From assembly GCF_003991905.1 (NCBI RefSeq), contig NZ_RSCL01000012.1, positions 181,848 to 245,847 of the forward strand: 64,000 nucleotides of DNA, in the 5' to 3' direction. Origin of the DNA: Dulcicalothrix desertica PCC 7102 (lineage in GTDB: Bacteria > Cyanobacteriota > Cyanobacteriia > Cyanobacteriales > Nostocaceae). Each line of letters begins with the position of its first letter. Position 1 is the stretch's first letter. The position numbers and the translations under genes are program-made. Below the pieces are notes generated by a model. That model did not search any database and had not been told where the DNA came from. It saw only the letters and a list, made by a program, of their open reading frames with translations. Of the stretch, positions 1 through 64,000 are shown piece after piece.

Positions 1-1134
1 GCCATTGTCACCTTTGACTTGAGGCAAGGCTTTGTATGGTTCTAATTTTTGCTCGATTGTACGCAGAGATAGCAAACATTCGTAACGGGCAGTAATTTTT
101 TCTATTTCTGTATTTGCTGCTTCTAGTTTCATTTGCTGTACTAATTGCTCGGCTTGAGATAGCATTGGTATTAAGATTTTTTGGTCTTCTTGATGTGCAG
201 AAGTAATTTGTTTTTCTGATTGCTTGATTTTACCGAATGTTTCTGCTTGGGGAATGCCTTTCTCTTGCATGTATTTGATTAAACGACCTAATAGAATTCC
301 TAAAAATAGTACTAAAAGTGGCACAATAGGAGCGATTCGCATTGTGAGGTTGACCGGAACGATTAATCTTTCTCTGGCGCCTTCTAAGGTTAAGTAAACT
401 GCTCCTGTGTAACGGTCTGAAGGTATTTTAGTACTATCCCATTGTAAGGGTAGTTTAACTATGCGGTCGGCTTTTAATGTTTGAGGAATGCTAGCTACTT
501 TAATTTGATTGTTGCTTAATTGGTAAGCTGTTTGTTCGCCTTTTAATAATACTTCTGCACTGTTTACTGTTACAGATGCATCTTCGCTGTTGTCGAAAGC
601 TAAATCCCAAGTTTGTAAAAAAGCACTTTTGGGAAATAGTATATGTGCTAATCCACAATCTAACCACCAACTGCATTGAGTTAATTGTAATTGTACTTGC
701 TCGTTTCCTCGTAACGGCGCCAGTTTTGGTCTAGCTTTGACTAATACATTAATATTAATAGCTTGTGTTTGATTAGGAAGTCGTATTTCGATTTGCCCTT
801 TATATGTTCCCGGTAATTGGGGGTTGCTGATTTTGACTTGGAAATCTTTGGGTATACCCGCAGCTAGTTTAGTTTCACCTATAAATGATACATTCTGGCG
901 CCCGATTATTTCTGAACCTTCAGTACGCTTTAAGTCAGAAGCAAGGAATGTAAACTGGTCTACTTTTGCAGGTGCAGAAAGACGTACACTACCAATCAGG
1001 GTATTTTCTTCATTCAACCAACCTTTGATTTGCAAAGGTTTATCTAATGCATCTACTGTAATGGTAGTTTGTGCTAGAGCAGTTTGAGGACAGATTAATA
1101 ATAAGCAGACAGCAGTAAAAATCCAGCGTTTCAT
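1..1134 (-). CDS. Exported, membrane-anchored protein (3' end outside window)
   Basis: An open frame of 378 codons runs on the minus strand from ATG at 1134 to the window edge with no stop, so the C-terminus is missing. The N-terminus is a clear signal peptide (MKRWIFTAVCLLLI, then an ALAQ-type cleavage site near residue 22). A beta-rich region of about 240 residues resembling Ig-like or NEW3-type folds follows. A single hydrophobic span (about residues 267-285, PIVPLLVLFLGILLG) is followed by a charged, coiled-coil-like stretch. The likely topology is an outward-facing beta domain, one membrane anchor and a helical cytoplasmic tail. It lies just downstream of, and co-oriented with, a CHAT protease gene and may be its membrane partner; that link is inference. 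No family name is assigned. Confidence 0.75.
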   Translation of the reverse strand, partial: MKRWIFTAVCLLLICPQTALAQTTITVDALDKPLQIKGWLNEENTLIGSVRLSAPAKVDQFTFLASDLKRTEGSEIIGRQNVSFIGETKLAAGIPKDFQVKISNPQLPGTYKGQIEIRLPNQTQAININVLVKARPKLAPLRGNEQVQLQLTQCSWWLDCGLAHILFPKSAFLQTWDLAFDNSEDASVTVNSAEVLLKGEQTAYQLSNNQIKVASIPQTLKADRIVKLPLQWDSTKIPSDRYTGAVYLTLEGARERLIVPVNLTMRIAPIVPLLVLFLGILLGRLIKYMQEKGIPQAETFGKIKQSEKQITSAHQEDQKILIPMLSQAEQLVQQMKLEAANTEIEKITARYECLLSLRTIEQKLEPYKALPQVKGDNG

Positions 1135-1206
1135 ATTATTCTTGCAATCCCGAACGTTCGTTTTCTAGGGGCAGCATATAAAGAATAAACCAGTATATAT
1201 TTTTTC

Positions 1207-1280
1207 ACCACAGAGGCACAGAGAACGCAGAGAGAATAGAGAATACCAAAATTTCTCTGTGTCCTCTGTGTCTCTGTGGT
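1207..1280. repeat. Inverted repeat of the CCACAGAGG / CCTCTGTGG type
   Basis: The left arm begins ACCACAGAGGCACAGAG and the right arm ends CTCTGTGTCTCTGTGGT, separated by a short AT-rich loop, so the segment can fold into a long imperfect hairpin. Dispersed intergenic repeats of this kind are common in filamentous cyanobacteria. It sits between two co-directional minus-strand genes and could end or attenuate transcription between them. Confidence 0.7.
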
Positions 1281-1299
1281 AAAGATAATAGTTTTCATA

Positions 1300-3426
1300 T
1301 TATTTCATAGATACCGAACGAGCTAAAGCAATTTCATGGGCAGCATATAAAGAATAAACCAAGCCAAGGGGATTATAGTTGTTTTGTAGTAAGGAGCGAC
1401 GTACTTTTAGCATAGCTTGTCCCATTGGTTCGCCTGCAAACAAACGTTGAAGTACTTCTGTGGCATAATATTCGGCAAAGTTTTCGAGTACTGGACACTC
1501 TGTACCAACTACTCCACTGGCGCCTGCATTTAAAAAGTCATCAATCAGGTTAACATAGCTTTCGGGACTATAATCACCAGTTGCACAACCATTGAGAAAA
1601 ACAAGGGGGTTATGCGACCAAGTTGACTCGTAACATTCTAAAAAATTACTGTAAATTCGCTCATCGCTGATTTCTAAATAAGGTCGCTTTGGCATTTCCT
1701 CCACACCACCATGACAGTAGAAGTACACCAAATCTAAATCCTGACCATGTGTACTCCAAATGTTTTCTAACTCTAACATTTCCTCTGCTGGTAGGATATT
1801 TAGCTTCGCTGCTAGCTCTAGTTTAGGCAAATGTTGGCGCCAAAGTTGAAAATCTCGATATACATTAAAACTCAACTGCAATGGTTGATTGTTTTGAATT
1901 TGTCGTACTAGGGCTACAGGGTAATTATGCTTATTACTAGTCCAACATGGTAATTGTTCGATGGAATAGCGATAACCCCAAAACGCATTAGGACAAATAT
2001 ACTTGGGGTCATTTTTATTCGGGCAATTAGTACAATCTAAATCATGTTCGGTAAAGCGCGCGCATACTGGATTTTCTTTTCTGGTTAAAATTTTTCGTTC
2101 GTATAATAATGCCCAAGGAATTGTAACTTTTCCTAACACAGGGTTGACTTGAATAACTGTATCTGGAGTTAACGCAGCTTTTAATGTTTCTTGGTCTTGC
2201 TGTAAAAGTAAACGATAGAGTTCGCGTCCTGTGTTTGCTAAACTGGGAAGCCAGGTATTGAGTTGTTCAATACTTCCTTCAGCTTGTCCCCAATATCCGT
2301 TATGTATAGTTAAATGAAGTTGATGGCGAATTGCGGTAATTACATTTCCTAGTGCAGTGGGTTGTAAGGATGTGTCGTAGAATGCTATTTCCTTATTACC
2401 TTGAGTCCTATCAAGAAAGCGAAAATCAATACTGCCATCCCGTTGGTCGAGTTCTACATCTACAGTGAATACTCGTTCGGGGAGTTTCGCTAGCTGCTCG
2501 TTAGTTAATAAGTCTGTTGTGGTAAATGTTATGCGACTGCTTTGAGGAGGACGTAAAGATTCTGGTATTTCGGCGCCTGCGTTGGGGATAATTAATACTG
2601 CAAGTTGTTTCGACTGGAGCAAGTAACCACGGTAGAACAACTCTACTTGTATGTAACCTCGACCTTCAAGCAGGTTAGGTTTTATTGTAAAATGGATGCT
2701 GTCTGAGGCGCCTGTTCGGGGTAGAGTAAGTTGTTTGACTTTTGCATTGATACTGAAATCTTTGGATGTTACTGCTACGTCTATAAGTAAATTTTGCTGG
2801 TTATTCCAGACTTGAGCTAATGCTTGTTCCGGAAATGGCGAGTTATCTGTTCCTTTTGGTTCTGGGCTAATATCTATATATAGTAAATATGCTTGACCGT
2901 GGATGAGTGGTTCGGTTGGTGGAATTAGTGCTTGGTTGTTGGCGCCTGTAAAGTATGTATTAAAGTAACGGTAGTTTTGTACGTATTCTGATATTTGTTC
3001 TAAAAAAACGAGTTGCTTTGCAGTTTGGTCTTGGTTTTCGGTAAGCAGGATAGTACTTATTATATTAATTACCTGCTTAGATTTATCTTCTGGTTCACCT
3101 GCACTCTGACCGTCAAAGGTGACAATTTCCTTAGTTTCGCCAAACAGTTCTTTTTTTAACTCAGTGACGTTAGGTAGGAATCTAGGTATTCGACCGTCTA
3201 AAGCATTTAATCTAGCTATTTTCGCGTGAAAAAGCTGTTTTAAGGTATAATTAGATTCAAGAAGTGCTGTTATCTCCTCTTCGATAAAGTCCCAATCATC
3301 AGGGTCGATATCAAGCTGCTGTCCGATATCTTGTAAAATTGCTTGCTCATCTTTGCTCAAAGGAGTTTGTAGCTCTTTAAGAGTTAGCAACAGACCCATA
3401 AGAGTTTTGTTGGAATGATTCATCAC
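1300..3426 (-). CDS. CHAT-domain (caspase-like) protease
   Basis: A 708-residue protein with a C-terminal CHAT domain. The catalytic His is in the YFYCHGG motif (about residue 572) and the catalytic Cys in FLNGCATG (about residue 614), with the usual GASGVVGTE strand and final LVYSLYAAHEIALA segment behind them. The long N-terminal part is unassigned. A cysteine group at about residues 455-480 (CARF..CTNCPNK..ICPN) could bind metal. CHAT proteins are cysteine proteases of the caspase clan and act in bacterial conflict and cell-death signalling. Two ATGs lie at the start (3426 and 3423). It is divergent from the caspase-TPR gene at 3482 with only 55 bp between, so the two probably share a control region. 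Confidence 0.88.
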   Translation of the reverse strand: MMNHSNKTLMGLLLTLKELQTPLSKDEQAILQDIGQQLDIDPDDWDFIEEEITALLESNYTLKQLFHAKIARLNALDGRIPRFLPNVTELKKELFGETKEIVTFDGQSAGEPEDKSKQVINIISTILLTENQDQTAKQLVFLEQISEYVQNYRYFNTYFTGANNQALIPPTEPLIHGQAYLLYIDISPEPKGTDNSPFPEQALAQVWNNQQNLLIDVAVTSKDFSINAKVKQLTLPRTGASDSIHFTIKPNLLEGRGYIQVELFYRGYLLQSKQLAVLIIPNAGAEIPESLRPPQSSRITFTTTDLLTNEQLAKLPERVFTVDVELDQRDGSIDFRFLDRTQGNKEIAFYDTSLQPTALGNVITAIRHQLHLTIHNGYWGQAEGSIEQLNTWLPSLANTGRELYRLLLQQDQETLKAALTPDTVIQVNPVLGKVTIPWALLYERKILTRKENPVCARFTEHDLDCTNCPNKNDPKYICPNAFWGYRYSIEQLPCWTSNKHNYPVALVRQIQNNQPLQLSFNVYRDFQLWRQHLPKLELAAKLNILPAEEMLELENIWSTHGQDLDLVYFYCHGGVEEMPKRPYLEISDERIYSNFLECYESTWSHNPLVFLNGCATGDYSPESYVNLIDDFLNAGASGVVGTECPVLENFAEYYATEVLQRLFAGEPMGQAMLKVRRSLLQNNYNPLGLVYSLYAAHEIALARSVSMK

Positions 3427-3481
3427 GACAGGGTGTATTAATTGCAGTATAAATTAGTAAATCTATTTAAAATAACTTTAC

Positions 3482-6400
3482 ATGAGAAGAGATGCGCTAG
3501 TAGTAGGTATAAATCAATATCCAAGTTTAAAAGAAACACCCACCAGTAAAGCTAAAAATTTAACAACTCCTGCGGTCGATGCGGAAACCATTGCTCAACT
3601 TCTAGAAGCTGACAAGAATTTTCGAGTTATAAGACTTCCCTCCAAGCTAGTGAATAATAAGTTGCAGGTTGACCCCGATGGAATGGTTACTGCTGATGCA
3701 CTACTAGAAGCAGTTACAAAATTATTTTTACCAGAAGAAAATATAGATACAGCACTATTATTTTTTGCGGGACATGGGTTACAAAAGCCTTTAGGAACTT
3801 TGAAGCAAACATTATTAGCCACTAGTGATGCTAATCCTTATTCCAAAAAGTGGAATGGTATAATATTACGAGATTTATGGGACATCATCGAGGAAAGTAC
3901 TGTTAAAGAGCAAATAATATGGTTAGACTGCTGTTATAGTGGCGCCTTATTAAATTTTAAAGACAATGAATTTCCAAAACAGTCGGCAAGAAAACGCTTT
4001 TTAATTGCTGCATCTCATAGTTCAGAAGTTGCCTACGAGCGTTTCGATGGTAAGCACGGTGTACTTTCAGGAGCGTTAATAAATGAACTAGATGCTAATA
4101 AAATTACATCTACCAACTGGATAACAGCTCGTACTCTAGGAGCTTCTATTGATACTGAGTTAAAAAAATATTACGAAGAAACAAAAATACCTCAGTTACC
4201 GCAAATCAGAATACCTGACCAAGAAATTCGTATAATTCAAGGTAAAGGTCAGCCTAGTACTAATAAATTAGAGGCACAAAAAACTTCGGAACGCGAAGTC
4301 CCATTCATTTTACCTCAATTAGACGTATCCACATTTACAGGGCGTAATGACGAGTTAAAACAACTTGAAGAATTACTTTTAAATTCTCAAGGAACAAAAT
4401 TTTGTAGTATTGCTGGGTTAACAGGTGTAGGAGGTATTGGAAAATCTGCTCTTGCCTGCTATTTCGCAACATTACACCGAGCAGATTTTCCAGATGGAAT
4501 AATTTGTTTACGGGTTGATGGTAAAGATATAGATACCATAGCGCGCGACTTTGCTCGTAGGTATGAAAATAGATATGAGGATAGATATGAGGATAGATAT
4601 GAGGAAAAAATTAACTTGGAAGACGAACGTGATGCAGCAACTATCATGCAAGAGATATTTGCACATCGAAGAATGCTGTTAATATTTGATAATGCAGAAA
4701 ATGCTAGTATTTACCAATTACGTCCAGGTGGAAATAAATGTGCTGTAATTGTAACGACACGTGACCGTGGACTAGTAATTTCGCTAGAAATACCCAGCGA
4801 GGGTAGAATAAATATACCAACACTTCCTGAAGCTGATGCATTATTACTATTAGAAAAGTTGGTAGGGAAAGAGCGTGTTACAGCAGAACCAGAAGCAGCG
4901 CACGAGTTAATCGAATTAGCAGGTTATTTACCCATCGCCATTAAAATTATTGGGTCACAATTAAGTTTACATGAAAGGCGTAGTCTTGCTCGCCACGCAG
5001 ATAGATTAAAAAGAGAACGACAACTAGCAAGCATGAAATTCGGTAGTGCCGAACATTTAGATTTATTTGCTTGTTTTTCAATAAGTTTAGAATATTTGCA
5101 GCCAAATGAAGTAGATTTCTTTGCCTGCTTAAGCGTTTGTGCCAAAAACGGGTTCTCGTTACGAACTGCAATGATGGCTACAAGTTGTGATGAATACACC
5201 ACAGAAGATAATTTAAATAAGCTTTATCAGCTTTCATTAATTAACTATTCCGAAATACAAAAAGACCGCTTTGTATTTCATCCACTTATCCATCAATTTG
5301 CTTGGGAAAAGGCAATTGAGTTGGGTTTGCAAGAAGAAGCAGCGACAAGACATGCTGAGTATTTTATCGAGTTTACCCAAAGAGAACTTAATTACGCAAC
5401 TGCACAAGAAATTGCAACAGAATTAGATGACATTATTTTAGCTGCTCAGTGGTTACAGAAACAAAAAACGACATCAAAATCTCAAGAAGAAGACAAGTAT
5501 AAATTTGCAATTTGCCTACAACCATTGTTTGAGCAGTATGGTTACTGGGAAAAGGCTGTTGATTTTATGTTGGGATTTGAGCAACTAGCAGAAAGTAATA
5601 AAGATTGGCAAGCTGTTATTAAATTTCGGGTTCAACAGGCAAAATATCTATCTTTACAAGGTAAGTTGGCAATTGCAGAAGAACGACTTAAACCTGAACT
5701 TATTGCAGAAATATTGGACAAAATTGAGGAAGAATGGACTCGTCAGCATTCTGAAGCAAAATGTCTTAATACTCTAGGTAGTATAGTTATGCGGCAAGGA
5801 AAATTTGATGAAGCTGTTAGTAATTTCAAGCGTGCTTTAGAGATTGAAGAACGACTGAATAATCAAGAAGGTTTGACGATAGCACTGAATTGTTTGGGTG
5901 GGTTGCTGCGACGACAGGGAAACCTCAGCGAAGCCGAGGAGGTTTTTAAGCGCAGTTACGCTATTTCTGAGGAGTTAAATGATAAAGGTTATACAGCTTT
6001 CGTACAACACCACTTAGGGCTAGTCTTTCTTGAGCAAAATCGCTTGGATGAAGCTTGTCACAGCCTACAGCGCAGTTGTAACATTTTTAAGGAATTGGGA
6101 AACCAACGCAGTTTATCAATAGTGCTAAACAGCTTGAGTGGAATTTTGCAAAAACAAGGAAAAATTGATGGAGCGATAGCAGCAATTCAGGAAAGCGTAG
6201 CTATTGAAGAAAAGTTGAATGACAGACACAATTTCGTAATTAAATTAAATAAGTTAGGTGGGTTGTATCAACAGAAAGGGCAAATCAAGGAAGCTATTCA
6301 AACCTTTGGTCATGCAATTACAGTTGCCGAAGAAGATAGTAATAAACAACAATTAGCAGTTACTTTAAATCAATTGGGTGGATTATATCAGCAGCAAAGA

Positions 6401-9064
6401 CAAATTGAACAAGCTATTCAAACCTTTGAGCGTGCAATTATAGTTACACAAGAAGCGGACAATAAACAACAATTAGCAATTACTCTAACTCAATTGGGTG
6501 TATTATACCAGCAGCAAGGACAAGTAGAGGAAGCTATCCAATCCTTTAAGCGTGTAATTACAACTGTACAGGAAACGGACAAAAAGCAATTAGCAATTAC
6601 TTTAAATAAATTGGGTGGATTATATCAGCAGCAAGGACAAATCGAACAAGCTATTCAAACCTTTGAGCGTGCAATTACAGTTGCACAAGAAGCGGGTAAT
6701 AAACAACAATTAGCAATTACTTTAACTCAATTGGGTGGATTGTACCAGCCGCAAGGAAAAGTAGAGGAAGCCATCCAATGTTTTAAGCGTGCAATTACAA
6801 TTGCACAGGAAACCGACGACAACAAACAATTAGCAATTACCTTAAGCCAATTATGTAAATTATACCAGGAGCAAGGAAGAATAGATGAAACCATCAAATC
6901 TTTTAAAGATAGATTACAAATAGCTCAAGAAACAGATGACAAAAAACTATTAGTAATTACACTAAATCAGTTCGATAAATTTTTACAAGAGCAAGGACAA
7001 ATAAATGAAGTTATTCTATCATTGGAGCAAAGCATCAAAATGGATGAGGCAACTGAGGGCAAACAAGTATTGGTAATTCTTATAATTAAGTTAGCTGGAT
7101 TGTACCAAAAGCAAGGACAAATAGAACAAGCTATTCAATCTTTTGAGCGTGCGATTGCAATTGCCGAGAAACTACAAAACAAGCAGTCATTAGCAATTAC
7201 TTTAAATCAGTTAGGTGGATTTTACCAAGAGCAAGGACAAATTGAACAAGCCATCCAATCTTTTGAGCGTGCGCTGGCAATTGCACAGGAAATAGGTAAT
7301 AAGCATTCATTCGCAATTACCTTAAATCAATTAGGCGGATTATACCAAGAGCAAGGACTCATCGAGGAAGCCACTCAGTCCTTTGAGCATCGGCTTACAA
7401 TTGAAATTGATAAGGAAACGAATGATAAGAAATCATTAATAATGACTTTGAATCGATTATGTGGATTGTACCAACGCCAAGGACGAATAGATAAAGCTAT
7501 TCAATATCTTGAGTATGTGATTGCTATTGCACAAGAAACTGATCACAAACGACAATTAGCAATTACCCTAACTCAGTTAGCTGGGATGTATCAGGAACAA
7601 GGACGAGAAGAAAAAGCTATACAATCCTGTGAACATGCGATTGCCATTGCCCAAGAAGATGGTAATAAAAAACAATTAGCAATTACCTTAAATCAATTGG
7701 GTGGATTATATCAGCAGCAAGGGCAATTCGATAAAGCCATACAATCCTGTGAGGATGCAGTCTCTATTGCAAAAGAAATTAATGATAATAAACAACAGTT
7801 AACGTTTATACTGACTCAGCTATGTGTAATTTATCAAGAGCAAGGAAAATTTAACGAAGCCATTGAATCTTATAAATATAGAATCAGAATTTACAAAGAA
7901 ACAGATAACAAAAAACAATTACCAATTACTCTCAATAAGTTAGCCGGATTGTACCAACAGCAAAAGAGAATTAATGAAGCGATTATATCCTTGAATGAAA
8001 GTTTGGAAATAGCACAACAAATAGATGACAAGCAACAAACATTAATCGCTCTAAATCAATTTGGTGGCTTATATAAGGAGCAAAGACAGTTTGACAAAGC
8101 TATCGAATTCTTTGAGGAGGCAATCAACATTTCGCAACAAATGGATGATAAATATTCGCAAGCAATTACATTAAAGCTCGTGGTTGAATTGCATCGACAG
8201 CAAGGGCAAATAGAGAAAGCTATCCAGTCATTAAAGCATATAGTTATGATTGCAGAAGAGGCAAACAACAGGCAGTTATTAGAAAAAATTTTAGAAAACT
8301 CTATCAAATATATACTCTTTTTATGCAAAGCTTATGCTACATATATATTTCATAATAGAGAATTAATAAAAATACGTGATATAGAAATTATTCTTAGAAC
8401 TTGTTATAATTTATGCATTAAGATAGATGACAAAAAAAGTTTGGCATTAATACTCTATCGTTTAGGTAAAATTATGTACTTCAAAGGAGGAGAAGATAAT
8501 TTTAAATTGTCTTGCATATATTTAAAAGAAAGTATTAAATATAATAGTTCTACAAAACATTTATCAAAAATTTATACTACTTTAGGAAAATATTTATTTC
8601 AATTTGAGAAATTTGAACAAGCAATCGAAGAGTTATGTAAGGCTTTTGAAATAGATGAAAGGTCAGCAAACATCGAGGGTTTGAAGAAAGTAACTCCTTT
8701 CTTAATATATTCATTAATACATTTAGGAAGACATGAAGAAGCTATAAGCTTTTGTAAACGTTGCCTTCTTATCTCTTCTGATGAAGTGCTTTTTCTGGAA
8801 ATCGATGATAAAGTTAGTTCATCGAAACAAATACCAAATCCAAATGTGTTCAAGCAGGGAATCATTAAAGTTATAAAAACAGACAAACGTGGTAGGATAT
8901 ACGGGTTTATTGCAACCGAAGACATGAGTGATGACATATACTTTCAAGAGAGTTCGATAGCACCAAAATATACATCTAAATTACAAAAAGGCTCTCGTGT
9001 GGAAATGGAAGTTAAGCGAAATCAGAAAGGAATGTTTGCGGAAAGGTTATGGATGATCGCTTAA
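3482..9064 (+). CDS. Caspase - STAND NTPase - TPR array - cold-shock-like fusion
   Basis: A 1860-residue protein. Residues 1-250 are a peptidase C14 (caspase) domain with His98 in FFAGHG and Cys151 in DCCYSG. An NB-ARC-like STAND NTPase follows, with P-loop GVGGIGKS (315-322), Walker B LLIFDN and a GYLPIAI motif. From about 560 to 1740 lie tandem TPR units of about 40 residues built on LNQLGGLYQQQGQIEQAIQ; the central ones are nearly identical at DNA level. The last ~70 residues resemble a cold-shock OB fold (RGRIYGFI, DIYFQESSI, KGSRVEMEV). STAND-caspase proteins are predicted to sense invaders through the repeats and release a suicide protease. The cold-shock tail is unusual and may bind nucleic acid (inference). 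The frame is intact. Confidence 0.9.
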   Translation: MRRDALVVGINQYPSLKETPTSKAKNLTTPAVDAETIAQLLEADKNFRVIRLPSKLVNNKLQVDPDGMVTADALLEAVTKLFLPEENIDTALLFFAGHGLQKPLGTLKQTLLATSDANPYSKKWNGIILRDLWDIIEESTVKEQIIWLDCCYSGALLNFKDNEFPKQSARKRFLIAASHSSEVAYERFDGKHGVLSGALINELDANKITSTNWITARTLGASIDTELKKYYEETKIPQLPQIRIPDQEIRIIQGKGQPSTNKLEAQKTSEREVPFILPQLDVSTFTGRNDELKQLEELLLNSQGTKFCSIAGLTGVGGIGKSALACYFATLHRADFPDGIICLRVDGKDIDTIARDFARRYENRYEDRYEDRYEEKINLEDERDAATIMQEIFAHRRMLLIFDNAENASIYQLRPGGNKCAVIVTTRDRGLVISLEIPSEGRINIPTLPEADALLLLEKLVGKERVTAEPEAAHELIELAGYLPIAIKIIGSQLSLHERRSLARHADRLKRERQLASMKFGSAEHLDLFACFSISLEYLQPNEVDFFACLSVCAKNGFSLRTAMMATSCDEYTTEDNLNKLYQLSLINYSEIQKDRFVFHPLIHQFAWEKAIELGLQEEAATRHAEYFIEFTQRELNYATAQEIATELDDIILAAQWLQKQKTTSKSQEEDKYKFAICLQPLFEQYGYWEKAVDFMLGFEQLAESNKDWQAVIKFRVQQAKYLSLQGKLAIAEERLKPELIAEILDKIEEEWTRQHSEAKCLNTLGSIVMRQGKFDEAVSNFKRALEIEERLNNQEGLTIALNCLGGLLRRQGNLSEAEEVFKRSYAISEELNDKGYTAFVQHHLGLVFLEQNRLDEACHSLQRSCNIFKELGNQRSLSIVLNSLSGILQKQGKIDGAIAAIQESVAIEEKLNDRHNFVIKLNKLGGLYQQKGQIKEAIQTFGHAITVAEEDSNKQQLAVTLNQLGGLYQQQRQIEQAIQTFERAIIVTQEADNKQQLAITLTQLGVLYQQQGQVEEAIQSFKRVITTVQETDKKQLAITLNKLGGLYQQQGQIEQAIQTFERAITVAQEAGNKQQLAITLTQLGGLYQPQGKVEEAIQCFKRAITIAQETDDNKQLAITLSQLCKLYQEQGRIDETIKSFKDRLQIAQETDDKKLLVITLNQFDKFLQEQGQINEVILSLEQSIKMDEATEGKQVLVILIIKLAGLYQKQGQIEQAIQSFERAIAIAEKLQNKQSLAITLNQLGGFYQEQGQIEQAIQSFERALAIAQEIGNKHSFAITLNQLGGLYQEQGLIEEATQSFEHRLTIEIDKETNDKKSLIMTLNRLCGLYQRQGRIDKAIQYLEYVIAIAQETDHKRQLAITLTQLAGMYQEQGREEKAIQSCEHAIAIAQEDGNKKQLAITLNQLGGLYQQQGQFDKAIQSCEDAVSIAKEINDNKQQLTFILTQLCVIYQEQGKFNEAIESYKYRIRIYKETDNKKQLPITLNKLAGLYQQQKRINEAIISLNESLEIAQQIDDKQQTLIALNQFGGLYKEQRQFDKAIEFFEEAINISQQMDDKYSQAITLKLVVELHRQQGQIEKAIQSLKHIVMIAEEANNRQLLEKILENSIKYILFLCKAYATYIFHNRELIKIRDIEIILRTCYNLCIKIDDKKSLALILYRLGKIMYFKGGEDNFKLSCIYLKESIKYNSSTKHLSKIYTTLGKYLFQFEKFEQAIEELCKAFEIDERSANIEGLKKVTPFLIYSLIHLGRHEEAISFCKRCLLISSDEVLFLEIDDKVSSSKQIPNPNVFKQGIIKVIKTDKRGRIYGFIATEDMSDDIYFQESSIAPKYTSKLQKGSRVEMEVKRNQKGMFAERLWMIA
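4560..4606 (+). repeat. 12-bp tandem repeat encoding R-Y-E-D/N units
   Basis: About four copies of a 12-bp unit (TATGAGGATAGA) lie within the caspase-STAND gene and encode RYEN-RYED-RYED-RYEE. They fall in the NTPase domain between the P-loop and Walker B. Because the unit length is a multiple of three, copy-number change would keep the frame. Confidence 0.8.
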
Positions 9065-9182
9065 TCATAATAATGTGCCAGTGAAAGAAAATAGCATTCA
9101 CAAATTTTTTTGAAAAATATGCCGTATTTTATAGTTATAATTTATACATAAATAAGAAGATTTAATTTACACTGCCTCATAA

Positions 9183-9354
9183 GCCGAGATACTTTGGTAG
9201 TAGGAATCAACAATCAACAAGTACCCTTTTCTTTAAGATTTATCAGGCGCCACGAAGCATCTCACCACTCCTGCATCTGACGCGGAAGTAATTGCACAAC
9301 GTTTAGAAACTCATAGTGGCTTTCGAGTCAAACGCTTCCCAGCTAGCAACAAGG
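9183..9354 (+). pseudogene. Relic of a second caspase gene (N-terminus)
   Basis: Two reading frames encode RDTLVVGINNQ and then LTTPASDAEVIAQRLE..GFRVKRFPASNK. These match the first ~60 residues of the protein starting at 3482 (RDALVVGINQYP, LTTPAVDAETIAQLLE, FRVIRLPSK). A frameshift lies between the halves, and sequence after 9354 is unrelated. It is therefore a truncated, frameshifted copy of the caspase N-terminus 120 bp downstream of the intact gene. Confidence 0.75.
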
Positions 9355-9409
9355 GGTTGATATTGAAAACTTGCCCCTACTACTCAAATAACACCTAAAT
9401 TTTAACCCT

Positions 9410-9432
9410 TTTGTGCGCCAACGGCGCACAAA
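9410..9432. repeat. Perfect hairpin with core TTTGTGCGCC
   Basis: A 10-bp stem, TTTGTGCGCC with its exact complement, encloses a 3-nt loop AAC. The same 10-bp core, again with a 3-nt loop, is the centre of a larger perfect hairpin at 40359-40411, so this is probably one of a dispersed palindrome family. Confidence 0.7.
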
Positions 9433-9590
9433 GAATTCGGCTAAACCGAAAGAACGAACAAGCTTAGAAAATATTAAAGTCGAGCAAAATTCGTTTGGCG
9501 CCTCCTTTGCAACGGATGTAACGGATAAGTTAAAGTACAAAGCAAACGGTAAGATGGAAAGGTAGATTATTGTAATATTCGATCTCAAAG

Positions 9591-9779
9591 ATGACAGATT
9601 TACTCCGCCAAGTGATTGCAGAAATTGAGAAGCTCCCCGAAAAGCAGCAAAATGCTATAGCTTCTCGTCTTGCAGTAGAGCTTAAAAAAGAGGCAGAAAA
9701 TTTATTGTTAGAGCAACTGGCATCAACAGAAGCTGTTGTTTGGTCTCCTTACGACGCTTTTGAGGAAAGAAATCATTAA
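9591..9779 (+). pseudogene. Small antitoxin-like protein, probably C-terminally truncated
   Basis: A 62-residue frame starting MTDLLRQVIAEIEKLPEKQQ, an amphipathic helix typical of short cyanobacterial antitoxin-like proteins, and carrying a WSPYDAFE motif near its end. In relatives as I recall them, sequence continues beyond this motif; here a stop follows after EERNH. The break falls where the opposite-strand CHAT fragment also stops making sense (about 9775), which suggests a recombination junction cut both genes. No toxin partner is visible next to it. The family assignment is tentative. Confidence 0.5.
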
Positions 9780-10526
9780 TGCGTCACCTAGGTTGTTTTC
9801 TTTGCAATGACAGGCGAAATGCAACATGTTATGGCTGGCTTTGTAAAGATATTTGAGCAAATCATCACCTAGTGGGTCGCAGTTTTTGCCGTTGGTCAAA
9901 TCACATTTAGACCCTAGCAGTGTGAAGCGATTTCCAGGTGTCGCTCTAACTAACTTTTCAATCTCTGGTTTTTCGTTTTGATGCGCTTGCAATAGTCGAT
10001 GGTGCAAGCAAAACAACATGTCTGAGGGTTGTGCTTGCTCTAAAACGTAATCGGAAATATCTTTTTCTGGGTTGAGAATCCTAGCTGGGGTGTAGCGTAG
10101 TCCCCAAAACATCTCTGGGTTCCCCTGTTCGTAGTCATTCTCACTTCCCTCGAACAAAACTTCCCAAGGAAAGGGGGTACACTCAGAAACAAAGGTAGGT
10201 GCCACTGTTTCATTTAGACGACTGGTTAAGATTTTGTTGGCTCTGTCTTCACCAAAAAATGCCTGATAAGCAGTGCGTCCCCATTCGGCTAGTTTTACTA
10301 AAGAATAATCACATGTATTAACGTCTAGCTTGAGACTTTTATTCGTATTGATACTAATTCTTAATTTATCAAAACATTCTAAAATTTCGTTTGTTAGGGT
10401 TTCCAAAATCTTGTCAGTAGGCTTAGGAAAAGACCAGCGACCAATATTATAAGAATCTTTCTCAATAACAAATTCGAGATATGAATTAACTGTTTGTGTC
10501 CCTACTTGGCTAATTGCTCCCCTCAT
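9723..10526 (-). pseudogene. CHAT-domain protein, 3'-truncated
   Basis: A 267-codon frame from ATG at 10526. The body resembles CHAT proteins: FVSECTPFPWEVLFE and the WGLRY motif precede HFACHC, which holds the expected catalytic His. The Cys-containing half of the domain is missing, and the tail after LGDA (past about 9775) is antisense to the small antitoxin-like gene. It cannot be an active protease as it stands. The ATG lies inside the 11-bp target duplication of the IS at 10530-12186. Before insertion this start overlapped the stop of the upstream CHAT-like gene by 17 bp, so the two were probably translationally coupled. Confidence 0.75.
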
Positions 10527-10529
10527 TAC

Positions 10530-12186
10530 TACCCCTGTTAAGGTGTACTAAAAAATAAACTAATAAAAGCCTGAAAGCCTTGCCCTATAAGCAATTCCAT
10601 TAAAACTCATCAAAAGAGTAGGAAAATTTAGGAAAAATTTAGGAATTTGAGAACAATCAAGCATGGGATTATGTATTTAACTGAACAGAAACCATTGATG
10701 GGTGTTTTACCATGCTAAGTCCAATTTTTGAGCGATTTGCGCTTTATCATCACCAATAACAGTAATGCTTAGAGCAACCTTGGAGAGGATTTTCAGTGCA
10801 GAAAAACTAGACGCATTATTTGAAGCAAAGCGAGAAAAGCAATATACTCAAGAATTATTGTTTTCAACAGTTGTAGCAATTATGAGCCTGGTAGTATGCA
10901 AGAGAGCGCCCATCAATCAGTGCAGCATATAAAGCATTCGCTAAAAACATAGGTGTGTCGCGCGTAGCTTTCTACAGCAAAATAAATGGTATAGAACCAC
11001 AAGTTTCTCAAGCATTGGTGCGCTATAGTGGTGAGCAATTAGCTCCAATTGTTGAAGAACTAAAAGGAAAACAGCCAGAAATTTTACCTGGTTATCGAGT
11101 CAAAGTAATTGATGGAAATAATTTAGGAGCAACTCAACATCGATTGTCAGTTTTACGTGATGTTGCAGGTGGTCCGTTACCAGGAAAATCCTTGGTTGTA
11201 CTTGACCCAATTCTAATGTTAGCAATTGACGAATTCCCTTGCGAAGACGCTTACACTTCGGAAAGAGCGCTATTTGATCAAGTTCTAGCAACTGTAGAAG
11301 CTCGTGATGCTTGGGTTGGTGACAGAAATTTTTGTACTTGTAAATTCCTTGTTGGTACCGCTCAAAAAAAAGCGTATTTTATTATTCGTCAACATGCTTC
11401 CATGCATTATGAGGTAGAAAGTGAATTGATAGAAGTAGGTGATTCTCCAACAGGTAAAGTTTTTGAACAAGACGTAATAATTGAATTTGAGAGAGAATCA
11501 ATTAAATCTCGTCGTATTGTTGTACATTTAAATGAACCGACTCGTGATGGAGAAACAAAAGTTGCTGTCTTTACAAATTTGATTAAAGAAGAAGTGGATG
11601 CAATTTTAGTTTCACAAACTTACTTAAAACGCTGGACTGTTGAAGGATTATTTCAAGTTATTACTGATACTCTTGAATGCGAAATTAATACTTTAGGTTA
11701 TCCCAAAGCCGCTTTGTTTAGCTTCTGCATGGCATTAGTAGCCTACAATATTTTATCTGTAATTAAAGCTGCATTGCGTAGTGTTCATGGTCAAGGAAAA
11801 ATTGATGCTGGCATCTCCAATTACTATTTAGTTGAAGAAATTCAAAGTACTTATACGGGTATGATGATTGCAATTCCTGATATTGAATGGCAATTTGTAA
11901 GCACGCTTCATCTATCAACTTTTGCAGAGCTATTAAAACAATTGGCGGCACAAGTTGACCTCAAACGCTTTGCTTCAAGCCCTAAAGGTCAAAAAAAGCC
12001 TAAACCGGAAAGAAAAAAAGAACCTAACCGTACCCATGTCTCCACTGCCCGACTTCTAGCCCAGAAAGAACGCGACCGTAAGCTTTCCCTACTGAATCAA
12101 CAACCTTCTAACGTGGTTAAAACTCCTATGCCGCAAGCGTTACGCTCTTAAATGTACCATTTTTTCAGTACACCTTAACAGGGGTA
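10530..12186 (+). mobile_element. IS4-family-like insertion sequence with 11-bp target duplication
   Basis: The terminal inverted repeats begin TACCCCTGTTAAGGTGTACT and match at both ends for about 25 bp with one difference. The element is flanked by the direct repeat CCCCTCATTAC at 10519-10529 and 12187-12197. An 11-bp duplication fits the IS4 family (10-12 bp). The 1657-bp element carries one transposase on the plus strand. It inserted at the junction of two overlapping minus-strand CHAT genes. Confidence 0.9.
10712..12151 (+). pseudogene. IS4-type DDE transposase with two N-terminal frameshifts
   Basis: The longest open frame (from GTG at 10955) encodes 398 residues with IS4-type features: an IDGNNL motif, a second block at GDRNF, and the C-terminal YLKRWTVEGLF stretch of the Y-R-E signature; the last K of that signature appears as T. 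The missing N-terminus is in the DNA but split over frames: MLSPIFERF from ATG at 10712, then PITVMLRATLERIF..QYTQELLFSTVV in the next frame, then RERPSISAAYKAFAKN leading into the long frame. Two compensating indels are therefore present. The gene is probably inactive unless these are sequencing errors. Confidence 0.8.
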
Positions 12187-13257
12187 CCCCTCATTACCCC
12201 CTACCATCCCGTTACTAACTTTAAGTGAAAACCGCAAGTTGTGGACAGGTTCTATACCGTCCTCAAAGTAAACCTGAACTAATACTGACCGATTATCCAT
12301 TTCTGTGGGAACAGTTAACGTAAACCAACCTAAGTAATCCCCGGTTGCTGTGCGTGTCATTATTACAGAATCACTAGAACTAACCTGTAATCCGGATGTG
12401 ACTATAAAAACACGCAAATCCTCAAAGGTTAAATTTTCTGCAACCTCCATTAATCGGTTTTCGTACCATACAGGAGGCGCCCGTCGCAAACTCACACGAT
12501 ATCTAACTGTTGTTCCTGGCGCCACTGGGTCATCAATTTCCTGACCAATAGGCTCAACCACCGCATAACCTTTACCTTCCACAGGTCGATAAGCACGTGC
12601 CATTGGGTCGCCAAATAGTACATAAGCTAGCCAGTCAAGAGAATTAGGAACCGCAATTTTAGCTAACTTACGAGCATTGCAAAACGCTGCACCCAGTGAT
12701 TGCCCAGCCCAGATATTTTTGTAAAAATTACCAATAAAAGCGGCTTCTACATCCGGGTTAACTGCCCAAAGGGCGCCAACAAAGGTACTGCAACCAGCCC
12801 GAATAAATGTAGATGCCCAAGTGTTTTCTAATATAGTTAATTCCGGTTTACCCGCACTTACGTAGCCTAAGCTAACGAGAGGACGGTTCCGACGCAGGTT
12901 TAATTTTGCTGGTTGTACCTCCTGCTCAATGTCATAACCACTATTATTACTATCTACCCGCACTGGAGCATCTTGAAAATTATTTGTATTTTCATGTTCA
13001 CCAAAGCGAATTAAATGTAGACCCCGCATTGCTTCTGTAGAATTTAGGTCAGCGATACTGCCCAAGGGTATTGGAGGTAGTGAAGAAGGCGCCTCAAGTA
13101 AGGAAATCCAAATTTCAGGCTGTTCTACACTAGCATAATGGGCGACATTCACCGCACCAACAGGAAACTCATAAGGACGCGCGTTTTCTAACTCCCATAA
13201 CCTTATTACTAAACTATATATTAGCGTTCCGAAAGGTTCACGAAGGTGGGTTATCAA
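12175..13257 (-). CDS. CHAT-like protein lacking the usual catalytic residues
   Basis: A 360-codon frame from a TTG at 13257. The middle aligns with the second half of a CHAT domain: RRNRPLVSLGYVSAG in place of PLVFLNACxSAG, then TFIRAGCSTFVGALWAVN and LAYVLFGDP. The position expected for the catalytic Cys reads V and the His region reads LHLIRFGEH, so both key residues seem lost; it may be a pseudo-protease. A beta-rich domain follows (about residues 225-350). The native stop was removed by the IS: the frame now ends GYPC inside the IS terminal repeat, whereas the uninterrupted gene would end GSN (359 residues). The start overlaps the stop of the small upstream gene. Confidence 0.7.
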   Translation of the reverse strand: MITHLREPFGTLIYSLVIRLWELENARPYEFPVGAVNVAHYASVEQPEIWISLLEAPSSLPPIPLGSIADLNSTEAMRGLHLIRFGEHENTNNFQDAPVRVDSNNSGYDIEQEVQPAKLNLRRNRPLVSLGYVSAGKPELTILENTWASTFIRAGCSTFVGALWAVNPDVEAAFIGNFYKNIWAGQSLGAAFCNARKLAKIAVPNSLDWLAYVLFGDPMARAYRPVEGKGYAVVEPIGQEIDDPVAPGTTVRYRVSLRRAPPVWYENRLMEVAENLTFEDLRVFIVTSGLQVSSSDSVIMTRTATGDYLGWFTLTVPTEMDNRSVLVQVYFEDGIEPVHNLRFSLKVSNGMVGGNEGYPC

Positions 13258-13392
13258 GTTAAGGGCTGGACTGGCAAATTTGGATCAATCTCAATCAAGG
13301 TAACTTTGGCATTTTCTACCACTGTATTTCCTAGCAATGTGTCCTGCAAGGCTTCAAATTTAGACTCAGCTTTTATTATCCGTTCGTAGTGC
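13254..13392 (-). pseudogene. C-terminal half of an IS-split small gene
   Basis: It encodes LHYERIIKAESKFEALQDTL and ends PNLPVQPLT at a TGA overlapping the TTG of the CHAT-like gene. Joined to the fragment at 15281-15546 after removing the IS and one copy of the 6-bp repeat, it gives one continuous 134-residue frame. The current 67-residue open frame across the IS end (to 13457) is an artefact of the insertion. Confidence 0.8.
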
Positions 13393-13514
13393 AAAATTTT
13401 GGACTTTGGACAAAAATGTTTGTTTGCGAACAATGTTCGTGAACTAAAAAAGGACATAGCTTTTTATCCCAGTTATGAGATTAACTGAGTAAAACAAGTA
13501 TATTTACAGAAAAA

Positions 13515-14966
13515 TTACGCAGCTTGAGGCTGTGAAATATTTGATTTTTTACTTTTTTTGATAACGGGATGCTTAACTCTTTTAGTCTGGGTCTGACCCC
13601 TCACCCGACCTGTCGAATTTCCTCTGGGTTTTGGTGAATTTCCTGGTTTTCCTATCTCTGAAATAATTCGTTGAAAGTCACGTTGTACGGTACTGGGAGA
13701 AGCAATTTTATCATTGTTTGGCTCTTGAGCGCGCTCCCAAGGTCTTGGTAAATGCTTAGATAAATCCTTTGCAGCCCATAATTGTACATAGGCAAGCATA
13801 ACTAGACGTATCCAATTTTCTTCATGTTCAACTTCAGGAGTCTGGTAGTTAGTCATCAGTAAACGTTGCTTTTTAAATCTAAACATATGTTCTATATCGA
13901 ACCTTTGCCGATAGCAAGAATAGACTTCTGCAAGGGAAATACATACACGTTGCTCGCCCATAACTATCAACCACATCGGTTTCCAAATAGCACAGCCAGT
14001 ATCATCAGTAACATGAACCCGGACTAAGGTAAACGGGCATTTATACATCTGTTCTTGTTGAGTTCCCCTCATCAACATATGGTGCCAAGCCTTAAGGGTT
14101 ACTGTGAATTGACGACCTTTCTTCGTAGTACTATTGATTTGTGTTGTTTCGTCTGGTGGGTGCCAAGTGTCTTCAAGCGCCAAATCAAAGCGTTCACCAA
14201 ATTTTTTTGGACACCCACGTTTCTTTTCTTCTTGTTGTATAGGTGGCGTAGAATAAAAAATTCTATTACTACGAACTCTGGCAATTAAAACCAAATTTTT
14301 GTGCTTAGATACATCAAATAGAAATGAGCGCTGACTATAAACACTATCGGCAGTTAATACTGATAATTTGTTGTGCCAGGGAAGTGATTCATCGGTCATC
14401 AGTGCATCAATTTGCTCAATGGCAACACTTGTACCTTTTTTCTCAATAGGTACTCTTTCTGCTGATAGAGGAATTGACCAGGGTGCTGAGGATTGAAGGT
14501 CTTTCTCTGGTAACATTGAGACAAATGAAAAAGCATGTCCAACACCAACGGGATTATTACCTGCAACAGTATTTGGCTGGTAGATATAACCTCGTTCAGG
14601 CAAAGTTGGGGAGTGAGGACGTGGATGAGGAGTCGTATCCGTTGCAAATAAATAAAAAGAGCATTTTTCCGGTTGGGGCGTAACTTCAGCTATCAGCCTA
14701 GTTAAATTTTTCAACTTCTTTCTCTTCTTTTTCTTATTATCATTAAAATTAAATGATTTTTGAATTGCTTTATAGAGGGAGCTATAAGTTCTTTCAAATA
14801 AAGGACTTAAAGATAACTCGGCAGGAGAATAAGCGCTATTTGAGTTACTAGCTAAAGCATCAATTAAATCAATAACACTATCACTGTATGATTTAAATAA
14901 TCCACGTAAATGTTGTCGAAAAGACTGGAATTGCGCTATTAATTGATTATGGTTTATTTTTTGCAT
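13515..14966 (-). CDS. DDE transposase
   Basis: A 483-residue protein with a basic C-terminal tail (KRVKHPVIKKSKK). Candidate acidic residues are in YLFATDTTPHPRP (first D), SVLTADSVYSQRSFLF (second D) and YRQRFDIEHMFRFKKQRL (E), which resembles the Y-R-E stretch of IS4/IS701-like transposases. The frame is full length and intact, so this IS may still be active. It starts with ATG at 14966 inside an IS whose ends are at 13399 and 15280. I do not assign it firmly to a named IS family. Confidence 0.85.
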   Translation of the reverse strand: MQKINHNQLIAQFQSFRQHLRGLFKSYSDSVIDLIDALASNSNSAYSPAELSLSPLFERTYSSLYKAIQKSFNFNDNKKKKRKKLKNLTRLIAEVTPQPEKCSFYLFATDTTPHPRPHSPTLPERGYIYQPNTVAGNNPVGVGHAFSFVSMLPEKDLQSSAPWSIPLSAERVPIEKKGTSVAIEQIDALMTDESLPWHNKLSVLTADSVYSQRSFLFDVSKHKNLVLIARVRSNRIFYSTPPIQQEEKKRGCPKKFGERFDLALEDTWHPPDETTQINSTTKKGRQFTVTLKAWHHMLMRGTQQEQMYKCPFTLVRVHVTDDTGCAIWKPMWLIVMGEQRVCISLAEVYSCYRQRFDIEHMFRFKKQRLLMTNYQTPEVEHEENWIRLVMLAYVQLWAAKDLSKHLPRPWERAQEPNNDKIASPSTVQRDFQRIISEIGKPGNSPKPRGNSTGRVRGQTQTKRVKHPVIKKSKKSNISQPQAA

Positions 14967-15101
14967 AGCTCATCAGCAGATTTGGTACATGGTTTGTCTT
15001 GATAATACTATGTATTGAGATGCTGATAGCTATTTTATAATTCAAAAATTAAGTACTAACGTTCAATTTAGTTCATTTGAATATTTAATAAAATTAATCT
15101 A

Positions 15102-15194
15102 ATACCATTTTAATACGAAGCTGCACATAATCAATTGGCTTAAAGCCTTGCTATATAAGCATAGTTTCTATGCAGCTTCACAAAAAATTGGTAT
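15102..15194. repeat. Inverted-repeat element nested in the IS
   Basis: The outer arms TACCA and TGGTA and the inner arms GAAGCTGCA and TGCAGCTTC form an imperfect inverted repeat of about 93 bp in the non-coding part of the IS. The ends carry TA, as expected for a Tc1/IS630-type MITE, but it could equally be a structural part of the IS. Confidence 0.45.
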
Positions 15195-15280
15195 AACAAA
15201 TTGAAAAGCATAAATAAAAATAATCGAATTATTTTTCGCGATGTTAGTACGTGAACAAACTTTTTTTGTCCAAAGTCCAA

Positions 15281-15546
15281 AAAATTACATGATAACGTTT
15301 TTTGATTGGTTCAGAAGATGCTGAACGCTCTACTGCTTCCCAATCTTTATTTTGACTTACTTCTGCGATTTCGCGATATTGGCTGGCTAACTGCTCTAAT
15401 GCAATGGCGATGGCGTGTTCTTCGCTTTGACCATAGCAATAAATCTCATGTGGGGGCTGCTCAACAGAAGGCGATATTTGACAATGATACCTTCCATTAT
15501 CATCAGAGACTACATTAATCGTAACTGTTTTGGTGATTGAAGTCAT
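15281..15546 (-). pseudogene. N-terminal part of an IS-split small gene
   Basis: Starts MTSITKTVTINVVSDDNGRY at ATG 15546 and reads to RYHVI at the IS boundary; the last residues of the current 100-residue frame (FWTLDKKSLFTY) come from the IS. With the fragment at 13254-13392 it makes a 134-residue protein of unknown function. Its stop overlapped the start of the CHAT-like gene, so it was the first gene of a CHAT operon and may be a partner or regulator. The MTSITKTVTI..GRYHC start resembles small cyanobacterial proteins with a beta-strand N-terminus; no function is known to me. Confidence 0.8.
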
Positions 15547-15611
15547 AATTAGCTCGTATTAATAATAATAGACATAAAGGTTATATTTCAGTCCACTCTT
15601 GGGAGCAATAA

Positions 15612-15963
15612 TTAGCTTTCTCTATGAGGTTGCCAAAGTATAGCTTCATTTCCTTGGAGTTGTTCAAGGAAAACGGTTATGTAGCCGTCAATTTTGGCAT
15701 AACCATACAATTCTACCCCTAAAATGATGAAAAAATCACTATGTATAGGAAACCTCGAATTTGCATTAACTGTTCCTTTGTCTTTTTCATAGCCTAATTC
15801 CGGCAGGGAACGGCTCACCCAAAGTGAATTGTATGCGCCAAAAATAAGGTAATACTATCGGCGGATACCAATCCCCTTCTTCGTCATGGCTCTCTTTGTA
15901 AACAGATATTCCACCCAGAAAGACATGATATGGCTGTGGTTTACTAGGTAATGTTCTAGACAT
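15612..15963 (-). pseudogene. Small hypothetical gene, apparently frameshifted
   Basis: Two overlapping minus-strand frames look coding. The first, from ATG at 15963, reads MSRTLPSKPQPYHVFLGG and ends RL at 15787 (58 residues). The second, from GTG at 15818, reads SRSLPELGYEKDKG and continues to 15612 (68 residues). The overlap and similar composition suggest one gene of about 115 residues broken by an indel near 15790-15820, or two tightly packed genes. It lies 65 bp upstream of the IS-split gene on the same strand and may belong to the same operon. I do not recognise the product. Confidence 0.45.
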
Positions 15964-16095
15964 AATTCTTATCCGGTATAGTGTATCAGCAACTTGCAGG
16001 AATTTCTTTAATTATAACTTTTATAGGTTTTTATTATTGAGTGTAATCATTACTCCTTATCATCATGGCACCCACCTTGTTAAATAATTTTTGAT

Positions 16096-16500
16096 TTATT
16101 CTGTAAACAAGCTTGGTTCTACGTGAAAAAAGGCGCCAAGTTTCTGAGCAAGCTCTGAAGTGATATTTTGTTTACCTTCTAAAATATCATCCACGGAAGT
16201 TTCTAATCCTAAAAATACCTGTAAATCATCTTTATTTTTGTTTGATTGCTCAAAAAGAAATAATAAGAAAGATTGAGGATTACTTGGCGTTACACCAAAA
16301 TGATAGTTTTCTTGTTCAAACTTCTCAATTAATGTAATTAGTAATTGATATAATTCGTTTTCTTCAGGAGTCCGTGTACGGTGCATTAAATCTTCCACAA
16401 CAGCTAAAGCTTGTTCGTTTTCAGCTTCTGTTTTAATAAGTTTGGGAAGGTGAGTTGTTAATAACTCTCTATATTTGTCTTGATTAAAAGTGAGGGTCAT
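16096..16500 (-). CDS. higA: HigA-like antitoxin
   Basis: The likely start is ATG at 16500 (MTLTFNQDKYRELL), giving 134 residues; a longer frame up to 16551 runs inside the toxin gene. The C-terminal part is a helix-turn-helix with DDLQVFLGLETSVDDILEGK and ends KLGAFFHVEPSLFTE, as in HigA antitoxins of the HigB-first type. It overlaps the end of the upstream toxin gene by 17 bp, so toxin and antitoxin are co-transcribed and probably translationally coupled. Antitoxins of this family bind the toxin and repress their own promoter. Confidence 0.85.
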   Translation of the reverse strand: MTLTFNQDKYRELLTTHLPKLIKTEAENEQALAVVEDLMHRTRTPEENELYQLLITLIEKFEQENYHFGVTPSNPQSFLLFLFEQSNKNKDDLQVFLGLETSVDDILEGKQNITSELAQKLGAFFHVEPSLFTE

Positions 16501-16783
16501 TTTTCCAGTAGTCCTTATTGTATTCTGCGTGTGTGAGGATATACTTAACATAAATTAATTGTTCTGCATAATCTATACTAACAATTAATCGGTATTTGTT
16601 TCCTTTGATATTAAAGACTGTAAAATTACTGACTGCTTCTGAAGAGTGAAACATTTCCTGTACTTCAGTCAAGTTTGACCATTTAGCCTTACTCGCAACT
16701 TTATACCAGTAAATAAAAGCTTCCCGACAATCTGCATGAATTTCAGCATACTCCCTCAAGGCTTTAAAGCTAATTACGTGCAT
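16484..16783 (-). CDS. higB: HigB-like mRNA interferase toxin
   Basis: A 99-residue protein starting MHVISFKALREYAEIHADC, with the KASKAKWSNLTEVQEMF and NKYRLIVSIDYAEQLIYVKYILTHAEYNK blocks typical of the HigB toxin family related to RelE. These toxins cleave mRNA on the ribosome. The length is normal for the family and nothing is disrupted. It precedes the antitoxin gene, the order usual for higBA. The pair probably stabilises the replicon. Confidence 0.9.
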   Translation of the reverse strand: MHVISFKALREYAEIHADCREAFIYWYKVASKAKWSNLTEVQEMFHSSEAVSNFTVFNIKGNKYRLIVSIDYAEQLIYVKYILTHAEYNKDYWKNDPHF

Positions 16784-17118
16784 CTTCCCTGATTAAATAT
16801 TATATATTAACTTATGCGGCTTCGGGTTTTGCCAAGTATCCAGGGACACTTGATACAAATGGGGAAACCTCTAATTTGAGCGAGATGGAGACTTAACCTC
16901 TGTGGTTCTCCAGTTCGTTACAACGCACGACTCTACTGAACTCATCATCGACTTCTCTAGAGCAACGCAATGCTTCCCCAAAGCTACTACTTTATATTAG
17001 AGCTTACCGCCTCTAATTAACTCTCTAACTATAAATATTTATTAATCTTTAAGAACCACAAACACTCTATGTTGTAAGTTTTTATTTATGTGTCTTAACA
17101 TATTAAAGTGTATCAATT
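16784..17118. other. Intergenic region between higB and the next gene
   Basis: About 335 bp with no convincing gene. The segment 16810-17000 is less AT-rich than its flanks and has several short complementary stretches (for example GGAGA and TCTCC around 16890), so it could be the remains of a structured RNA or mobile element, but I cannot identify it. Confidence 0.3.
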
Positions 17119-17658
17119 ATGGCTAAGGAATCTAAGGGTTTTGGTGAATTACTCAAACAACAGAACAAATCTCAAGCTCTTCCTAAAATAACAATAAAGG
17201 CGCCGACTGGTAAATCTAATAATGATATATCAAATTTGGATGAGCAAGAAATCAGAATAGGACAAATTTTAGGGTTGACATCAGAAGGTGAAATTCCCGC
17301 AGTCAATAAAAAGACTTTAAGCATTTATCGCGATTACCTCAAAAAAGAATTGGAATCTCCTTGCATAGTGACAGGTATAGAAGATTTTAAGTGGGAAGAA
17401 TATTATATGCTGGGAGGAGGTTCTAAAGAAGAGCATGATAAATTACGAAAAACAAAACCTTCTTACTTAGATACTTATAAACTACTAAACTTTACAGATG
17501 AGATAGATACTTTTTATGGGTTGAAGGTATCGGTTAAAAGAGAGTCGGATAATAAGAAATTTATCTTACCTTTATCAGATTTGGAAAGTGATGATTCAAG
17601 CCTAAATAACGAACAGTTGCTTAATAATTATTCTGTTTGGTTCGTTAACTTGCGATAA
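17119..17658 (+). CDS. Hypothetical protein
   Basis: A 179-residue soluble protein starting MAKESKGFGELLKQQN. The central block, IYRDYLKKELESPCIVTGIE followed by DFKWEEYYMLGGG, looks conserved-domain-like and I recall similar stretches in cyanobacterial hypothetical proteins, but no function. There is no signal peptide or membrane span, and the sequence is acidic overall. It is followed after about 55 bp by another small gene of the same strand. Confidence 0.7.
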   Translation: MAKESKGFGELLKQQNKSQALPKITIKAPTGKSNNDISNLDEQEIRIGQILGLTSEGEIPAVNKKTLSIYRDYLKKELESPCIVTGIEDFKWEEYYMLGGGSKEEHDKLRKTKPSYLDTYKLLNFTDEIDTFYGLKVSVKRESDNKKFILPLSDLESDDSSLNNEQLLNNYSVWFVNLR

Positions 17659-17712
17659 TGTATGATATTAAATAAAAGAATCGTATCTGAAGTTAAAATA
17701 ACTTTTTAAATC

Positions 17713-18260
17713 ATGGGAAGAAAATCAAAGCTGCGCCAGCAAAGAAAACAGGATGGTAATGACGTACCATTAAAAGAACTCACTTCTGCTTCTCCTTGGT
17801 CTAAGTTTGTAAAAAAGCCCGCTGAAAAGCAGAAGAAAAAAACACATCATTGTTTGGAAAGATTATAGATTGGCTAAATCCGTTTCCTAAAGTAGATGAT
17901 AAATATCAAGCTTCTTTTGAAGCAAGTGATTTTTTTAAAGAAAATGATACTGTTTTAGGCGCCGTTGCTTGGGAAGGCTACCAAAAAACAAACTCCCCAG
18001 GTCTTGTTTTGGTTAATGATGTTACAGAGTCTTCTCCAAAAATAAATTACATTACTCGTCAATCTATTCTCAAAAAAATGCGCCGACTTAGTGTAGATAA
18101 CGAAAATATAAAAGCAATACAAAATATGGTAGAAGTTTACGAACCTCCAAGCGATGTAGTTATGGTTTACGTTAACCGCAATAGCGAAATGTCTGTGACA
18201 ATGCAAAAACCTATAATGTCTCCGAAAGAATGTTATGAAACCTTACAAAAAGGAATGTAA
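17713..18260 (+). pseudogene. Hypothetical protein split by a frameshift at a poly-A run
   Basis: Frame 1 from ATG at 17713 reads [24 protein letters not shown] and stops at 17868. A second frame from about 17850 reads [20 protein letters not shown] and continues to 18260 (about 136 residues). The two overlap next to a run of seven A at about 17836-17842, a usual site for indels or sequencing error. The combined protein would have a basic N-terminal tail followed by a globular domain ending VTMQKPIMSPKECYETL. If real, the downstream frame could start at the TTG at 17850. Function unknown. Confidence 0.55.
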
Positions 18261-18483
18261 GTTTTAATTTTAGAACAGTAACAGAGCTTCACGTCTTATT
18301 CCTACAACAGTTGTTCAAAGAGCGCACCCAGTAACCGCCTCAGTATAAACTGTTGCCACCAAGTGTCGAACCACCAAGCGGCCAACTTTACCTGTGGCAC
18401 CGGAATGTTACTGAATGTGATGTTAATATCAAGTTTCTATAAACATTTGCTATTAAGCAGCTTGCTCTTCTTGATTTTCTTGC

Positions 18484-18993
18484 TCAGAAATTGCTACCAA
18501 CGCATAGGTGCTTTCTACCTACATTGATGGAGAATTCATCCCCTGGCTTTAAGCCCAATTGTTTTGTATAGGCAGAACCTATTAACAAATTGCCGTTAGA
18601 CTGCACAGCGATTCGGTAACTAGCGCTACGTCCACGACCATGCTCCTCCGAGCGAGAATCTAATGATATCTCTTCTGCATCAAGTAGAGCATTGAGAAAT
18701 TTCATCATGTTAACTCGTTCTTGACCATCTTTAGTAACGTTATAGTAGCCACACGCCTTAGCTTTTTCTTCTTTACTGCTATTTGGCATTTCTTTGACTT
18801 TATCAATTAATGCCTTACCTTCTAAGAGTTTAATTTGTTCAGCTTTTTTAGCTGGTGCCTCCTCAGCTTTGGGCTTAATTTGTTTCACTTTCTGGGCTGA
18901 TGCCTTGGGTTCAGTAGGTTTACTTTGTTTAGTTTTTTCAGATGATGTCTTGGGTTTAGAGGACTTGCTTGTTTTCTTGCTCGCCATATTCAC
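18484..18993 (-). CDS. Cyanobacterial AbrB-like transcriptional regulator with Lys/Pro-rich N-terminal tail
   Basis: A 169-residue protein. The core (KEEKAKACGYYNV..ERVNMMKFLNALLDAEEI..GRGRSASYRIAVQSNGNLLIGSAYTKQLGLKPGDEF) matches the cyAbrB family of DNA-binding regulators of carbon and nitrogen metabolism. The first ~60 residues are an extra K/P/S/A-rich, histone-tail-like extension. The C-terminus looks frameshifted: the current frame ends RKHLCVGSNF, while an adjacent frame continues as VAISEQENQEEQAA to a stop at 18453, which resembles the normal acidic tail. ATGs lie at 18993 and 18987. A plasmid-borne copy may act on host promoters. Confidence 0.85.
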   Translation of the reverse strand: MNMASKKTSKSSKPKTSSEKTKQSKPTEPKASAQKVKQIKPKAEEAPAKKAEQIKLLEGKALIDKVKEMPNSSKEEKAKACGYYNVTKDGQERVNMMKFLNALLDAEEISLDSRSEEHGRGRSASYRIAVQSNGNLLIGSAYTKQLGLKPGDEFSINVGRKHLCVGSNF

Positions 18994-19288
18994 TAAGGGA
19001 AGTTACAAAATTAATTTAGATTTTGATGGAATTACTTTTATTGTATAAAGGATAGTTTCTTTATGCCAATAATAATTCACTTTGGGAGGCGCCTGTTTTT
19101 TTGTTAGTGTAATCAGGAATACCAATAATTTCGTAGTTGGCAAACTTTTTATAGTTAATTGGGGCGCCACAATGCTATATAGTATAAAATAACTACAATA
19201 ATCCTGTATCCCAGTTGTTGATTGGCGCCAGTTATGAAACATTCCTTATTTCAGTATCCAATAGCATTATCTTTGGAGGGCACCGACT

Positions 19289-19887
19289 ATGAATATTGAA
19301 GAGTGGCGAAAGTTTCTAGAAAATTATAGTGCGGAGTTACTCGAAGATGAAATTGTAGCCTATGAAGTGCCTTCGATATGTTCATTTAAGTAAATGGATG
19401 GGTTATTCCCCAGCAAGTGAATCACAAATACTTGCAGCCGAACAAAGAATTGGTAAAAGTTTACCTCCTTCTTTACGAACTTTTTACTCTGTGACTAACG
19501 GATGGCGAACAACAGGTCTTTGTATTTATGATATTCTTCCTGTTGAAGAAATCGATTGGCTTCAAGTGTGTGATTGACCATCTTTATGAATTGGCGCTTA
19601 ATGCAGAAAATAATAATGATCAAGGATGGACAAACGAAGAATTTCGAGATGATTACCGTTATGAACAAGGAACGCGAGTAAAAAGGTCGTTAGTTATTAG
19701 TTCTTGGGGAGATGCAGCAGTTTGGCTTTTAGACCCTGAAGAAAAAGACGCACACGGAGAATGGTCAGCTGGTCGATGGGCATCTTGGAATCCTGCAATG
19801 GAATGGTTGACTGCAAGTTTCGCCGAATTAATGTTACAAGAATTTGAAAGTTTCTTAGAATTCCGCGATAGCCAATACATACCGTGA
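19289..19887 (+). pseudogene. SMI1/KNR4 (SUKH)-like protein with frameshifts
   Basis: Three consecutive plus-strand frames make one protein. MNIEEWRKFLENYSAELLE starts at 19289. The second part (from about 19362) contains SESQILAAEQRIGKSLPPSL and LRTFYSVTNGW, the hallmark of the SMI1/KNR4 family. The third part (from about 19575) contains WGDAAVWLLDPEEK. At least two indels separate them, at about 19370 and 19570. SUKH proteins are often immunity proteins of toxin systems. No intact toxin gene is seen next to it, so this is probably an orphan, broken immunity gene. Confidence 0.7.
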
Positions 19888-20647
19888 TGAATATCAGGCG
19901 CCGTTTTCCTATCAAACAGTAAAATAGGAAACGTAAAACATCTGCACTCAACAACGATGTCACTAATCGAATATTGAGAAAATGGTGATTGGCGTGGCAC
20001 CCTTCGTAGAAGTTTTGAGGGAGCAATTCGTCTATTGCAAACAGACCGATATGGTCGATGTAAAGGGCGCGTTTAGAACGCTGACTTATAGATGTTTGTA
20101 TTGCTAATTGGGCATAGTATAAAGTGCGCCCATGTTCGCGCGGCATTTTGTGGAAGCGAATATCGTTACCCCACAACACCACTGTTTTATAATCAAATCC
20201 TGTCGAAGAAGCCAGTGCGCGCGCACATTCACTAAAAAAACCATTCTTTGAAAGTCTTATATCTCTTTCATTACCATTAAGATTATTTAGTGAGAGCGTG
20301 TATTCCAAAAACTCTTGCGCTTCGATTGTTTCTGGTTTGTAGGCGCCACTCTTGATATTGTTTGCATGTAAAGAATCTATTCCCGCAATATTAATGTATC
20401 CCAGCACTAGCCTATAGTATTCGGGCATGGTCTCAAAGTCTAATGTCCCCCATCCGCATCGAACGGTTGACATACTTACGCCAAGTAGGCAGGACAATAT
20501 GCGCGCGCACTGTTTTTTGTATCCTCGTTCCATTTCTTGTCTGAGATACTCAACTTCCTGTAGATTGTGCCCAATTAGTAGGTTACGCAGGAAGTCTCGT
20601 GGCGCCATCTTTTTTGATGGAAGGCTGTTTATCGGTAGATTATTCAT
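19697..20647 (-). CDS. Unknown protein with two tandem HTH-like units
   Basis: The frame from ATG at 20647 encodes 316 residues starting MNNLPINSLPSKKMAPRDFL. Two similar blocks follow: CARILSCLLGVSMSTVRCGW with FETMPEYYRLVLGY, and CARALASSTGFDYKTVVLWG with FHKMPREHGRTLYY, suggesting an internal duplication of a helix-turn-helix-like unit. The last third (after about 19890) is antisense to the SMI1 pseudogene and of low-quality composition, so the true gene probably ended earlier. Remnants of the same N-terminus occur at 21471-21525 and 27254-27397. Possibly a plasmid DNA-binding protein; the function is not known. Confidence 0.6.
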   Translation of the reverse strand: MNNLPINSLPSKKMAPRDFLRNLLIGHNLQEVEYLRQEMERGYKKQCARILSCLLGVSMSTVRCGWGTLDFETMPEYYRLVLGYINIAGIDSLHANNIKSGAYKPETIEAQEFLEYTLSLNNLNGNERDIRLSKNGFFSECARALASSTGFDYKTVVLWGNDIRFHKMPREHGRTLYYAQLAIQTSISQRSKRALYIDHIGLFAIDELLPQNFYEGCHANHHFLNIRLVTSLLSADVLRFLFYCLIGKRRLIFITVCIGYRGILRNFQILVTLIRRNLQSTIPLQDSKMPIDQLTILRVRLFLQGLKAKLLHLPKN

Positions 20648-21115
20648 AAATTTCTACGCTAGTAAAATATTATTTGTCTTGGAAAGTTAGTAAATCTTCA
20701 ACATTTTTGAGATTGTGTATGAAAACTGCCAGAAACGAATTCTAAAAAGTCCTTGCCTTTTTGATTGCCTATCGCAAGCACCTTAAACTAGTTTTCAGAT
20801 GCGCTCTCATCATTGCTCACAGGTGTTTCTGGAGTATTTTGGAGCATTTGGCGCCAATTGCGGTTGTATCAATATCATTTCCTCCAATTACTCTGGTGGA
20901 ATATACCTAATCCTTGCTGAAAATAGGATTAAGGCGATTTTTGGCATACGAAGAAAACACATGCTTTGTGTTGCTTTTTAGTCAACGTAAGATTTTTGAG
21001 TGAAATTAATCTTACATAGCTATAATACAGCATAAGGGATGTTTAGTGCAAACGGGATATTTAACCCATATGCCATATTTTAAGGAAAGACCTAATAAAA
21101 GGTGGATAATTTGGG
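20648..21115. other. Intergenic region upstream of an RHH gene
   Basis: About 470 bp without a convincing gene. An inverted repeat GTAAGAT/ATCTTAC lies at about 20988-21016. The heptamer GGGATGT occurs near 21037 and 21113 and, inverted, near 21139, which could be operator sites of the ribbon-helix-helix gene starting at 21116. Confidence 0.4.
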
Positions 21116-21343
21116 ATGTATAACCCATTAGTATCAAACATCCCAGTGTCAGACACGAAAAAACCTGAGCCAGCAGCAACATTAAAGATTACTTTTCCCG
21201 ACAGGTCTCTTCGAGAGCAATTTAAAGCAGCCTGCGCTTTAAATGGCAAAAACATGAACGAAGCAATTATTGAGTTTGTAAGGGAATATGTTGAAAAAAA
21301 TCAGCCTCACCCCCCCACCAATAAACAAAAGGAGGGTAAATAA
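21116..21343 (+). CDS. Small ribbon-helix-helix DNA-binding protein
   Basis: 75 residues: a flexible N-terminus (MYNPLVSNIPVSDTKKPEP), then a beta strand ATLKITFPD and two helices (LREQFKAACALNGKNMNEA, IIEFVREYVEKN) as in CopG/ParG-type ribbon-helix-helix proteins. Such proteins control plasmid copy number or partition, or act as antitoxins. No ParA-type ATPase lies next to it. GGGATGT repeats around its start suggest autoregulation (inference). Confidence 0.65.
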   Translation: MYNPLVSNIPVSDTKKPEPAATLKITFPDRSLREQFKAACALNGKNMNEAIIEFVREYVEKNQPHPPTNKQKEGK

Positions 21344-21470
21344 GCTATATAGATAGTAGTGAGCAAATCTATCCGCCTAGAATCGCTGAAATACTTACAG
21401 CGTCTTGGTGCATTCATCAAAAGCGTATTAGATAAAATTTGCAAGCGCATAGGAGTAGGCTGCATGGGGA

Positions 21471-21525
21471 GTCGCGCGGCGCCACCCTTTTTGATGGAAG
21501 GCTATTTATCAGTGGATTGTTCATA
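21471..21525 (-). pseudogene. Relic of the start of the 20647-type gene
   Basis: On the minus strand it encodes MNNPLINSLPSKRVAPRDS, nearly the same as the start of the protein at 20647 (MNNLPINSLPSKKMAPRDF). The similarity ends abruptly, so this is a truncated duplicate. Confidence 0.7.
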
Positions 21526-21667
21526 AAAATATTCTTAGGTGTTGTGGAAAACAAATCCCGACAAGAGCAATATCGAAGTTTAGAAGCCCGTAACCGGGTA
21601 AATTAGTTACGCGCCTCTCCTTATCTGTTAGTATAGCGTCATGCGATTGTTAGCACAAGTGCTGGAT

Positions 21668-21707
21668 TAAAAAAACGAATCCGCCTCACCGTGACGACGG
21701 GGGCGGA
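21668..21707 (-). terminator. Rho-independent terminator for the RHH gene at 21769
   Basis: Read on the minus strand, a TCCGCC...GGCGGA stem is followed by TTCGTTTTTTT. It lies about 60 bp beyond the stop of the minus-strand gene. Confidence 0.65.
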
Positions 21708-21743
21708 CTTTCCTTTGCTGCTTTTAGTATATGATTTTGCCAA

Positions 21744-21775
21744 CGCCTGAGAGATGCATTCTCCTCTCTCAGGCG
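21744..21775. repeat. Perfect 10-bp hairpin at the end of the RHH gene
   Basis: The stem CGCCTGAGAG and its exact complement CTCTCAGGCG flank a 12-nt loop; the structure includes the last codons of the minus-strand gene. It lacks a T-run, so it may protect the mRNA end rather than terminate. Confidence 0.55.
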
Positions 21776-21987
21776 ACTAATTCCCCCAACAATTTTTCTT
21801 CAACAATTTTTTCAAGTCGCTCCAGTCGCGTTTCAATCTCATTTTCTGGCTGGCTAATACCTAGATACTGGTCTATAAAAGCGGTAATTACCTCGGTTGT
21901 ATTTTTACCTTCTTCCTTAGCCTTTGATTGAAGAGCGCTTCTCTTCATAGGGTCTATACGGATTGTTAGTCTTGATTCTTCTGCCAT
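21769..21987 (-). CDS. Ribbon-helix-helix antitoxin-like or plasmid control protein
   Basis: 72 residues: beta strand SRLTIRIDP, helices MKRSALQSKAKEEGKNTTEV and ITAFIDQYL, then a charged coil (ENEIETRLERLEKIVEEKLL). This is the CopG-type layout with a possible C-terminal oligomerisation helix. No toxin gene is adjacent. Upstream, four copies of TACTAAC lie within 125 bp of the start and are good candidates for its own binding sites. A terminator-like hairpin follows. Confidence 0.75.
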   Translation of the reverse strand: MAEESRLTIRIDPMKRSALQSKAKEEGKNTTEVITAFIDQYLGISQPENEIETRLERLEKIVEEKLLGELVA

Positions 21988-22007
21988 AGTTTACTTGTAG
22001 AACTCGT

Positions 22008-22110
22008 ACTAACGAATATAGCATTGCTTACCCAAAACTCAATGTTTATAGATATCACAGTAAATTTTAGGTACTAACTTGTGTTGACTAAATACTAACG
22101 AGGTACTAAC
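22008..22110. promoter_or_regulatory. Four TACTAAC direct repeats upstream of an RHH gene
   Basis: TACTAAC occurs at 22008-22014, 22072-22078, 22093-22099 and 22104-22110, three of them preceded by G (GTACTAAC). The last three are closely spaced. The gene at 21987 is read away from them. They look like an operator array or iterons for the small DNA-binding protein. Confidence 0.6.
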
Positions 22111-22382
22111 ATATATTTATCAGGTGAAAAACTTGATTAGGAGTAAGCCATAAAATCAATGATTTTGTATTGTCATGTTGAGTGCAGTATAAGTGTTATG
22201 TGGAGCATTTCCTATTATCCGTAAACGGAGTTTTCTCACATGATAGGGTAGTATCGGACATTCTTCACCGCTACATTGCGTTCAAAATGGCATTTGCATC
22301 TCTTTTTGTGGAGTTCTCTAGGCAAAACCCCCTAGCTATCAACTAAGGGGAATAAAAAACATACTATTAGGATTCTAGCAAA
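22111..22382. other. Leader region before the SAP-like gene
   Basis: No gene is visible. An imperfect hairpin CCCCCTAG..CTAAGGGG lies at about 22328-22350, just upstream of the ATG at 22383, and may affect expression of that gene. Confidence 0.35.
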
Positions 22383-22790
22383 ATGCAAACCTACAACGAA
22401 ACGCAACTCCAAGAAAAAATTCTTGGAGAACTTAAGGAAATAGCCTGCTCACTTAACGTTAAACCCCCAGGCGACGCGCGCATTAAAGCAAACTGGATAC
22501 TGGTAATACTGGGCGCCATGCCTTCCAAAGTTACTAATTTAAGCTCGAAAGAAACACAACTAATTGCTCACGGGAATATCTATCGAGTTTTTTTCCAAGG
22601 TAAATACATTGGTTACGTAGGTAAATGCGAAAAACCTTACTTTGCTGTTGGTGAAAGTTGGAGAGTTCATGGAGGAATTTGGACTATCGCGCATACCAAA
22701 CAAGAGGGAGTAGAAATTCTCAAGGAATACGCGCATAAATTTACACCTTCAGTTGCTGACTTTCCTATGCGCTTATTGGAAAGCCTATGA
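22383..22790 (+). CDS. Hypothetical protein with SAP-like N-terminal motif
   Basis: 135 residues. The segment LKEIACSLNVKPPGDARIKA followed by NWILVILG resembles the short SAP-like helix pair found in many cyanobacterial proteins (LK.IA..L...P.GD.R....W). The rest (YRVFFQGKYIGYVGKCEKPYF) is unassigned. There is no signal peptide. It lies upstream of the replication-type gene and on the same strand, 250 bp away. A role in DNA binding is possible but unproven. Confidence 0.65.
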   Translation: MQTYNETQLQEKILGELKEIACSLNVKPPGDARIKANWILVILGAMPSKVTNLSSKETQLIAHGNIYRVFFQGKYIGYVGKCEKPYFAVGESWRVHGGIWTIAHTKQEGVEILKEYAHKFTPSVADFPMRLLESL

Positions 22791-23041
22791 AGGCGCCACA
22801 TTTCAAACGGACAGCCCTGCTGAACAAAATTTACCTTCGCTCTCAGAAGGTCGAGAATGATATGAATAAATATGTATTGCTGCCAGCAGTTAGCAACATA
22901 TCAAGAATTTCACATTAAAGGTGTAAAAAACTACGTTGACTAAGTGGAATTGAAATAAAGGTGCAAACTTTGCCACAGGTATATCTACGTGGCAAGATTT
23001 GCGCTGATTTATTCTTTCAATTTTTTAAAGGATATAGCTAT

Positions 23042-24331
23042 ATGAGCAGACTTCTGCATGATGGGAATCATTTGTGTTACTCGACTGAACTGGCTGCCAT
23101 AATCGGACGAAACGAGGCAACTTTTTTACAACAAACACATTATTGGATGAGTGTAAAAGGAGGCAAAGTCATTGATGGCACTAAGTGGTTTTGGAAAACA
23201 TATGAGCAGTGGGCCCAAGAAATGTGTCTATCAATCAGCACTGTTAGAAGGGTAGTAAATCACTTGAAACAACTTGGGCTGATATCAGTTGAAAGACTGG
23301 CAGCCAAAACTTATTATCAGGCCAACTGGTACACCTTAAATAGAGACGTTTTGGAGACCTTTGTTCAAAATGAATACATCGAGGCGCCCATCATGGACAA
23401 TTCAAATTGTTCAAAAAGAGCAGCACATAACATAGATTCCGCTTCAAATAAAACTCCTCACTCTCTAGAGAGCGAGAGAGAGACTCCCCCAATTCCTTCA
23501 AATACCCCAAATCCACAGGCGCCAGAAATCTCTTCCAACTCAGAAACCCCACCCAAAATCTTCAATGAACACAAGGTTAATCATGAGAGCAATGTTCCCG
23601 TTACTGGTTCGATAAACACGAAAAAGCGAACAAGCTTAGAAAATGAAAATCGAGAAAAATTTGTCTGGGAAATAGAGGTTGGGCGCCCTTACCCAGTTTT
23701 TCTGAATTGGTGGGCTGACACCAAGTACAAACCTCAAGGCGGACGTTGGGAAGCAGACGCTTACGGATGTGCATATAGCGAGTTTTATAAAAATCCGTCT
23801 CGAACTGAGGTAGCTTTATATCCCCAATTTCTGGAATACATCACAACCGCAACCCAGACGTGTAACCAAGTTCAAAATGATAATCGGCAGGCTATTTTAC
23901 CTAGCTGCTTTGTTGCCAAGCCTGAAGCTACACAGGAAAATACACAAACCCTGATGGCAAATATCAAAATATTGGTTGAACGTGGCGCCGCTGTTTTACT
24001 CCCAACGAAATCAGCCACACCAACGGACGCTTCAATACCTTTTTCTGAAGCTATTGGCGCCGCACAAATCAAAAAACTACCCCAATTCTTTGAATCAATC
24101 AACTTCGAGGAAGAAAGGCGCCGTTTCAACTACCTCCATAAACAGCCAGAAGCTCAGATAGCGCTACTTAACGAGTGGTTAGTAAGCTCAAGCCAAGAAC
24201 TTAGATTGGAAGCAGCAAAAATGGCAATGATTAAGAAATTCAATTGTGAACGCGATGAGAATGGTGAAGTAGTTGCTGTGATGGCTGCTGAACGGCGCAT
24301 TCGTCAAAAGCTTAGTAGACAAGATTCGTGA
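23042..24331 (+). CDS. Winged-helix replication-initiation-like protein
   Basis: The best start is ATG at 23042 (MSRLLHDGNHLCYSTELAAI), giving 429 residues; an in-frame extension to 22961 is less likely. The N-terminal domain (IIGRNEATFLQQTHYWM, then WAQEMCLSISTVRRVVNHLK and QLGLISVER) is a winged helix like those of plasmid and phage replication proteins of the DnaD/RepO kind. A long S/T/P/E-rich linker follows, then a conserved C-terminal region (RPYPVFLNWWADTKYKPQGG, AYSEFYKNP). This is the strongest sign that the window is plasmid DNA. No helicase or origin iterons could be defined next to it. Confidence 0.65.
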   Translation: MSRLLHDGNHLCYSTELAAIIGRNEATFLQQTHYWMSVKGGKVIDGTKWFWKTYEQWAQEMCLSISTVRRVVNHLKQLGLISVERLAAKTYYQANWYTLNRDVLETFVQNEYIEAPIMDNSNCSKRAAHNIDSASNKTPHSLESERETPPIPSNTPNPQAPEISSNSETPPKIFNEHKVNHESNVPVTGSINTKKRTSLENENREKFVWEIEVGRPYPVFLNWWADTKYKPQGGRWEADAYGCAYSEFYKNPSRTEVALYPQFLEYITTATQTCNQVQNDNRQAILPSCFVAKPEATQENTQTLMANIKILVERGAAVLLPTKSATPTDASIPFSEAIGAAQIKKLPQFFESINFEEERRRFNYLHKQPEAQIALLNEWLVSSSQELRLEAAKMAMIKKFNCERDENGEVVAVMAAERRIRQKLSRQDS

Positions 24332-24976
24332 ACAATACACAACATCAGGCAAATTAAAATACGCTTATTCTGACTGGGCACTTCTTTTAAAAGTCAGCGT
24401 ATAAATATATAAATTAAAAAACTGAGTATTCACGCTACGACTAGGCTTGCTGAAGTAGAGGACAAAGTTATCAAGGTTAGTTTTGCAGGTGCGGAACAAA
24501 CACTGTCTTAATTAGCTACAAAGCATATGCTACAAGGATTTTTAGGTGCGGAACAAGCAGGTTGAAAAACGAAAGGAGCATTCAAGATTAAGTTGCTTAA
24601 CCAAGAGCCAGTATATTTTGAGTATGCAGCGAATGCGTTAAACGTCAAAATATGTTTTATCAACTTTAGCCTCTGGCACTCCCAGGTGTCTGTTGGTAAA
24701 AATGCGGGATTATTGTATCTAGTATAATTCGTGAGTACTGGCGCCTGTACCAGACACCCTACTAGAAATAAAATATTGGAGTATTTATTAATTCTAAAAA
24801 TGGAGATACAGTGGCTGCTTTACTTACAACAAAAACTGTTAAATCCTGTTATAGCTGTTTTAGACTTGAGTGATGAATAGTATATTTATTACAAATTAAT
24901 ACTTACAATTTTTGTTAGGTTAAAAGTTCTTTTTGTAGTAAAATATAATAAGTTTATTAAATAAAATATAAACACA
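24332..24976. other. 645-bp intergenic region with repeats
   Basis: No gene recognised. It contains a direct repeat AGGTGCGGAACAA at about 24487 and 24544, a hairpin at 24613-24653, and an inverted pair GGTGTCTG/CAGACACC around 24686 and 24750. These structures lie downstream of the replication-type gene and could belong to an origin, a small RNA or a decayed element. Confidence 0.4.
24613..24653. repeat. Hairpin with 9-bp perfect arms
   Basis: ATATTTTGA at 24613-24621 pairs with TCAAAATAT at 24645-24653 around a 23-nt loop. An outer pair GCCAG/CTGGC flanks it. It could be a structured RNA or a recombination site. Confidence 0.45.
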
Positions 24977-25531
24977 ATGGTGCAGCTAGAAGTTGAGTTA
25001 AAACGCGGTATTGATGACACATCAGTTCAAGCATACTTAGTAGACTTAAAACTCAAACATGCTGAGGATTTTGAAAACTTATGGAAAAATATATTGATTG
25101 AATTTGAGCAAGAAGATAAGTTTTGGGATTGGAAATTTAAGTTAAGATATGCAGCAAATAACAGTAATATTGAAGCTTACGCAATTGAGTGTGAGAATGA
25201 AACACAAGGTTTGATGCAAATAGAAACACAATTGCACGGTTCGCAAATAGAAAGAGGACAACGACTCGTTTACATCGACGGATTATTTAGCGCGCCACTG
25301 AACAGAATTGAAATTCAAAATCCTCCAAGGTTTAGAAACGTCGGTACAATCTTATTAGAATTTGCCAGAATTAGAAGTGTATACTTCGGTTATAAGGGCA
25401 GAGTTGGGTTACATTCTTTACCCGAAGCAGTTGGTTTTTACAATAAACAAAACATGTACAATCTTGGTGAAGACGAAGATTATGAAAATTTAGTATACTT
25501 TGAACACGGAATATTGAGAAACGCACTTTAA
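24977..25531 (+). CDS. GNAT-family acetyltransferase-like protein
   Basis: 184 residues. The C-terminal half has GNAT-type features: YIDGLFSAPLNRI, then RFRNVGTILLEFARIRSVYF (acetyl-CoA loop and helix), GYKGRVGLHSLPEAVGFYNK and a final VYFEHG strand. The family transfers acetyl groups to small molecules, proteins or aminoacyl-tRNA. The catalytic acceptor cannot be told from sequence. The gene is followed after 15 bp by an uncharacterised gene of similar size, so the two form an operon; whether they are an enzyme-partner or toxin-antitoxin pair is unknown. Confidence 0.7.
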   Translation: MVQLEVELKRGIDDTSVQAYLVDLKLKHAEDFENLWKNILIEFEQEDKFWDWKFKLRYAANNSNIEAYAIECENETQGLMQIETQLHGSQIERGQRLVYIDGLFSAPLNRIEIQNPPRFRNVGTILLEFARIRSVYFGYKGRVGLHSLPEAVGFYNKQNMYNLGEDEDYENLVYFEHGILRNAL

Positions 25532-25546
25532 TCAAGGGAATAATAT

Positions 25547-26038
25547 ATGGCTACTGACCAAGAAAACGTTATGAGTACTGAAGAGGCGTTTGAGTTACTT
25601 TTGGGTAAAGGTTCTAGTACAAGAGGCGCCGAACTTGAGAAAGAAGCAGAAGTTCCAAATATCTGTGCTGGACTGGATTGGGGCAATGCGTTACCAAAAC
25701 TTTTACTCAACCCAGGTTTGTACTGGCGCCTGAAAACACTGCGTATATCTTTAAACCGAGAAATACGGTTAAAACTCGAAAATATGGATTTGGGAGTAGG
25801 TAAGAAACCAGCGCTCGAAACAGCAAGAGCTTTTATTAAAGAAAAATTAATTTCTCCATCCCCTGAAATCCTTCCCCATCTGGAAGCTGTGTTGGCACAG
25901 GACGATTTATATAATGAAGAATTTATATCAAATCGAGAGGTACTACAATCACTACTTGAAGTACTTCTGACTTCTGAGGACAAGGAAGCAATCGCTGCGG
26001 CTGCTGCACACAAAGTGAGATTATCGGTTTTGTCCTAG
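25547..26038 (+). CDS. Hypothetical protein paired with GNAT gene
   Basis: 163 residues starting MATDQENVMSTEEAFELLLG, mostly helical and acidic, with helices such as PEILPHLEAVLAQDDLYNEE and REVLQSLLEVLLTSED. There is no signal peptide or membrane span. It begins 15 bp after the GNAT gene, with an AAGGGAATAA-like ribosome site before the ATG. I do not recognise the family. The tight spacing suggests it works with the acetyltransferase. Confidence 0.65.
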   Translation: MATDQENVMSTEEAFELLLGKGSSTRGAELEKEAEVPNICAGLDWGNALPKLLLNPGLYWRLKTLRISLNREIRLKLENMDLGVGKKPALETARAFIKEKLISPSPEILPHLEAVLAQDDLYNEEFISNREVLQSLLEVLLTSEDKEAIAAAAAHKVRLSVLS

Positions 26039-26406
26039 TTGCTAGTACAACAAGGTAAAAGTAAAAAGGCAAAAGGCAAAAGAAAGAAGGCTTGTAAAAT
26101 AGTCTTTTCAGGCATTTACAATGGTAGCTTTATTTACACCATGATGTACTAGTATTATCACCTCCAGCATGTCCAACTATGTAATACAAAATAGTGCAGT
26201 AACAGTATCTCTTTTTGAGAGATATTTTTTTTACCAGTATAATGATTTATAAAAAGTCTTATTTTCTTACTTACTCACTAATCTGTCATCCCACCGTAAA
26301 ATTTGTCTAACTAAAACGCTATTTAATACAAAACTAGCAAAAAATCCTAAAACAGAACAGGCTAGAAGCCTTTCTAGTGAAGGCATTGCTATCCAATAAA
26401 GACGCT
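26039..26406. other. Intergenic region with terminator
   Basis: Low-complexity AAAAGGCAAAAGGCAAAAG-type sequence lies near 26055-26085, a motif often seen between cyanobacterial genes. A terminator is at 26206-26232. No gene is seen. Confidence 0.5.
26206..26232 (+). terminator. Rho-independent terminator
   Basis: The stem TATCTCT/AGAGATA with a 5-nt loop is followed by eight T. It ends the GNAT operon, about 170 bp after its last stop codon. Confidence 0.75.
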
Positions 26407-26703
26407 TTAAATCATAATATGTCGTGCTGGGTCTTGTTTATTTCCAAGAATACGTGCAATTAAAATACCATCTTCTATGGGCAAATAATAGATAGAATGG
26501 GAGCGATATTCATAACGGAGCAACCCTGGTATAATAAAGCCATAGTCACTGCCCCAACTCTGATTGTTCGCTAATAATGTGAAACAATCATGAAGCCCAG
26601 AAACATAATTTTGTGCCACTTGTAATCCAAAGTTTAAAATTGAGTATTCGTAGATGCCCTCAATTTCGCTTTCGGCTTGATTAGTCAGTTGGTAAGCTGC
26701 CAT
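26407..26703 (-). CDS. parE: ParE-like toxin
   Basis: 98 residues with the RelE/ParE fold pattern: YQLTNQAESEIEGIYEYSI, FGLQVAQNYVSGL, and the C-terminal YRSHSIYYLPIEDGILIARI followed by LGNKQDP. ParE toxins poison DNA gyrase. The start overlaps the end of the antitoxin gene by 23 bp, the usual parDE arrangement. The length is normal and no residue appears disrupted. Confidence 0.9.
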   Translation of the reverse strand: MAAYQLTNQAESEIEGIYEYSILNFGLQVAQNYVSGLHDCFTLLANNQSWGSDYGFIIPGLLRYEYRSHSIYYLPIEDGILIARILGNKQDPARHIMI

Positions 26704-26947
26704 TATTTTTGAGCCTATCTTCTACCCGTTTCATAATATCGTGTACAGTGGATCCACTTACACCACTATCTAAGCCTTCCTGAATAAGAGAAAGCAAATT
26801 TTGTTCTGCCTGTCGCTTATCTTGATCACGACGTATCAAATCACGAAAGTATTCGCTATCGTTCCCATAGCGTCCGCTTTCGATTTGAGCTTTAACCCAT
26901 TCATCCATAGCATCAGGGATAGTAATAGTTTTTCGCATCATCACCAT
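26681..26947 (-). CDS. parD: ParD-like antitoxin
   Basis: About 84-88 residues; the likely start is one of the ATGs at 26941 or 26938 (MMRKTITIPDAMDEW). The N-terminal RHH domain is KTITIPDAMDEWVKAQIESG, then RYGNDSEYFRDLIRRDQ, the hallmark of ParD. The C-terminal helix binds ParE. It is first in the operon, overlapping parE. It is expected to repress its own promoter just upstream of 26947. Confidence 0.9.
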   Translation of the reverse strand: MVMMRKTITIPDAMDEWVKAQIESGRYGNDSEYFRDLIRRDQDKRQAEQNLLSLIQEGLDSGVSGSTVHDIMKRVEDRLKNNGSLPTD

Positions 26948-27253
26948 TATGCTTACTCCTTCTACTTATGTAGAAAGTATGTTTAAAGTATGATAATAAT
27001 CATACCATAACTTTGAGGCGAGCCAACATCAGTTATCTTCCAATTTGCTTTTCGGCGCCTTACAATTTCTAGAACATTGCTAGCAAGCCGACCTCTGCTT
27101 GACACTCTTCACCGCAGTGTCCGCATTTACGCCCGCCACATCCGAAAAAATATTCTTGTGCTGACACAGATTTCGCCAGGTGCAAAAATCCCTATCACTC
27201 ATGGCAATACACGGGTTTCTCTCGTTAGCAGAGAAGCCTTAGAAACCAGGTTC

Positions 27254-27397
27254 CTAGCAATTTTGAAATCCGCAATAACTGGTGGTTTCTGCTTCAAAAT
27301 ACTCAATTTCACTGCAATTTCTACCAATTAGTAGATGTCGCAGGAAATCTCTTGGCTTTACTTGCTCTGAGGTTAAGTAGTGTATTGGAATTTTCAT
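27254..27397 (-). pseudogene. Relic of the 20647-type protein
   Basis: From ATG at 27397 it encodes MKIPIHYLTSEQVKPRDFL and RHLLIGRNCSEIEYF, clearly related to APRDFLRNLLIGHNLQEVEY at the start of the 20647 protein, and then degenerates. It is a third, truncated copy of this family. Confidence 0.65.
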
Positions 27398-27431
27398 TTG
27401 CTTTTGTTGAGTAATTATACTTAACGAAGAA

Positions 27432-27626
27432 ATGGGAAATAGAAGCACAACAAACAAGCACTTCAGCAAAACGTTTAGAGGTATTCCATCGTGGTTAGAA
27501 AGATACGCCATAGCTCAAAATACAAACACTCCAAGTAATATTTTGAAACATTTAGAAAAAGATGGTAATCGAATTGTGCGCGCGGCAGCGAGAGCTAATC
27601 AAAAACGCCGTCAAGAATCAGAATGA
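27432..27626 (+). CDS. Short LRV/HEAT-like repeat protein
   Basis: 64 residues: SWLERYAIAQNTNTPSNILK then HLEKDGNRIVRAAARANQK. This is one copy of a variant leucine-rich (LRV-type) helical repeat, which in longer proteins is arranged in tandem. It may be a remnant of a larger repeat protein or a real small gene. It is divergent from the relic at 27397. Confidence 0.45.
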   Translation: MGNRSTTNKHFSKTFRGIPSWLERYAIAQNTNTPSNILKHLEKDGNRIVRAAARANQKRRQESE

Positions 27627-28002
27627 ACTGTAATTAGCAAGATTTTTTATTGAGTTTGATGTTTGCAGCTACACAAACTATTAGCTTGAAAGATATCGTA
27701 AATATAAAATATTGATAATTCATACATAGGCTCGTTTATTTTGTTTAAGCAGTGTTTACTATATTCATTGGTTAAAAAACTTTTTTATATACCTGTTAAG
27801 TTTTGCTTGCAGAACTATTTTTTTGTGTGTATAGTCAGTAAAGAATAGCAAGGTGAAAGGTTGGTTTTACCAAGATTTGGTAAAGGTTGAATAGAATTGG
27901 CGCCTTTTATATAATCACCTCTAAAGCTAGCTTGATTAAATATAAGCTAATTCTAAGATAAACCTGGAGCGCACGATTGGTAAGGTGTTCGAGGATACCT
28001 GA
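27627..28002. other. Control region upstream of the transfer-like gene train
   Basis: About 375 bp without a gene. It contains the palindrome at 27866-27884 and another inverted pair, AGCTTG..AAGCT, near 27930-27945. This region should hold the main promoter of the gene train that starts at 28003. Confidence 0.45.
27866..27884. promoter_or_regulatory. Candidate operator palindrome TTTACCAA-GAT-TTGGTAAA
   Basis: Perfect 8-bp arms with a 3-bp spacer lie about 120 bp before the start of a likely DNA-binding protein at 28003. This is typical of a repressor site. Confidence 0.5.
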
Positions 28003-28401
28003 ATGGTAAAAAACATTTTCATGTTGTATACGCGAACAACGCTAGCAGCAAGATATGGAATAACGACAACTAGCTTAAAAGAGTGGTATTCGCCTGCTGG
28101 CGTAATCCCACCACGCAAAAAAGGAGGGTTTTTCAAAGAAATTGATATTGAACAATTGGATTTTTTGTGCATTGCTACTCGCTATGTAAAAGTAACAAAG
28201 AATGAATATCAATTAAACGTCTTACCAATGGGAGGATTAAGCGAATATGTATTAAGTAGCCACAAAATACCGCTGAAAGATTTTTTACTAGACCCGAAGT
28301 ATGTCAATCAAGAAGATGAAGTTGTAATTGAAGTATTGAGGAGATTAGAGAACGATGCAGCATATCAATCAAGTGGTTTCACAGTTGAAAGTGCAGCGTG
28401 A
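28003..28401 (+). CDS. Putative MerR/HTH-like DNA-binding protein, first gene of the train
   Basis: 132 residues. The N-terminus, YTRTTLAARYGITTTSLKEW then YSPAGVIPPRKKGGFFKEID, resembles a helix-turn-helix followed by a wing, as in MerR-like or excisionase-like proteins. The rest is unassigned. It overlaps the next gene by 47 bp. A palindromic candidate operator lies upstream, so it may regulate the operon. Confidence 0.55.
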   Translation: MVKNIFMLYTRTTLAARYGITTTSLKEWYSPAGVIPPRKKGGFFKEIDIEQLDFLCIATRYVKVTKNEYQLNVLPMGGLSEYVLSSHKIPLKDFLLDPKYVNQEDEVVIEVLRRLENDAAYQSSGFTVESAA

Positions 28402-28984
28402 TGAAATTTTGGCTGTATGTGAAATGTTTACACTGGATGTAAATGGCGACCAGTTACCATCAGATACTGTTGAATTTTTGAAGAAAATCAAAGATATTTC
28501 AACAGAAGGTAATATTTCTTTTTTGGTAGCTGCTAATCATGTACTAGAGATGCAGCAGCAAGCAAAAAAAGTTTCTGCTGATGGCTACCAATTTGACGCG
28601 CGCTCTTACATCAAACAAAGATTTGGCAAAGACCCTGAGAATGAAGCTAAAGATAGCTTTGTAGGGATTTTGTACAATGACATGCCAGTTGCGTATCAAT
28701 TAGGTGATACACGTTTCATGTCAATTATTGAAGCTTCCACACATGTGTTACGTGACCGCTTAACTAATGGTAGTTCGTCATCAGGGTGTACAAAAAACGC
28801 TGCTGAGTTTGGCGCCGCACAAGAAAGGGCATTACAGGCAATTGATGTAAATTTTTTCGAGAGTATAAATTGGGGGGAAGGGGAACATCCAATGCTGCTG
28901 GGTGCATCGACACAACCGCAAAAACAATTGAAGTCATCCAATCCGAAGACTTCTACATCAGTGAAGAACTCACCAGCAAAATGA
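28355..28984 (+). CDS. Hypothetical protein of transfer-like module
   Basis: 209 residues starting MQHINQVVSQLKVQRDEILA, soluble, with a helical N-terminus and a region YIKQRFGKDPENEAKDSFVG. No family recognised. It overlaps the upstream gene by 47 bp and its TGA overlaps the ATG of the next gene (ATGA), so it is part of a translationally coupled series. Confidence 0.65.
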   Translation: MQHINQVVSQLKVQRDEILAVCEMFTLDVNGDQLPSDTVEFLKKIKDISTEGNISFLVAANHVLEMQQQAKKVSADGYQFDARSYIKQRFGKDPENEAKDSFVGILYNDMPVAYQLGDTRFMSIIEASTHVLRDRLTNGSSSSGCTKNAAEFGAAQERALQAIDVNFFESINWGEGEHPMLLGASTQPQKQLKSSNPKTSTSVKNSPAK

Positions 28985-29247
28985 TGCCCATCGCAATTGA
29001 TTTTCGTAATCGTGCGCTGACTAGTTTAAGAAATGCTTCATTTACGGCGTTGATAACTATGGGATTGTCTACCTTTTCTGGACTGTTGGTTGGGTGGTAT
29101 GTTAGCCAACCGCCAAACTCTCAAAAAGTAGAAGTCAAGCCAGAACCAATATTAAATGGTGGGTTTTGGGGTACTGTGATTGGTTTTTTGATTGGTATAG
29201 GTGTTGTATTAAATAAAACCAGGGAACTGAAAGATGGGAGCAATTAA
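28981..29247 (+). CDS. Small membrane protein
   Basis: The start is chosen at ATG 28981, which overlaps the preceding stop (ATGA), giving 88 residues; a longer in-frame extension to 28870 would run inside the previous gene. Two membrane spans are visible: ITMGLSTFSGLLVGWYV and FWGTVIGFLIGIGVVL, with a short loop between. Function unknown. The start of the next gene overlaps its end by 14 bp. Confidence 0.65.
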   Translation: MMPIAIDFRNRALTSLRNASFTALITMGLSTFSGLLVGWYVSQPPNSQKVEVKPEPILNGGFWGTVIGFLIGIGVVLNKTRELKDGSN

Positions 29248-29455
29248 TTTTTTAGTCAACGGTTTGGCTGGGTTAGGTTTGAATGTAACTATTTCCTCTG
29301 TTGTAGGAACGTTGACTGGTGTTGGCGCCTCGCTTGCATTCAACCCGCTGTTGATAGTAGCTGGAGTGTTGATAGGTGGCGCCACTGTAGCAATATTACG
29401 CACGATTGAACAGCCAAAACGTTGCTTTGTTGTGATTGATGGAGGTGTAAATTAA
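29234..29455 (+). CDS. Small glycine-rich membrane protein
   Basis: 73 residues with two hydrophobic spans: VVGTLTGVGASLAFNPLLIV and AGVLIGGATVAILRTI. Size and two-span layout recall pilin-like or holin-like small membrane proteins, but no family match can be claimed. It overlaps the previous gene by 14 bp and the next by 1 bp (TAATG). Confidence 0.65.
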   Translation: MGAINFLVNGLAGLGLNVTISSVVGTLTGVGASLAFNPLLIVAGVLIGGATVAILRTIEQPKRCFVVIDGGVN

Positions 29456-30327
29456 TGCAACATCTTTCATCGAAACAGCGTTATGAAGTTGTTGATGGGA
29501 GTAAGCAGCGAAAACCAATACCCCAAAATACTTTACTTTTATTGTTGGGTATAGCTGGATTCTTAGTTTTGGTGACAATTTCCTTGATTGCAGCATCAAA
29601 GCAACGAGTTGATGTAAATGCCATTAACGGGAATGAAGATAGGTCTGAAGTTGTTGCGGCTAAACAACAATTACAAGTAGCGCGCGAAGCTGTACTTGAG
29701 AAATTATCCCGAACTGACTACTCAACAAATTTGCGCCTTAATAATCCAGATGGAACATCAATGGTAGGTTGGCGCCAGTTAGCAGCAGCACGTTGGTCAC
29801 AAGACATAAAAGCCTACATCGAATCGGAGCGGAATCGAAACCAACAGGGCAATCCATTTTACCGGATGCATATGACACCTGGTTTAGAGGTTGAGAGGAT
29901 ACGGACTCTTGATACTTTTGGCGAAGTGTCAGGTGGAAACGATGAATTTTATTTGTCCTACAAAGACACGGAGGGTACAGAAGTAAAGCAAAAATTACCA
30001 GCGAGCGCGGTTGCGTATCTACTGCTGGGTAAACTCGAAGCAATTGATTTGGCACACAATCTTGAAAGTCAACCTAGTGTTGATTTTACGCGAATGTTAA
30101 CTGAGATTCAGCGTGGATACAAGCCATATGTTGATAGCCAAAAACAATTATTGAGAGCGCAAGGGTACTCTGACCCCCTCAAACAAATGAGCGATGTCAA
30201 CAAAGCGGTTGAAGAGTTGCAATTATTAGAGCAATTACGGCGCCAACAGTTAAAGGAATTGCGGACGTTACCAACAGCAGAACCAAAACCAGTAATCAAA
30301 GGTGATCGCAATGGAGGAAAAAAGTAA
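29455..30327 (+). CDS. Single-span membrane protein with large soluble domain
   Basis: 290 residues: a short N-terminal tail, one membrane span (TLLLLLGIAGFLVLVTISLI, about residues 26-45), then a large soluble domain with helices such as VVAAKQQLQVAREAVLEKL and a C-terminal coiled coil (KAVEELQLLEQLRRQQLKEL). This is the bitopic layout of many secretion-machine proteins (VirB8- or VirB10-like in outline), but similarity cannot be shown here. The gene is coupled to both neighbours. Confidence 0.65.
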   Translation: MQHLSSKQRYEVVDGSKQRKPIPQNTLLLLLGIAGFLVLVTISLIAASKQRVDVNAINGNEDRSEVVAAKQQLQVAREAVLEKLSRTDYSTNLRLNNPDGTSMVGWRQLAAARWSQDIKAYIESERNRNQQGNPFYRMHMTPGLEVERIRTLDTFGEVSGGNDEFYLSYKDTEGTEVKQKLPASAVAYLLLGKLEAIDLAHNLESQPSVDFTRMLTEIQRGYKPYVDSQKQLLRAQGYSDPLKQMSDVNKAVEELQLLEQLRRQQLKELRTLPTAEPKPVIKGDRNGGKK

Positions 30328-30841
30328 AAGAGGTAATACTTATTTAATTAGTTTTGTAGTTGGCATTGCTTGCTTAGGGTTAAGTATTTTCAACGTTATC
30401 TACTCGTTTAAGCAAGATTTGGTGGAGACTAACTACCAAGAAAGTAGTCGAACTGGAATTGTGGCGATTTCCTCGCCAGGGAAGAATTTGCACTTGTTAT
30501 GTGGTGTTGTATTTTTTGGGGGGTTTATATACTTTCTCTACTTAGGATTGAAGGGATACAACTTGAGTATTTACATAGAATCTGCTGTGGGAAAGGAGTC
30601 CGAGGACCACCCAAAAGCACAACCCGACTATGTGGTAGACAATATTAACCCTTCAAATCAGTTAGAAACGCAATCAAATTTGGTTAAGTATCCACATTTA
30701 CGATTAGTACATCCAACTGCTGATGGTGCGATACCACATGATACGAATACTAATTTTGTGGCGCCAGCAAGTAAATTGGCACCAGATGAATTTAGGAAAG
30801 CTATGGAATTAGAAGATTTTTGGCACGAAGAGGAGGATTAA
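30311..30841 (+). CDS. Two-span membrane protein
   Basis: 176 residues from ATG at 30311 (MEEKSKRGNTYLISFVV); a GTG at 30302 is an alternative start. Two spans are visible: YLISFVVGIACLGLSIFNVI and LLCGVVFFGGFIYFLYLGL, followed by a hydrophilic C-terminal tail rich in Asn, Pro and Glu. It overlaps the previous gene by 17 bp and the next ATG follows its stop directly. Function unknown. Confidence 0.65.
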   Translation: MEEKSKRGNTYLISFVVGIACLGLSIFNVIYSFKQDLVETNYQESSRTGIVAISSPGKNLHLLCGVVFFGGFIYFLYLGLKGYNLSIYIESAVGKESEDHPKAQPDYVVDNINPSNQLETQSNLVKYPHLRLVHPTADGAIPHDTNTNFVAPASKLAPDEFRKAMELEDFWHEEED

Positions 30842-31363
30842 ATGTCAAATCGTGGTAACGGCAATAAAACTCGTGATTTAGATGTCGATTATTCCCAAGC
30901 TGGAGGTTTGGTAGCAATGAACAACTTGGCAACTATGTTAGGTTCCGCAATGCAGCAACAAAATGGAACTGGAGTTGTTAACACTACGGCACAGACCGTA
31001 TCACAACCAACACCAATAATATATCCCTCCCCTCAACAGGCGCCTTCTGTCCGTATGCAAGACCGTTTGTCAAGGCGCCGTGTACCAGAAATTGAAATCG
31101 ATTACGTAGAAACATACAAAGCACACAGGTTTCACCCCCATAACCCGTGGCGTTATTTCTGGCATCCGGCTACGTGGTGTGGCAATATTCTTGGTTCACC
31201 TGTTGGGGTATGTTGTACTGCTGCATTTTTAGTACTAAGCGCAATTGGGTTTGTACTTAATTCGCAAATCACAGGACCTGGTTATGCGGCAGGTAAAGAA
31301 ATCAAAGTTATTCCCGATAATTTACCTTCGCTGGCAGTGCCAGTAGTACGTCGATTGAATTAG
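30842..31363 (+). CDS. Membrane protein of transfer-like module
   Basis: 173 residues. A disordered Q/N/P-rich N-terminus is followed by a block with several aromatic residues (HRFHPHNPWRYFWHPATW) and a hydrophobic span (GVCCTAAFLVLSAIGFVL), then a short hydrophilic end. Its ATG directly follows the previous stop. I do not recognise the family. Confidence 0.65.
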   Translation: MSNRGNGNKTRDLDVDYSQAGGLVAMNNLATMLGSAMQQQNGTGVVNTTAQTVSQPTPIIYPSPQQAPSVRMQDRLSRRRVPEIEIDYVETYKAHRFHPHNPWRYFWHPATWCGNILGSPVGVCCTAAFLVLSAIGFVLNSQITGPGYAAGKEIKVIPDNLPSLAVPVVRRLN

Positions 31364-31373
31364 GAGCAGCGTA

Positions 31374-31685
31374 GTGTGGAGCCGGATTATATTTTGGTGT
31401 TTGTTTGTGCTTTGGATTTTGGATATCCTGCAACCTGGATATATGAGATTTTACGATGCAAGGAGTGTTTTATCTAATGTTGCAGCAGTTGTGATGAAGT
31501 CTAAGGTTGTAAATAGCCCGAAAGCAAATGCCAATAAACCAGCTCCCACACAGACTCCCACGAATAATAACGATGAATATATAGATACAGCCTGTGCGGC
31601 GCCGACAAATGATTTTGAAAGACTCGCGCGCATTCAACAAACAGGCTGCGAGCGAACCCGCCCTCGTGATGAGAATAATTTTTGA
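31374..31685 (+). CDS. Small membrane-anchored protein
   Basis: 103 residues from a GTG at 31374. An N-terminal hydrophobic segment (WSRIIFWCLFVLWILDIL) acts as signal or anchor. It is followed by a hydrophilic domain with a low-complexity PTQTPTNNN linker. Two cysteines (DTACAAP, QTGCERT) are near the end. The next gene starts within its last codons (16-17 bp overlap). Confidence 0.6.
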   Translation: MWSRIIFWCLFVLWILDILQPGYMRFYDARSVLSNVAAVVMKSKVVNSPKANANKPAPTQTPTNNNDEYIDTACAAPTNDFERLARIQQTGCERTRPRDENNF

Positions 31686-32343
31686 AATTGGTGAAAGTAG
31701 TAAGCATCGACCTCAAGCTTCTGTTAATCAATTAAGTACAGATGATGCTTCTCAAAGTTTTGATGATTGGAAATATGCAATTGCGTCTGTTGTATTGGTT
31801 GTACTGATGGTGTCTCCAGCATCAGGTTGGCTTGATTCATTAACAATAGTACACAAGCTTCAATCAATGGTGGGTATATTACCACAGAAAGGCGCCTCTA
31901 CAACATCTCCGGTAGCTGTTCGAGTGTTAAAGCGTGCGCGCGCATGGGTAGGACGTGATTTCAAGCCAGGTGAGAGTGAGCGATGTGCTGATTTTGTACG
32001 TAACATTCTTGCTGAAGCTTTCGTTGAAGGTGTGGGAGTTACAAATCAACCTTGGGATGCAGGTAAACAAACCAACAATGGAGAATTAATGGCGCGCTCG
32101 TTCTTTGGCAGTGATATTGGTAAAGTGATGACCGACCAAAATCAATTCTTGCCTGGTGACTTGATTGGTTTGACCAATACTTATGGCAGTTTACCTACTG
32201 GGGCTATTACTCACGTTGGTATTTATGTGGGAAATGGCGAGTTTATTGATAGAAGTACTCGTTCCGAACCTGTGAAGCAAAGAAATATTCGACGTTCTTT
32301 CCCTAATTCGCGCGTTATTGCAGTGCGTCCACATGTTTATTAA
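31669..32343 (+). CDS. NlpC/P60- or CHAP-like peptidoglycan hydrolase
   Basis: The start is chosen at ATG 31669 (MRIIFEIGESSKH), giving 224 residues; an upstream in-frame start at 31594 lies inside the previous gene. A hydrophobic segment (YAIASVVLVVLMVSPASGWL) anchors it. The catalytic Cys is in SERCADFVRNIL and the His in AITHVGIYVGNGEFI, the pattern of NlpC/P60 amidase/peptidase domains that cut peptide cross-links. In conjugation and secretion systems such enzymes open the cell wall locally. Nothing appears disrupted. Confidence 0.8.
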   Translation: MRIIFEIGESSKHRPQASVNQLSTDDASQSFDDWKYAIASVVLVVLMVSPASGWLDSLTIVHKLQSMVGILPQKGASTTSPVAVRVLKRARAWVGRDFKPGESERCADFVRNILAEAFVEGVGVTNQPWDAGKQTNNGELMARSFFGSDIGKVMTDQNQFLPGDLIGLTNTYGSLPTGAITHVGIYVGNGEFIDRSTRSEPVKQRNIRRSFPNSRVIAVRPHVY

Positions 32344-32357
32344 ATTGAGATTTTCCT

Positions 32358-32810
32358 ATGCATAAGTTGATTTTCGGGTCTTTGTTAATTGTGGAATTGG
32401 TACTTGTTGCATCAACACCTGTTTTTGCTGAACCTGAAGTACCAATAATTCAACAAGAATTTGAGCGTGTAGTAAATAAAGTTGATTTTACGCTTAGTGA
32501 TATATCTAACATCAAGAGTGGTGTAATACGGTTACTAAATTCTAAGGATAAGAAAATAGTTAACTCTATTAACTTACAAACTATTCGTAATCTGGCTTCG
32601 AGTGCTTGTCACAATAATCAATCTTTTGGGTTTTATGCATTTAAAGGTAAATTACAACTTGAAAAAGGACAAACATACGCTCTTCAGTGGGCATATTTAG
32701 TTACTAGTCAAGAATTAAGTAATCCTTACCCGGTAAAGTATCGTCCTGTGTTACCAGCAATTTATAGCTATGTAGTAACTAAATACCCTAAATGCGTTTA
32801 TAGTCATTGA
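32358..32810 (+). CDS. Exported hypothetical protein
   Basis: 150 residues with a signal peptide (HKLIFGSLLIVELVLVASTP, cleavage near VFAEP). The mature part has two cysteines (SSACHNN and PKCVYSH near the end) that could form a disulphide. Function unknown. It lies 14 bp after the hydrolase gene and 43 bp before the TnpB gene, so it is the last gene before the mobile element. Confidence 0.65.
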   Translation: MHKLIFGSLLIVELVLVASTPVFAEPEVPIIQQEFERVVNKVDFTLSDISNIKSGVIRLLNSKDKKIVNSINLQTIRNLASSACHNNQSFGFYAFKGKLQLEKGQTYALQWAYLVTSQELSNPYPVKYRPVLPAIYSYVVTKYPKCVYSH

Positions 32811-32853
32811 GGAGGTTGACTAGTCGCTAAAACATAACTCAGGAGTGATTGAC

Positions 32854-34072
32854 ATGTACGCATTAAAGAGAGAATTGAAATTGAATAACAAGGAAACATC
32901 TTTAATGCGTGGTATGGCAGGATTCAGGAGATTTGTTTATAACTTTGGATTATCCATGTTAAAAGCATCTTGGAGTTTTGAAGGAATAAAAGCTTCTGAT
33001 TCAGTTCGTTTAAACGAGATAAAAAAAGTTTTTACGAACAATGTGATGACGTTACCTGAATATGCCTGGACTAGAAATTATTCGCTTCCCCATCTACCAA
33101 TCAGCATTTCAAGCCTTGGGAGAAGCTGTTACAAGGTGGCGTAAAGGACTAGCTGATTTTCCAGTTTTAGCTACTAAGCGAAAAGGTGATTCATTTACTG
33201 TTTATAAAGCCAATGCTGTTTATCCAAAAAAGGGGGAACCAGCCTTACCTTTTACAAACCGTGTTGTAATCGAACCTGGGAAAAAGATTGATTTACCTGG
33301 AGTAGGTACAGTCCGTTCAAAGGAAAAAGTTGATTACTACTATTCCTCACAAACCTTTACTGTATCTCGGACTGCGGATAAATGGTTCGTATCCTCGAAC
33401 ATTGATGCAGAACGTGTTCCACCAATCATACATAAAGTTGAAAAAGTAGGTATTGATTTAGGTATAAAAACTTTTGCTACATTATCAGATAATTCCTTTT
33501 TGACTGCTCCAGAATCTATTAAAAAAGCGAAAACCAAGCTAAGTAAGGTTCAGTGGCAGAATAAGAATAAACAGTTTGGTAATAGGAAACAAGGTGTACG
33601 TGCATCCAACAATGCTAAAAAGTTCTTTGACACGCAATCTCAAAAACACGCTCATATAGCAAATATTCGTAGAGACTTTTTGCAGAAAACCACCACGGAA
33701 ATTAGTAAAAAGTATTACAAAATTCGTGTTGAAGACCTTAACGTGTCTGGAATGGTAGCCAATCACAAATTGGCTGACGCCCTGTCTAGTTTGGGTTTGT
33801 ACGAATTTCGCAGAATGCTTGATTATAAACAATCACATTACGGAACAAAATTAGAAGTTGTGGATAGATGGTATCCAAGTTCTAAAACTTGTTCTAAGTG
33901 CGGACACGTTCAAGACATGAAATTATCAGACCGTGTTTTTAATTGTGGCGCTTGTAACTTTTCCATCAACCGAGATTTAAATGCTGCAATAAATTTGGAA
34001 AAAGCTGATAGTTACTTGGCTAAACCAAAGATAAAGAAAAGCATCAAAAAGTCTAAGAAAAAATCTTGCTAA
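32854..34072 (+). pseudogene. tnpB: TnpB RNA-guided nuclease (IS200/IS605 type), N-terminal frameshift
   Basis: The first frame (ATG 32854) reads MYALKRELKLNNKETSLMRG up to PEYAWTRNYS and then derails; the second frame, overlapping from 33062 and ending 34072, reads FPIYQSAFQALGEAVTRWRK and on to the C-terminus. One indel near 33085-33095 separates them. The catalytic core is complete: GIDLGIKTFA (first Asp), IRVEDLNVSGM (Glu), the zinc finger CSKCGH..CGAC and INRDLNAAINL (last Asp). TnpB is a nuclease guided by the RNA from the element's right end. No tnpA transposase is next to it. The frameshift probably inactivates the gene unless it is an error. Confidence 0.85.
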
Positions 34073-34195
34073 AAATTTAAAGTATCGTAGTGACCCTGGC
34101 TTGGGGTTGAAGCTTTGTTACGGCAAGGAAAACGCTTGTGGACTGGAAGGAGCCGACTCCCCAGGTTGAAGCAAGAAGTAAACGTTAAATCTATT
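34073..34195 (+). ncRNA. Candidate omega RNA (guide scaffold) of the TnpB element
   Basis: The sequence directly after tnpB is GC-richer than its flanks and can pair GGCTTGGGG with CTCCCC near its end; it finishes ...CAGGTTGAAGCAAG, as seen at the right end of many cyanobacterial TnpB elements. By analogy with known omega RNAs the guide would start just after this point. The exact boundary is not certain. Confidence 0.6.
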
Positions 34196-34249
34196 GAATT
34201 TTGATAGTAGGTAGGTTTGAGTAAGTTTTATAGAGCAGGATAAATAGTC

Positions 34250-34846
34250 ATGCCTCATCTAATTAAATCTAAACTACATCCAGCAGCAATTTCAATTGGT
34301 AGTGTTACTGTTTTAAGCTTATATGGTTTTAGCAATCAGGGTATCTCTATGATTGGTAACACAAAGAATAAAGCAGTTGTTACTAACTATTCGCCTCAGA
34401 TGGCTGCATTTCTTGCCACTATCAGGTGGGCAGAAACAGGTACAAGTGGCTATGATAGTTATCGGAAGTTGGTATTCAATGGCACTTTTAACGATTTCTC
34501 TACCCATCCGAAGGTTAGGCAATGCGCGCGGGTTTCCGGAAGAAATGTTTGTTCAACTGCTGCTGGCGCCTATCAAATGTTAGATATATCATGGAATGAT
34601 TTGCAACCTGATTTAGGCTTGAAAGATTTTTCTCCACCGTCGCAGGACAAAATGGCAATTGAATATATTCGTCGGAATAAAGCTATCGATGATGTTGAGT
34701 CAGGGAACGTAGAAATGGCATTTTGTAAAGTTGGTAAGGTATGGGCTAGCCTAATTTGCAATGATTATGAACAGCATCCAAAGACAGTGGAAGAATTAAG
34801 AAATTATTATAATCAGCAATTGATTAAACGTTTTTCTGAATTTTAG
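34250..34846 (+). CDS. GH104-like lysozyme (peptidoglycan hydrolase)
   Basis: 198 residues with a hydrophobic N-terminal segment (AAISIGSVTVLSLYGF). The lysozyme core starts MAAFLATIRWAETGTSGYDS, with the likely catalytic Glu in WAETG, followed by FNDFSTHP, TAAGAYQMLDISWNDL and LGLKDFSPPSQDKMAIEYI. These match phage-type muramidases of family GH104, which cut the glycan strand. Together with the NlpC/P60 gene upstream it gives the module two different wall-opening enzymes, as in conjugation systems. It follows the TnpB element and precedes the DNA translocase gene. Confidence 0.85.
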   Translation: MPHLIKSKLHPAAISIGSVTVLSLYGFSNQGISMIGNTKNKAVVTNYSPQMAAFLATIRWAETGTSGYDSYRKLVFNGTFNDFSTHPKVRQCARVSGRNVCSTAAGAYQMLDISWNDLQPDLGLKDFSPPSQDKMAIEYIRRNKAIDDVESGNVEMAFCKVGKVWASLICNDYEQHPKTVEELRNYYNQQLIKRFSEF

Positions 34847-34861
34847 TACGTTTCAACGTAC
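34846..34861. repeat. Perfect 7-bp hairpin at the lysozyme stop codon
   Basis: GTACGTT and AACGTAC with a 2-nt loop; it begins within the TAG stop. It has no long T-run. Confidence 0.5.
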
Positions 34862-34872
34862 TTTCGCTATTA

Positions 34873-34894
34873 GCCTTGGAATTGATTCCAAGGC
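34873..34894. repeat. Perfect 10-bp hairpin before the translocase gene
   Basis: GCCTTGGAAT and ATTCCAAGGC with a 2-nt loop, 20 bp upstream of the ATG at 34914 and immediately followed by a GGAGG ribosome site. It could control translation of the translocase or be a protein site. Confidence 0.55.
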
Positions 34895-34913
34895 GAGCAT
34901 GGAGGTTTAATAA

Positions 34914-37166
34914 ATGTATTTGCCAGTCAATGAATCAAATATTATTACAAGTGAGTCAAATCCCTTGCTTACAGTGGTATTAAGCGCCAAGCAGCAAGGT
35001 TACGACAATCAGGAAATAATACAAGAAGCGCAACGTGTCGCTGAATGTAATGGAGATTATGCTGGATACCAGTTTGTTTTAACGACGATTAATCAAATTG
35101 AATTTTTAGAGAAGCTTAATCGTCCAACAATTGCTTATAACCGTGAATTTTTGTTTAATGCTATTTACCAGTCTGTATTATCTGGTATGGGCAATGCTGA
35201 TATAATTAGCATATGCGGTGAGTATTGTAATCTGGACGATTTTGCATTTTGCCAGCTAACGCTTGAGTATATTTTGGTTAACCGCATTCCATCTGATAGC
35301 GAACAAGCTCATTTTCTGCGGACTGTTGACTCAAAAAGCAGTAAGGGGTTAGAGGTAGTATGCGAACTGTTCGTGGGATTGAAGAATATATACCTAACCA
35401 ATTTGCTTCGTAAGGTATTAGAAAATTATATTTATCAGCTATACGTAGTATCAAAGCCAGTCGAGTATTTTCTTGATTTACGTGAGAAAATAGCTGATAA
35501 TTGGGTGCGAGATAGATTAAAGCGTGTTGCAAGCCTGATTGCAAAAGAAACCTGCAAGGAATTAGATTTTGATGTTATTACGGGTGTTACTCCTACTTCG
35601 GCGCCGAAATCGTTAGAAGCATCAGATGCTGTTGATGAAATTATCAAATCCTCGCAGGTTGATTTGAATGAGGCTGGTGAGCTAGTTGTTAGCGTGCTGA
35701 AAGATTTTAAAATTGAGACTGAGTTTGTTGGCGCCAAAAGTGGTCCAACATTTAATCGGATTGAATTAAAACTGGCGCGCGGTACAAAATTTAGCAGTGT
35801 TGCCAACTTTGGTGATGACTTGGTGCAGCAGTTGGGAATGGAATTGGGAATTAAGATTCCCCCAATGGTCAGTTCGGTATGTGGGCGTACTGCAATTGAC
35901 ATTCCAAGGATTGACAGAGAGATTGCTTACTTCCGTGACCACGTTGATTTTGAAAACGAAATTGATATAAATCGCATTTGCATTCCTGGAGGTATAGATG
36001 TAAACGGCAACTTTCATTGGATAAATCTTTGTGACGATAATATTACCCATGTAATTGGTTCAGGGCGTACCCGTAGTGGTAAGTCACAGTTTTTAAAAGG
36101 AGGTGTATTATATTTAGCACGTAAGTATCCACCATCGGTTGTGCGGTTAGCGCTATCGGATGTGAAACGCGTAACGTTGGGTAAATTCAAGAATCTGCCA
36201 CATTTGATGGCGCCTGTTTGTAAAGATGCCAAGAGTACGGCTGATATGTTGGAATTTTTGGTAGCAGAAATGGAGTTACGTTATCAAGAGTTTGATATTC
36301 ATGAAGACGAGGGTATTGAAAATATTGCTCAGTACAACCGTTTTTATCTTGGTCGTAAGGTAATGCCGCGCGTAGTTTGTTGGGTTGATGAGGCGCCGGA
36401 AATGTTAGCTGACGAGGCTTACACCCAAAGAGTTGAGACAGCTTTATCAACATTACTGAGGAAAGCTGGCGCCGCTGGCATTCATCTACTTGTTTACTCG
36501 CAGCGTCCTGATAGAGATGCAATTAAACCACAAATACGGTCTAACTTTCCTTGCAAAACAGCATTTGCAGCCGCGCGACCCGAAGATAGTTATATTGCTT
36601 TAGCAGACGATAAAGATAGACGCGCGTTTCATTTACTTGGTCGTGGTGATTTTATTTTGCGTACTAACGAATTTGATGAGCGTTTACAGGCGCCGTACCT
36701 AGCAGATGATGAGGACGTAGAGTATTTTCGTTGCTTACTCTCTGAAGCAATAAATCAGCATGACCCGTATGTAGCATGGGAATCTGAGCTAACATTCGAT
36801 AATTTTGTTAAGCAATTATACTTAAATAAGGGATTAGTTGACCCAAATGCTGTTGATAGAATTGTTACTACCAAGGAAATAAAAATACAAGACTCGATTA
36901 AAAACAAACCATTAGATAATGCTGATTTGTATAAGCATGGAGAAAAAGTTGAGTTTCGAGCGAACTATGATTTTAACGTTGAATTTGATGCCGAGAAAAA
37001 GAATCAGATTTTAGGACTACATCGTCGTGGCTATGGCGCTGAAGAAATAGTTAAGGAGATATTCGGTGATTTACCTGGAGGTCGCAATGGGGATAGAAAA
37101 TTTACAAAACTTAAAAATGCTGTTGAGCGCTATATTCGTTCGTTGAACGAAGAAGGTAATTTATGA
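34914..37166 (+). CDS. FtsK/SpoIIIE-like DNA translocase
   Basis: 750 residues. The N-terminal ~260 are helical and unassigned; a middle part (about 265-375) has the beta/alpha pattern seen before FtsK motor domains. The motor has Walker A GSGRTRSGKSQFLKGG (about 381-391) and Walker B VVCWVDEAPEML (about 489-494), followed by AGAAGIHLLVYSQRPDRDAI. The C-terminus (YGAEEIVKEIFGDLPGGRNG, then FTKLKNAVERYIRSL) looks like a small winged helix. Such ATPases pump double-stranded DNA between cells or compartments; in actinobacterial plasmids a single FtsK-like protein drives conjugation. The ATG is preceded by a GGAGG site. The next gene overlaps its stop by 4 bp. Confidence 0.85.
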   Translation: MYLPVNESNIITSESNPLLTVVLSAKQQGYDNQEIIQEAQRVAECNGDYAGYQFVLTTINQIEFLEKLNRPTIAYNREFLFNAIYQSVLSGMGNADIISICGEYCNLDDFAFCQLTLEYILVNRIPSDSEQAHFLRTVDSKSSKGLEVVCELFVGLKNIYLTNLLRKVLENYIYQLYVVSKPVEYFLDLREKIADNWVRDRLKRVASLIAKETCKELDFDVITGVTPTSAPKSLEASDAVDEIIKSSQVDLNEAGELVVSVLKDFKIETEFVGAKSGPTFNRIELKLARGTKFSSVANFGDDLVQQLGMELGIKIPPMVSSVCGRTAIDIPRIDREIAYFRDHVDFENEIDINRICIPGGIDVNGNFHWINLCDDNITHVIGSGRTRSGKSQFLKGGVLYLARKYPPSVVRLALSDVKRVTLGKFKNLPHLMAPVCKDAKSTADMLEFLVAEMELRYQEFDIHEDEGIENIAQYNRFYLGRKVMPRVVCWVDEAPEMLADEAYTQRVETALSTLLRKAGAAGIHLLVYSQRPDRDAIKPQIRSNFPCKTAFAAARPEDSYIALADDKDRRAFHLLGRGDFILRTNEFDERLQAPYLADDEDVEYFRCLLSEAINQHDPYVAWESELTFDNFVKQLYLNKGLVDPNAVDRIVTTKEIKIQDSIKNKPLDNADLYKHGEKVEFRANYDFNVEFDAEKKNQILGLHRRGYGAEEIVKEIFGDLPGGRNGDRKFTKLKNAVERYIRSLNEEGNL

Positions 37167-37621
37167 TTTACACCTTAACTATGGAATTACCTCCAACATT
37201 AAACGAGATAATAGATGCCGCACGTGAAAGTTGGCAAAAAAGTGCGGCTATGAAAAAACAGTGGACTAATAAAATCACAGCGTTTGTGGCTGAATGTGAG
37301 ATTAAATTTTTGGGTCAAGTTTGGCTGGAATTTCATTGGTATCTTACTAACTTTGGAAGAGATGCTGATAACGTTGCTGCTGCCTCCAAATTCATAATGG
37401 ACGGTGTAGCCAACGCCAAAACCATCCGTAACGATAATTTAACCGTAATACAATCTCCAGTACTTCATTACTATCATCGCAGTAGTCAAGATAATGGTGT
37501 AATTATGAGAATATCCGAATCACCAGATTTTTTGTTAGAAAATATTATCGATGCTAATCGGTATTCGTCTTGTGCGCTGCAAGAATGTCAACAAAAAATT
37601 AAGAGATGTTTATATGACTAG
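37163..37621 (+). CDS. rusA: RusA-like Holliday junction resolvase
   Basis: 152 residues. The start MIYTLTMELPPTLNEIIDAA, the middle block GRDADNVAAASKFIMDGVAN (with the paired Asp residues of the RusA family, about 68 and 70) and IRNDNLTVIQSP are typical. RusA enzymes cut four-way DNA junctions during recombination. ATGA overlap with the translocase stop indicates coupling. In plasmids and phages such resolvases process transferred or replicating DNA. Confidence 0.85.
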   Translation: MIYTLTMELPPTLNEIIDAARESWQKSAAMKKQWTNKITAFVAECEIKFLGQVWLEFHWYLTNFGRDADNVAAASKFIMDGVANAKTIRNDNLTVIQSPVLHYYHRSSQDNGVIMRISESPDFLLENIIDANRYSSCALQECQQKIKRCLYD

Positions 37622-37627
37622 TATTTT

Positions 37628-37690
37628 AGTGATATTCCAAGTGGTGGATTGTTATTTATAACAAGGTAAGTTCGATTCTTACTATCACTT
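37628..37690 (+). tRNA. Compact tRNA-like cloverleaf
   Basis: All four stems pair perfectly. Acceptor AGTGATA (37628-37634) with TATCACT (37683-37689); D stem TCCA with TGGA around AGTGG; anticodon stem TTGTT with AACAA around ATTTAT; T stem GTAAG with CTTAC around TTCGATT, which fits the conserved T-loop TTCRANN. It is shorter than a normal tRNA: a 6-nt anticodon loop, 1-nt variable region, no CCA encoded. It may be a degenerate, unusual or mimic tRNA. It starts 6 bp after the resolvase stop codon. The amino acid is not assigned. Confidence 0.55.
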
Positions 37691-37868
37691 TTGGGGATGC
37701 AATGATTACTGATACTGAAAATTAAATAGTACAGGATAATTTGAAAGTTCTGGAAGATTTAACAGAGTAAAGTGTTGGTTAATTGTTTCTCCTCAAATCC
37801 CAATTACAAAGATGCCGGGGCGAGAGTAATTTTTGTTCTTGTAACCTGCTATTTAAGAGGGATAGACG

Positions 37869-39140
37869 ATGTTGAAGAAATTTTGTGGTCAGGCATTTAA
37901 AACGGTTAATGCAGCAATGGGATTTATTTCTCTAACTGCAATTGCGATTGGCGCCGTATCTACCTTTTCAGGTTTAGGACTTCGCTTAATTGCAAGAGGG
38001 GGAATCTCTATCATTCCTGAAGAACGTACAGAGAGGCTAACTAGTCTTGGTATGGGTCTTTGTTTGTGTGGTGGAGTCGGATTTGCTGGTGCAGTTGTAG
38101 TTGCCGCTGGCGCCGCAAGCCTTTTGGATGCAACTGATAAGGAGGAATCTCAGGCTTCTAATAATAATCGTGTGGTATTTAAGCCAGGTGATAGCGTGCA
38201 ACAAGAACTAACTGATTCGTCGTTATACCTATATCAGGTAATGCGAATCGAAGGTTCTCGTGCGCTTGAAAATAAGTTAATAGTGGGAAGAATTGAAGAT
38301 GAACAAACCCGAAAAGTTGTAATTTACGATACGCTAAACCATCATGTTGATAGTTTAATGGAAATATTTGACGCTGATTGTGATGAACTGGAGCTAGTAG
38401 GAAAAGCATTTTCGTCAACCCTTTCAAATCCTTGGGACGCAGTTTGTGATTTTATTGACTACCACCGTCCTCAACTGGGAAAAAAATACTGGTTTGGGAA
38501 TTGCATTGAAAAATGTACTGGGTGTTGTTATTTTCACGGCGACAATAATATAGTGTGCGGACTATATGTTTTCGGGTGGGAAGAAGATTGTACTTGTCCA
38601 GACTGGCAACCTATTAAAAACAAACAGCGAGCTTATTTTCCATACGAGCGAGAAGAAGTTATCGAACGTTTAAATCAGGATATTGAGCCTAATAAGGCAG
38701 TAATCCATAAGAACGATGATGGTACTCTGACATTATGGGATAATCATACTTTACGTAGATTTAACTTTACCTGGACGGGAATTCTTCTAAATGATTCTGA
38801 TAGGCTTTTAGAATTGGGTACACATGCCCGTTTACTTTCTTACTGCCAATATTTTGCTGTACGTGCGGTAATTGAGTTTGATTACTCTACTAAAATTGAT
38901 AAGTTTATTAAACAATTGAAAGGTATCGCTACCGTTGAAATTGAAGACGAAGGTATTAATGTCCGGACTAACTATTGTCCACATTTGAATATTAATATTA
39001 CTCGTACTTATCGTTTCCGTTTTGATGGTATCCCCTTATACCCTTACGAGTCGATTGTTCCTGTAGAGTTGAAGCACAATTACAATCTTGTCACTTTTGT
39101 TGAGTGGTCGAAGGCTAATAAATCTAAAATCAGAAGATGA
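37869..39140 (+). CDS. Membrane-anchored Cys-rich protein of unknown function
   Basis: 423 residues. Two N-terminal hydrophobic spans (GFISLTAIAIGAVSTFSGLG and GLCLCGGVGFAGAVVVAAGA) precede a large soluble domain. A cysteine cluster (CIEKCTGCCYFHGDN, then CGLYVFGWEEDCTCPDW) at about residues 213-243 probably binds a metal. The rest is beta-rich with no recognised family. It follows the tRNA-like element by 180 bp, and its ATG at 37869 has a GAGGGATAGACG-type ribosome site. Confidence 0.7.
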   Translation: MLKKFCGQAFKTVNAAMGFISLTAIAIGAVSTFSGLGLRLIARGGISIIPEERTERLTSLGMGLCLCGGVGFAGAVVVAAGAASLLDATDKEESQASNNNRVVFKPGDSVQQELTDSSLYLYQVMRIEGSRALENKLIVGRIEDEQTRKVVIYDTLNHHVDSLMEIFDADCDELELVGKAFSSTLSNPWDAVCDFIDYHRPQLGKKYWFGNCIEKCTGCCYFHGDNNIVCGLYVFGWEEDCTCPDWQPIKNKQRAYFPYEREEVIERLNQDIEPNKAVIHKNDDGTLTLWDNHTLRRFNFTWTGILLNDSDRLLELGTHARLLSYCQYFAVRAVIEFDYSTKIDKFIKQLKGIATVEIEDEGINVRTNYCPHLNINITRTYRFRFDGIPLYPYESIVPVELKHNYNLVTFVEWSKANKSKIRR

Positions 39141-39304
39141 ATCAAGATTCAATTCTAGGTGCCTGCTACAAATACCATTAGCGATGTATTGTCTGTATGT
39201 TCCTTTGAAATTAACTCAAATTTCTTTGACAAGAGTCTATCTGCTACTAGGAAAGTAGCGCCTTTTGTCTTACCAGAAATGTTGATGGAATGTAATTAAT
39301 TCTC

Positions 39305-39354
39305 AGTACGGGGGATTTACCCCCGCTACTGGGTAATTACTTTACAGTTACCCA
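39305..39354. promoter_or_regulatory. Two consecutive hairpins in the leader of the 39376 gene
   Basis: CGGGGG-ATTTA-CCCCCG (39309-39325), flanked by AGTA and TACT, is followed by TGGGTAA (39330-39336) pairing with TTACCCA (39348-39354). The second hairpin ends 22 bp before the ATG. The layout could be a leader attenuator. Confidence 0.5.
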
Positions 39355-39375
39355 TCAATATTTTGGAGGAATATC

Positions 39376-39879
39376 ATGTTTGATTTAATTGATTGTTCTG
39401 CATTTGAAACATCTGCTACTGTAGCAACGTTAAATGATTTTTTCTTTCCGGTTGTACTGTTTGCTGCTATTTTCTGGTTTTTGTGTGAGATTTTCTTAGA
39501 TGTTAGTTTTGAAACTCAATCAAAAATGATTGATAAGCAGTTCGCCTCTGATGGTAACTCAACTTATAAAGATGATACTCAAAAAGCTGGAGATGACTTA
39601 ATCCTCGAAAGCTTGCCTGCCAACACGGCTGCAACAATTGAGGAGCATAACACCAAAGCTAAATCATTCGATGTTGATACTGAGTACCAAAATTTGAAAG
39701 CGTTAGGCGCCCGTAAACTTAGAAATTTTTGCCGAGATAGGGAAATTAAGGGTTATGCTAGTGCCTACAACAAACGTGGACTAGATGGGTTAGTAGATTT
39801 TTTATCAGCAAAACAAATTAGCGCTCATCAGATTGAGCAACAATTCAAGCATGTAGAGACGCTAGCGCGCGGACATTGA
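39376..39879 (+). CDS. Membrane protein with SAP-like C-terminal motif
   Basis: 167 residues. An N-terminal hydrophobic span (FFFPVVLFAAIFWFLCEIFL) is followed by an acidic linker and a C-terminal block, YQNLKALGARKLRNFCRDRE then IKGYASAYNKRGLDGLVDFL, which resembles a SAP/Rho-N-type helix-extended-loop-helix that binds DNA or RNA. A membrane-anchored nucleic-acid-binding protein would suit the DNA-transfer idea for the module (inference). Confidence 0.65.
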   Translation: MFDLIDCSAFETSATVATLNDFFFPVVLFAAIFWFLCEIFLDVSFETQSKMIDKQFASDGNSTYKDDTQKAGDDLILESLPANTAATIEEHNTKAKSFDVDTEYQNLKALGARKLRNFCRDREIKGYASAYNKRGLDGLVDFLSAKQISAHQIEQQFKHVETLARGH

Positions 39880-40028
39880 CGAAAAGCCCTGGCTCTTCTG
39901 TTGGGATTAACTACGTTAAGCATACGTTTGCGAAATACTTCAATTAAGATGCGGTAAAGGAAAATTTTGATATCTTATGGGCGTTGGTGTTCTAACAACT
40001 TTATACTAAAAAAGTATTAAAAATTTAA

Positions 40029-40286
40029 TTAGCAAGTCAACATGCAGCAACAAGAGCAAATATCGCGCTACTGTCCGAAGCTGATAACGCTGATTACACT
40101 TGCATCGATGAGAATTTTCAACCCGAATCTTTACAAACCTGGGGTAAGCGCGCTTGTGTTATTAACACTCAAATGCGGTGCTATCGAGAATCAGTGCTTC
40201 AGGGTTTGGAAGAAGATGGCTACACAATTATTAATGTGGAAGATATTGAAGAAGAAGAGAGTGGATGGCGCCAATGGATTTGTTAG
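40029..40286 (+). pseudogene. Gene fragment without a start codon
   Basis: An open frame with coding-like composition reads ATRANIALLSEADNADYTCI and ends DIEEEESGWRQW at a TAG at 40284. No start codon lies between the preceding stop and this stretch. The ATG frame at 40042 is a different frame with poor composition. It is probably the 3' part of a lost gene. Confidence 0.5.
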
Positions 40287-40358
40287 CCTGTTAAGTATTT
40301 TTCCTGTACTACTTTGGGAGAGAACTAATACGCTTTATGTCGGTGTTGTTTTTTGAAC

Positions 40359-40411
40359 TTACAGCCTGGAAAATTTGTGCGCCATTGGCGCACAAATTTT
40401 CCAGGCTGTAA
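40359..40411. repeat. Perfect 25-bp hairpin with 3-nt loop
   Basis: The left arm (starting TTACAGCCTGGAAAATTTG, 40359-40383) and right arm (40387-40411) are exact complements around ATT. The inner TTTGTGCGCC core is the same as in the hairpin at 9410-9432. It is bordered by gene fragments on both sides. A stem this long and perfect suggests a recent insertion or selection for structure. Confidence 0.85.
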
Positions 40412-40415
40412 TCCA

Positions 40416-40526
40416 TTACGTGTTTGGTTAGTACGGGAAACCGTACTTGGAGTAATAGAAGCCCAAGTTTGGAATTTAAGAATCCAAAGCACGCCACGTA
40501 AGGCTAATTTTGAAACCGACGTATGA
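40416..40526 (+). pseudogene. Gene fragment after the large hairpin
   Basis: The frame reads LRVWLVRETVLGVIEAQVWN and then LRIQSTPRKANFETDV to a TGA; it has no start codon. It may be the tail of a gene interrupted by the palindrome. Further downstream, to about 40665, there are similar open but startless stretches. Confidence 0.4.
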
Positions 40527-40712
40527 TTGTCTATTTATAGCGTCGCGTTTAAATGTTTATACAGATTTAGAAGTGCTGGTAATTCGAGTTGATGAACGGT
40601 GCGTATTGAAATATTCATATTTATGCGCTAGCTTATTTGATACGTGTACGTTCTATTTATGATTTACTATACAGCAGGTCATCGTCATTCCAATGTTTCG
40701 CTTTAATCCTAC

Positions 40713-40735
40713 CGAACGGCAAGACTTGCCGTTCG
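40713..40735. terminator. 10-bp hairpin, possible terminator
   Basis: CGAACGGCAA and TTGCCGTTCG with loop GAC, followed by an AT-rich stretch. It lies between decayed sequence and the end of the minus-strand gene at 40789. Confidence 0.45.
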
Positions 40736-40788
40736 ATAAATACCCGATGGCACCGACAGTAGAAATAAAAGGCGCCCTTAAACATTAA

Positions 40789-41118
40789 TTATCTGAATGA
40801 ACTCTGGGAAGAACTCGTATTGCCTTGTGGAGCTAAAACTGGACAAGCCCATGCATTATTTTTACATTCGGGTTTCAGGTTTCTGCGTGGAGTTACAGGG
40901 TTGAAAATGCGAACTACGGGTAATCGTCCAGAATTTAAATTTAGACATCCCCAAAAATTATTACATCGTGGTTTTACGTCTGGTGCTGCTTTTGGTCTTA
41001 ATCTTTCACTATTTAATATTACCTGAGCATTACTGGGTTGAGCCGCTGCTTCTTTGGTATAAAACAATGCTGCATTAAATGTCAACGCAATAATTAGTAA
41101 ACTTTTATACTTAAACAT
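40789..41118 (-). CDS. Small secreted Cys-rich protein (CxNxWxC family), copy 1
   Basis: 109 residues with a signal peptide (FKYKSLLIIALTFNAALFY, cleavage near EAAAQ). The mature protein has two short motifs, CNNFWGC and CKNNAWAC, each with two Cys bracketing Asn and Trp. It is a clear paralogue of the protein at 48493-48948 (start MFKYK, motif KPRCNNFW.CLNLNS and APQGNT tail in common). The upstream regions are also similar. The function is unknown to me; disulphide-bonded extracellular peptides are possible. It lies 120 bp downstream of the AAA/TPR gene on the same strand. Confidence 0.75.
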   Translation of the reverse strand: MFKYKSLLIIALTFNAALFYTKEAAAQPSNAQVILNSERLRPKAAPDVKPRCNNFWGCLNLNSGRLPVVRIFNPVTPRRNLKPECKNNAWACPVLAPQGNTSSSQSSFR

Positions 41119-41240
41119 AATAGTTTTTCCATATAATGAGATGAAATTAGTTCAATCCCAGATGTTTCCATCTTTATAGGAATTTGTTTAAGTCTCGAAA
41201 GTTCCCCCGTTAACAATTTAAATGTTTAATGTATTACATC

Positions 41241-43292
41241 TCATTTGGCAGTATCAGACACCAGGCGCCTTTTTGCATCTTCAATCCAATAGCGTTCATC
41301 AGGGTGTAGTGGGTCAGAAAACTCAAGACATTTGCGCCACTGCGATAGCGAGGAGCGTGTTTCTTTTTTATCTTCCAAGACTTGTGCTAACAAGCAGTGT
41401 GCTGAACCACGTTTTTCATATAAATCAATAGCTTGACGCAGAGGAACTTCCGCTTCAAGGTAAGTGTAAGTTTTTTTACCAAGTCTTGCTAGACCTAACC
41501 GTGCCCAACCTAAATTTTTTAACATAGTATACTTTTCTCGTTGGTCTTTCAGAGGTAGTTCTAAACCCTCCGAAAGTAAATTAGCTGCCAGAAGATATTC
41601 TTTATCCAAAATGTACCGTCGAGCTAACCTGCTGTATGCTTGAGGTAAACCTAAATTTTTGGCAGCATTATAATTGATACGGGCATAATTAAAATTATTC
41701 AGATCTTCGTAAACTTTTCCCCTGTTGTAATAGGCTTCTCTATAGTTTTGTTTGATTAAAAGCGCTAGGTTGTAGAACGGTAAAGCTGTATTTAATTTTT
41801 CTGCTTGGTAGTTCTCCAATCCAATGTTGTTTAACAAAACTGCTAGCGGTTCTGAAGTGAAAATAATTGGAATGGCGCCTATCGCCAAACCTGCAACTAC
41901 AGCAATCAAACTTAATCGTTTGCTTCGTCTCACTTGCAGTTGAGCTTTTTGCGAATTTTCAATAGCTTGTTTCTCCTGCTCTAAGGCGATTTCTGTTCTA
42001 GAAAGCACTTGTGAAAGCTCTAATTCTTGGCTTGCAACTAAAAACTGATAATCTTTATCACTCAAGCTTCTACCGTTTGCCCAGGTTAGGGCATTACGTA
42101 AATTATCTCCATGCAACAATTGTGATGTATCACGTTCTGATGCTTCCCATGCTGCAAATGCTTCGGCGTATGGTCTCATTTTTTGTAGTTCCTTTTCTAC
42201 CCAATTGTTATCAAAGACTGATTGGTAGATGCGGTTATAAACTTTAAGGTAGCCTGATTGCTTGATGACTAAACTCGATAACCGTAGTTTCATGATTTCT
42301 GGGGTATCATCTACGGCTAATTCTCCAACTTCTAAAACTTTTTGATATATTCCTAAAGACCAGCAAGCGAGTTGTTCATTATTTAATATACGGTCACGTA
42401 TTGTTTGTAAATGCTGCTGTTTGTCTTGTGCTAACCAATTCTCAATAATACGTGTGCGTATTGTTTGAGTAACACAATCTGCTTCGGCGCCGCTCTCAAT
42501 GTGTGATAAAGAAGATACAAGCTGACAAACCCATTGCGTTAAAAAGGGTTGCCCACCTGTCCAATGCAAAATTTCTTGAAGTACTGTATGCGGATGTGCA
42601 GCGATACCAATAAGTCCCTTTTCTAGGGGTTTTGCTTCATGTAATTGAAAACCTGTTAATTCTATTGCTTGGCTTTCGATGTTAAACGGTGTACGCTCTT
42701 TATCTGTAATTAAATCAGCAGGTGTTGCAACTCCTAATAGTACAAAAGTTAAACGGTTATATTTGGGTTTATCAGCGCGCTTATTATAACAGGAGCGGAT
42801 AAAGGCAAAAAAATCATCTTTAAAATTTAGATTTAAAACGCTGTCTATTTCATCGACAAATATAACGATATTTGATGTAATTTGTGATAATAATATTTCT
42901 TCAATAAACTTATTTAACCTCAAAGCTGGATGCATTATATTATACCCATGCCACCAGGTTTCAAGGTCTATATCTAAATTAAATTCACTTACCAAATAGC
43001 TAACAAAACCGCCATAAAATTCTTCTTCTGTAACTTCGTGTAGGCAAAGTTCACGCATTTCAAAGGCAATACAAGCAGTACCCTCATTTTTAAGGCGCCT
43101 CATTGTTTGTACACGTAGACTAGATTTACCCATTTGTCGGCAATTGAGTAGATAGCAAAATTGCCCAGCCTTTAAACTTGAGTAAAGTTGAGAGTCTGCT
43201 TGCCGTACAACATAAGTTGAAGCTTCTTCTGAAAGACTTCCCCCTACTTGATATATTGTATTTTGCCTTGAGTAGTTCATAGTTGTATACAA
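41241..43292 (-). CDS. AAA_35-like ATPase with membrane span and TPR repeats
   Basis: 683 residues. The N-terminal ATPase domain has the AAA_35 pattern: GGSLSEEASTYVVRQADSQL, Walker A CRQMGKSSL, Walker B IVIFVDEIDSV, LLGVATPADLI and GGQPFLTQ. An ~80-residue helical linker is followed by one membrane span (LSLIAVVAGLAIGAIPIIF, about residues 455-475), then TPR-like helices (ALPFYNLALLIKQNYREAYY). Such cyanobacterial proteins are predicted signalling ATPases linked to CHAT/vMAP conflict systems. The start MYTTMNYSRQ leaves ATG 43280 as an alternative. A relic of the same gene lies at 47557-47650. Confidence 0.85.
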   Translation of the reverse strand: MYTTMNYSRQNTIYQVGGSLSEEASTYVVRQADSQLYSSLKAGQFCYLLNCRQMGKSSLRVQTMRRLKNEGTACIAFEMRELCLHEVTEEEFYGGFVSYLVSEFNLDIDLETWWHGYNIMHPALRLNKFIEEILLSQITSNIVIFVDEIDSVLNLNFKDDFFAFIRSCYNKRADKPKYNRLTFVLLGVATPADLITDKERTPFNIESQAIELTGFQLHEAKPLEKGLIGIAAHPHTVLQEILHWTGGQPFLTQWVCQLVSSLSHIESGAEADCVTQTIRTRIIENWLAQDKQQHLQTIRDRILNNEQLACWSLGIYQKVLEVGELAVDDTPEIMKLRLSSLVIKQSGYLKVYNRIYQSVFDNNWVEKELQKMRPYAEAFAAWEASERDTSQLLHGDNLRNALTWANGRSLSDKDYQFLVASQELELSQVLSRTEIALEQEKQAIENSQKAQLQVRRSKRLSLIAVVAGLAIGAIPIIFTSEPLAVLLNNIGLENYQAEKLNTALPFYNLALLIKQNYREAYYNRGKVYEDLNNFNYARINYNAAKNLGLPQAYSRLARRYILDKEYLLAANLLSEGLELPLKDQREKYTMLKNLGWARLGLARLGKKTYTYLEAEVPLRQAIDLYEKRGSAHCLLAQVLEDKKETRSSLSQWRKCLEFSDPLHPDERYWIEDAKRRLVSDTAK

Positions 43293-43352
43293 ATGCGATT
43301 TTTATATAAATTTTTTAATGATTATAATCTCCCCTAACCCCCCTTATTAAGG

Positions 43353-43484
43353 CAGGGCTGTTTCATTCTAAAAAGAATAATACCAGGCGCCTATAAATCC
43401 GCCTTTACCGAACGAGATTTTAGTAGTTGGTTAACCGAACAATCATGGTTACAGCTTTTATCTCTAGAGAATGAAACAGCCCTG
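43353..43484. mobile_element. 132-bp MITE with 17-bp inverted repeats and 12-bp direct repeats
   Basis: The ends CAGGGCTGTTTCATTCT (43353-43369) and its exact complement (43468-43484) enclose 98 bp with no intact gene. The flanks are CCCTTATTAAGG at 43341-43352 and 43485-43496, an exact 12-bp duplication. That size is typical of IS4-type insertions, so the MITE was probably mobilised by such a transposase. It sits between two minus-strand ATPase genes. Confidence 0.85.
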
Positions 43485-43513
43485 CCCTTATTAAGGGGGG
43501 AAGAAGAGACGGA

Positions 43514-44854
43514 TTAACTTCCTAATCGTTCTCTAAAATATAAACAATAAATATGATAACGCGGTGCCGCACTATTGGTTTGCAGTTGTACTAATCCAAA
43601 ATCATATAATTTTACTGCATCTTCTAAATTCAAGTTTGAATTAAATTCAACAGGATTATCTGCTAAAAGTATAGTTTTAAAAGCCGTTACTAATGTAGAG
43701 TTTGACTGTAAATAACGCCAATGCCTTTCTAAATGATTTCGATAAATTCCAGAAGCAGTAGGCGCCGATACTAATAAATTTTCTAAACTCATATCTTGAC
43801 GTGCTATTGTCTGTATCGCTTTTGCGACTAAATAAGGATGTCCTCCTACCATTGCCATTAGTTGTTCAACTTGAGTATTTCCCCAGTTTAATTTATATTG
43901 TTGCGCCAAAGATTTTATTTGTTCACTAGTAAAATCTGTTAATTTAATTTCTGTACCCGCATTAAACGGTGACTGGTTAATATTTAGCTCGCTATATATT
44001 TGTGTATGCAACATCAATAACCGTAGCTGGCGCCAAAGAGGCTTAGTTTTTGCGTCTTCGTGCCAAGTTCGTAACATTCCCAAAAACTCTCCAGCTATTG
44101 CACCAAATTGAAACAGTCTATCTACTTCATCTAAAGCAACAGCAAAAACATCATCTCCAGATAAGACATACTTTTCAAAGTAGGTTCGGCATTTAATCTT
44201 ACAGTTACCCAAACTTTTACGCCAATGTTCTTCTACAGGTTGCTCTAACTTTAATGTCTCAGCAATACTCGTAATAAACCACTGCAAAAACTTATCCAAA
44301 CTACTAAAATCTTCAGCTACTGCATCGCGTAGGTTTAAAACAACTGTACGATATCCTTGTTGTTCAGCATAATACATTACCCGTGACATCAACTCAGTTT
44401 TACCAAACTGTAACGGGGCCTGAATTCGCAACAAGGCGCCTCTGTTGCATATTTCCTCATAACAGCGAGACTCAACGGGAGGGCGCTCTATATAAGGTTC
44501 TTCGGAAAATTCCATTGTTTTTGGAAGTTGTTCTGAGACTATTGATGTATTTCCATTTTTATAACCTTGTTTTTCCCACTCTCGTTGCAGCGCTTGACGG
44601 AAATTGGTCTTTTTAACCTCTTCCCCTAATGCGTCAGAAAGATTGTGCCATAATTTACCACCCACTTCCCCAATGTACTTAACAGCCAAATGACATTCTG
44701 AAGCAATAGTCTCATAAGTTTTACCGTCCCAGGCACCTCGTAGTACCTGTACCTCAGCATTACCAAGATGCTTGCGAGTGACAGAGAAAACCAGAGCATC
44801 TACAAGGTTTTGCGTCTGTGCCCAATCTAATTCTAATTTTAAGTCTGATTTCAT
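43514..44854 (-). CDS. vMAP-like HTH plus AAA_35 ATPase
   Basis: 446 residues. The N-terminus (ALVFSVTRKHLGNAEVQVLR, then GAWDGKTYETIASECHLAVK and KLWHNLSDALGEEVKK) matches the winged HTH found at the start of vWA-MoxR-associated proteins (vMAP). The ATPase part has Walker A IQAPLQFGKTELM (the loop is modified), Walker B FAVALDEVDRLF and GGHPYLVAKAI. vMAP proteins are proposed parts of NTP-dependent conflict systems together with vWA and MoxR proteins and effectors such as caspases; no vWA or MoxR gene is in this window. It reads in the same direction as the AAA/TPR gene, with the MITE between. Confidence 0.8.
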   Translation of the reverse strand: MKSDLKLELDWAQTQNLVDALVFSVTRKHLGNAEVQVLRGAWDGKTYETIASECHLAVKYIGEVGGKLWHNLSDALGEEVKKTNFRQALQREWEKQGYKNGNTSIVSEQLPKTMEFSEEPYIERPPVESRCYEEICNRGALLRIQAPLQFGKTELMSRVMYYAEQQGYRTVVLNLRDAVAEDFSSLDKFLQWFITSIAETLKLEQPVEEHWRKSLGNCKIKCRTYFEKYVLSGDDVFAVALDEVDRLFQFGAIAGEFLGMLRTWHEDAKTKPLWRQLRLLMLHTQIYSELNINQSPFNAGTEIKLTDFTSEQIKSLAQQYKLNWGNTQVEQLMAMVGGHPYLVAKAIQTIARQDMSLENLLVSAPTASGIYRNHLERHWRYLQSNSTLVTAFKTILLADNPVEFNSNLNLEDAVKLYDFGLVQLQTNSAAPRYHIYCLYFRERLGS

Positions 44855-45242
44855 AGGTATTTGTGCCCCAAAATATTCTTAATTCATACAACATTCTAAT
44901 CAAACAGGATATTTTAACTGTTTACTCTCATTGTAAAACTGCTCGTCATTTTTAATCTGATTGATAGATTATCATTATTTTTCGTTCCCTTAAGCCATAA
45001 CCGTAGAAACAACCGGAAAAAACCGGATTTTTTCTGGAAGTTTAGAAAGGCGCCTATTTTTCTGGTTTTATAAGGGTGAATTGTTGGTTAACAAGTAAAT
45101 AAATAACCTGATTTTTTCCTGCTGACTATTAAAAAAGAATCAGTGATTATAGGGTCATGGAAGAAGTAAGCCAACCAAACAGCACAACGAAAAACATTAA
45201 CTGTTAACTTCAGTTCAATATATAATCACAAAGGTTAAAAAT
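44855..45242. other. Divergent intergenic region with leader element 1
   Basis: Mostly the repeated regulatory element at 44994-45158. The remainder is AT-rich, with no gene. Confidence 0.5.
44994..45158 (+). promoter_or_regulatory. Leader/promoter element, copy 1
   Basis: One of three similar ~160-bp segments (others at 47895 and 49073). Shared parts: CCGTA, the near-palindrome CCGG-A6-CCGGA-T6-CTGG (45013-45037), an AATAACCTG block, a CTGACTATT-like -35 and a GATTATA-like -10 just before GGTCAT. It lies upstream of the broken secreted gene at 45243. Confidence 0.65.
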
Positions 45243-45536
45243 ATGAAACTCAGAAGAATTGCTGCAATTTCCGCTCTTACTCTCATGTTAGCTGGGGCGG
45301 GCATAGCAAAGGAACTGAAACCTGGTTAAGCTTAAAACGTTAATAATCCTCCTACCCCCGAACAAGCGACTCGCACTTTTAACCCAATCTTGAAGCCAAA
45401 AACTTTGCACCTTGAACGAAGCCTTTCAAACTTATATCGAAAATAACAGGCAATGCATTCTAAATTATGGAGATCGTTATCATAACGGAGAGCCTATCTC
45501 AAGTTCATTTGTTGAGTCAGTGTGTGTCGATGTATA
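45243..45536 (+). pseudogene. Broken small secreted protein
   Basis: It starts with a clean signal peptide (MKLRRIAAISALTLMLAGAG) but stops at 45329 after KELKPG. The remaining sequence still looks coding in other frames: TPEQATRTFNPILKPKTL, then LNEAFQTYIENNRQCILNY and a final SSSFVESVCVDV to a stop at 45536. At least two lesions are needed. The intact product would be a small exported protein with two Cys. It lies after leader element 1 and before a 3' hairpin, like the other genes of this cassette family. Confidence 0.6.
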
Positions 45537-45550
45537 AATTCTGTTGATAT

Positions 45551-45564
45551 TACCCTGAAGGGTA
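45551..45564. terminator. TACCCT-ga-AGGGTA hairpin (3' element)
   Basis: A member of a small set of TACCC...GGGTA hairpins that follow genes here (also 48414-48427 and 51350-51363). It lies 15 bp after the end of the pseudogene. Confidence 0.5.
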
Positions 45565-45850
45565 CTGTTAATATGAGTTGATAACAATATGGTTAGAAGA
45601 CAAAGCATCATTATTAGGACTGAAAGAAAAATTTTGTCATGACTTTCGTAGTAAAGCATCTCCCAAATTCTTGCTTATTGGCAAATGCGCCGCATTACAC
45701 TACACGACTCATGACACTTTTTTCTTGTGAATGCGTAAGTTCTAATTATAAGCAAGGAAGATTTACGATTATTTAGATATTCAGGGTAGTTTGGTAAATC
45801 AACATTCTTAGTAGCAAACACTTCATCTTTATTTTTAGGAGATTTCAATC
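45565..45850. other. Intergenic region
   Basis: 286 bp upstream of the secreted protein gene at 45851. No gene or clear structure is seen; a TTTTTAGGAGATTT ribosome-site region precedes the ATG. Confidence 0.4.
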
Positions 45851-47344
45851 ATGCAGTTAATTAAACCTTTCAGAAAACTAGTAGTTTCGGTACTCTTAAT
45901 CGGTTCCTCAATATTTTCTGTTTCTTCAGCTATTGCTCAAGAATCATCAGTAGAAAGTCGAATTTTAGTAAACGTTGATGTTATTTACCCCGTCAACTAT
46001 CTTAAAGAGGAATTCAAAAAAATCTCTTCTAATCCTACTCAAGCTGATGTTGTACAAATTGGTGGTCAGCTTAACTTCAGCACTATTCCCGATATTCAAG
46101 CCATAAGATTTAGTAGAAGTTTTATATATGACCCATTCGCTAACGACTATTACAATAACCGAAATGTGGGCGGTTCCGATTTTAATTACAGTGACCAAGC
46201 TTCTACTTCAAATCCATTTTTAAGTGCTACATTTACTGAAAGAAAAGGTAATCCGCCACTAACCTTAAGTTTTAATTCCAGTGGTTCTAATCCTCCAGCA
46301 TTAGCATATAACGGTACTTCCTGTAAAGATAACGATGGTTGTGTGCTAATGCATTATGGATATTCTGAGGAAATTACTTCCAGAAATGCATTAACACCCT
46401 CTTTATTCAAAACAATTCTTAAGCTAAGAGATAATAACGGCAATCTTGTTTCGATGATAAATGCTATGGCAACTCCCATTGTGACAAGTTCATCGGGAGG
46501 TGTGACTCAATATTTAATTGCTTACCATGAACAGTCCGACCCAGCAAACAATGGTGTATTAATGGGGGTTTGGACTGAAATTCCAGTTGCTTCTGGTATT
46601 TCTAGCAATAGTATGTTGTTACAAAAGCAACTTAAAGATATTGTACAAAATCAGTCGCAATCACCTAGATTAAGCTACAGTAATTCTTCAAACTCCAAAA
46701 TAACTATATCCAATACTAGATACTTTCTAAGTAGTACCCAAATTCCACTAGATCAGCTAAGTAGAACAAGTTTGCCACCAACAGATTCAAGATTTATGCC
46801 ACTTCCAAATGCTGATGGCACTATATCTCCAGGTGAAACTACAAAGCCAGTTATTATAGCTCAAACTCAATCTGCTAAAAAAGCTATGACTTGGGTTATC
46901 AATAACAAAGTAGATGTTAATGGGGAAACTTATGTGCAAGCTAGATATGACAGTAAAACAAATCCCTATTCTGGTGATACTTCTGTAGACCAAACCCTAT
47001 CCCTACTTTGTATTCGTAAGTCTCCGGAACTCACAAGTAATCCAATTCCAGAGATAGCCAAAGGTACTACATATACTAACTCTTGGTCTGGTGGAGAAGT
47101 CTTTGCTATCCCCGAAGTTGTAGGTAATTCCTTGCTTTCAGAACAAAATGCAGATAATAAATGTCAGGAAGAAGGTCAAAAGCGTTATAGTTTGTCTGGG
47201 TTTAGGATGGCAGAGTTTCACGATGGTATTCAGCCTTCAGGTTTTGGGTTTTATGCTAAATCAACAGACCCCAATCTAAGTATTTCAAATGTGCGTTATT
47301 GGGTGAAAATTAATGACCAAAATGCGAATCCTTGGAGTAAGTAA
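45851..47344 (+). CDS. Large secreted protein of unknown function
   Basis: 497 residues. A signal peptide (LVVSVLLIGSSIFSVSSAIA, cleavage near AIAQE) precedes a Ser/Asn/Thr-rich, beta-rich mature protein. Cysteines occur in pairs (TSCKDNDGCVL and later LLCIRKS, DNKCQEEG), suggesting disulphides. No known domain is recognised. The ATG at 45851 has an AGGAG ribosome site. It is followed by a 7-bp hairpin at 47482. It probably acts outside the cytoplasmic membrane. Confidence 0.75.
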   Translation: MQLIKPFRKLVVSVLLIGSSIFSVSSAIAQESSVESRILVNVDVIYPVNYLKEEFKKISSNPTQADVVQIGGQLNFSTIPDIQAIRFSRSFIYDPFANDYYNNRNVGGSDFNYSDQASTSNPFLSATFTERKGNPPLTLSFNSSGSNPPALAYNGTSCKDNDGCVLMHYGYSEEITSRNALTPSLFKTILKLRDNNGNLVSMINAMATPIVTSSSGGVTQYLIAYHEQSDPANNGVLMGVWTEIPVASGISSNSMLLQKQLKDIVQNQSQSPRLSYSNSSNSKITISNTRYFLSSTQIPLDQLSRTSLPPTDSRFMPLPNADGTISPGETTKPVIIAQTQSAKKAMTWVINNKVDVNGETYVQARYDSKTNPYSGDTSVDQTLSLLCIRKSPELTSNPIPEIAKGTTYTNSWSGGEVFAIPEVVGNSLLSEQNADNKCQEEGQKRYSLSGFRMAEFHDGIQPSGFGFYAKSTDPNLSISNVRYWVKINDQNANPWSK

Positions 47345-47481
47345 CAGCAACACCGCTAATACTATTTATTCGTCTATGAAACCGAGATGTGATTAGTATT
47401 GGAAACAATTAAGCTTGCTCCCTCAAGGGCAATCTTTTGCTTGTAAGAATGCCGATTGCCTAACAGTCTAATTACTTTGAA

Positions 47482-47509
47482 ACCCTCACAGAATAATGAC
47501 TTTGAGGGT
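47482..47509 (+). terminator. Hairpin downstream of secreted protein gene
   Basis: ACCCTCA pairs with TGAGGGT around a 14-nt loop, followed by CTTACTCAT; about 140 bp after the stop. A weak terminator candidate. Confidence 0.5.
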
Positions 47510-47556
47510 CTTACTCATAATGAGGTATTTTAATAACGGCACCTTCTTAACTAAAT

Positions 47557-47650
47557 ATAGTTTGTAAATGTTGTTGCTTATCGTGCGCTAACCAAACCAA
47601 TTCTCAACAATGCGCTGATTTATAATATGGGAAACAATTTCTACCTCTTT
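47557..47650 (-). pseudogene. Relic of the AAA/TPR ATPase gene
   Basis: The segment TTTGTAAATGTTGTTGCTTA, then GCGCTAACC..CCAATTCTCAACAAT, closely matches the 41241-43292 gene around 42410-42480 (encoding NWLAQDKQQHLQTIRD on the minus strand). Only about 90 bp remain, with small indels. Confidence 0.7.
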
Positions 47651-47739
47651 AAAAGCAGCTATTCACAATCCTGATGTTTAAGTTTTATTGTGTAAAAAAA
47701 TACATATTATCTGCATTACTGATATCATGTTGCAATTTT

Positions 47740-47830
47740 ATAGTATATTTTGATGCTATTGATTACATATAGCAAGAATCCGCCCATATCACAGTACTCT
47801 TGCGGGTAATATTTGCGATGGATACATTTC
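47740..47830 (+). pseudogene. Relic of the 3' end of the 48114-type gene
   Basis: TATATTTTGATGCTATTGAT and the following flank, including GTA..GGGTAATATTTGCG, match the end of the 93-residue gene (VYFDAIDYI) and its downstream hairpin at 48364-48447. It is a truncated duplicate. Confidence 0.7.
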
Positions 47831-47894
47831 ATAACAAGGCATCTTGGTGTAAATGGTATTGATATTTTCGATAACTAAATAGCTTCTGCTCAAA

Positions 47895-48050
47895 GCCATA
47901 ACCGTACAAACAACCAGAAAAAACCGGATTTTTTCTAAAATTTTATTTATCGCCAAATATTTCCGGTTTTATAAGGGCAAATTTTGATTTAAATAACCTG
48001 CTTTTTTCCCGCTGACTATTTAAAAACAATTAGCGATGATAAAGACATGA
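47895..48050 (+). promoter_or_regulatory. Leader/promoter element, copy 2
   Basis: Same order of blocks as copy 1: CCGTACAAA, CCAG-A6-CCGGA-T6-CT (47914-47936), TTCCGGTTTTATAAGGG, AATAACCTGC, GCTGACTATT and GATGATAAAGACAT. It lies upstream of the gene at 48114. Confidence 0.65.
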
Positions 48051-48113
48051 AAGAGGCGAGTAAATCAAACGCTATCTTCATTCACAAGTTAAAGTTAAGT
48101 CAAAAGGAATTCC

Positions 48114-48395
48114 ATGTCTGAAATTAAATTTTCACAAGTTACTGAAATTGACAACGCAGAAGTTCGCGAACTTGCAATGCACATTGTTCTTACAATGCAA
48201 TTAGCAGTTGAGAAAGCTACAGCCCATCAGGCTGAACCTGACACCTATCCCATGTCCCCTGACCCCAATTCCTTTGAGAGGTTGTTTATATCCCGCTTTC
48301 AGCAATTGAATCCTGAGCAGCAACAAGTTGGAATCAGTAATGTAACTGTTATGAACTTGCTTGTATATTTTGATGCTATTGATTATATACAGTAG
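48114..48395 (+). CDS. Small hypothetical protein
   Basis: 93 residues, soluble and helical (NAEVRELAMHIVLTMQLAVE, then SFERLFISRFQQLNPEQQQV), with no signal peptide. I do not recognise the family. It is preceded by leader element 2 and followed 18 bp later by a TACCC-GGGTA hairpin. A truncated copy of its last codons and 3' flank occurs at 47740, so the locus was duplicated. Confidence 0.65.
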   Translation: MSEIKFSQVTEIDNAEVRELAMHIVLTMQLAVEKATAHQAEPDTYPMSPDPNSFERLFISRFQQLNPEQQQVGISNVTVMNLLVYFDAIDYIQ

Positions 48396-48413
48396 AATAA
48401 ACCGATATTGCAG

Positions 48414-48427
48414 TACCCGTGAGGGTA
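48414..48427. terminator. TACCC-gtga-GGGTA hairpin (3' element)
   Basis: The same hairpin type as at 45551 and 51350; it directly follows the gene at 48114. Confidence 0.5.
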
Positions 48428-48492
48428 GTATTTGCAGCAACTATATTTAATCACAAGGCGCCTGTCTAAAATGTTTGAAAAATTATTCTAAA

Positions 48493-48948
48493 TTAATCTT
48501 GAGAAGAACTCACATCGTCTAGTGGTCTTAAAATTAGACATTCCCATACATTCTCCTTACATTCAGGCTCCTGCATGAGTCTGATTTCTGAAGTTCTTCT
48601 TTTTTTGTTTCCTACAATACCTTCTGAAACGTTTGTATTGCCTTGTGGACTTAAAATCGGACATGCCCACGCACTATTTTTACATTTGGGCTTCGGTTTT
48701 ATGGGAGATGGAGTAGCTGGGCTTAATATACGAAGTAGAGGCAATGCTGCAGAGTTTAAATTCAGACATTCCCAAAAGTTATTACATCGGGGTTTTATCT
48801 CTAGTGTTGTTTTTGGTCTTGATTTTTCACTTCCTAATATCACTTGGCTATTACTTGATTGTGCGGCAACTTTACTTGTATAAAATAGTACAGCATTTAA
48901 CGTAATAAGTGTCAGTGTAGTTGATAGTATTTTTTTATACTTAAACAT
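48493..48948 (-). CDS. Small secreted Cys-rich protein (CxNxWxC family), copy 2
   Basis: 151 residues with a signal peptide (cleavage near KVAAQ). Three motifs of the type C-x-N-x-W-x-C occur: CNNFWEC, CKNSAWAC and CKENVWEC, one more than in the paralogue at 40789-41118. The third motif follows a KKRR basic stretch. The two genes share the MFKYK start, the middle KPRCNNFW, the PQGNT tail and about 100 bp of upstream sequence. The motif number seems to vary by duplication. Function unknown; extracellular, probably disulphide-bonded. Confidence 0.75.
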   Translation of the reverse strand: MFKYKKILSTTLTLITLNAVLFYTSKVAAQSSNSQVILGSEKSRPKTTLEIKPRCNNFWECLNLNSAALPLLRILSPATPSPIKPKPKCKNSAWACPILSPQGNTNVSEGIVGNKKRRTSEIRLMQEPECKENVWECLILRPLDDVSSSQD

Positions 48949-49072
48949 GAAGATTTATCCATATAATGGAATTAAATTAACTTAATTCCAAATGTTTTCA
49001 TCTTTACAGGAACTTGTTTGAGCCTTAAAAGTTCCCTTGTGAACAATTTTATTATTTGATGTATCAATAAGT

Positions 49073-49237
49073 CGCAACCGTACAAAAAACCGGAAAAAAC
49101 CGGATTTTTTCTGGTTGTTTATTTAGTGCTTAGTATTTTTGGTTATTTTAAGAGTGAATTTTTGATTAATAATTAAATAAATAACCTGCTTTTTTCCTGC
49201 TGACGATTAAGCAATAATCAGTGATTATAAAGACATA
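49073..49237 (+). promoter_or_regulatory. Leader/promoter element, copy 3
   Basis: CCGTACAAAA, CCGG-A6-CCGGA-T6-CTGG (49090-49114), an AATAACCTGC block, CTGACGATT and AGTGATTATAAAGACAT in the same order as copies 1 and 2. It ends 34 bp before ATG 49271. Confidence 0.65.
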
Positions 49238-49270
49238 CATAAATTGCTTACACAACGAGACTATCAAAAC

Positions 49271-50134
49271 ATGAAATTATTTATATTCAGAAAACGAGTA
49301 CAAGCTGCTTTTGTCTTATTCATGATTAGTACAATGACATTTGCTAAAGCCGAAAGTGTAGCTCTACCAAATCCGAACAGCGATACAATAATTCAAAAAA
49401 TAGTAGGGCGCCTGTTGGGCGACCAAACACAATTCTGGTTTGGGCAACTTCCTGATAATTTACCAGTAAAAGTGCCATTGCCTGATAAAGCCCAAGTTCT
49501 TGGTAGTTCAATGTACAGCTCTGGCAATGGTCAGATTTTACTTGATGTTCCTCAATCACGCTCAGAAGTATTCGATTTTTATAATAGGCGCCTTGGTTCA
49601 TCCGGATGGGAAAATATATCGAGTTCTGGAGCAGATGGTAGTAAAGGCTTTGTTGAATCCAATTTTGTAAAACCAATGGCATTTTGCTTTCGTTCGGGGC
49701 AAGATACAGAACTAACTATTAATGCAAACCCAGTAGAAAAAGGACTTACCGATGTACGCCTCAACTTTAATACCGGACGCAGTGGTACTAGATGTCAACA
49801 ATATCCGGGTGGCGATGTACCACTTCCAACATTAGTTGCACCACCCAATACTCGCCTTATAGATGCAACTGGTGGAGGTGGCGAAAATTCTTTTGATTCA
49901 AGAGTAAAGTTAGAGACGAAATTAGATAGTAAGTCTCTTGCAGCCCATTATGACCCTCAGTTTCAAAGCGCTGGTTGGAAACGCCTGGACGCTGGGCAAA
50001 ACGGAAATACAGCATGGAGTCGCTGGGTATTAAAAGATAAAAAAGGTAATTCTTGGCATGGTTTTCTCTACCTGTCGAAGCTTGAAAACGAACCAAATCA
50101 GTATTCGGCTCTTGCTTATGTGTCGTTACTTTAA
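49271..50134 (+). CDS. Secreted protein with duplicated domain
   Basis: The start is chosen at ATG 49271 (MKLFIFRKRVQAAFVLFM), which begins a proper signal peptide; 287 residues. Two related halves follow: LPDKAQVLGSSMYSSGNGQI with VFDFYNRRLGSSGWENIS, and APPNTRLIDATGGGGENSFD with LAAHYDPQFQSAGWKRLD. Both pair a strand region with a helix ending in a SxGW motif, as in proteins where this unit is repeated. The role is unknown; periplasmic or extracellular. It is downstream of leader element 3. Confidence 0.7.
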   Translation: MKLFIFRKRVQAAFVLFMISTMTFAKAESVALPNPNSDTIIQKIVGRLLGDQTQFWFGQLPDNLPVKVPLPDKAQVLGSSMYSSGNGQILLDVPQSRSEVFDFYNRRLGSSGWENISSSGADGSKGFVESNFVKPMAFCFRSGQDTELTINANPVEKGLTDVRLNFNTGRSGTRCQQYPGGDVPLPTLVAPPNTRLIDATGGGGENSFDSRVKLETKLDSKSLAAHYDPQFQSAGWKRLDAGQNGNTAWSRWVLKDKKGNSWHGFLYLSKLENEPNQYSALAYVSLL

Positions 50135-50203
50135 ACAGTATGAACAAGCTCAATTTATATTTATCAAATTAAAATCGGGCATAAACAAATAAGGAGAAAT
50201 AAA

Positions 50204-50635
50204 ATGCCTCAAGTAGAAACTAAATCAGTAAATATTACATACAAAAAAACCGAAGACATCGGAACATTCGGGTCTCTTGACAAGCTTTTTAAAGTACATA
50301 AAGACTGCTTACAACCTGGCGAGGTTCTTAATCCTTGTGATTCTCTAATTTCAGCAAACGGACAATATACGTTCGTTTATGAAGGTGACGGCAACCTCGT
50401 GCTTTTTCGTAATAGTGATAATCAACCCCTTTGGACTTCCAACACACGGGGAAAAACAAATGGCATGTGTATAATGCACGGTAATGGAAATTTCGTCATT
50501 TACGACTGGAATGCTAACCCAGTTTGGTCTTCGGGTACTTGGCAACATCCAGGTAGCCACCTAGTAGTTGAGAGTAACGGTGACGTAGTTATCTATAATC
50601 CTGATGGTACGCCTGTTTGGGCAATAAATACCTAG
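50204..50635 (+). CDS. Bulb-type (monocot mannose-binding) lectin-domain protein
   Basis: 143 residues. Three sugar-site-like motifs of the QxDxNxVxY type are recognisable: EGDGNLVLF, HGNGNFVIY and ESNGDVVIY, each followed by a PLW or PVW turn. This is the B-lectin beta-prism. No classical signal peptide is present; the N-terminus is MPQVETKSVNITYKK. Lectins of this fold include bacteriocins and adhesins, and binding of mannose-like sugars is expected. An AAGGAGAAATAAA ribosome site precedes the ATG. It lies between two other small genes on the plus strand. Confidence 0.85.
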   Translation: MPQVETKSVNITYKKTEDIGTFGSLDKLFKVHKDCLQPGEVLNPCDSLISANGQYTFVYEGDGNLVLFRNSDNQPLWTSNTRGKTNGMCIMHGNGNFVIYDWNANPVWSSGTWQHPGSHLVVESNGDVVIYNPDGTPVWAINT

Positions 50636-50787
50636 TAAGAATGAGTTGGCGCCTGTCGTTTGTTGTACAATGAGGCGAAGTATAAATAGTGCTGTTAATA
50701 GCCCGCAGCATGATTTACTCTTCAAAATATTTCTTTTCAAAATATACACGTAGATTTTGCCACTTTAATAGTAATTCGTCATGTTTA

Positions 50788-51222
50788 TTGTCACAAAGTA
50801 AAGGAAATGTAAATATCAGTGGCGCCCAAGGCGATATTACAGGAATTAACGCCGTTGGTGAAAATTCATCAATGACAGGAGTTGCAATAGGCGCCATTAG
50901 TGGTAACGTCACCAATACTATCAATCAATTGCCTGATTCCTCAGAAACCGATGAACCAGGAATTAAGGAACTATTGAATGAGTTACAAACAGCAATCGAA
51001 TCTGATGTCAACTTAAGTGATGAAGACAAAGAACAAGCATTGAAGCAGGTGCAAGCTATTGCTGAAGCAGGTCAAAAACCAGAAGATGGAACTATGCAGA
51101 AAATGGTAAAAAATGCACTCAAGTTTCTCAAAGGTACAATAGCCGACTTACCATCAACAGTAGAACTTGTTCAAATCTGTGGCAAGCTATTACCTTCAAT
51201 TAGTCAGTTTTTTGCTTTGTAA
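50788..51222 (+). CDS. Hypothetical protein with glycine-rich N-terminal repeat region
   Basis: 144 residues if the TTG at 50788 is the start (SQSKGNVNISGAQGDITGIN); a longer in-frame extension to 50689 has poor composition. The N-terminal part has NVNISGAQGDITGI and NSSMTGVAIGAISGNV, strand repeats like those of small cyanobacterial proteins. The C-terminal helices (IKELLNELQTAIESDVNLSD and ALKQVQAIAEAGQKPEDG) resemble a domain I recall near conflict-system proteins, but I cannot name it. Function unknown. Confidence 0.6.
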   Translation: MSQSKGNVNISGAQGDITGINAVGENSSMTGVAIGAISGNVTNTINQLPDSSETDEPGIKELLNELQTAIESDVNLSDEDKEQALKQVQAIAEAGQKPEDGTMQKMVKNALKFLKGTIADLPSTVELVQICGKLLPSISQFFAL

Positions 51223-51349
51223 CAACTAGAATTTATACTTATATAACTCCAAATTACATCTTGGACATCCTGACCGCTAAGGTTAATAACTAGTTACAAG
51301 TATAATTTAAAACTAGTGCTTTCTATTTCACTTAGGATTTACGTAACAG

Positions 51350-51363
51350 TACCCACGAGGGTA
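51350..51363. terminator. TACCC-acga-GGGTA hairpin (3' element)
   Basis: Third clear copy of the hairpin family; it lies 128 bp after the stop of the gene ending at 51222. Confidence 0.45.
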
Positions 51364-51554
51364 CTACTGCTACAAAATCTCATAAGCTAGATTAATTACA
51401 AATTTTATTCGGTAAAACAAAAAATTCCGTGTTTTTCCGGAGCAGACAAGATATGGAATGTAGATAAGACACATCAAATAAGATATTTACTTATCTATAG
51501 CAATGTGTCATTTATACTACAACTAAGATAAGTACCAGAAATCTTTGTCATAGA

Positions 51555-51717
51555 CCAGCTAAAACCCAGCAAGCTTATTTGTGATTTGCGGCTTTTCAGT
51601 GGACTAACACAAGAACACTTTGCAGCATCCATTGGTATTACCGGGCGCCAAAATTAACCGATGAGATTTGGGAGGCGCCGTTTGCCAAGTACTGAAGAAA
51701 CTAATTAGATAAGAGGA
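51555..51717 (+). pseudogene. Relic of an XRE-type HTH gene
   Basis: The frame encodes ICDLRLFSGLTQEHFAASIG followed by ITGRQN and a stop. This is the DNA-recognition helix region of the cyanobacterial XRE family (LR..SGLTQEQFA..LGV), which normally continues INRWENGR. A similar INRW-like sequence follows after a frameshift. No start is visible. Confidence 0.6.
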
Positions 51718-51728
51718 AGCCTAAAATC

Positions 51729-54700
51729 ATGAACAAGATTAGACTGATTGGTGCTGACATTTTAGATGAGTCTACTCAATTCGCCTTGAATGAAGCGACT
51801 TTGATTTTACAAAACTATTTAAGCGAGAGCATAAAAGACGGAAGTTTATTAGAAACAGTTAATTTATCCTTTGGTAACCAAATTGATGCTTCTAAGTTAG
51901 AAAACTTGTTAGGGCAATGGGCAACTGGCAACTTTAAAGAACTTCCAACGATTGAAATCCGCCCAGCCGCAGAAATGAATGGAGCTAACGGGGCTTTTGC
52001 TAAAGCAACCAACAATATTTATCTATCTTGGGAATACATTACACAAAATACTTCTTATCCCCAAGCGATTACTAATGTTTTATTAGAAGAAATTGGGCAT
52101 TTTGTTGATGCCCAAATTAATGCATTAGATAGCCCTGGGGATGAAGGGGCTATTTTCTCTGCACTGGTTCGAGGGGAAACGCTGGATGAAGGGCGGTTAC
52201 AGCAGTTGAAAGCAGAGAATGATACAGCTACTATCACTTTGGATGGGCAAGTCATCGAGATAGAGCAGGCAGATAATGAGGTCACGATTTCCGGAACCAT
52301 TCTTTGGACGGATAGTGCTATTCCTAGTAAAACGCACCCAGTTCGTGAGGCAACCGTAAAAATCTGGGATGAAGACCTAGGTCTTGATACGCTGATCGCA
52401 ACTGTTTATACTGACTCTCAAGGACGTTACTCAGCTAGCTTCGACAACAATGAGCCGTTTGGTCAAGGCAAGCGGGACATATATATAGAAGTACTGGCTG
52501 ATGGACTAGCACACCATGTGGATGGAGTGGTGGGACTTAATGCTACAACTTATTCTCAGACAACTAATACTACTAATGAGATCCCGGATGGTGCTAACAC
52601 TATAAACTTTACTATTGGCAACGGTACTGACGCAGAGCGTGCGTTTTCAATTAGTGATGCATTGTATGTAGGAAAAGTTTATGCAGACACTGTACGTGGA
52701 AAACTGCCAACGCCGAGATTGAAGGCTAGGTTTCCAGATACTAATACGGCATACACCAAATCTACAAATAAGGATTTACTTATCCGATCTGGAGACAGTT
52801 TAGATTGGGATGTAATTCTGCATGAGTATGGTCATTTCCTTGCAGACATTGACAATCTAGCCGATTCCCCTGGTGGTAAGCACATAGCAGGTTACAGCAG
52901 TATTACTGGCGAGCCGACTATACCTATTCCAGCTTCTGGGAAATCTAAAGGCATCCGTATCGCGTGGGGTGAGGGACTCGCAACTTATTTGGGGATTGCT
53001 GCTCAGTATGTCGCCGCTGACGCAGGGCTGTTGCCGAATGTACCAAATGTGGGCGATCCGATTTACACGGATACAATCGATCAAACCGCTAAACATGATT
53101 TAGAAAATAAACCGAGTCCCAGTAATGCCAATAATGCCAATAATCCTGGTAATAAAGGTGAAGGCGACGAGGCATCAGTGTTTCGGATATTGTGGGATCT
53201 CGCAGACGGAAAAAACGAACCTCATGATGGAATTGAAATTGAAATTGCATTACTATCTGGGCACAAGGTATCTGGCCACGAGGGACTCTACTACATCCTC
53301 AACAACGAAATATCTGATCTGGATCAACTCGATGATGTTTGGGATTATTTCTACGGTATTTCAACCGATGCTGAACGCACGAAGTTTGGAGCAATCTTTG
53401 AGGAGTACGGTGTATCACCAGAACCTAACAAAAGTAAGTTAATTGGAAAAACCTTTAAGGTTAATGAAAGTGACCCCAATAAGATTCCACAGTTTACATG
53501 GAATGTGAACAATAACGATGCCAATGACGATTTTCAAGTAATCATCTTCAATGAAGACTTTTCACGTCGTGTGGTGGACACTAAAGATAATATAAACCCT
53601 GAAAATATAAATACAAACACGTGGACTCCCACCTTAGAACAGTGGACTCGCGTTACAAACAATCAAGGAAAGTATAATTTTATTGTTGCTGGTAGTGACA
53701 CTATTCCTGATCCGAAGTCTGGTGTTGACCCTAACTTTCTTTCTACTGGTTCTTATTGGAGTGGTGCCTACACTTTTTCTGTAGGACCGAGCATAGGTCT
53801 TCAACCCTTGAAGAATGGTTTAGGTCAGATACTATCTGCCATCCAGACGGCTCTAACTGAAAAGATTTTTGGGGCAACGGGTCTTCAGAATATTAGTAGT
53901 TTGAATGGCATTCCGCTGCTTGGAGACACACTTAAAACTGCCACTGGGGCGCTATTCATAAAGGACTTATCTATTCAAATTGAGAAAAAATTTACTGATA
54001 AATTGAAGGTGGCGGAGAATGCATCTGTTGATGAGATACAGGAAGCTTTCTTTGAATTGTTTGGTCCTTCTGGGTTATTTGGGGCAACTGGGCTGCTCAA
54101 AGACTCTAACGATGCTGGAGATGATATTACTCAAGAAGATATTATATATACTAGAGATGGCTCCTTAGTTAAATTTAATTTCAAACTAGGCGGCACGAAT
54201 AAATTAGAAACTTCGCTGCCGTCCAAAATTGGCTTTGGTTTGCCACAGCTTGGTTTAGAACTTGGTGAAAATGCTAAGGCAGGTGTTGACCTTGACTATA
54301 CATTCGATTTTGGTTTCGGTATTGAAACTGCTACTAATGAGTTCTTCTTCGACACCTCGCCTAATAAAGATTTGAGTATCTCACTCAAACCATCGCTACC
54401 AAAGGCAAAAGCCACACTTGGGTTTCTTCAAGTTGATGCAAAAGATATTGGTAGCCAACTTGACTTTTCGCTCAACTTAGAAGATGGCAACGATAACCAG
54501 TTAACAATTGGCGAACTGAACAATAACAGCTTTACAGTTTCACCAGAAGGTTCTGCTGACATTAAGCTTAATCTCCTCTCTAGCATTAACGGTTTAAAGG
54601 GGTTGCCTCAACTTAGTGCAGATTTGATTGTAAACTGGGATTTTGTTCAGAATGTAGCGCCAACAGTTGCCTTTAAGGATGTAGAGTTAGACTTAGGCTC

Positions 54701-57700
54701 ATTTTTAAGCGACTTCGCTGGCCCAGTTTTGGAAGATGTTAATAAAATCACTAAACCTATAAAACCAGTTATTGATATTTTAACTAAAAAGATTGATCTC
54801 AAGGTCATTGAGCTTAATCTTTTAGATATAGGAAAGAAACTTGGGTATATAGATCAGTCAGATATTAACTTTATAAATTCAGTTGACAGCATTATCAAAA
54901 TTGTCGATGGTATTTCAAAATTTTCAAATAGTAGTGATACTAAAATCAATCTAGGTAGCTTCAATCTGGGTGACGAGGCAGACATCCGCAAACCCGATTT
55001 TCTGCTAAGTAACGTTGACAATCTAAATATTATTAGCACCGCTCCTAGTGCTAGTGACCAAATTAATAATCTTGGTAACGTTAACGAAAAACAAATTATT
55101 AATAGCCTTATTACAATACCTGGTGAAGGACTGAAATTCCCCTTGCTGACCGAACCAATGCAGGCTTTCAAATTACTACTAGGTAAAGATATTCCTCTTT
55201 TTACCTATGATTTACCGCAGTTGAAGTTTGATTTTGGATACACTCAGTTCTTCCCCATTGTAGGCCCGTTCGGGGTTAGAATCGGAGGAAACATCGGTGG
55301 AGAAGTAGATTTGGCGTTTGGGTATGACACCAAGGGGTTAAGGGATTTCAGCAAATCTGGCGACGCAACGGATATTTTTAACGGTATATATGTTAGCGAC
55401 CGTGCTAACGCTGATGGAACTGGAGATGATATTGCGGAAGTTAAGTTTAATGTTGGGCTTGAAGCTTCTGCTGAGTTGAACGTAAAAGTAGTATCAGCTG
55501 GGGTTGGTGGTGGAATTTACGGCAATGTTGACTTTAACCTTAACGACCCTAACAAAGACGGAAAGGTTTATTTTGACGAAGTGAAGGCTTTGATTCAACA
55601 CGACCCCCTTTGCCTATTCGATGCCTCTGGTAAAGTAACTGCTGGTTTGAACGCTTATTTCACAATTGGGGTAAGACCATTTCAAATCAGAAAGCGCTAC
55701 GACAGCCCTAGAAGAACTTTAGCCGAATTTAATAGTAAGTGCGACGATATCCATAACGGTGGCAATGGTGGTACACAAAATGTGCCGATATTGGCTACAG
55801 ATATTGGTAGCGGCGCCCTGCGGTTGAACATGGGGTTAAATGCGGCAGCGCGCGTATATGGAAATATCATCGATGATGCTGAAATTTTTACGATTGAGCA
55901 TAAATCAGGGTCAATTGGTAGTGAGAAAGTCTTGATTGCTGCATTTGACACGAGCAAGGAGTACAACGTCGCTAGTAAGATTGTTGCTAACGGGGGAGAG
56001 AAAAACGACATCATTCAGCTAAAAGATAACGTTTTAACATCGGCAGAACTGGCAGGTGGTAACGGTGATGATTTGATTATGAGTGGGAATGGTAATGATT
56101 CTCTAGATGGTAATAGTGGTTTCGACCTGTTAGATGGTGGCTTAGGCAATGATACATTGCGTGGTGGTGATAATGATGACTGGCTAGTTGGAGGAGCAGG
56201 CGCCGATGTTCTCGATGGTGGTGCTGATAACGATACAGCCAGCTATGAAACTGCCACAACAGGCATTTCGCTCAATTTAGCTACTCTTGAAGCTACGGGG
56301 GATGCACAGGGAGATGTGTTCGTGTCAATTGAGCAATATGAGGGTTCCCCATATGATGACACTTTAATAGGCGATGCTACTAACAATATATTAGGTGGAC
56401 TAGGTGGTAATGACTTGCTCTCTGGAGGAGATGGAAATGATTTTCTGGAGGGTGGTGATGGAAATGACACATTGCACGGTGATGCTGGCGATGATTTCTT
56501 AGTTGGAGGAGCAGGCGCCGACTCGCTTTATGGTGGTTCAGGTATCGATAAAATCAGCTATAGCACTGCCACAGAAGGCATATCGCTGAACTTAGCCACA
56601 GGCGAAGCTACGGGAGAGGCACAGGGAGATAAATTTGTGTCAATTGAACAATATGAGGGTTCCCCGTATAATGACACCTTGATTGGAACAGACGCTGATG
56701 AAGTTTTGATTGGTGGCGGTGGCGCCGATATCCTACAGGGAGGATTAGGGAATGATACTTATGAGCTAGATGCCCAGACAATTATCGAAGGTCTAGCTCG
56801 TGCTGCGGGCAGTCGAATTCAAGATACCAACGGCGCCAATGATATCCTTAATCTCTCAAACATTACCCTCTCCTTATCAGGTTTAGCTTCTGGTCAAGCT
56901 GGACTGGCACGATTGGGCAGCACACTATTAATAGATATTAATAAAGATGGAGTTGCAAATCAGGCTGATGACCTATCTATTGATAACTTCTTTTCGCCAA
57001 GAAATTTCTCCATTAATGAAGTCACCATTACCGAAGGCAATAACGGCGCCACCAACGCTTTATTCACTATTAAAGGTTTAGCTGGGACTGCTGGTGCTGG
57101 CTTTATTGAAACAGTAGCTAACCTTTCTGGTACTGATATTCTCAACTTCCTCTCGACGGTAACAATAAACTACGCCACTGCTGATGGCACAGCTACAGCT
57201 ACTACAGATTACAATCCTACCAGCGGTCAGTTAACCTTTGCCCAAAACGAGACAGAAAAAATTATTAGTGTACAGGTTATTGGTGACACCAATGTAGAGT
57301 CTGACGAAACTTTTTTTGTCAACCTAAATACAGATAACAACACGGATATTACTGGCTTCCAAACCGTTGGAACAATCCTTAATGATGATCTTCCATCGAT
57401 TAATGTCTCGTTTAGCAATGCTCCTAACTCTCCCTTTAGTGTGGGGTTGGATCCCCGTTCCATCGCCCTAGGAGACTTCAACAAAGACGGCAACCAGGAC
57501 TTAGCTGTAGCGAATAATCAGTCTGATAACATTTCAATACTGTTGGGAGATGGAAAAGGTAGCTTTGGCACTGCCGCTAACTTTGGCGCAGGAGACGCGC
57601 CCTTGTCCGTTGCTGTCGGGGACTTTAATGCAGACGGGAACCAGGATTTAGCTGTGGCGAATTATGGTTCACCTGCGACAAGCTTTAGAAGCAACATTTC

Positions 57701-58634
57701 GGTCTTGTTAGGAGATGGCACAGGTCGTTTTGGTACTCCTACCAACTTTAACGCGGGAAGCAGCTCCTTTTTTGTGACTGTGCAAGACCTGAACGCAGAC
57801 AGATTAAGCGACTTAATTGTGGTAAACTTAGGTTCTGATAACATCTCAGTGCTTTTAGGAAATGGCACTGGTAGCTTTGGCAATCCTACCAACTTTTATG
57901 TAGGAGACTCTCCTAGATCCGTTGCTGTGAAAGACCTAAACGCAGACGGCTTCCTTGACCTAACTGTCGCAAACTTTGACTCTGCTAACGTCTCAGTGCT
58001 GTTAGGAAATGGCACAGGCAGCTTTGGCAACATCACTAATTTTAATACGGGGGGCAAACCAACTTCCGTAGCTGTAGAAGATTTGAACGCAGATGGTATC
58101 CCAGACCTAGCTGTGGCAAACTATAGCTCTAGCAGCGATATATCTGTGCTGTTAGGGGATGGTTTTGGCAACTTTGGTACTGCCACCAACTATAACATCG
58201 GCGCCGCTTCTACTTTCGTTACCATAAAAGATTTAAACGCAGACGGTATCAAAGACTTAATTGCACCGAACTATTTCTATAACAAAGTCTCGATGCTGTT
58301 TGGAGATGGCACAGGCAGCTTTGGCACTGCCACCAACTTTGATGCAGCAGGAGACGAACCTAGATTTGTTGTCGTGGAGGACTTCAACAAAGATGGTAAA
58401 CAGGATTTAGCAATGCCACATTGGTTCTCGAATAATGTCTCTGTGCTACTCAACACCACGGTAAATGCACCAATTGGAGCAGATAGCGGCGCCACTTTGA
58501 ATGGCAGCAGTAGCATAAACAGAAATATGATTCTCGGCAATGACAGTGATGATATTTTAGCTCGTGGCAAAACCAGTAATATTATTACAGTTGGTGCAGG
58601 CAGCAATCAATCTTTGTTACCAAAGTTAGCGTAA
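51729..58634 (+). CDS. Giant RTX-type protein: metalloprotease-like region, Calx-beta and FG-GAP repeats
   Basis: 2301 residues. The N-terminal region has [10 protein letters not shown] (about 119) and, further on, [12 protein letters not shown] (about 363), a HExxH-type zinc site with the second His. A long beta-rich, low-Cys central part follows, with an EF-hand-like loop [15 protein letters not shown] calcium-binding nonapeptides ([15 protein letters not shown]) occupy about 1440-1680 in two near-identical halves that share a [10 protein letters not shown] motif. A Calx-beta domain (about 1757-1887) and six FG-GAP units ([27 protein letters not shown], about 1900-2247) follow. It is probably exported by a type I system and calcium-stabilised. 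No transporter genes are in the window. Confidence 0.85.
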
Positions 58635-58879
58635 TGGTAGCCAAACTACTATTTGTAACCAGTTCCACAATTTATTCGGGTCTGGTTACAACTAGTATCC
58701 CAATGGTAAAAGCAAGAATTAAGCCCAAAAGTTCAAATTTCCAGAACAGTTAATTTTAACATAACCTCGTAGAGAATGATTATTTTTATCGAAGCTAAAA
58801 ATAAAACATCAATATGATGTGATGTAAGTAACTGGTTTCTTCTGCTAGAATTTTTTAAATTATACAGAGATTGTAATGT
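58635..58879. other. Intergenic region
   Basis: 245 bp between the giant gene and the Hsp70 operon. AT-rich; a promoter for the operon is expected. No structure or gene is seen. Confidence 0.4.
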
Positions 58880-61333
58880 ATGAGTTCAGCGTTAAGTTTA
58901 AGTAATGTTGTAGGCGTTGGGTTAGCTCAAGATAATATTCAATCCACGTTGAGTAATACTACTTATGTAGGTATTGACTTTGGCACAAGTACAACTACTA
59001 TAAGTTATTCGATAATTGGTAATGGTGATGTACCGATTGAGACATATTCAATGTCCGTGCAACAGTTGCTTGAGGATGGGCGCCTTTATGAATCACACTT
59101 AGTGCCAACTGTGATTGCATGGTATAAAGAGCAACTATTTATAGGTGTAGGCGCCTCATCATTAAAAGGTCAATTACAGCAAGGAATTAATTTATGGGCT
59201 TCATTTAAGATGGGGCTGGGTGAGGATTTAGGGTCTGTTTACTACAATAGTAAATTACCTACAGGACATCCAATTGCGACGATTGAAAAACCATTAGATG
59301 CAGCGCGAGTTTTCTTCAGCTTTTTGAAAAATCAAATCGAGGACTATATTGAACAACACAATTTGCCATCCCGTATTCGTTATTCGGTATCTGTACCTGC
59401 ATCTTTTGAATCTAACCAGCGTGCAAGTTTACTATCAGCGTTATCTAATGCGGGAATTGAGCTAGAAGGCAAATTATTAATTGATGAACCAAATGCGGCA
59501 TTTCTGAGTTATTTAGCAGAATCCAGTTTAAATGGACTAGGTAGTTTAAATATACCAGAATCATCACCATTACAAATTCTTGTATTTGACTGGGGCGCGG
59601 GCACGCTAGATGTATCAATACTAGAAATTGCTAGAAGTGAAACAGGTGGACTAACTTGTAAAAACTTAGCTATATCTAAGTTTACAGCATTGGGTGGGGA
59701 TGACATCGATAAGCGAATTGTAACTGACATATTATTACCACAGTTATTTAAGCAGAATAATTGCAGCATTGACGACTTTAGAAGTGCCGACTTAAGCAAG
59801 CGAATTATTCCTAAGTTGCAGAAGACAGCCGAGGAATTAAAGATATTGGCTTGTAAATCGGTGTCGTCACAAATGGTATCTAACCGATTGCCTTCAATAG
59901 CAACTAGTAATGAAAGGTTAGAATTGAATCGCTCCATAGATATAGATTTGCCCACCAAGAAATTAAATTTATTAAACCCAAGCATGAGTTACAGCGAGTT
60001 TAATGAAGTGATGGACAGTTTTTTTGTTGGTGCAGAAACTGGCGATATTAGCGTGTTTGCGCCAATTGAATCGAGTTTACGTAAAGGTGAGTTAAATAAT
60101 TCGGACTTGGACTTAATCTTATTTATTGGTGGCAGTAGCAGCAACCCTTATGTGCAAGTTGCTTTGGCAAACTACTTTACAGGTGTTGAGATCGAAATAC
60201 CTCGTGATTTGCGCTGCCATGTTTCTCAAGGCGCCGCTGTTAACTCATTATTGTTAAACGGATTAGGTTTGACGTTGGTACGTCCTATAGTCTCCGAACC
60301 TATCTTATTAATTACCCGTAATGGATTGCAAACGCTAATTGCAGCAGGTACTGAGATATCTCGCATTAACAAGGAATTTGATTTTTGCACTGGAGATAAC
60401 GAACAAGAGAAAATTCAGATTCCCTTATGTGTCGGTAACGAAAATAAAATATTGACGGTGATTACTATTGATGCCGATATTTATTCTGAAACATTCGCTC
60501 CTAATACATGGGTACGAGTAAATTGTAGATTGAGTGAAGATAAGGTGTTATCTGTGACAGCAAGCATTGATGGTAATGAAGTTGTTTCGACATTAATTAA
60601 CCCATTTGCGAATCGAGAGCTAACTACGGAAGAAAGATTAGTGTTTAAAGCTGAGAAAATGGCTAACGAGATGGCAGCACAAAATGGCGGTAAGCCCGCT
60701 GTTCCAGAGTTGTTATATTTAGTTGAGGCTTGTGTAGAGGCTAAAGATTATTTGCGTGCGGCTGAAACCTTGGAATTGGTGCAAATGTTGGATAAAAATA
60801 AGCGGTACGAGACAAACATTGGTTGTTACTATGCTTGGGCTGATAAACAAAAACAAGCGCTTGCTTGGTCTCAAAAAGCTTATGAAAAAGAGGCAAGTGC
60901 AGTTAATGCCGCTAATTTGGCACTATCTTATTATCGTAATGGCGATAACCATCAGTATGAATCATTAATGGAAAAATCTTTATCATTGGATCAAAATTTT
61001 ACCTTTACCTTAGTTTCATATGGCAGATATTTAATGGCTAAAGAAGCTAATCGTAGAGCTAGAGGTCGGGAGATGGTGCAACGGGCTTTTGATTCTCTAT
61101 ATAAATTATTTTTAGATAATAATTTATATTTATTAGATTATCATAAATTGATTGATGCCGCTGAGTTATTGGGCAAGAATGATGTGGTTAAAGTAGTCAA
61201 GATGCGTCAGCTTGAATTAAACACTAAAGCTAAATTTTATGATGAAGACAGCTTGCTAGCATCGCAAATAGGAAGTAATCAAAATATTAATAGTAGATTA
61301 ATTCCTCCATCTAATTCATTTAAATTATTTTAA
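58880..61333 (+). CDS. Hsp70-like ATPase with C-terminal helical domain
   Basis: 817 residues. The Hsp70/actin-fold ATPase spans about residues 25-460: phosphate-1 motif VGIDFGTSTTTIS (about 31), RYSVSVPASFE, LIDEPNAAFLSYL, phosphate-2 motif LVFDWGAGTLDVS (about 234) and the adenosine loop LFIGGSSSNPYVQ (about 414). A beta-like region (about 470-590) stands in for a substrate-binding domain, then helices with TPR-like spacing (ETLELVQMLDKNKRYETNI, YAWADKQKQALAWSQ). It is longer than DnaK and not a DnaK orthologue. It is first in a three-gene operon with a helicase. Confidence 0.85.
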   Translation: MSSALSLSNVVGVGLAQDNIQSTLSNTTYVGIDFGTSTTTISYSIIGNGDVPIETYSMSVQQLLEDGRLYESHLVPTVIAWYKEQLFIGVGASSLKGQLQQGINLWASFKMGLGEDLGSVYYNSKLPTGHPIATIEKPLDAARVFFSFLKNQIEDYIEQHNLPSRIRYSVSVPASFESNQRASLLSALSNAGIELEGKLLIDEPNAAFLSYLAESSLNGLGSLNIPESSPLQILVFDWGAGTLDVSILEIARSETGGLTCKNLAISKFTALGGDDIDKRIVTDILLPQLFKQNNCSIDDFRSADLSKRIIPKLQKTAEELKILACKSVSSQMVSNRLPSIATSNERLELNRSIDIDLPTKKLNLLNPSMSYSEFNEVMDSFFVGAETGDISVFAPIESSLRKGELNNSDLDLILFIGGSSSNPYVQVALANYFTGVEIEIPRDLRCHVSQGAAVNSLLLNGLGLTLVRPIVSEPILLITRNGLQTLIAAGTEISRINKEFDFCTGDNEQEKIQIPLCVGNENKILTVITIDADIYSETFAPNTWVRVNCRLSEDKVLSVTASIDGNEVVSTLINPFANRELTTEERLVFKAEKMANEMAAQNGGKPAVPELLYLVEACVEAKDYLRAAETLELVQMLDKNKRYETNIGCYYAWADKQKQALAWSQKAYEKEASAVNAANLALSYYRNGDNHQYESLMEKSLSLDQNFTFTLVSYGRYLMAKEANRRARGREMVQRAFDSLYKLFLDNNLYLLDYHKLIDAAELLGKNDVVKVVKMRQLELNTKAKFYDEDSLLASQIGSNQNINSRLIPPSNSFKLF

Positions 61334-61351
61334 TTGGAGATATATTTTTAC

Positions 61352-62518
61352 ATGTCTTGGTTAATTCCCTATCCCAAACTTGATTCCGAACAACGTGAGA
61401 CTATTGACCGCATTCTTGCTAACAAGGGACGAAACTTTTTTATTAAAGGTTTTGCTGGTTCGGGTAAATCTATTGTGTTACTGCATATCTTAATTAAAGC
61501 CAAACAACAAAATCCGGCATTACGGGTATGTGTAGTAGGCTATACTAATAGTTTAGTTGATATGTATAATGCTAGTATCCCACCCGATATCAAGAATGTT
61601 TCTACATCAAAATCTATTAATAACTGTGGCGTTGATGCAAAAACTTATAGTGCCTTCGAGAAAAGTCCTCAAACCTACGATATGATTTTAGTAGATGAGG
61701 TGCAGGATTTATCAGAGAAGGTTGTTTCACTATTGCACAGTCAATGTCATCAATTAATAGTAGCTGGTGATGGCGCCCAATCAATTTATGAGCATGGAAT
61801 GCCTGTAGCTGCTATGGTATCATTAATTAATGCTGTTACGATTGAATTAAAAATATTACATCGCTTGCCCAACAAGATTATTGAGATAGTCAAGGCAATT
61901 TTTCCAAGTAATGAACTTGAGAAAGCATCCCGTTCTAAATTACGGAATGTTGATGTAACATTAGCAACAGCATTAGATGTGAATGAAGAAATTAAATATG
62001 TATTTGAAACTGCTTCAAGTTATGCTAACTCTCGTGTAAGTACGGCTATATTGTTACCGCAAAAAAGGTTTATCTTGGGTTTTATCGATGCTGTTTTAAA
62101 TTTGCATAATTTTGATGAATGGCAAGTTAAAAAAAAGAAATTTGGAGAAGACTTTGATAATTTAAATAACTATTTATCCAAATGCGGGTTAAGCATACAA
62201 TATTTAGGTGGTGGCTATGGAGATTTAAATGATACATCTAAGGTACATTTACTTACTTACCATAGTGCTAAAGGGTTAGATTTTGAAACAGTATTAGTGC
62301 CTAATGTATGCGAAAATATAAATATTTGGGGACGCAAAGATATAGCTAATAACTTATTTTATGTAGCATTAACAAGAAGCCGAATCAACTTGTATCTATC
62401 TTATACAGGTAAACCCCATCCTTACATAACCCGTATACCAGATAATTTGTTAAGAAGAGTCGAATTACCAATTAAAAAGCAAGTTGAAGTTGCTACAGAG
62501 GAGGAATTATTTTTCTAA
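61352..62518 (+). CDS. Minimal superfamily 1 (UvrD-like) helicase
   Basis: 388 residues from ATG 61352 (MSWLIPYPKLDSEQRETI); an upstream in-frame start at 61334 is less likely. Motifs: Q-like PKLDSEQRE, Walker A KGFAGSGKSIV, Walker B YDMILVDEVQDLS, motif III VAGDGAQSIY, motif V LLTYHSAKGLDFETVL and motif VI NNLFYVALTRSRINLYL. It lacks the inserted 1B/2B domains of UvrD (about 700 residues), so it is a small DNA or RNA translocase or NTPase. The ATG follows the Hsp70 stop by 18 bp, and the TAA overlaps the next ATG (TAATG), so the three genes are coupled. Confidence 0.85.
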   Translation: MSWLIPYPKLDSEQRETIDRILANKGRNFFIKGFAGSGKSIVLLHILIKAKQQNPALRVCVVGYTNSLVDMYNASIPPDIKNVSTSKSINNCGVDAKTYSAFEKSPQTYDMILVDEVQDLSEKVVSLLHSQCHQLIVAGDGAQSIYEHGMPVAAMVSLINAVTIELKILHRLPNKIIEIVKAIFPSNELEKASRSKLRNVDVTLATALDVNEEIKYVFETASSYANSRVSTAILLPQKRFILGFIDAVLNLHNFDEWQVKKKKFGEDFDNLNNYLSKCGLSIQYLGGGYGDLNDTSKVHLLTYHSAKGLDFETVLVPNVCENINIWGRKDIANNLFYVALTRSRINLYLSYTGKPHPYITRIPDNLLRRVELPIKKQVEVATEEELFF

Positions 62519-63555
62519 TGAAATATCTTTTACCGCTTAGTTATAATGAATTTTTGTTATGGTATCGTCGTTCTGAATTGAAGATAATGAAATTTAGGTT
62601 GATACCAATTTTTGATGAAGATTTTGCTGATGATACGTCTAAATTAGATAAAGTTGCTACACGAGTAGTGGAAGCAGTGCCCAATTATGAGGAAGATTAC
62701 GAAGTACTAATTGCACAAGTTGAAGATATTTATAAAGTGGCGCCTTATGACTTTGATGAAAGTAAACTAGCATTTATTAATATTTCTATACATAATTTGA
62801 AATGTGTTTATCCAATTACCGAACGCGGTGAAAAATTGCTTCAGGGACGAATTGATAACAGCATTAACTTAGCCAAGCCGATATTTGAAAATTATGTTAA
62901 TGCTTATGTTCAACGGCAACAATCATCTTTATCATTGTTAGGTGGTGCCGCATTACTAAAAATTGCTAAATTAGATGTACATAAATATCAAGATACAATA
63001 AAACTGCTCCAAGATGAGGCTTTGTCTGGTACATCTAAAAACAGCCGTGACGAAAAATTTCCTCTAAATGGCACGTTTCTCGAAAACTTACTATGCTATA
63101 GTCGTCATGACCCAATACCAAATACTAATATTGGCTACTTTTTGGATTTTGGGGTAATCGTTAGCAAGCTGTACTCAGGTAAAAATGATGTTACACATTT
63201 GCTAGATGACTATCGTTCGTGTTTGAAAGAAATCACCAGTAAAAACAAAAATAAAAATGTTAAATTTGACTATTTGTTGAAAAAAACGGATGATATAATA
63301 AGTTCGTTTGATACTACTTTAGATATGAAATTAAGCGTTGCATCAATAATAATTTTTTTGAAACTGCAATCCGAGCTTTACCAACACCAAGATTTAAATA
63401 AAACTAGCTTTAAGGAATTGCTAGGCAGTTTAGCTCAAACGCGCGAACGTGACATCGCTTTAGCATTATGGTTGGTGGGGGTATGCTTTGGATTTGAGTA
63501 TTTTTGTACAAATTATTATGAAGCAATCCAACCTGGGTTCTTCTTGGATTTTTAG
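62518..63555 (+). CDS. Unknown protein, third gene of the Hsp70-helicase operon
   Basis: 345 residues, largely helical (LGGAALLKIAKLDVHKYQDT, KLSVASIIIFLKLQSELYQ). No signal peptide or obvious catalytic motif. The start overlaps the helicase stop by one base (TAATG), a strong sign of joint production. It could be an adaptor, sensor or effector for the Hsp70 and helicase. I do not recognise it. Confidence 0.7.
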   Translation: MKYLLPLSYNEFLLWYRRSELKIMKFRLIPIFDEDFADDTSKLDKVATRVVEAVPNYEEDYEVLIAQVEDIYKVAPYDFDESKLAFINISIHNLKCVYPITERGEKLLQGRIDNSINLAKPIFENYVNAYVQRQQSSLSLLGGAALLKIAKLDVHKYQDTIKLLQDEALSGTSKNSRDEKFPLNGTFLENLLCYSRHDPIPNTNIGYFLDFGVIVSKLYSGKNDVTHLLDDYRSCLKEITSKNKNKNVKFDYLLKKTDDIISSFDTTLDMKLSVASIIIFLKLQSELYQHQDLNKTSFKELLGSLAQTRERDIALALWLVGVCFGFEYFCTNYYEAIQPGFFLDF

Positions 63556-63683
63556 TGGCAATTGAAAGTAATCTGATTATTCTTTTTTAAAACTATTTGT
63601 CGTGCGTATTTTTCCGGAATGCGTAGCCAAATTGTTGAATCAGTTATATGGTAAATTAACCTTACGCAAAAACGCATCAACCC

Positions 63684-64000
63684 ATGAATGAACGGCAAAA
63701 GCAAGTCTATACTAACCTCATCACTAGTTTGCTAAGTTGTTCTAGTGGGGAAGAACAAGATATTTTAGCTGCAAACCAGCATTTATTGGATGCTGACTTT
63801 TTAGAGACATTGGAAGAGTTTGCAGAAAAATTCTCAGAGCAGAAAATTGAAAATACAGCGGATTGGTTGAGAAATTTGGCGAGTCAAATTGCACAAACCA
63901 TAAATATAGTTCCCCAATCTCCTCAAACACAAGGGGAAACAGTAACCTCACTCAAAAATAACGACTCTCAAGAAGACTTCCTCTTTCAAGTATTGCAGGC
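63684..64000 (+). CDS. Likely CHAT/TPR-type protein, N-terminal part
   Basis: An open frame from ATG 63684 runs to the window end (105 codons). The sequence MNERQKQVYTNLITSLLSCS, GEEQDILAANQHLLDADFLE and ENTADWLRNLASQIAQTI is the typical start of cyanobacterial CHAT-domain TPR proteins, which I recall beginning with this helical region. No CHAT catalytic residues are in the window. It is 128 bp downstream of the Hsp70-helicase operon and may be linked to it. Confidence 0.7.
   Translation, partial: MNERQKQVYTNLITSLLSCSSGEEQDILAANQHLLDADFLETLEEFAEKFSEQKIENTADWLRNLASQIAQTINIVPQSPQTQGETVTSLKNNDSQEDFLFQVLQ

Follow-up and report, generated by a model that had tools for sequence, protein, structure and literature searches.

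A conserved trio of Hsp70-like ATPase, minimal helicase and undescribed protein as a putative system against foreign nucleic acid

What do an Hsp70-like ATPase, a small helicase and a protein of no recognisable family do together in one cyanobacterial operon? This question is raised by a 64,000-nucleotide stretch of DNA from Dulcicalothrix desertica PCC 7102 (hereafter the window), near the end of which three genes follow each other on the same strand. We found no prior description of this trio in the literature. Sequence comparison shows that the unit is real and conserved: its three genes are found together in at least seven bacterial phyla. We give a probability of about 0.6 to the reading that the three genes function as a unit, a rare accessory system that is probably spread by horizontal transfer and most likely acts against phages or plasmids.

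Three coupled genes and their products

The genes and the main features of their products are as follows.

58880..61333, + strand: Hsp70-like ATPase gene (817 aa)
61352..62518, + strand: minimal SF1 (UvrD-like) helicase gene (388 aa, counted from the ATG)
61448..61471, + strand: helicase motif I (Walker A), GFAGSGKS; G33, G36, G38 and K39 identical in 47/47 sequences
61691..61711, + strand: helicase motif II, VDEVQDL; D115, E116, Q118 and D119 identical in 47/47 sequences
62518..63555, + strand: third gene (345 aa, undescribed family), encoding the helicase partner
62518..62877, + strand: N-terminal alpha/beta domain of the third protein, about residues 1-120, with a strand-helix-strand start (AlphaFold2)
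62878..63552, + strand: all-helical C-terminal domain of the third protein, about residues 121-345 (AlphaFold2)

An earlier note on this DNA had described three tightly coupled genes, and the coupling is correct to the base: the Hsp70 stop codon (TAA, 61331-61333) is followed by 18 bp that include GGAG and then by the helicase ATG at 61352, while the helicase stop codon (TAA, 62516-62518) overlaps the ATG of the third gene (TAATG). An alternative, longer helicase ORF would start with a TTG at 61334. The CHAT-type gene that the note placed after the trio is also real; it encodes 2593 aa (CHAT, 6.6e-53), begins at window position 63684 and extends beyond the window end. We considered it as a fourth component and left it out of the unit, because the genome carries the trio a second time and there an SDR-like gene (by eye), not the CHAT gene, comes next; the neighbours of related copies vary as well (by eye). 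Thus, the CHAT gene probably lies outside the trio. Among 12 window proteins scanned with Pfam, we identified no classical defence system adjoining the trio, and neither PglZ nor BrxC.

The first protein had been read as an actin-fold ATPase other than DnaK. Pfam matches HSP70 over residues 147-602 (5.9e-24), and the protein scores 61-79 bits against four NCBIfam DnaK equivalog models whose cut-offs are 648-1019, which agrees with that reading. D33, K110, E203, D237 and T242 are invariant wherever the residue is present, in 40-41 of 43 Hsp70 sequences (K110 in 40; E203, D237 and T242 in 41), the remainder being gaps; we take K110, E203, D237 and T242 to be the catalytic Lys, Glu, Asp and Thr of DnaK. 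The predicted layout is a nucleotide-binding domain followed by an SBD-beta-like region and, at the C-terminus, a helical part, with borders past the Pfam match drawn by eye. Faint repeat signals (TPR_10 at E 0.31 in Pfam; a PilW model at E 0.011 over residues 612-735 in NCBIfam) weakly suggest that the helical part is TPR-like and replaces the usual lid. No PADLOC family matched this protein up to E 1. Phage homologues were sought with the Haemophilus copy of the Hsp70: 23 phage records match it, none covering 80% of the query, and the best 15 of the 23 are 22-26% identical, three being named DnaK, two HscA and the others unannotated. We took these matches as ordinary chaperones.

The second protein was expected to be a small UvrD-like helicase, as its Pfam matches bear out (UvrD_C, 2.7e-14; UvrD-helicase, 4.9e-9; also Viral_helicase1 and AAA_19). 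It carries the SF1 core motifs of UvrD/PcrA/Rep helicases, and GxxGxGK, DExQD, GDxxQ, HSxK and TR are kept across 47 sequences, some of them cut by contig ends. It does not reach the level of the full-length uvrD equivalog (44.6 bits vs 1144, NCBIfam); with 388 aa it is too short for full 1B/2B domains, which, judging from the length, are presumably the missing part. Its best PADLOC matches are GajB models (2.1e-17). A helicase search of viral contigs kept 80 loci, the best of them with 25% identity over helicase residues 99-358.

The third protein could not be placed in the earlier note, and it matched no housekeeping family in our searches either (Pfam, NCBIfam, PDB and the family members). 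Neither a Pfam or PADLOC family nor a PDB entry matched it up to E 1, and its single NCBIfam match, at E 0.018, is at chance level. FAD_SOX matches in two of 33 family members (best E 1e-4) and heterodisulfide reductase matches (E 0.06) were likewise taken as chance. The AlphaFold2 model has a mean pLDDT of 89.7, and in a fold search with it no PDB or BFVD entry reached an E below 0.001, the best BFVD probability being 0.54, to a phage G protein (E 0.7). The best-conserved stretch, A..L.G...G, lies in the C-terminal domain, with A316 in 29, L319 in 26 and G321 in 31 of the 33 family rows. A profile built from 27 sequences recovers the 13 downstream genes that had been held out, with E values from 8e-107 to 1e-7; its only other matches among 4094 ORFs are two fragments of the same gene. 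A single third-protein query found no relatives in genome contigs; the helicase alignment did find relatives. As far as sequence models can tell, the protein is a member of an undescribed family, recognised by none of the Pfam, NCBIfam and PADLOC models used here.

Synteny, spread and neighbours of the trio

Scanning with the helicase as anchor, we obtained 43 loci of its clade; most belong to Bacteroidota and cyanobacteria, the rest to Verrucomicrobiota, Lentisphaerota, Proteobacteria and others. The Hsp70 gene lies directly upstream of the helicase in 38 of 41 testable loci and the third family directly downstream in 37/37, so that the synteny across distant bacteria, with the third protein always there, speaks for the unit that the note had proposed. 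The median gaps are 5 bp (Hsp70-helicase) and 2 bp (helicase-third), the latter being 12 bp or less in 32/37 loci. Neither the Hsp70 nor the third family was found at 13 sister-helicase loci or at 23 other UvrD-type loci. Moreover, the distances of the three proteins co-vary over 34 loci (r 0.96, 0.91 and 0.93; 0/2000 Mantel permutations), shared ancestry being still included in these values. In three pairs of copies, dN/dS is 0.03-0.28, which indicates purifying selection on all three genes, and the value of the third gene is about 2 to 5.5 times that of its partner genes. Departures from the usual order include L067 and L081: in L067, the Hachiman genes HamA-HamB occupy the Hsp70 position, ending 43 bp before the helicase, with no Hsp70, and in L081 another gene stands there.

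The trio is rare and probably moves between genomes by horizontal transfer. The Hsp70 subfamily (E below 1e-60) occurs in three of 386 cyanobacterial genomes, at four loci that all adjoin the helicase and the third gene; in the window's own family, eight of 145 genomes have a strong helicase match, and among 296 Bacteroidota genomes two do, including the centre. Related copies are present in several Calothrix genomes. The Haemophilus helicase is placed among Bacteroidota rows in the tree, and the E. coli genomes gave no DNA match to one 3.9-kb Haemophilus stretch. One copy, carried by a plasmid, has transposase genes on either side, and a toxin gene of the RelE/ParE type is found a few kb away. 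The neighbours of a Roseburia copy read like Bacteroidota; because this contig may be mis-binned, we do not count it as evidence of transfer.

Defence genes adjoin the trio in at least eight of 31 loci:

L054 and L059: PglZ and BrxL (BREX), directly beside the trio
L067: HamA and HamB (Hachiman)
L070: SspB-C-D (Ssp)
L063: DrmD-like protein and type III MTase (restriction-modification)
L069: type I REase (restriction-modification) and PDC-S68
L075: UG19-type RT
G076: retron-type RT

These counts come from 205 of 244 neighbour proteins scanned with PADLOC and rest on the best 25 families per batch; SspH and PDC-S05 also appear among the neighbour matches, at batch level and without locus assignment. 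At the other 23 loci no defence neighbour was established among the matches listed, and the flanks of the Haemophilus copy read by eye as housekeeping genes. As a control we took, from each of 14 of these contigs, a single 13-kb region away from the trio, generic UvrD loci having been dropped because they are too housekeeping-biased. The control gave 45 PADLOC families for 126 proteins, compared with 153 for 112 and 171 for 93 among trio neighbours. It was not clean: a type III REase was clearly present, DpdF, PsyrT and PDC-S05 also matched, without locus assignment, and over the 14 paired contigs the comparison is five on the trio side to at least one in the control, too few for significance.

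The sister helicases have a partner of their own. As in the trio, the BREX-embedded sister pair consists of an SF1 helicase (343-351 aa) followed at once by an alpha/beta-to-all-helical protein; unlike in the trio, Hsp70 is found in 0/13 sister loci. The sister helicase is 22-29% identical to the trio helicase, and its partner has 588-731 aa in 12/13 loci, compared with 345 aa for the third protein, with a weak profile link between the two families (E 0.009-0.018; hhalign probability below 5). By eye, three sister pairs lie in BREX-like operons, the one in L084 directly before a PglZ-like gene, those in L086 and L089 set apart by intervening genes. A sister profile search matched one of 296 Bacteroidota genomes.

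What the trio may do

We infer that the trio may sense and act on foreign nucleic acid. The small helicase would engage invading nucleic acid at single-stranded ends or at intermediates of replication or recombination, and the Hsp70-like protein, its lid seemingly replaced by protein-binding repeats, could be an ATP-cycled clamp that binds the invader's proteins on the helicase substrate or acts as a gate for the helicase. The third protein would be the adaptor or effector joining the two. Judging from L067 and L081, the helicase and the third protein may be the constant core and the Hsp70 a usual yet replaceable front end. As a whole, this mechanism, in which helicase and Hsp70 remodel invader nucleoprotein, is tentative and somewhat unlikely to be right in full. 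If the trio is anti-phage, it would be a case of an Hsp70 that has a conserved ATPase site and itself serves as an immune component, and of a core of helicase and partner that is found with Hsp70, Hachiman and BREX genes.

Alternatively, the trio could be a DNA-repair or nucleoprotein quality-control module that clears stalled or damaged complexes on the cell's own DNA or RNA, with no role against invaders. Every part is compatible with repair, and 23/31 loci are without an established defence neighbour; however, the patchy spread described above, the BREX, Hachiman and Ssp genes beside trio copies and the raised dN/dS of the third gene make this unlikely. The same neighbours could point to a helper module that serves BREX, Hachiman or Ssp and has no defence of its own, as the adjacent PglZ-BrxL pairs, the HamA-HamB genes in place of the missing Hsp70 and the sister pairs in BREX-like operons would suggest. 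But no such partner is established at those 23 loci, and therefore the trio probably often stands alone, which leaves the helper role distinctly improbable. Finally, an addiction-like module for the selfish maintenance of plasmids or islands, without immunity, fits the plasmid copy beside a toxin gene, but is highly improbable, as a search of 72,556 plasmid records with the Haemophilus helicase gave a single match at E 1e-5, the unit has no toxin-like small gene and related copies recur in Calothrix.

It is tempting to connect the anti-invader reading with ADP-ribose. The N-terminal domain of the third protein has a weak ADP-ribosyltransferase-fold likeness (Foldseek to DarT, probability 0.33, E 2.4), and DarT homology (PF14487) was not supported at a profile E of 0.63 or worse, with a profile from six sequences only. 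Direct ARH homology was unsupported too: an ARH profile of 24 sequences gave no signal (E 0.29-0.35), and no ARH was among the best 50 Foldseek matches. The sister partner matches the ARH profile at E 0.0016, with an hhalign probability of only 16 (reversed decoy, E 0.25), and ARH3 in Foldseek at E 0.05-0.09 (probability 0.92-0.95; TM 0.18/0.35); PF03747 was not reported in 11 sister partners with Pfam up to E 10. In addition, the partner in one cyanobacterial helicase-partner pair (L269) is a true 2CompART match (PF22546, 87.6 bits). It reaches the third family at E 0.02 overall, a value that one of 20 shuffled decoys equalled (0.018), and at E 0.006-0.009 with the C-part alone, run without decoys (HMMER, E 4 with filters off); no relatives of it were found in viral contigs. 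The link of the third protein to an ADP-ribose fold is a lead only. One could speculate that the core is a minimal SF1 helicase with a partner that combines an ART-like and an ARH-like domain, plugged into Hsp70, Hachiman or BREX front ends; once the helicase has opened the invader's nucleic acid, the partner would bind or attach ADP-ribose there, and the Hsp70 arm would do the gating. We consider this quite unlikely; if true, the trio would be a chaperone-gated, ADP-ribose-linked immune device.

Comparison with known systems

Several systems share parts with the trio. In the portions of the cited articles available to us, one similar combination is type III CoCoNuT, a predicted defence operon in which CnuD, an Hsp70-like NBD/SBD protein that bears HEAT-like repeats, also accompanies an SF1 helicase (CnuH) (PMC11090510). 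CoCoNuT systems as described there have a McrB-type GTPase and a homologue of McrC; their helicase is UPF1-like, and the ATPase motifs of their Hsp70-like domains are degenerate. The trio, by contrast, has no McrBC, its Hsp70 residues are conserved, its minimal helicase is UvrD-like and its third protein is unrelated; Pfam found no McrB in the three genes or the following CHAT gene. The GTPase-tubulin-HSP70 systems also place an HSP70 within a multi-gene conflict system, but, as far as the excerpt goes, they centre on GTPases, some with tubulin-like proteins, and the trio has neither (PMC7159879). Similarly, ARG-centric conflict systems are predicted phage-conflict loci in which peptide-binding chaperones go together with an ADP-ribosylglycohydrolase domain; that domain is predicted to be active and the part consulted names no helicase-Hsp70 core, whereas the ARH likeness of the trio is indirect (PMC9503650). 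ARMADA, a defence system of several genes, includes ArmD, a GajB-like UvrD helicase (PMC12458937, preprint), but ArmD has an N-terminal RelE-like domain and acts together with a methyltransferase and with YprA-like and BrxHII-like helicases, and no Hsp70 is named in the sections seen. Gabija (GajA/GajB) likewise has a UvrD-like helicase as a core part. In the trio, no PADLOC family, GajA included, matched the Hsp70 or the third protein up to E 1, and the helicase, in contrast, has 388 aa with core domains only and finds its partners in the third family and an Hsp70.

The three genes in the window

The open reading frames of the trio lie where the earlier note had placed them, and both the 18-bp gap between the first two genes and the TAATG overlap between the second and third are present in the sequence. 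The features discussed here are as follows.

Window 58880-61333: Hsp70-like ATPase
Window 61352-62518: minimal SF1 helicase
Window 62518-63555: third protein
Window 63684-64000, onward in locus L003 to 13313: TPR-CHAT protein (CHAT 6.6e-53)
G000:C12:258556-263270 (L004 3557-8271): second trio

The first protein is an Hsp70: it matches the Pfam HSP70 family at 5.9e-24 and falls below every DnaK equivalog cut-off, in line with the proposal that it is not DnaK. The second is indeed a UvrD-like helicase consisting of the core only. The third, which the first reading could not place, also escaped HMM search, with no match up to E 1 among Pfam and PADLOC (defence-gene) models, nor among PDB chains at the same limit. 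The CHAT-type gene noted after the trio encodes a 2593-aa TPR-CHAT protein, perhaps a conflict gene in its own right. This gene and others separate the window trio from a second complete trio, which stands 17.9 kb further down the contig in the 11.4-Mb host genome and has a third protein 69% identical to that of the window trio. In the helicase tree, this second trio is closer than the window copy to the copies in other Calothrix genomes.

Elsewhere in the window, a 2301-aa protein matching RTX, FG-GAP and Calx-beta models is encoded upstream of the trio (51729-58634), and two adjoining minus-strand AAA_35 proteins occupy 41241-44854 (AAA-like domain, 9.9e-27 and 2.2e-112). A 750-aa FtsK/SpoIIIE-type ATPase (34914-37166; 2.2e-22) sits within a run of small same-strand genes, a region that is perhaps a mobile element.

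A co-inherited unit with conserved active-site residues

A helicase-profile scan of genome contigs confirmed 140 places, from which 79 loci were kept: 43 with the window-type helicase (the clade; L043-L083, L093 and L108), 13 of a sister group and 23 with other UvrD-type helicases. In 38 of the 41 clade loci with enough DNA, Hsp70 is the gene immediately before the helicase and shares its strand; the exceptions are L058, L067 and L081. Neither Hsp70 nor the third family adjoins any of the 36 non-clade helicases. The synteny check across distant bacteria that the earlier note had suggested found the trio kept together, with the third family directly downstream of the helicase in 37/37 testable clade loci, a count obtained with a second-round profile built including these same genes. 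The unbiased part of this synteny is the first-round profile (27 third proteins, 4094 ORFs), which recovered 13 of 13 held-out downstream genes (E 8e-107 to 1e-7) and otherwise, up to E 10, only fragments of this gene at L045 and L076. Median gaps are 5 bp between Hsp70 and helicase and 2 bp between helicase and third gene, the latter being at most 12 bp in 32/37 loci. Among 386 cyanobacterial genomes, 3 encode the Hsp70 subfamily (E below 1e-60), at four loci, all of them with the helicase and third genes.

The full trio is found in Cyanobacteriota, Bacteroidota, Verrucomicrobiota, Lentisphaerota, Pseudomonadota, Thermodesulfobacteriota and Myxococcota; Hsp70 is missing at the loci from Campylobacterota (L067) and Chlorobiota (L058). 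One Bacillota locus (L065, a Roseburia MAG) has neighbours that look Bacteroidota-like by eye and a helicase near that of Bacteroides heparinolyticus, and its contig may be mis-binned. At L081 (7154-13010), a 187-aa PLD-type-nuclease-like protein and a 748-aa protein precede the helicase-third pair instead of Hsp70.

Hsp70 residues D33, K110, E203, D237 and T242 are invariant wherever the alignment has a residue (40-41 of 43 sequences), and the helicase motifs are nearly uniform in 47 sequences. The distances of the three proteins co-vary across 34 loci (r 0.96, 0.91 and 0.93, kinship not removed; 0 of 2000 permutations as high), with concordant nearest neighbours in 24, 23 and 20 of the 34. 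In three pairs of copies, dN/dS is 0.03-0.28, the third gene reaching about 2 to 5.5 times the values of its partners. The ATPase, helicase and partner form a unit that is inherited together and retains conserved active-site residues. Residue 243 of Hsp70 (window numbering) is the cysteine of a DFGAGTCD motif in 33/43 sequences and leucine in the window protein; cysteine at this position is unusual for an Hsp70.

Genomes with the unit are rare. Among those of the family to which the window belongs, 8 of 145 have a strong helicase match, as do 2 of 296 from Bacteroidota, centre included. The helicase tree places the Haemophilus row, at a position not exactly fixed, within a group with full support whose other members are Bacteroidota, a single Campylobacterota and the doubtful row from Roseburia. 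On an alphaproteobacterial plasmid, two transposase genes flank genes annotated, in this order, as Hsp70 family protein, AAA family ATPase and hypothetical protein. A third-gene remnant (62% identity over 47 residues) persists in a cyanobacterium without the subfamily Hsp70 (G091; L006 1498-1713).

Defence neighbours, the sister pair and the third protein

Thirty loci supplied 244 neighbours within 6 kb; 205 of these were scanned in two batches against the 2023 PADLOC models, and 20 proteins, two of them from G076, were scanned in detail, four giving no match at E 1e-20. Defence genes stand beside the unit in at least 8 of 31 loci, a count that leaves out L062, whose UvrD-family neighbour matches GajB and DRT-helicase models. 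PglZ and BrxL adjoin the trio downstream in L054 and upstream in L059; other trios neighbour SspB, SspC and SspD (L070), a DrmD-like SNF2 helicase with a type III methyltransferase (L063), a type I restriction enzyme with PDC-S68 (L069), a UG19-type reverse transcriptase (L075) and a retron-type reverse transcriptase (G076). SspH and PDC-S05 were matched at batch level, without locus assignment. In L067 (6135-12465), HamA and HamB end 43 bp before the helicase, which the third gene follows, a possible Hachiman-helicase-third hybrid system.

As a control, we took 126 ORFs from 14 of these contigs, using one region per contig. These gave 45 PADLOC families from 126 proteins, against 153 from 112 and 171 from 93 trio neighbours. 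The control matches include a clear type III restriction enzyme, with DpdF, PsyrT and PDC-S05 lacking locus assignment; across the 14 paired contigs, defence genes occur at 5 trio loci versus at least 1 control. This excess beside the trio is suggestive, not proof.

The sister helicases (L084-L098 without L093 and L097; 342-407 aa, 22-29% identical to that of the window) are followed by a 588-731-aa partner in 12 of 13 loci, all without Hsp70. In L084, L086 and L089 the pair, with a partner of 640-731 aa, lies within a BREX-type operon recognised by eye from how the genes are ordered and how their sequences start; a PglZ-like gene follows the pair at once in L084, and further genes intervene in the other two. 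In the model of the sister partner (mean pLDDT 76), an alpha/beta part comes first and the remainder is helical, as in the third protein model. The best Foldseek matches of the sister partner are to the ADP-ribosylserine hydrolase ARH3 (E 0.05-0.09, probability 0.92-0.95, TM-score 0.18 by query), and its C-domain matches the ADP-ribosylglycohydrolase (ARH) profile at E 0.0016 (reversed profile 0.25; hhalign probability only 16); the ARH family is absent from its Pfam hits. The predicted fold of the sister partner weakly resembles that of ARH. The third family gives no direct signal against the ARH profile (E 0.29) and is weakly linked to the sister partner by profile (E 0.009-0.018, probability below 5). 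A further helicase-partner pair follows.

L269 37-2851: cyanobacterial pair of a 327-aa SF1-type helicase and a 608-aa partner

At its N-terminus this partner has a true 2CompART ADP-ribosyltransferase match (87.6 bits), seen in 1 of 244 genomes. Partner and third family align in register from the start, at an overall E of 0.02 (best of 20 decoys, 0.018) and at 0.006-0.009 for the C-part alone; HMMER finds nothing between the two. As these signals are weak and the overall alignment falls within the decoys, an ADP-ribose link of the third family is a lead only.

Possible mode of action and known systems

Because they are always adjacent and often overlapping, the helicase and third protein would work jointly, and the three loci without Hsp70 suggest that it could be an exchangeable front end. 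The trio as a whole may act on the nucleoprotein of invaders. An Hsp70-like immune clamp is plausible, given that lambda and other phages rely on the Hsp70 of the host for remodelling their replication complexes.

In the open-licence literature covered, we recognised no paper as describing the trio. A term search of the BREX census (PMC12839542) returned neither 'Hsp70' nor 'UvrD', and none of five terms sought is present in the main text on DefensePredictor (PMC13092281). From the portions consulted, the HSP70 systems of PMC7159879 differ in being GTPase-based, and the nearest published combination is CoCoNuT type III, which rests on McrB-type GTPases (PMC11090510).
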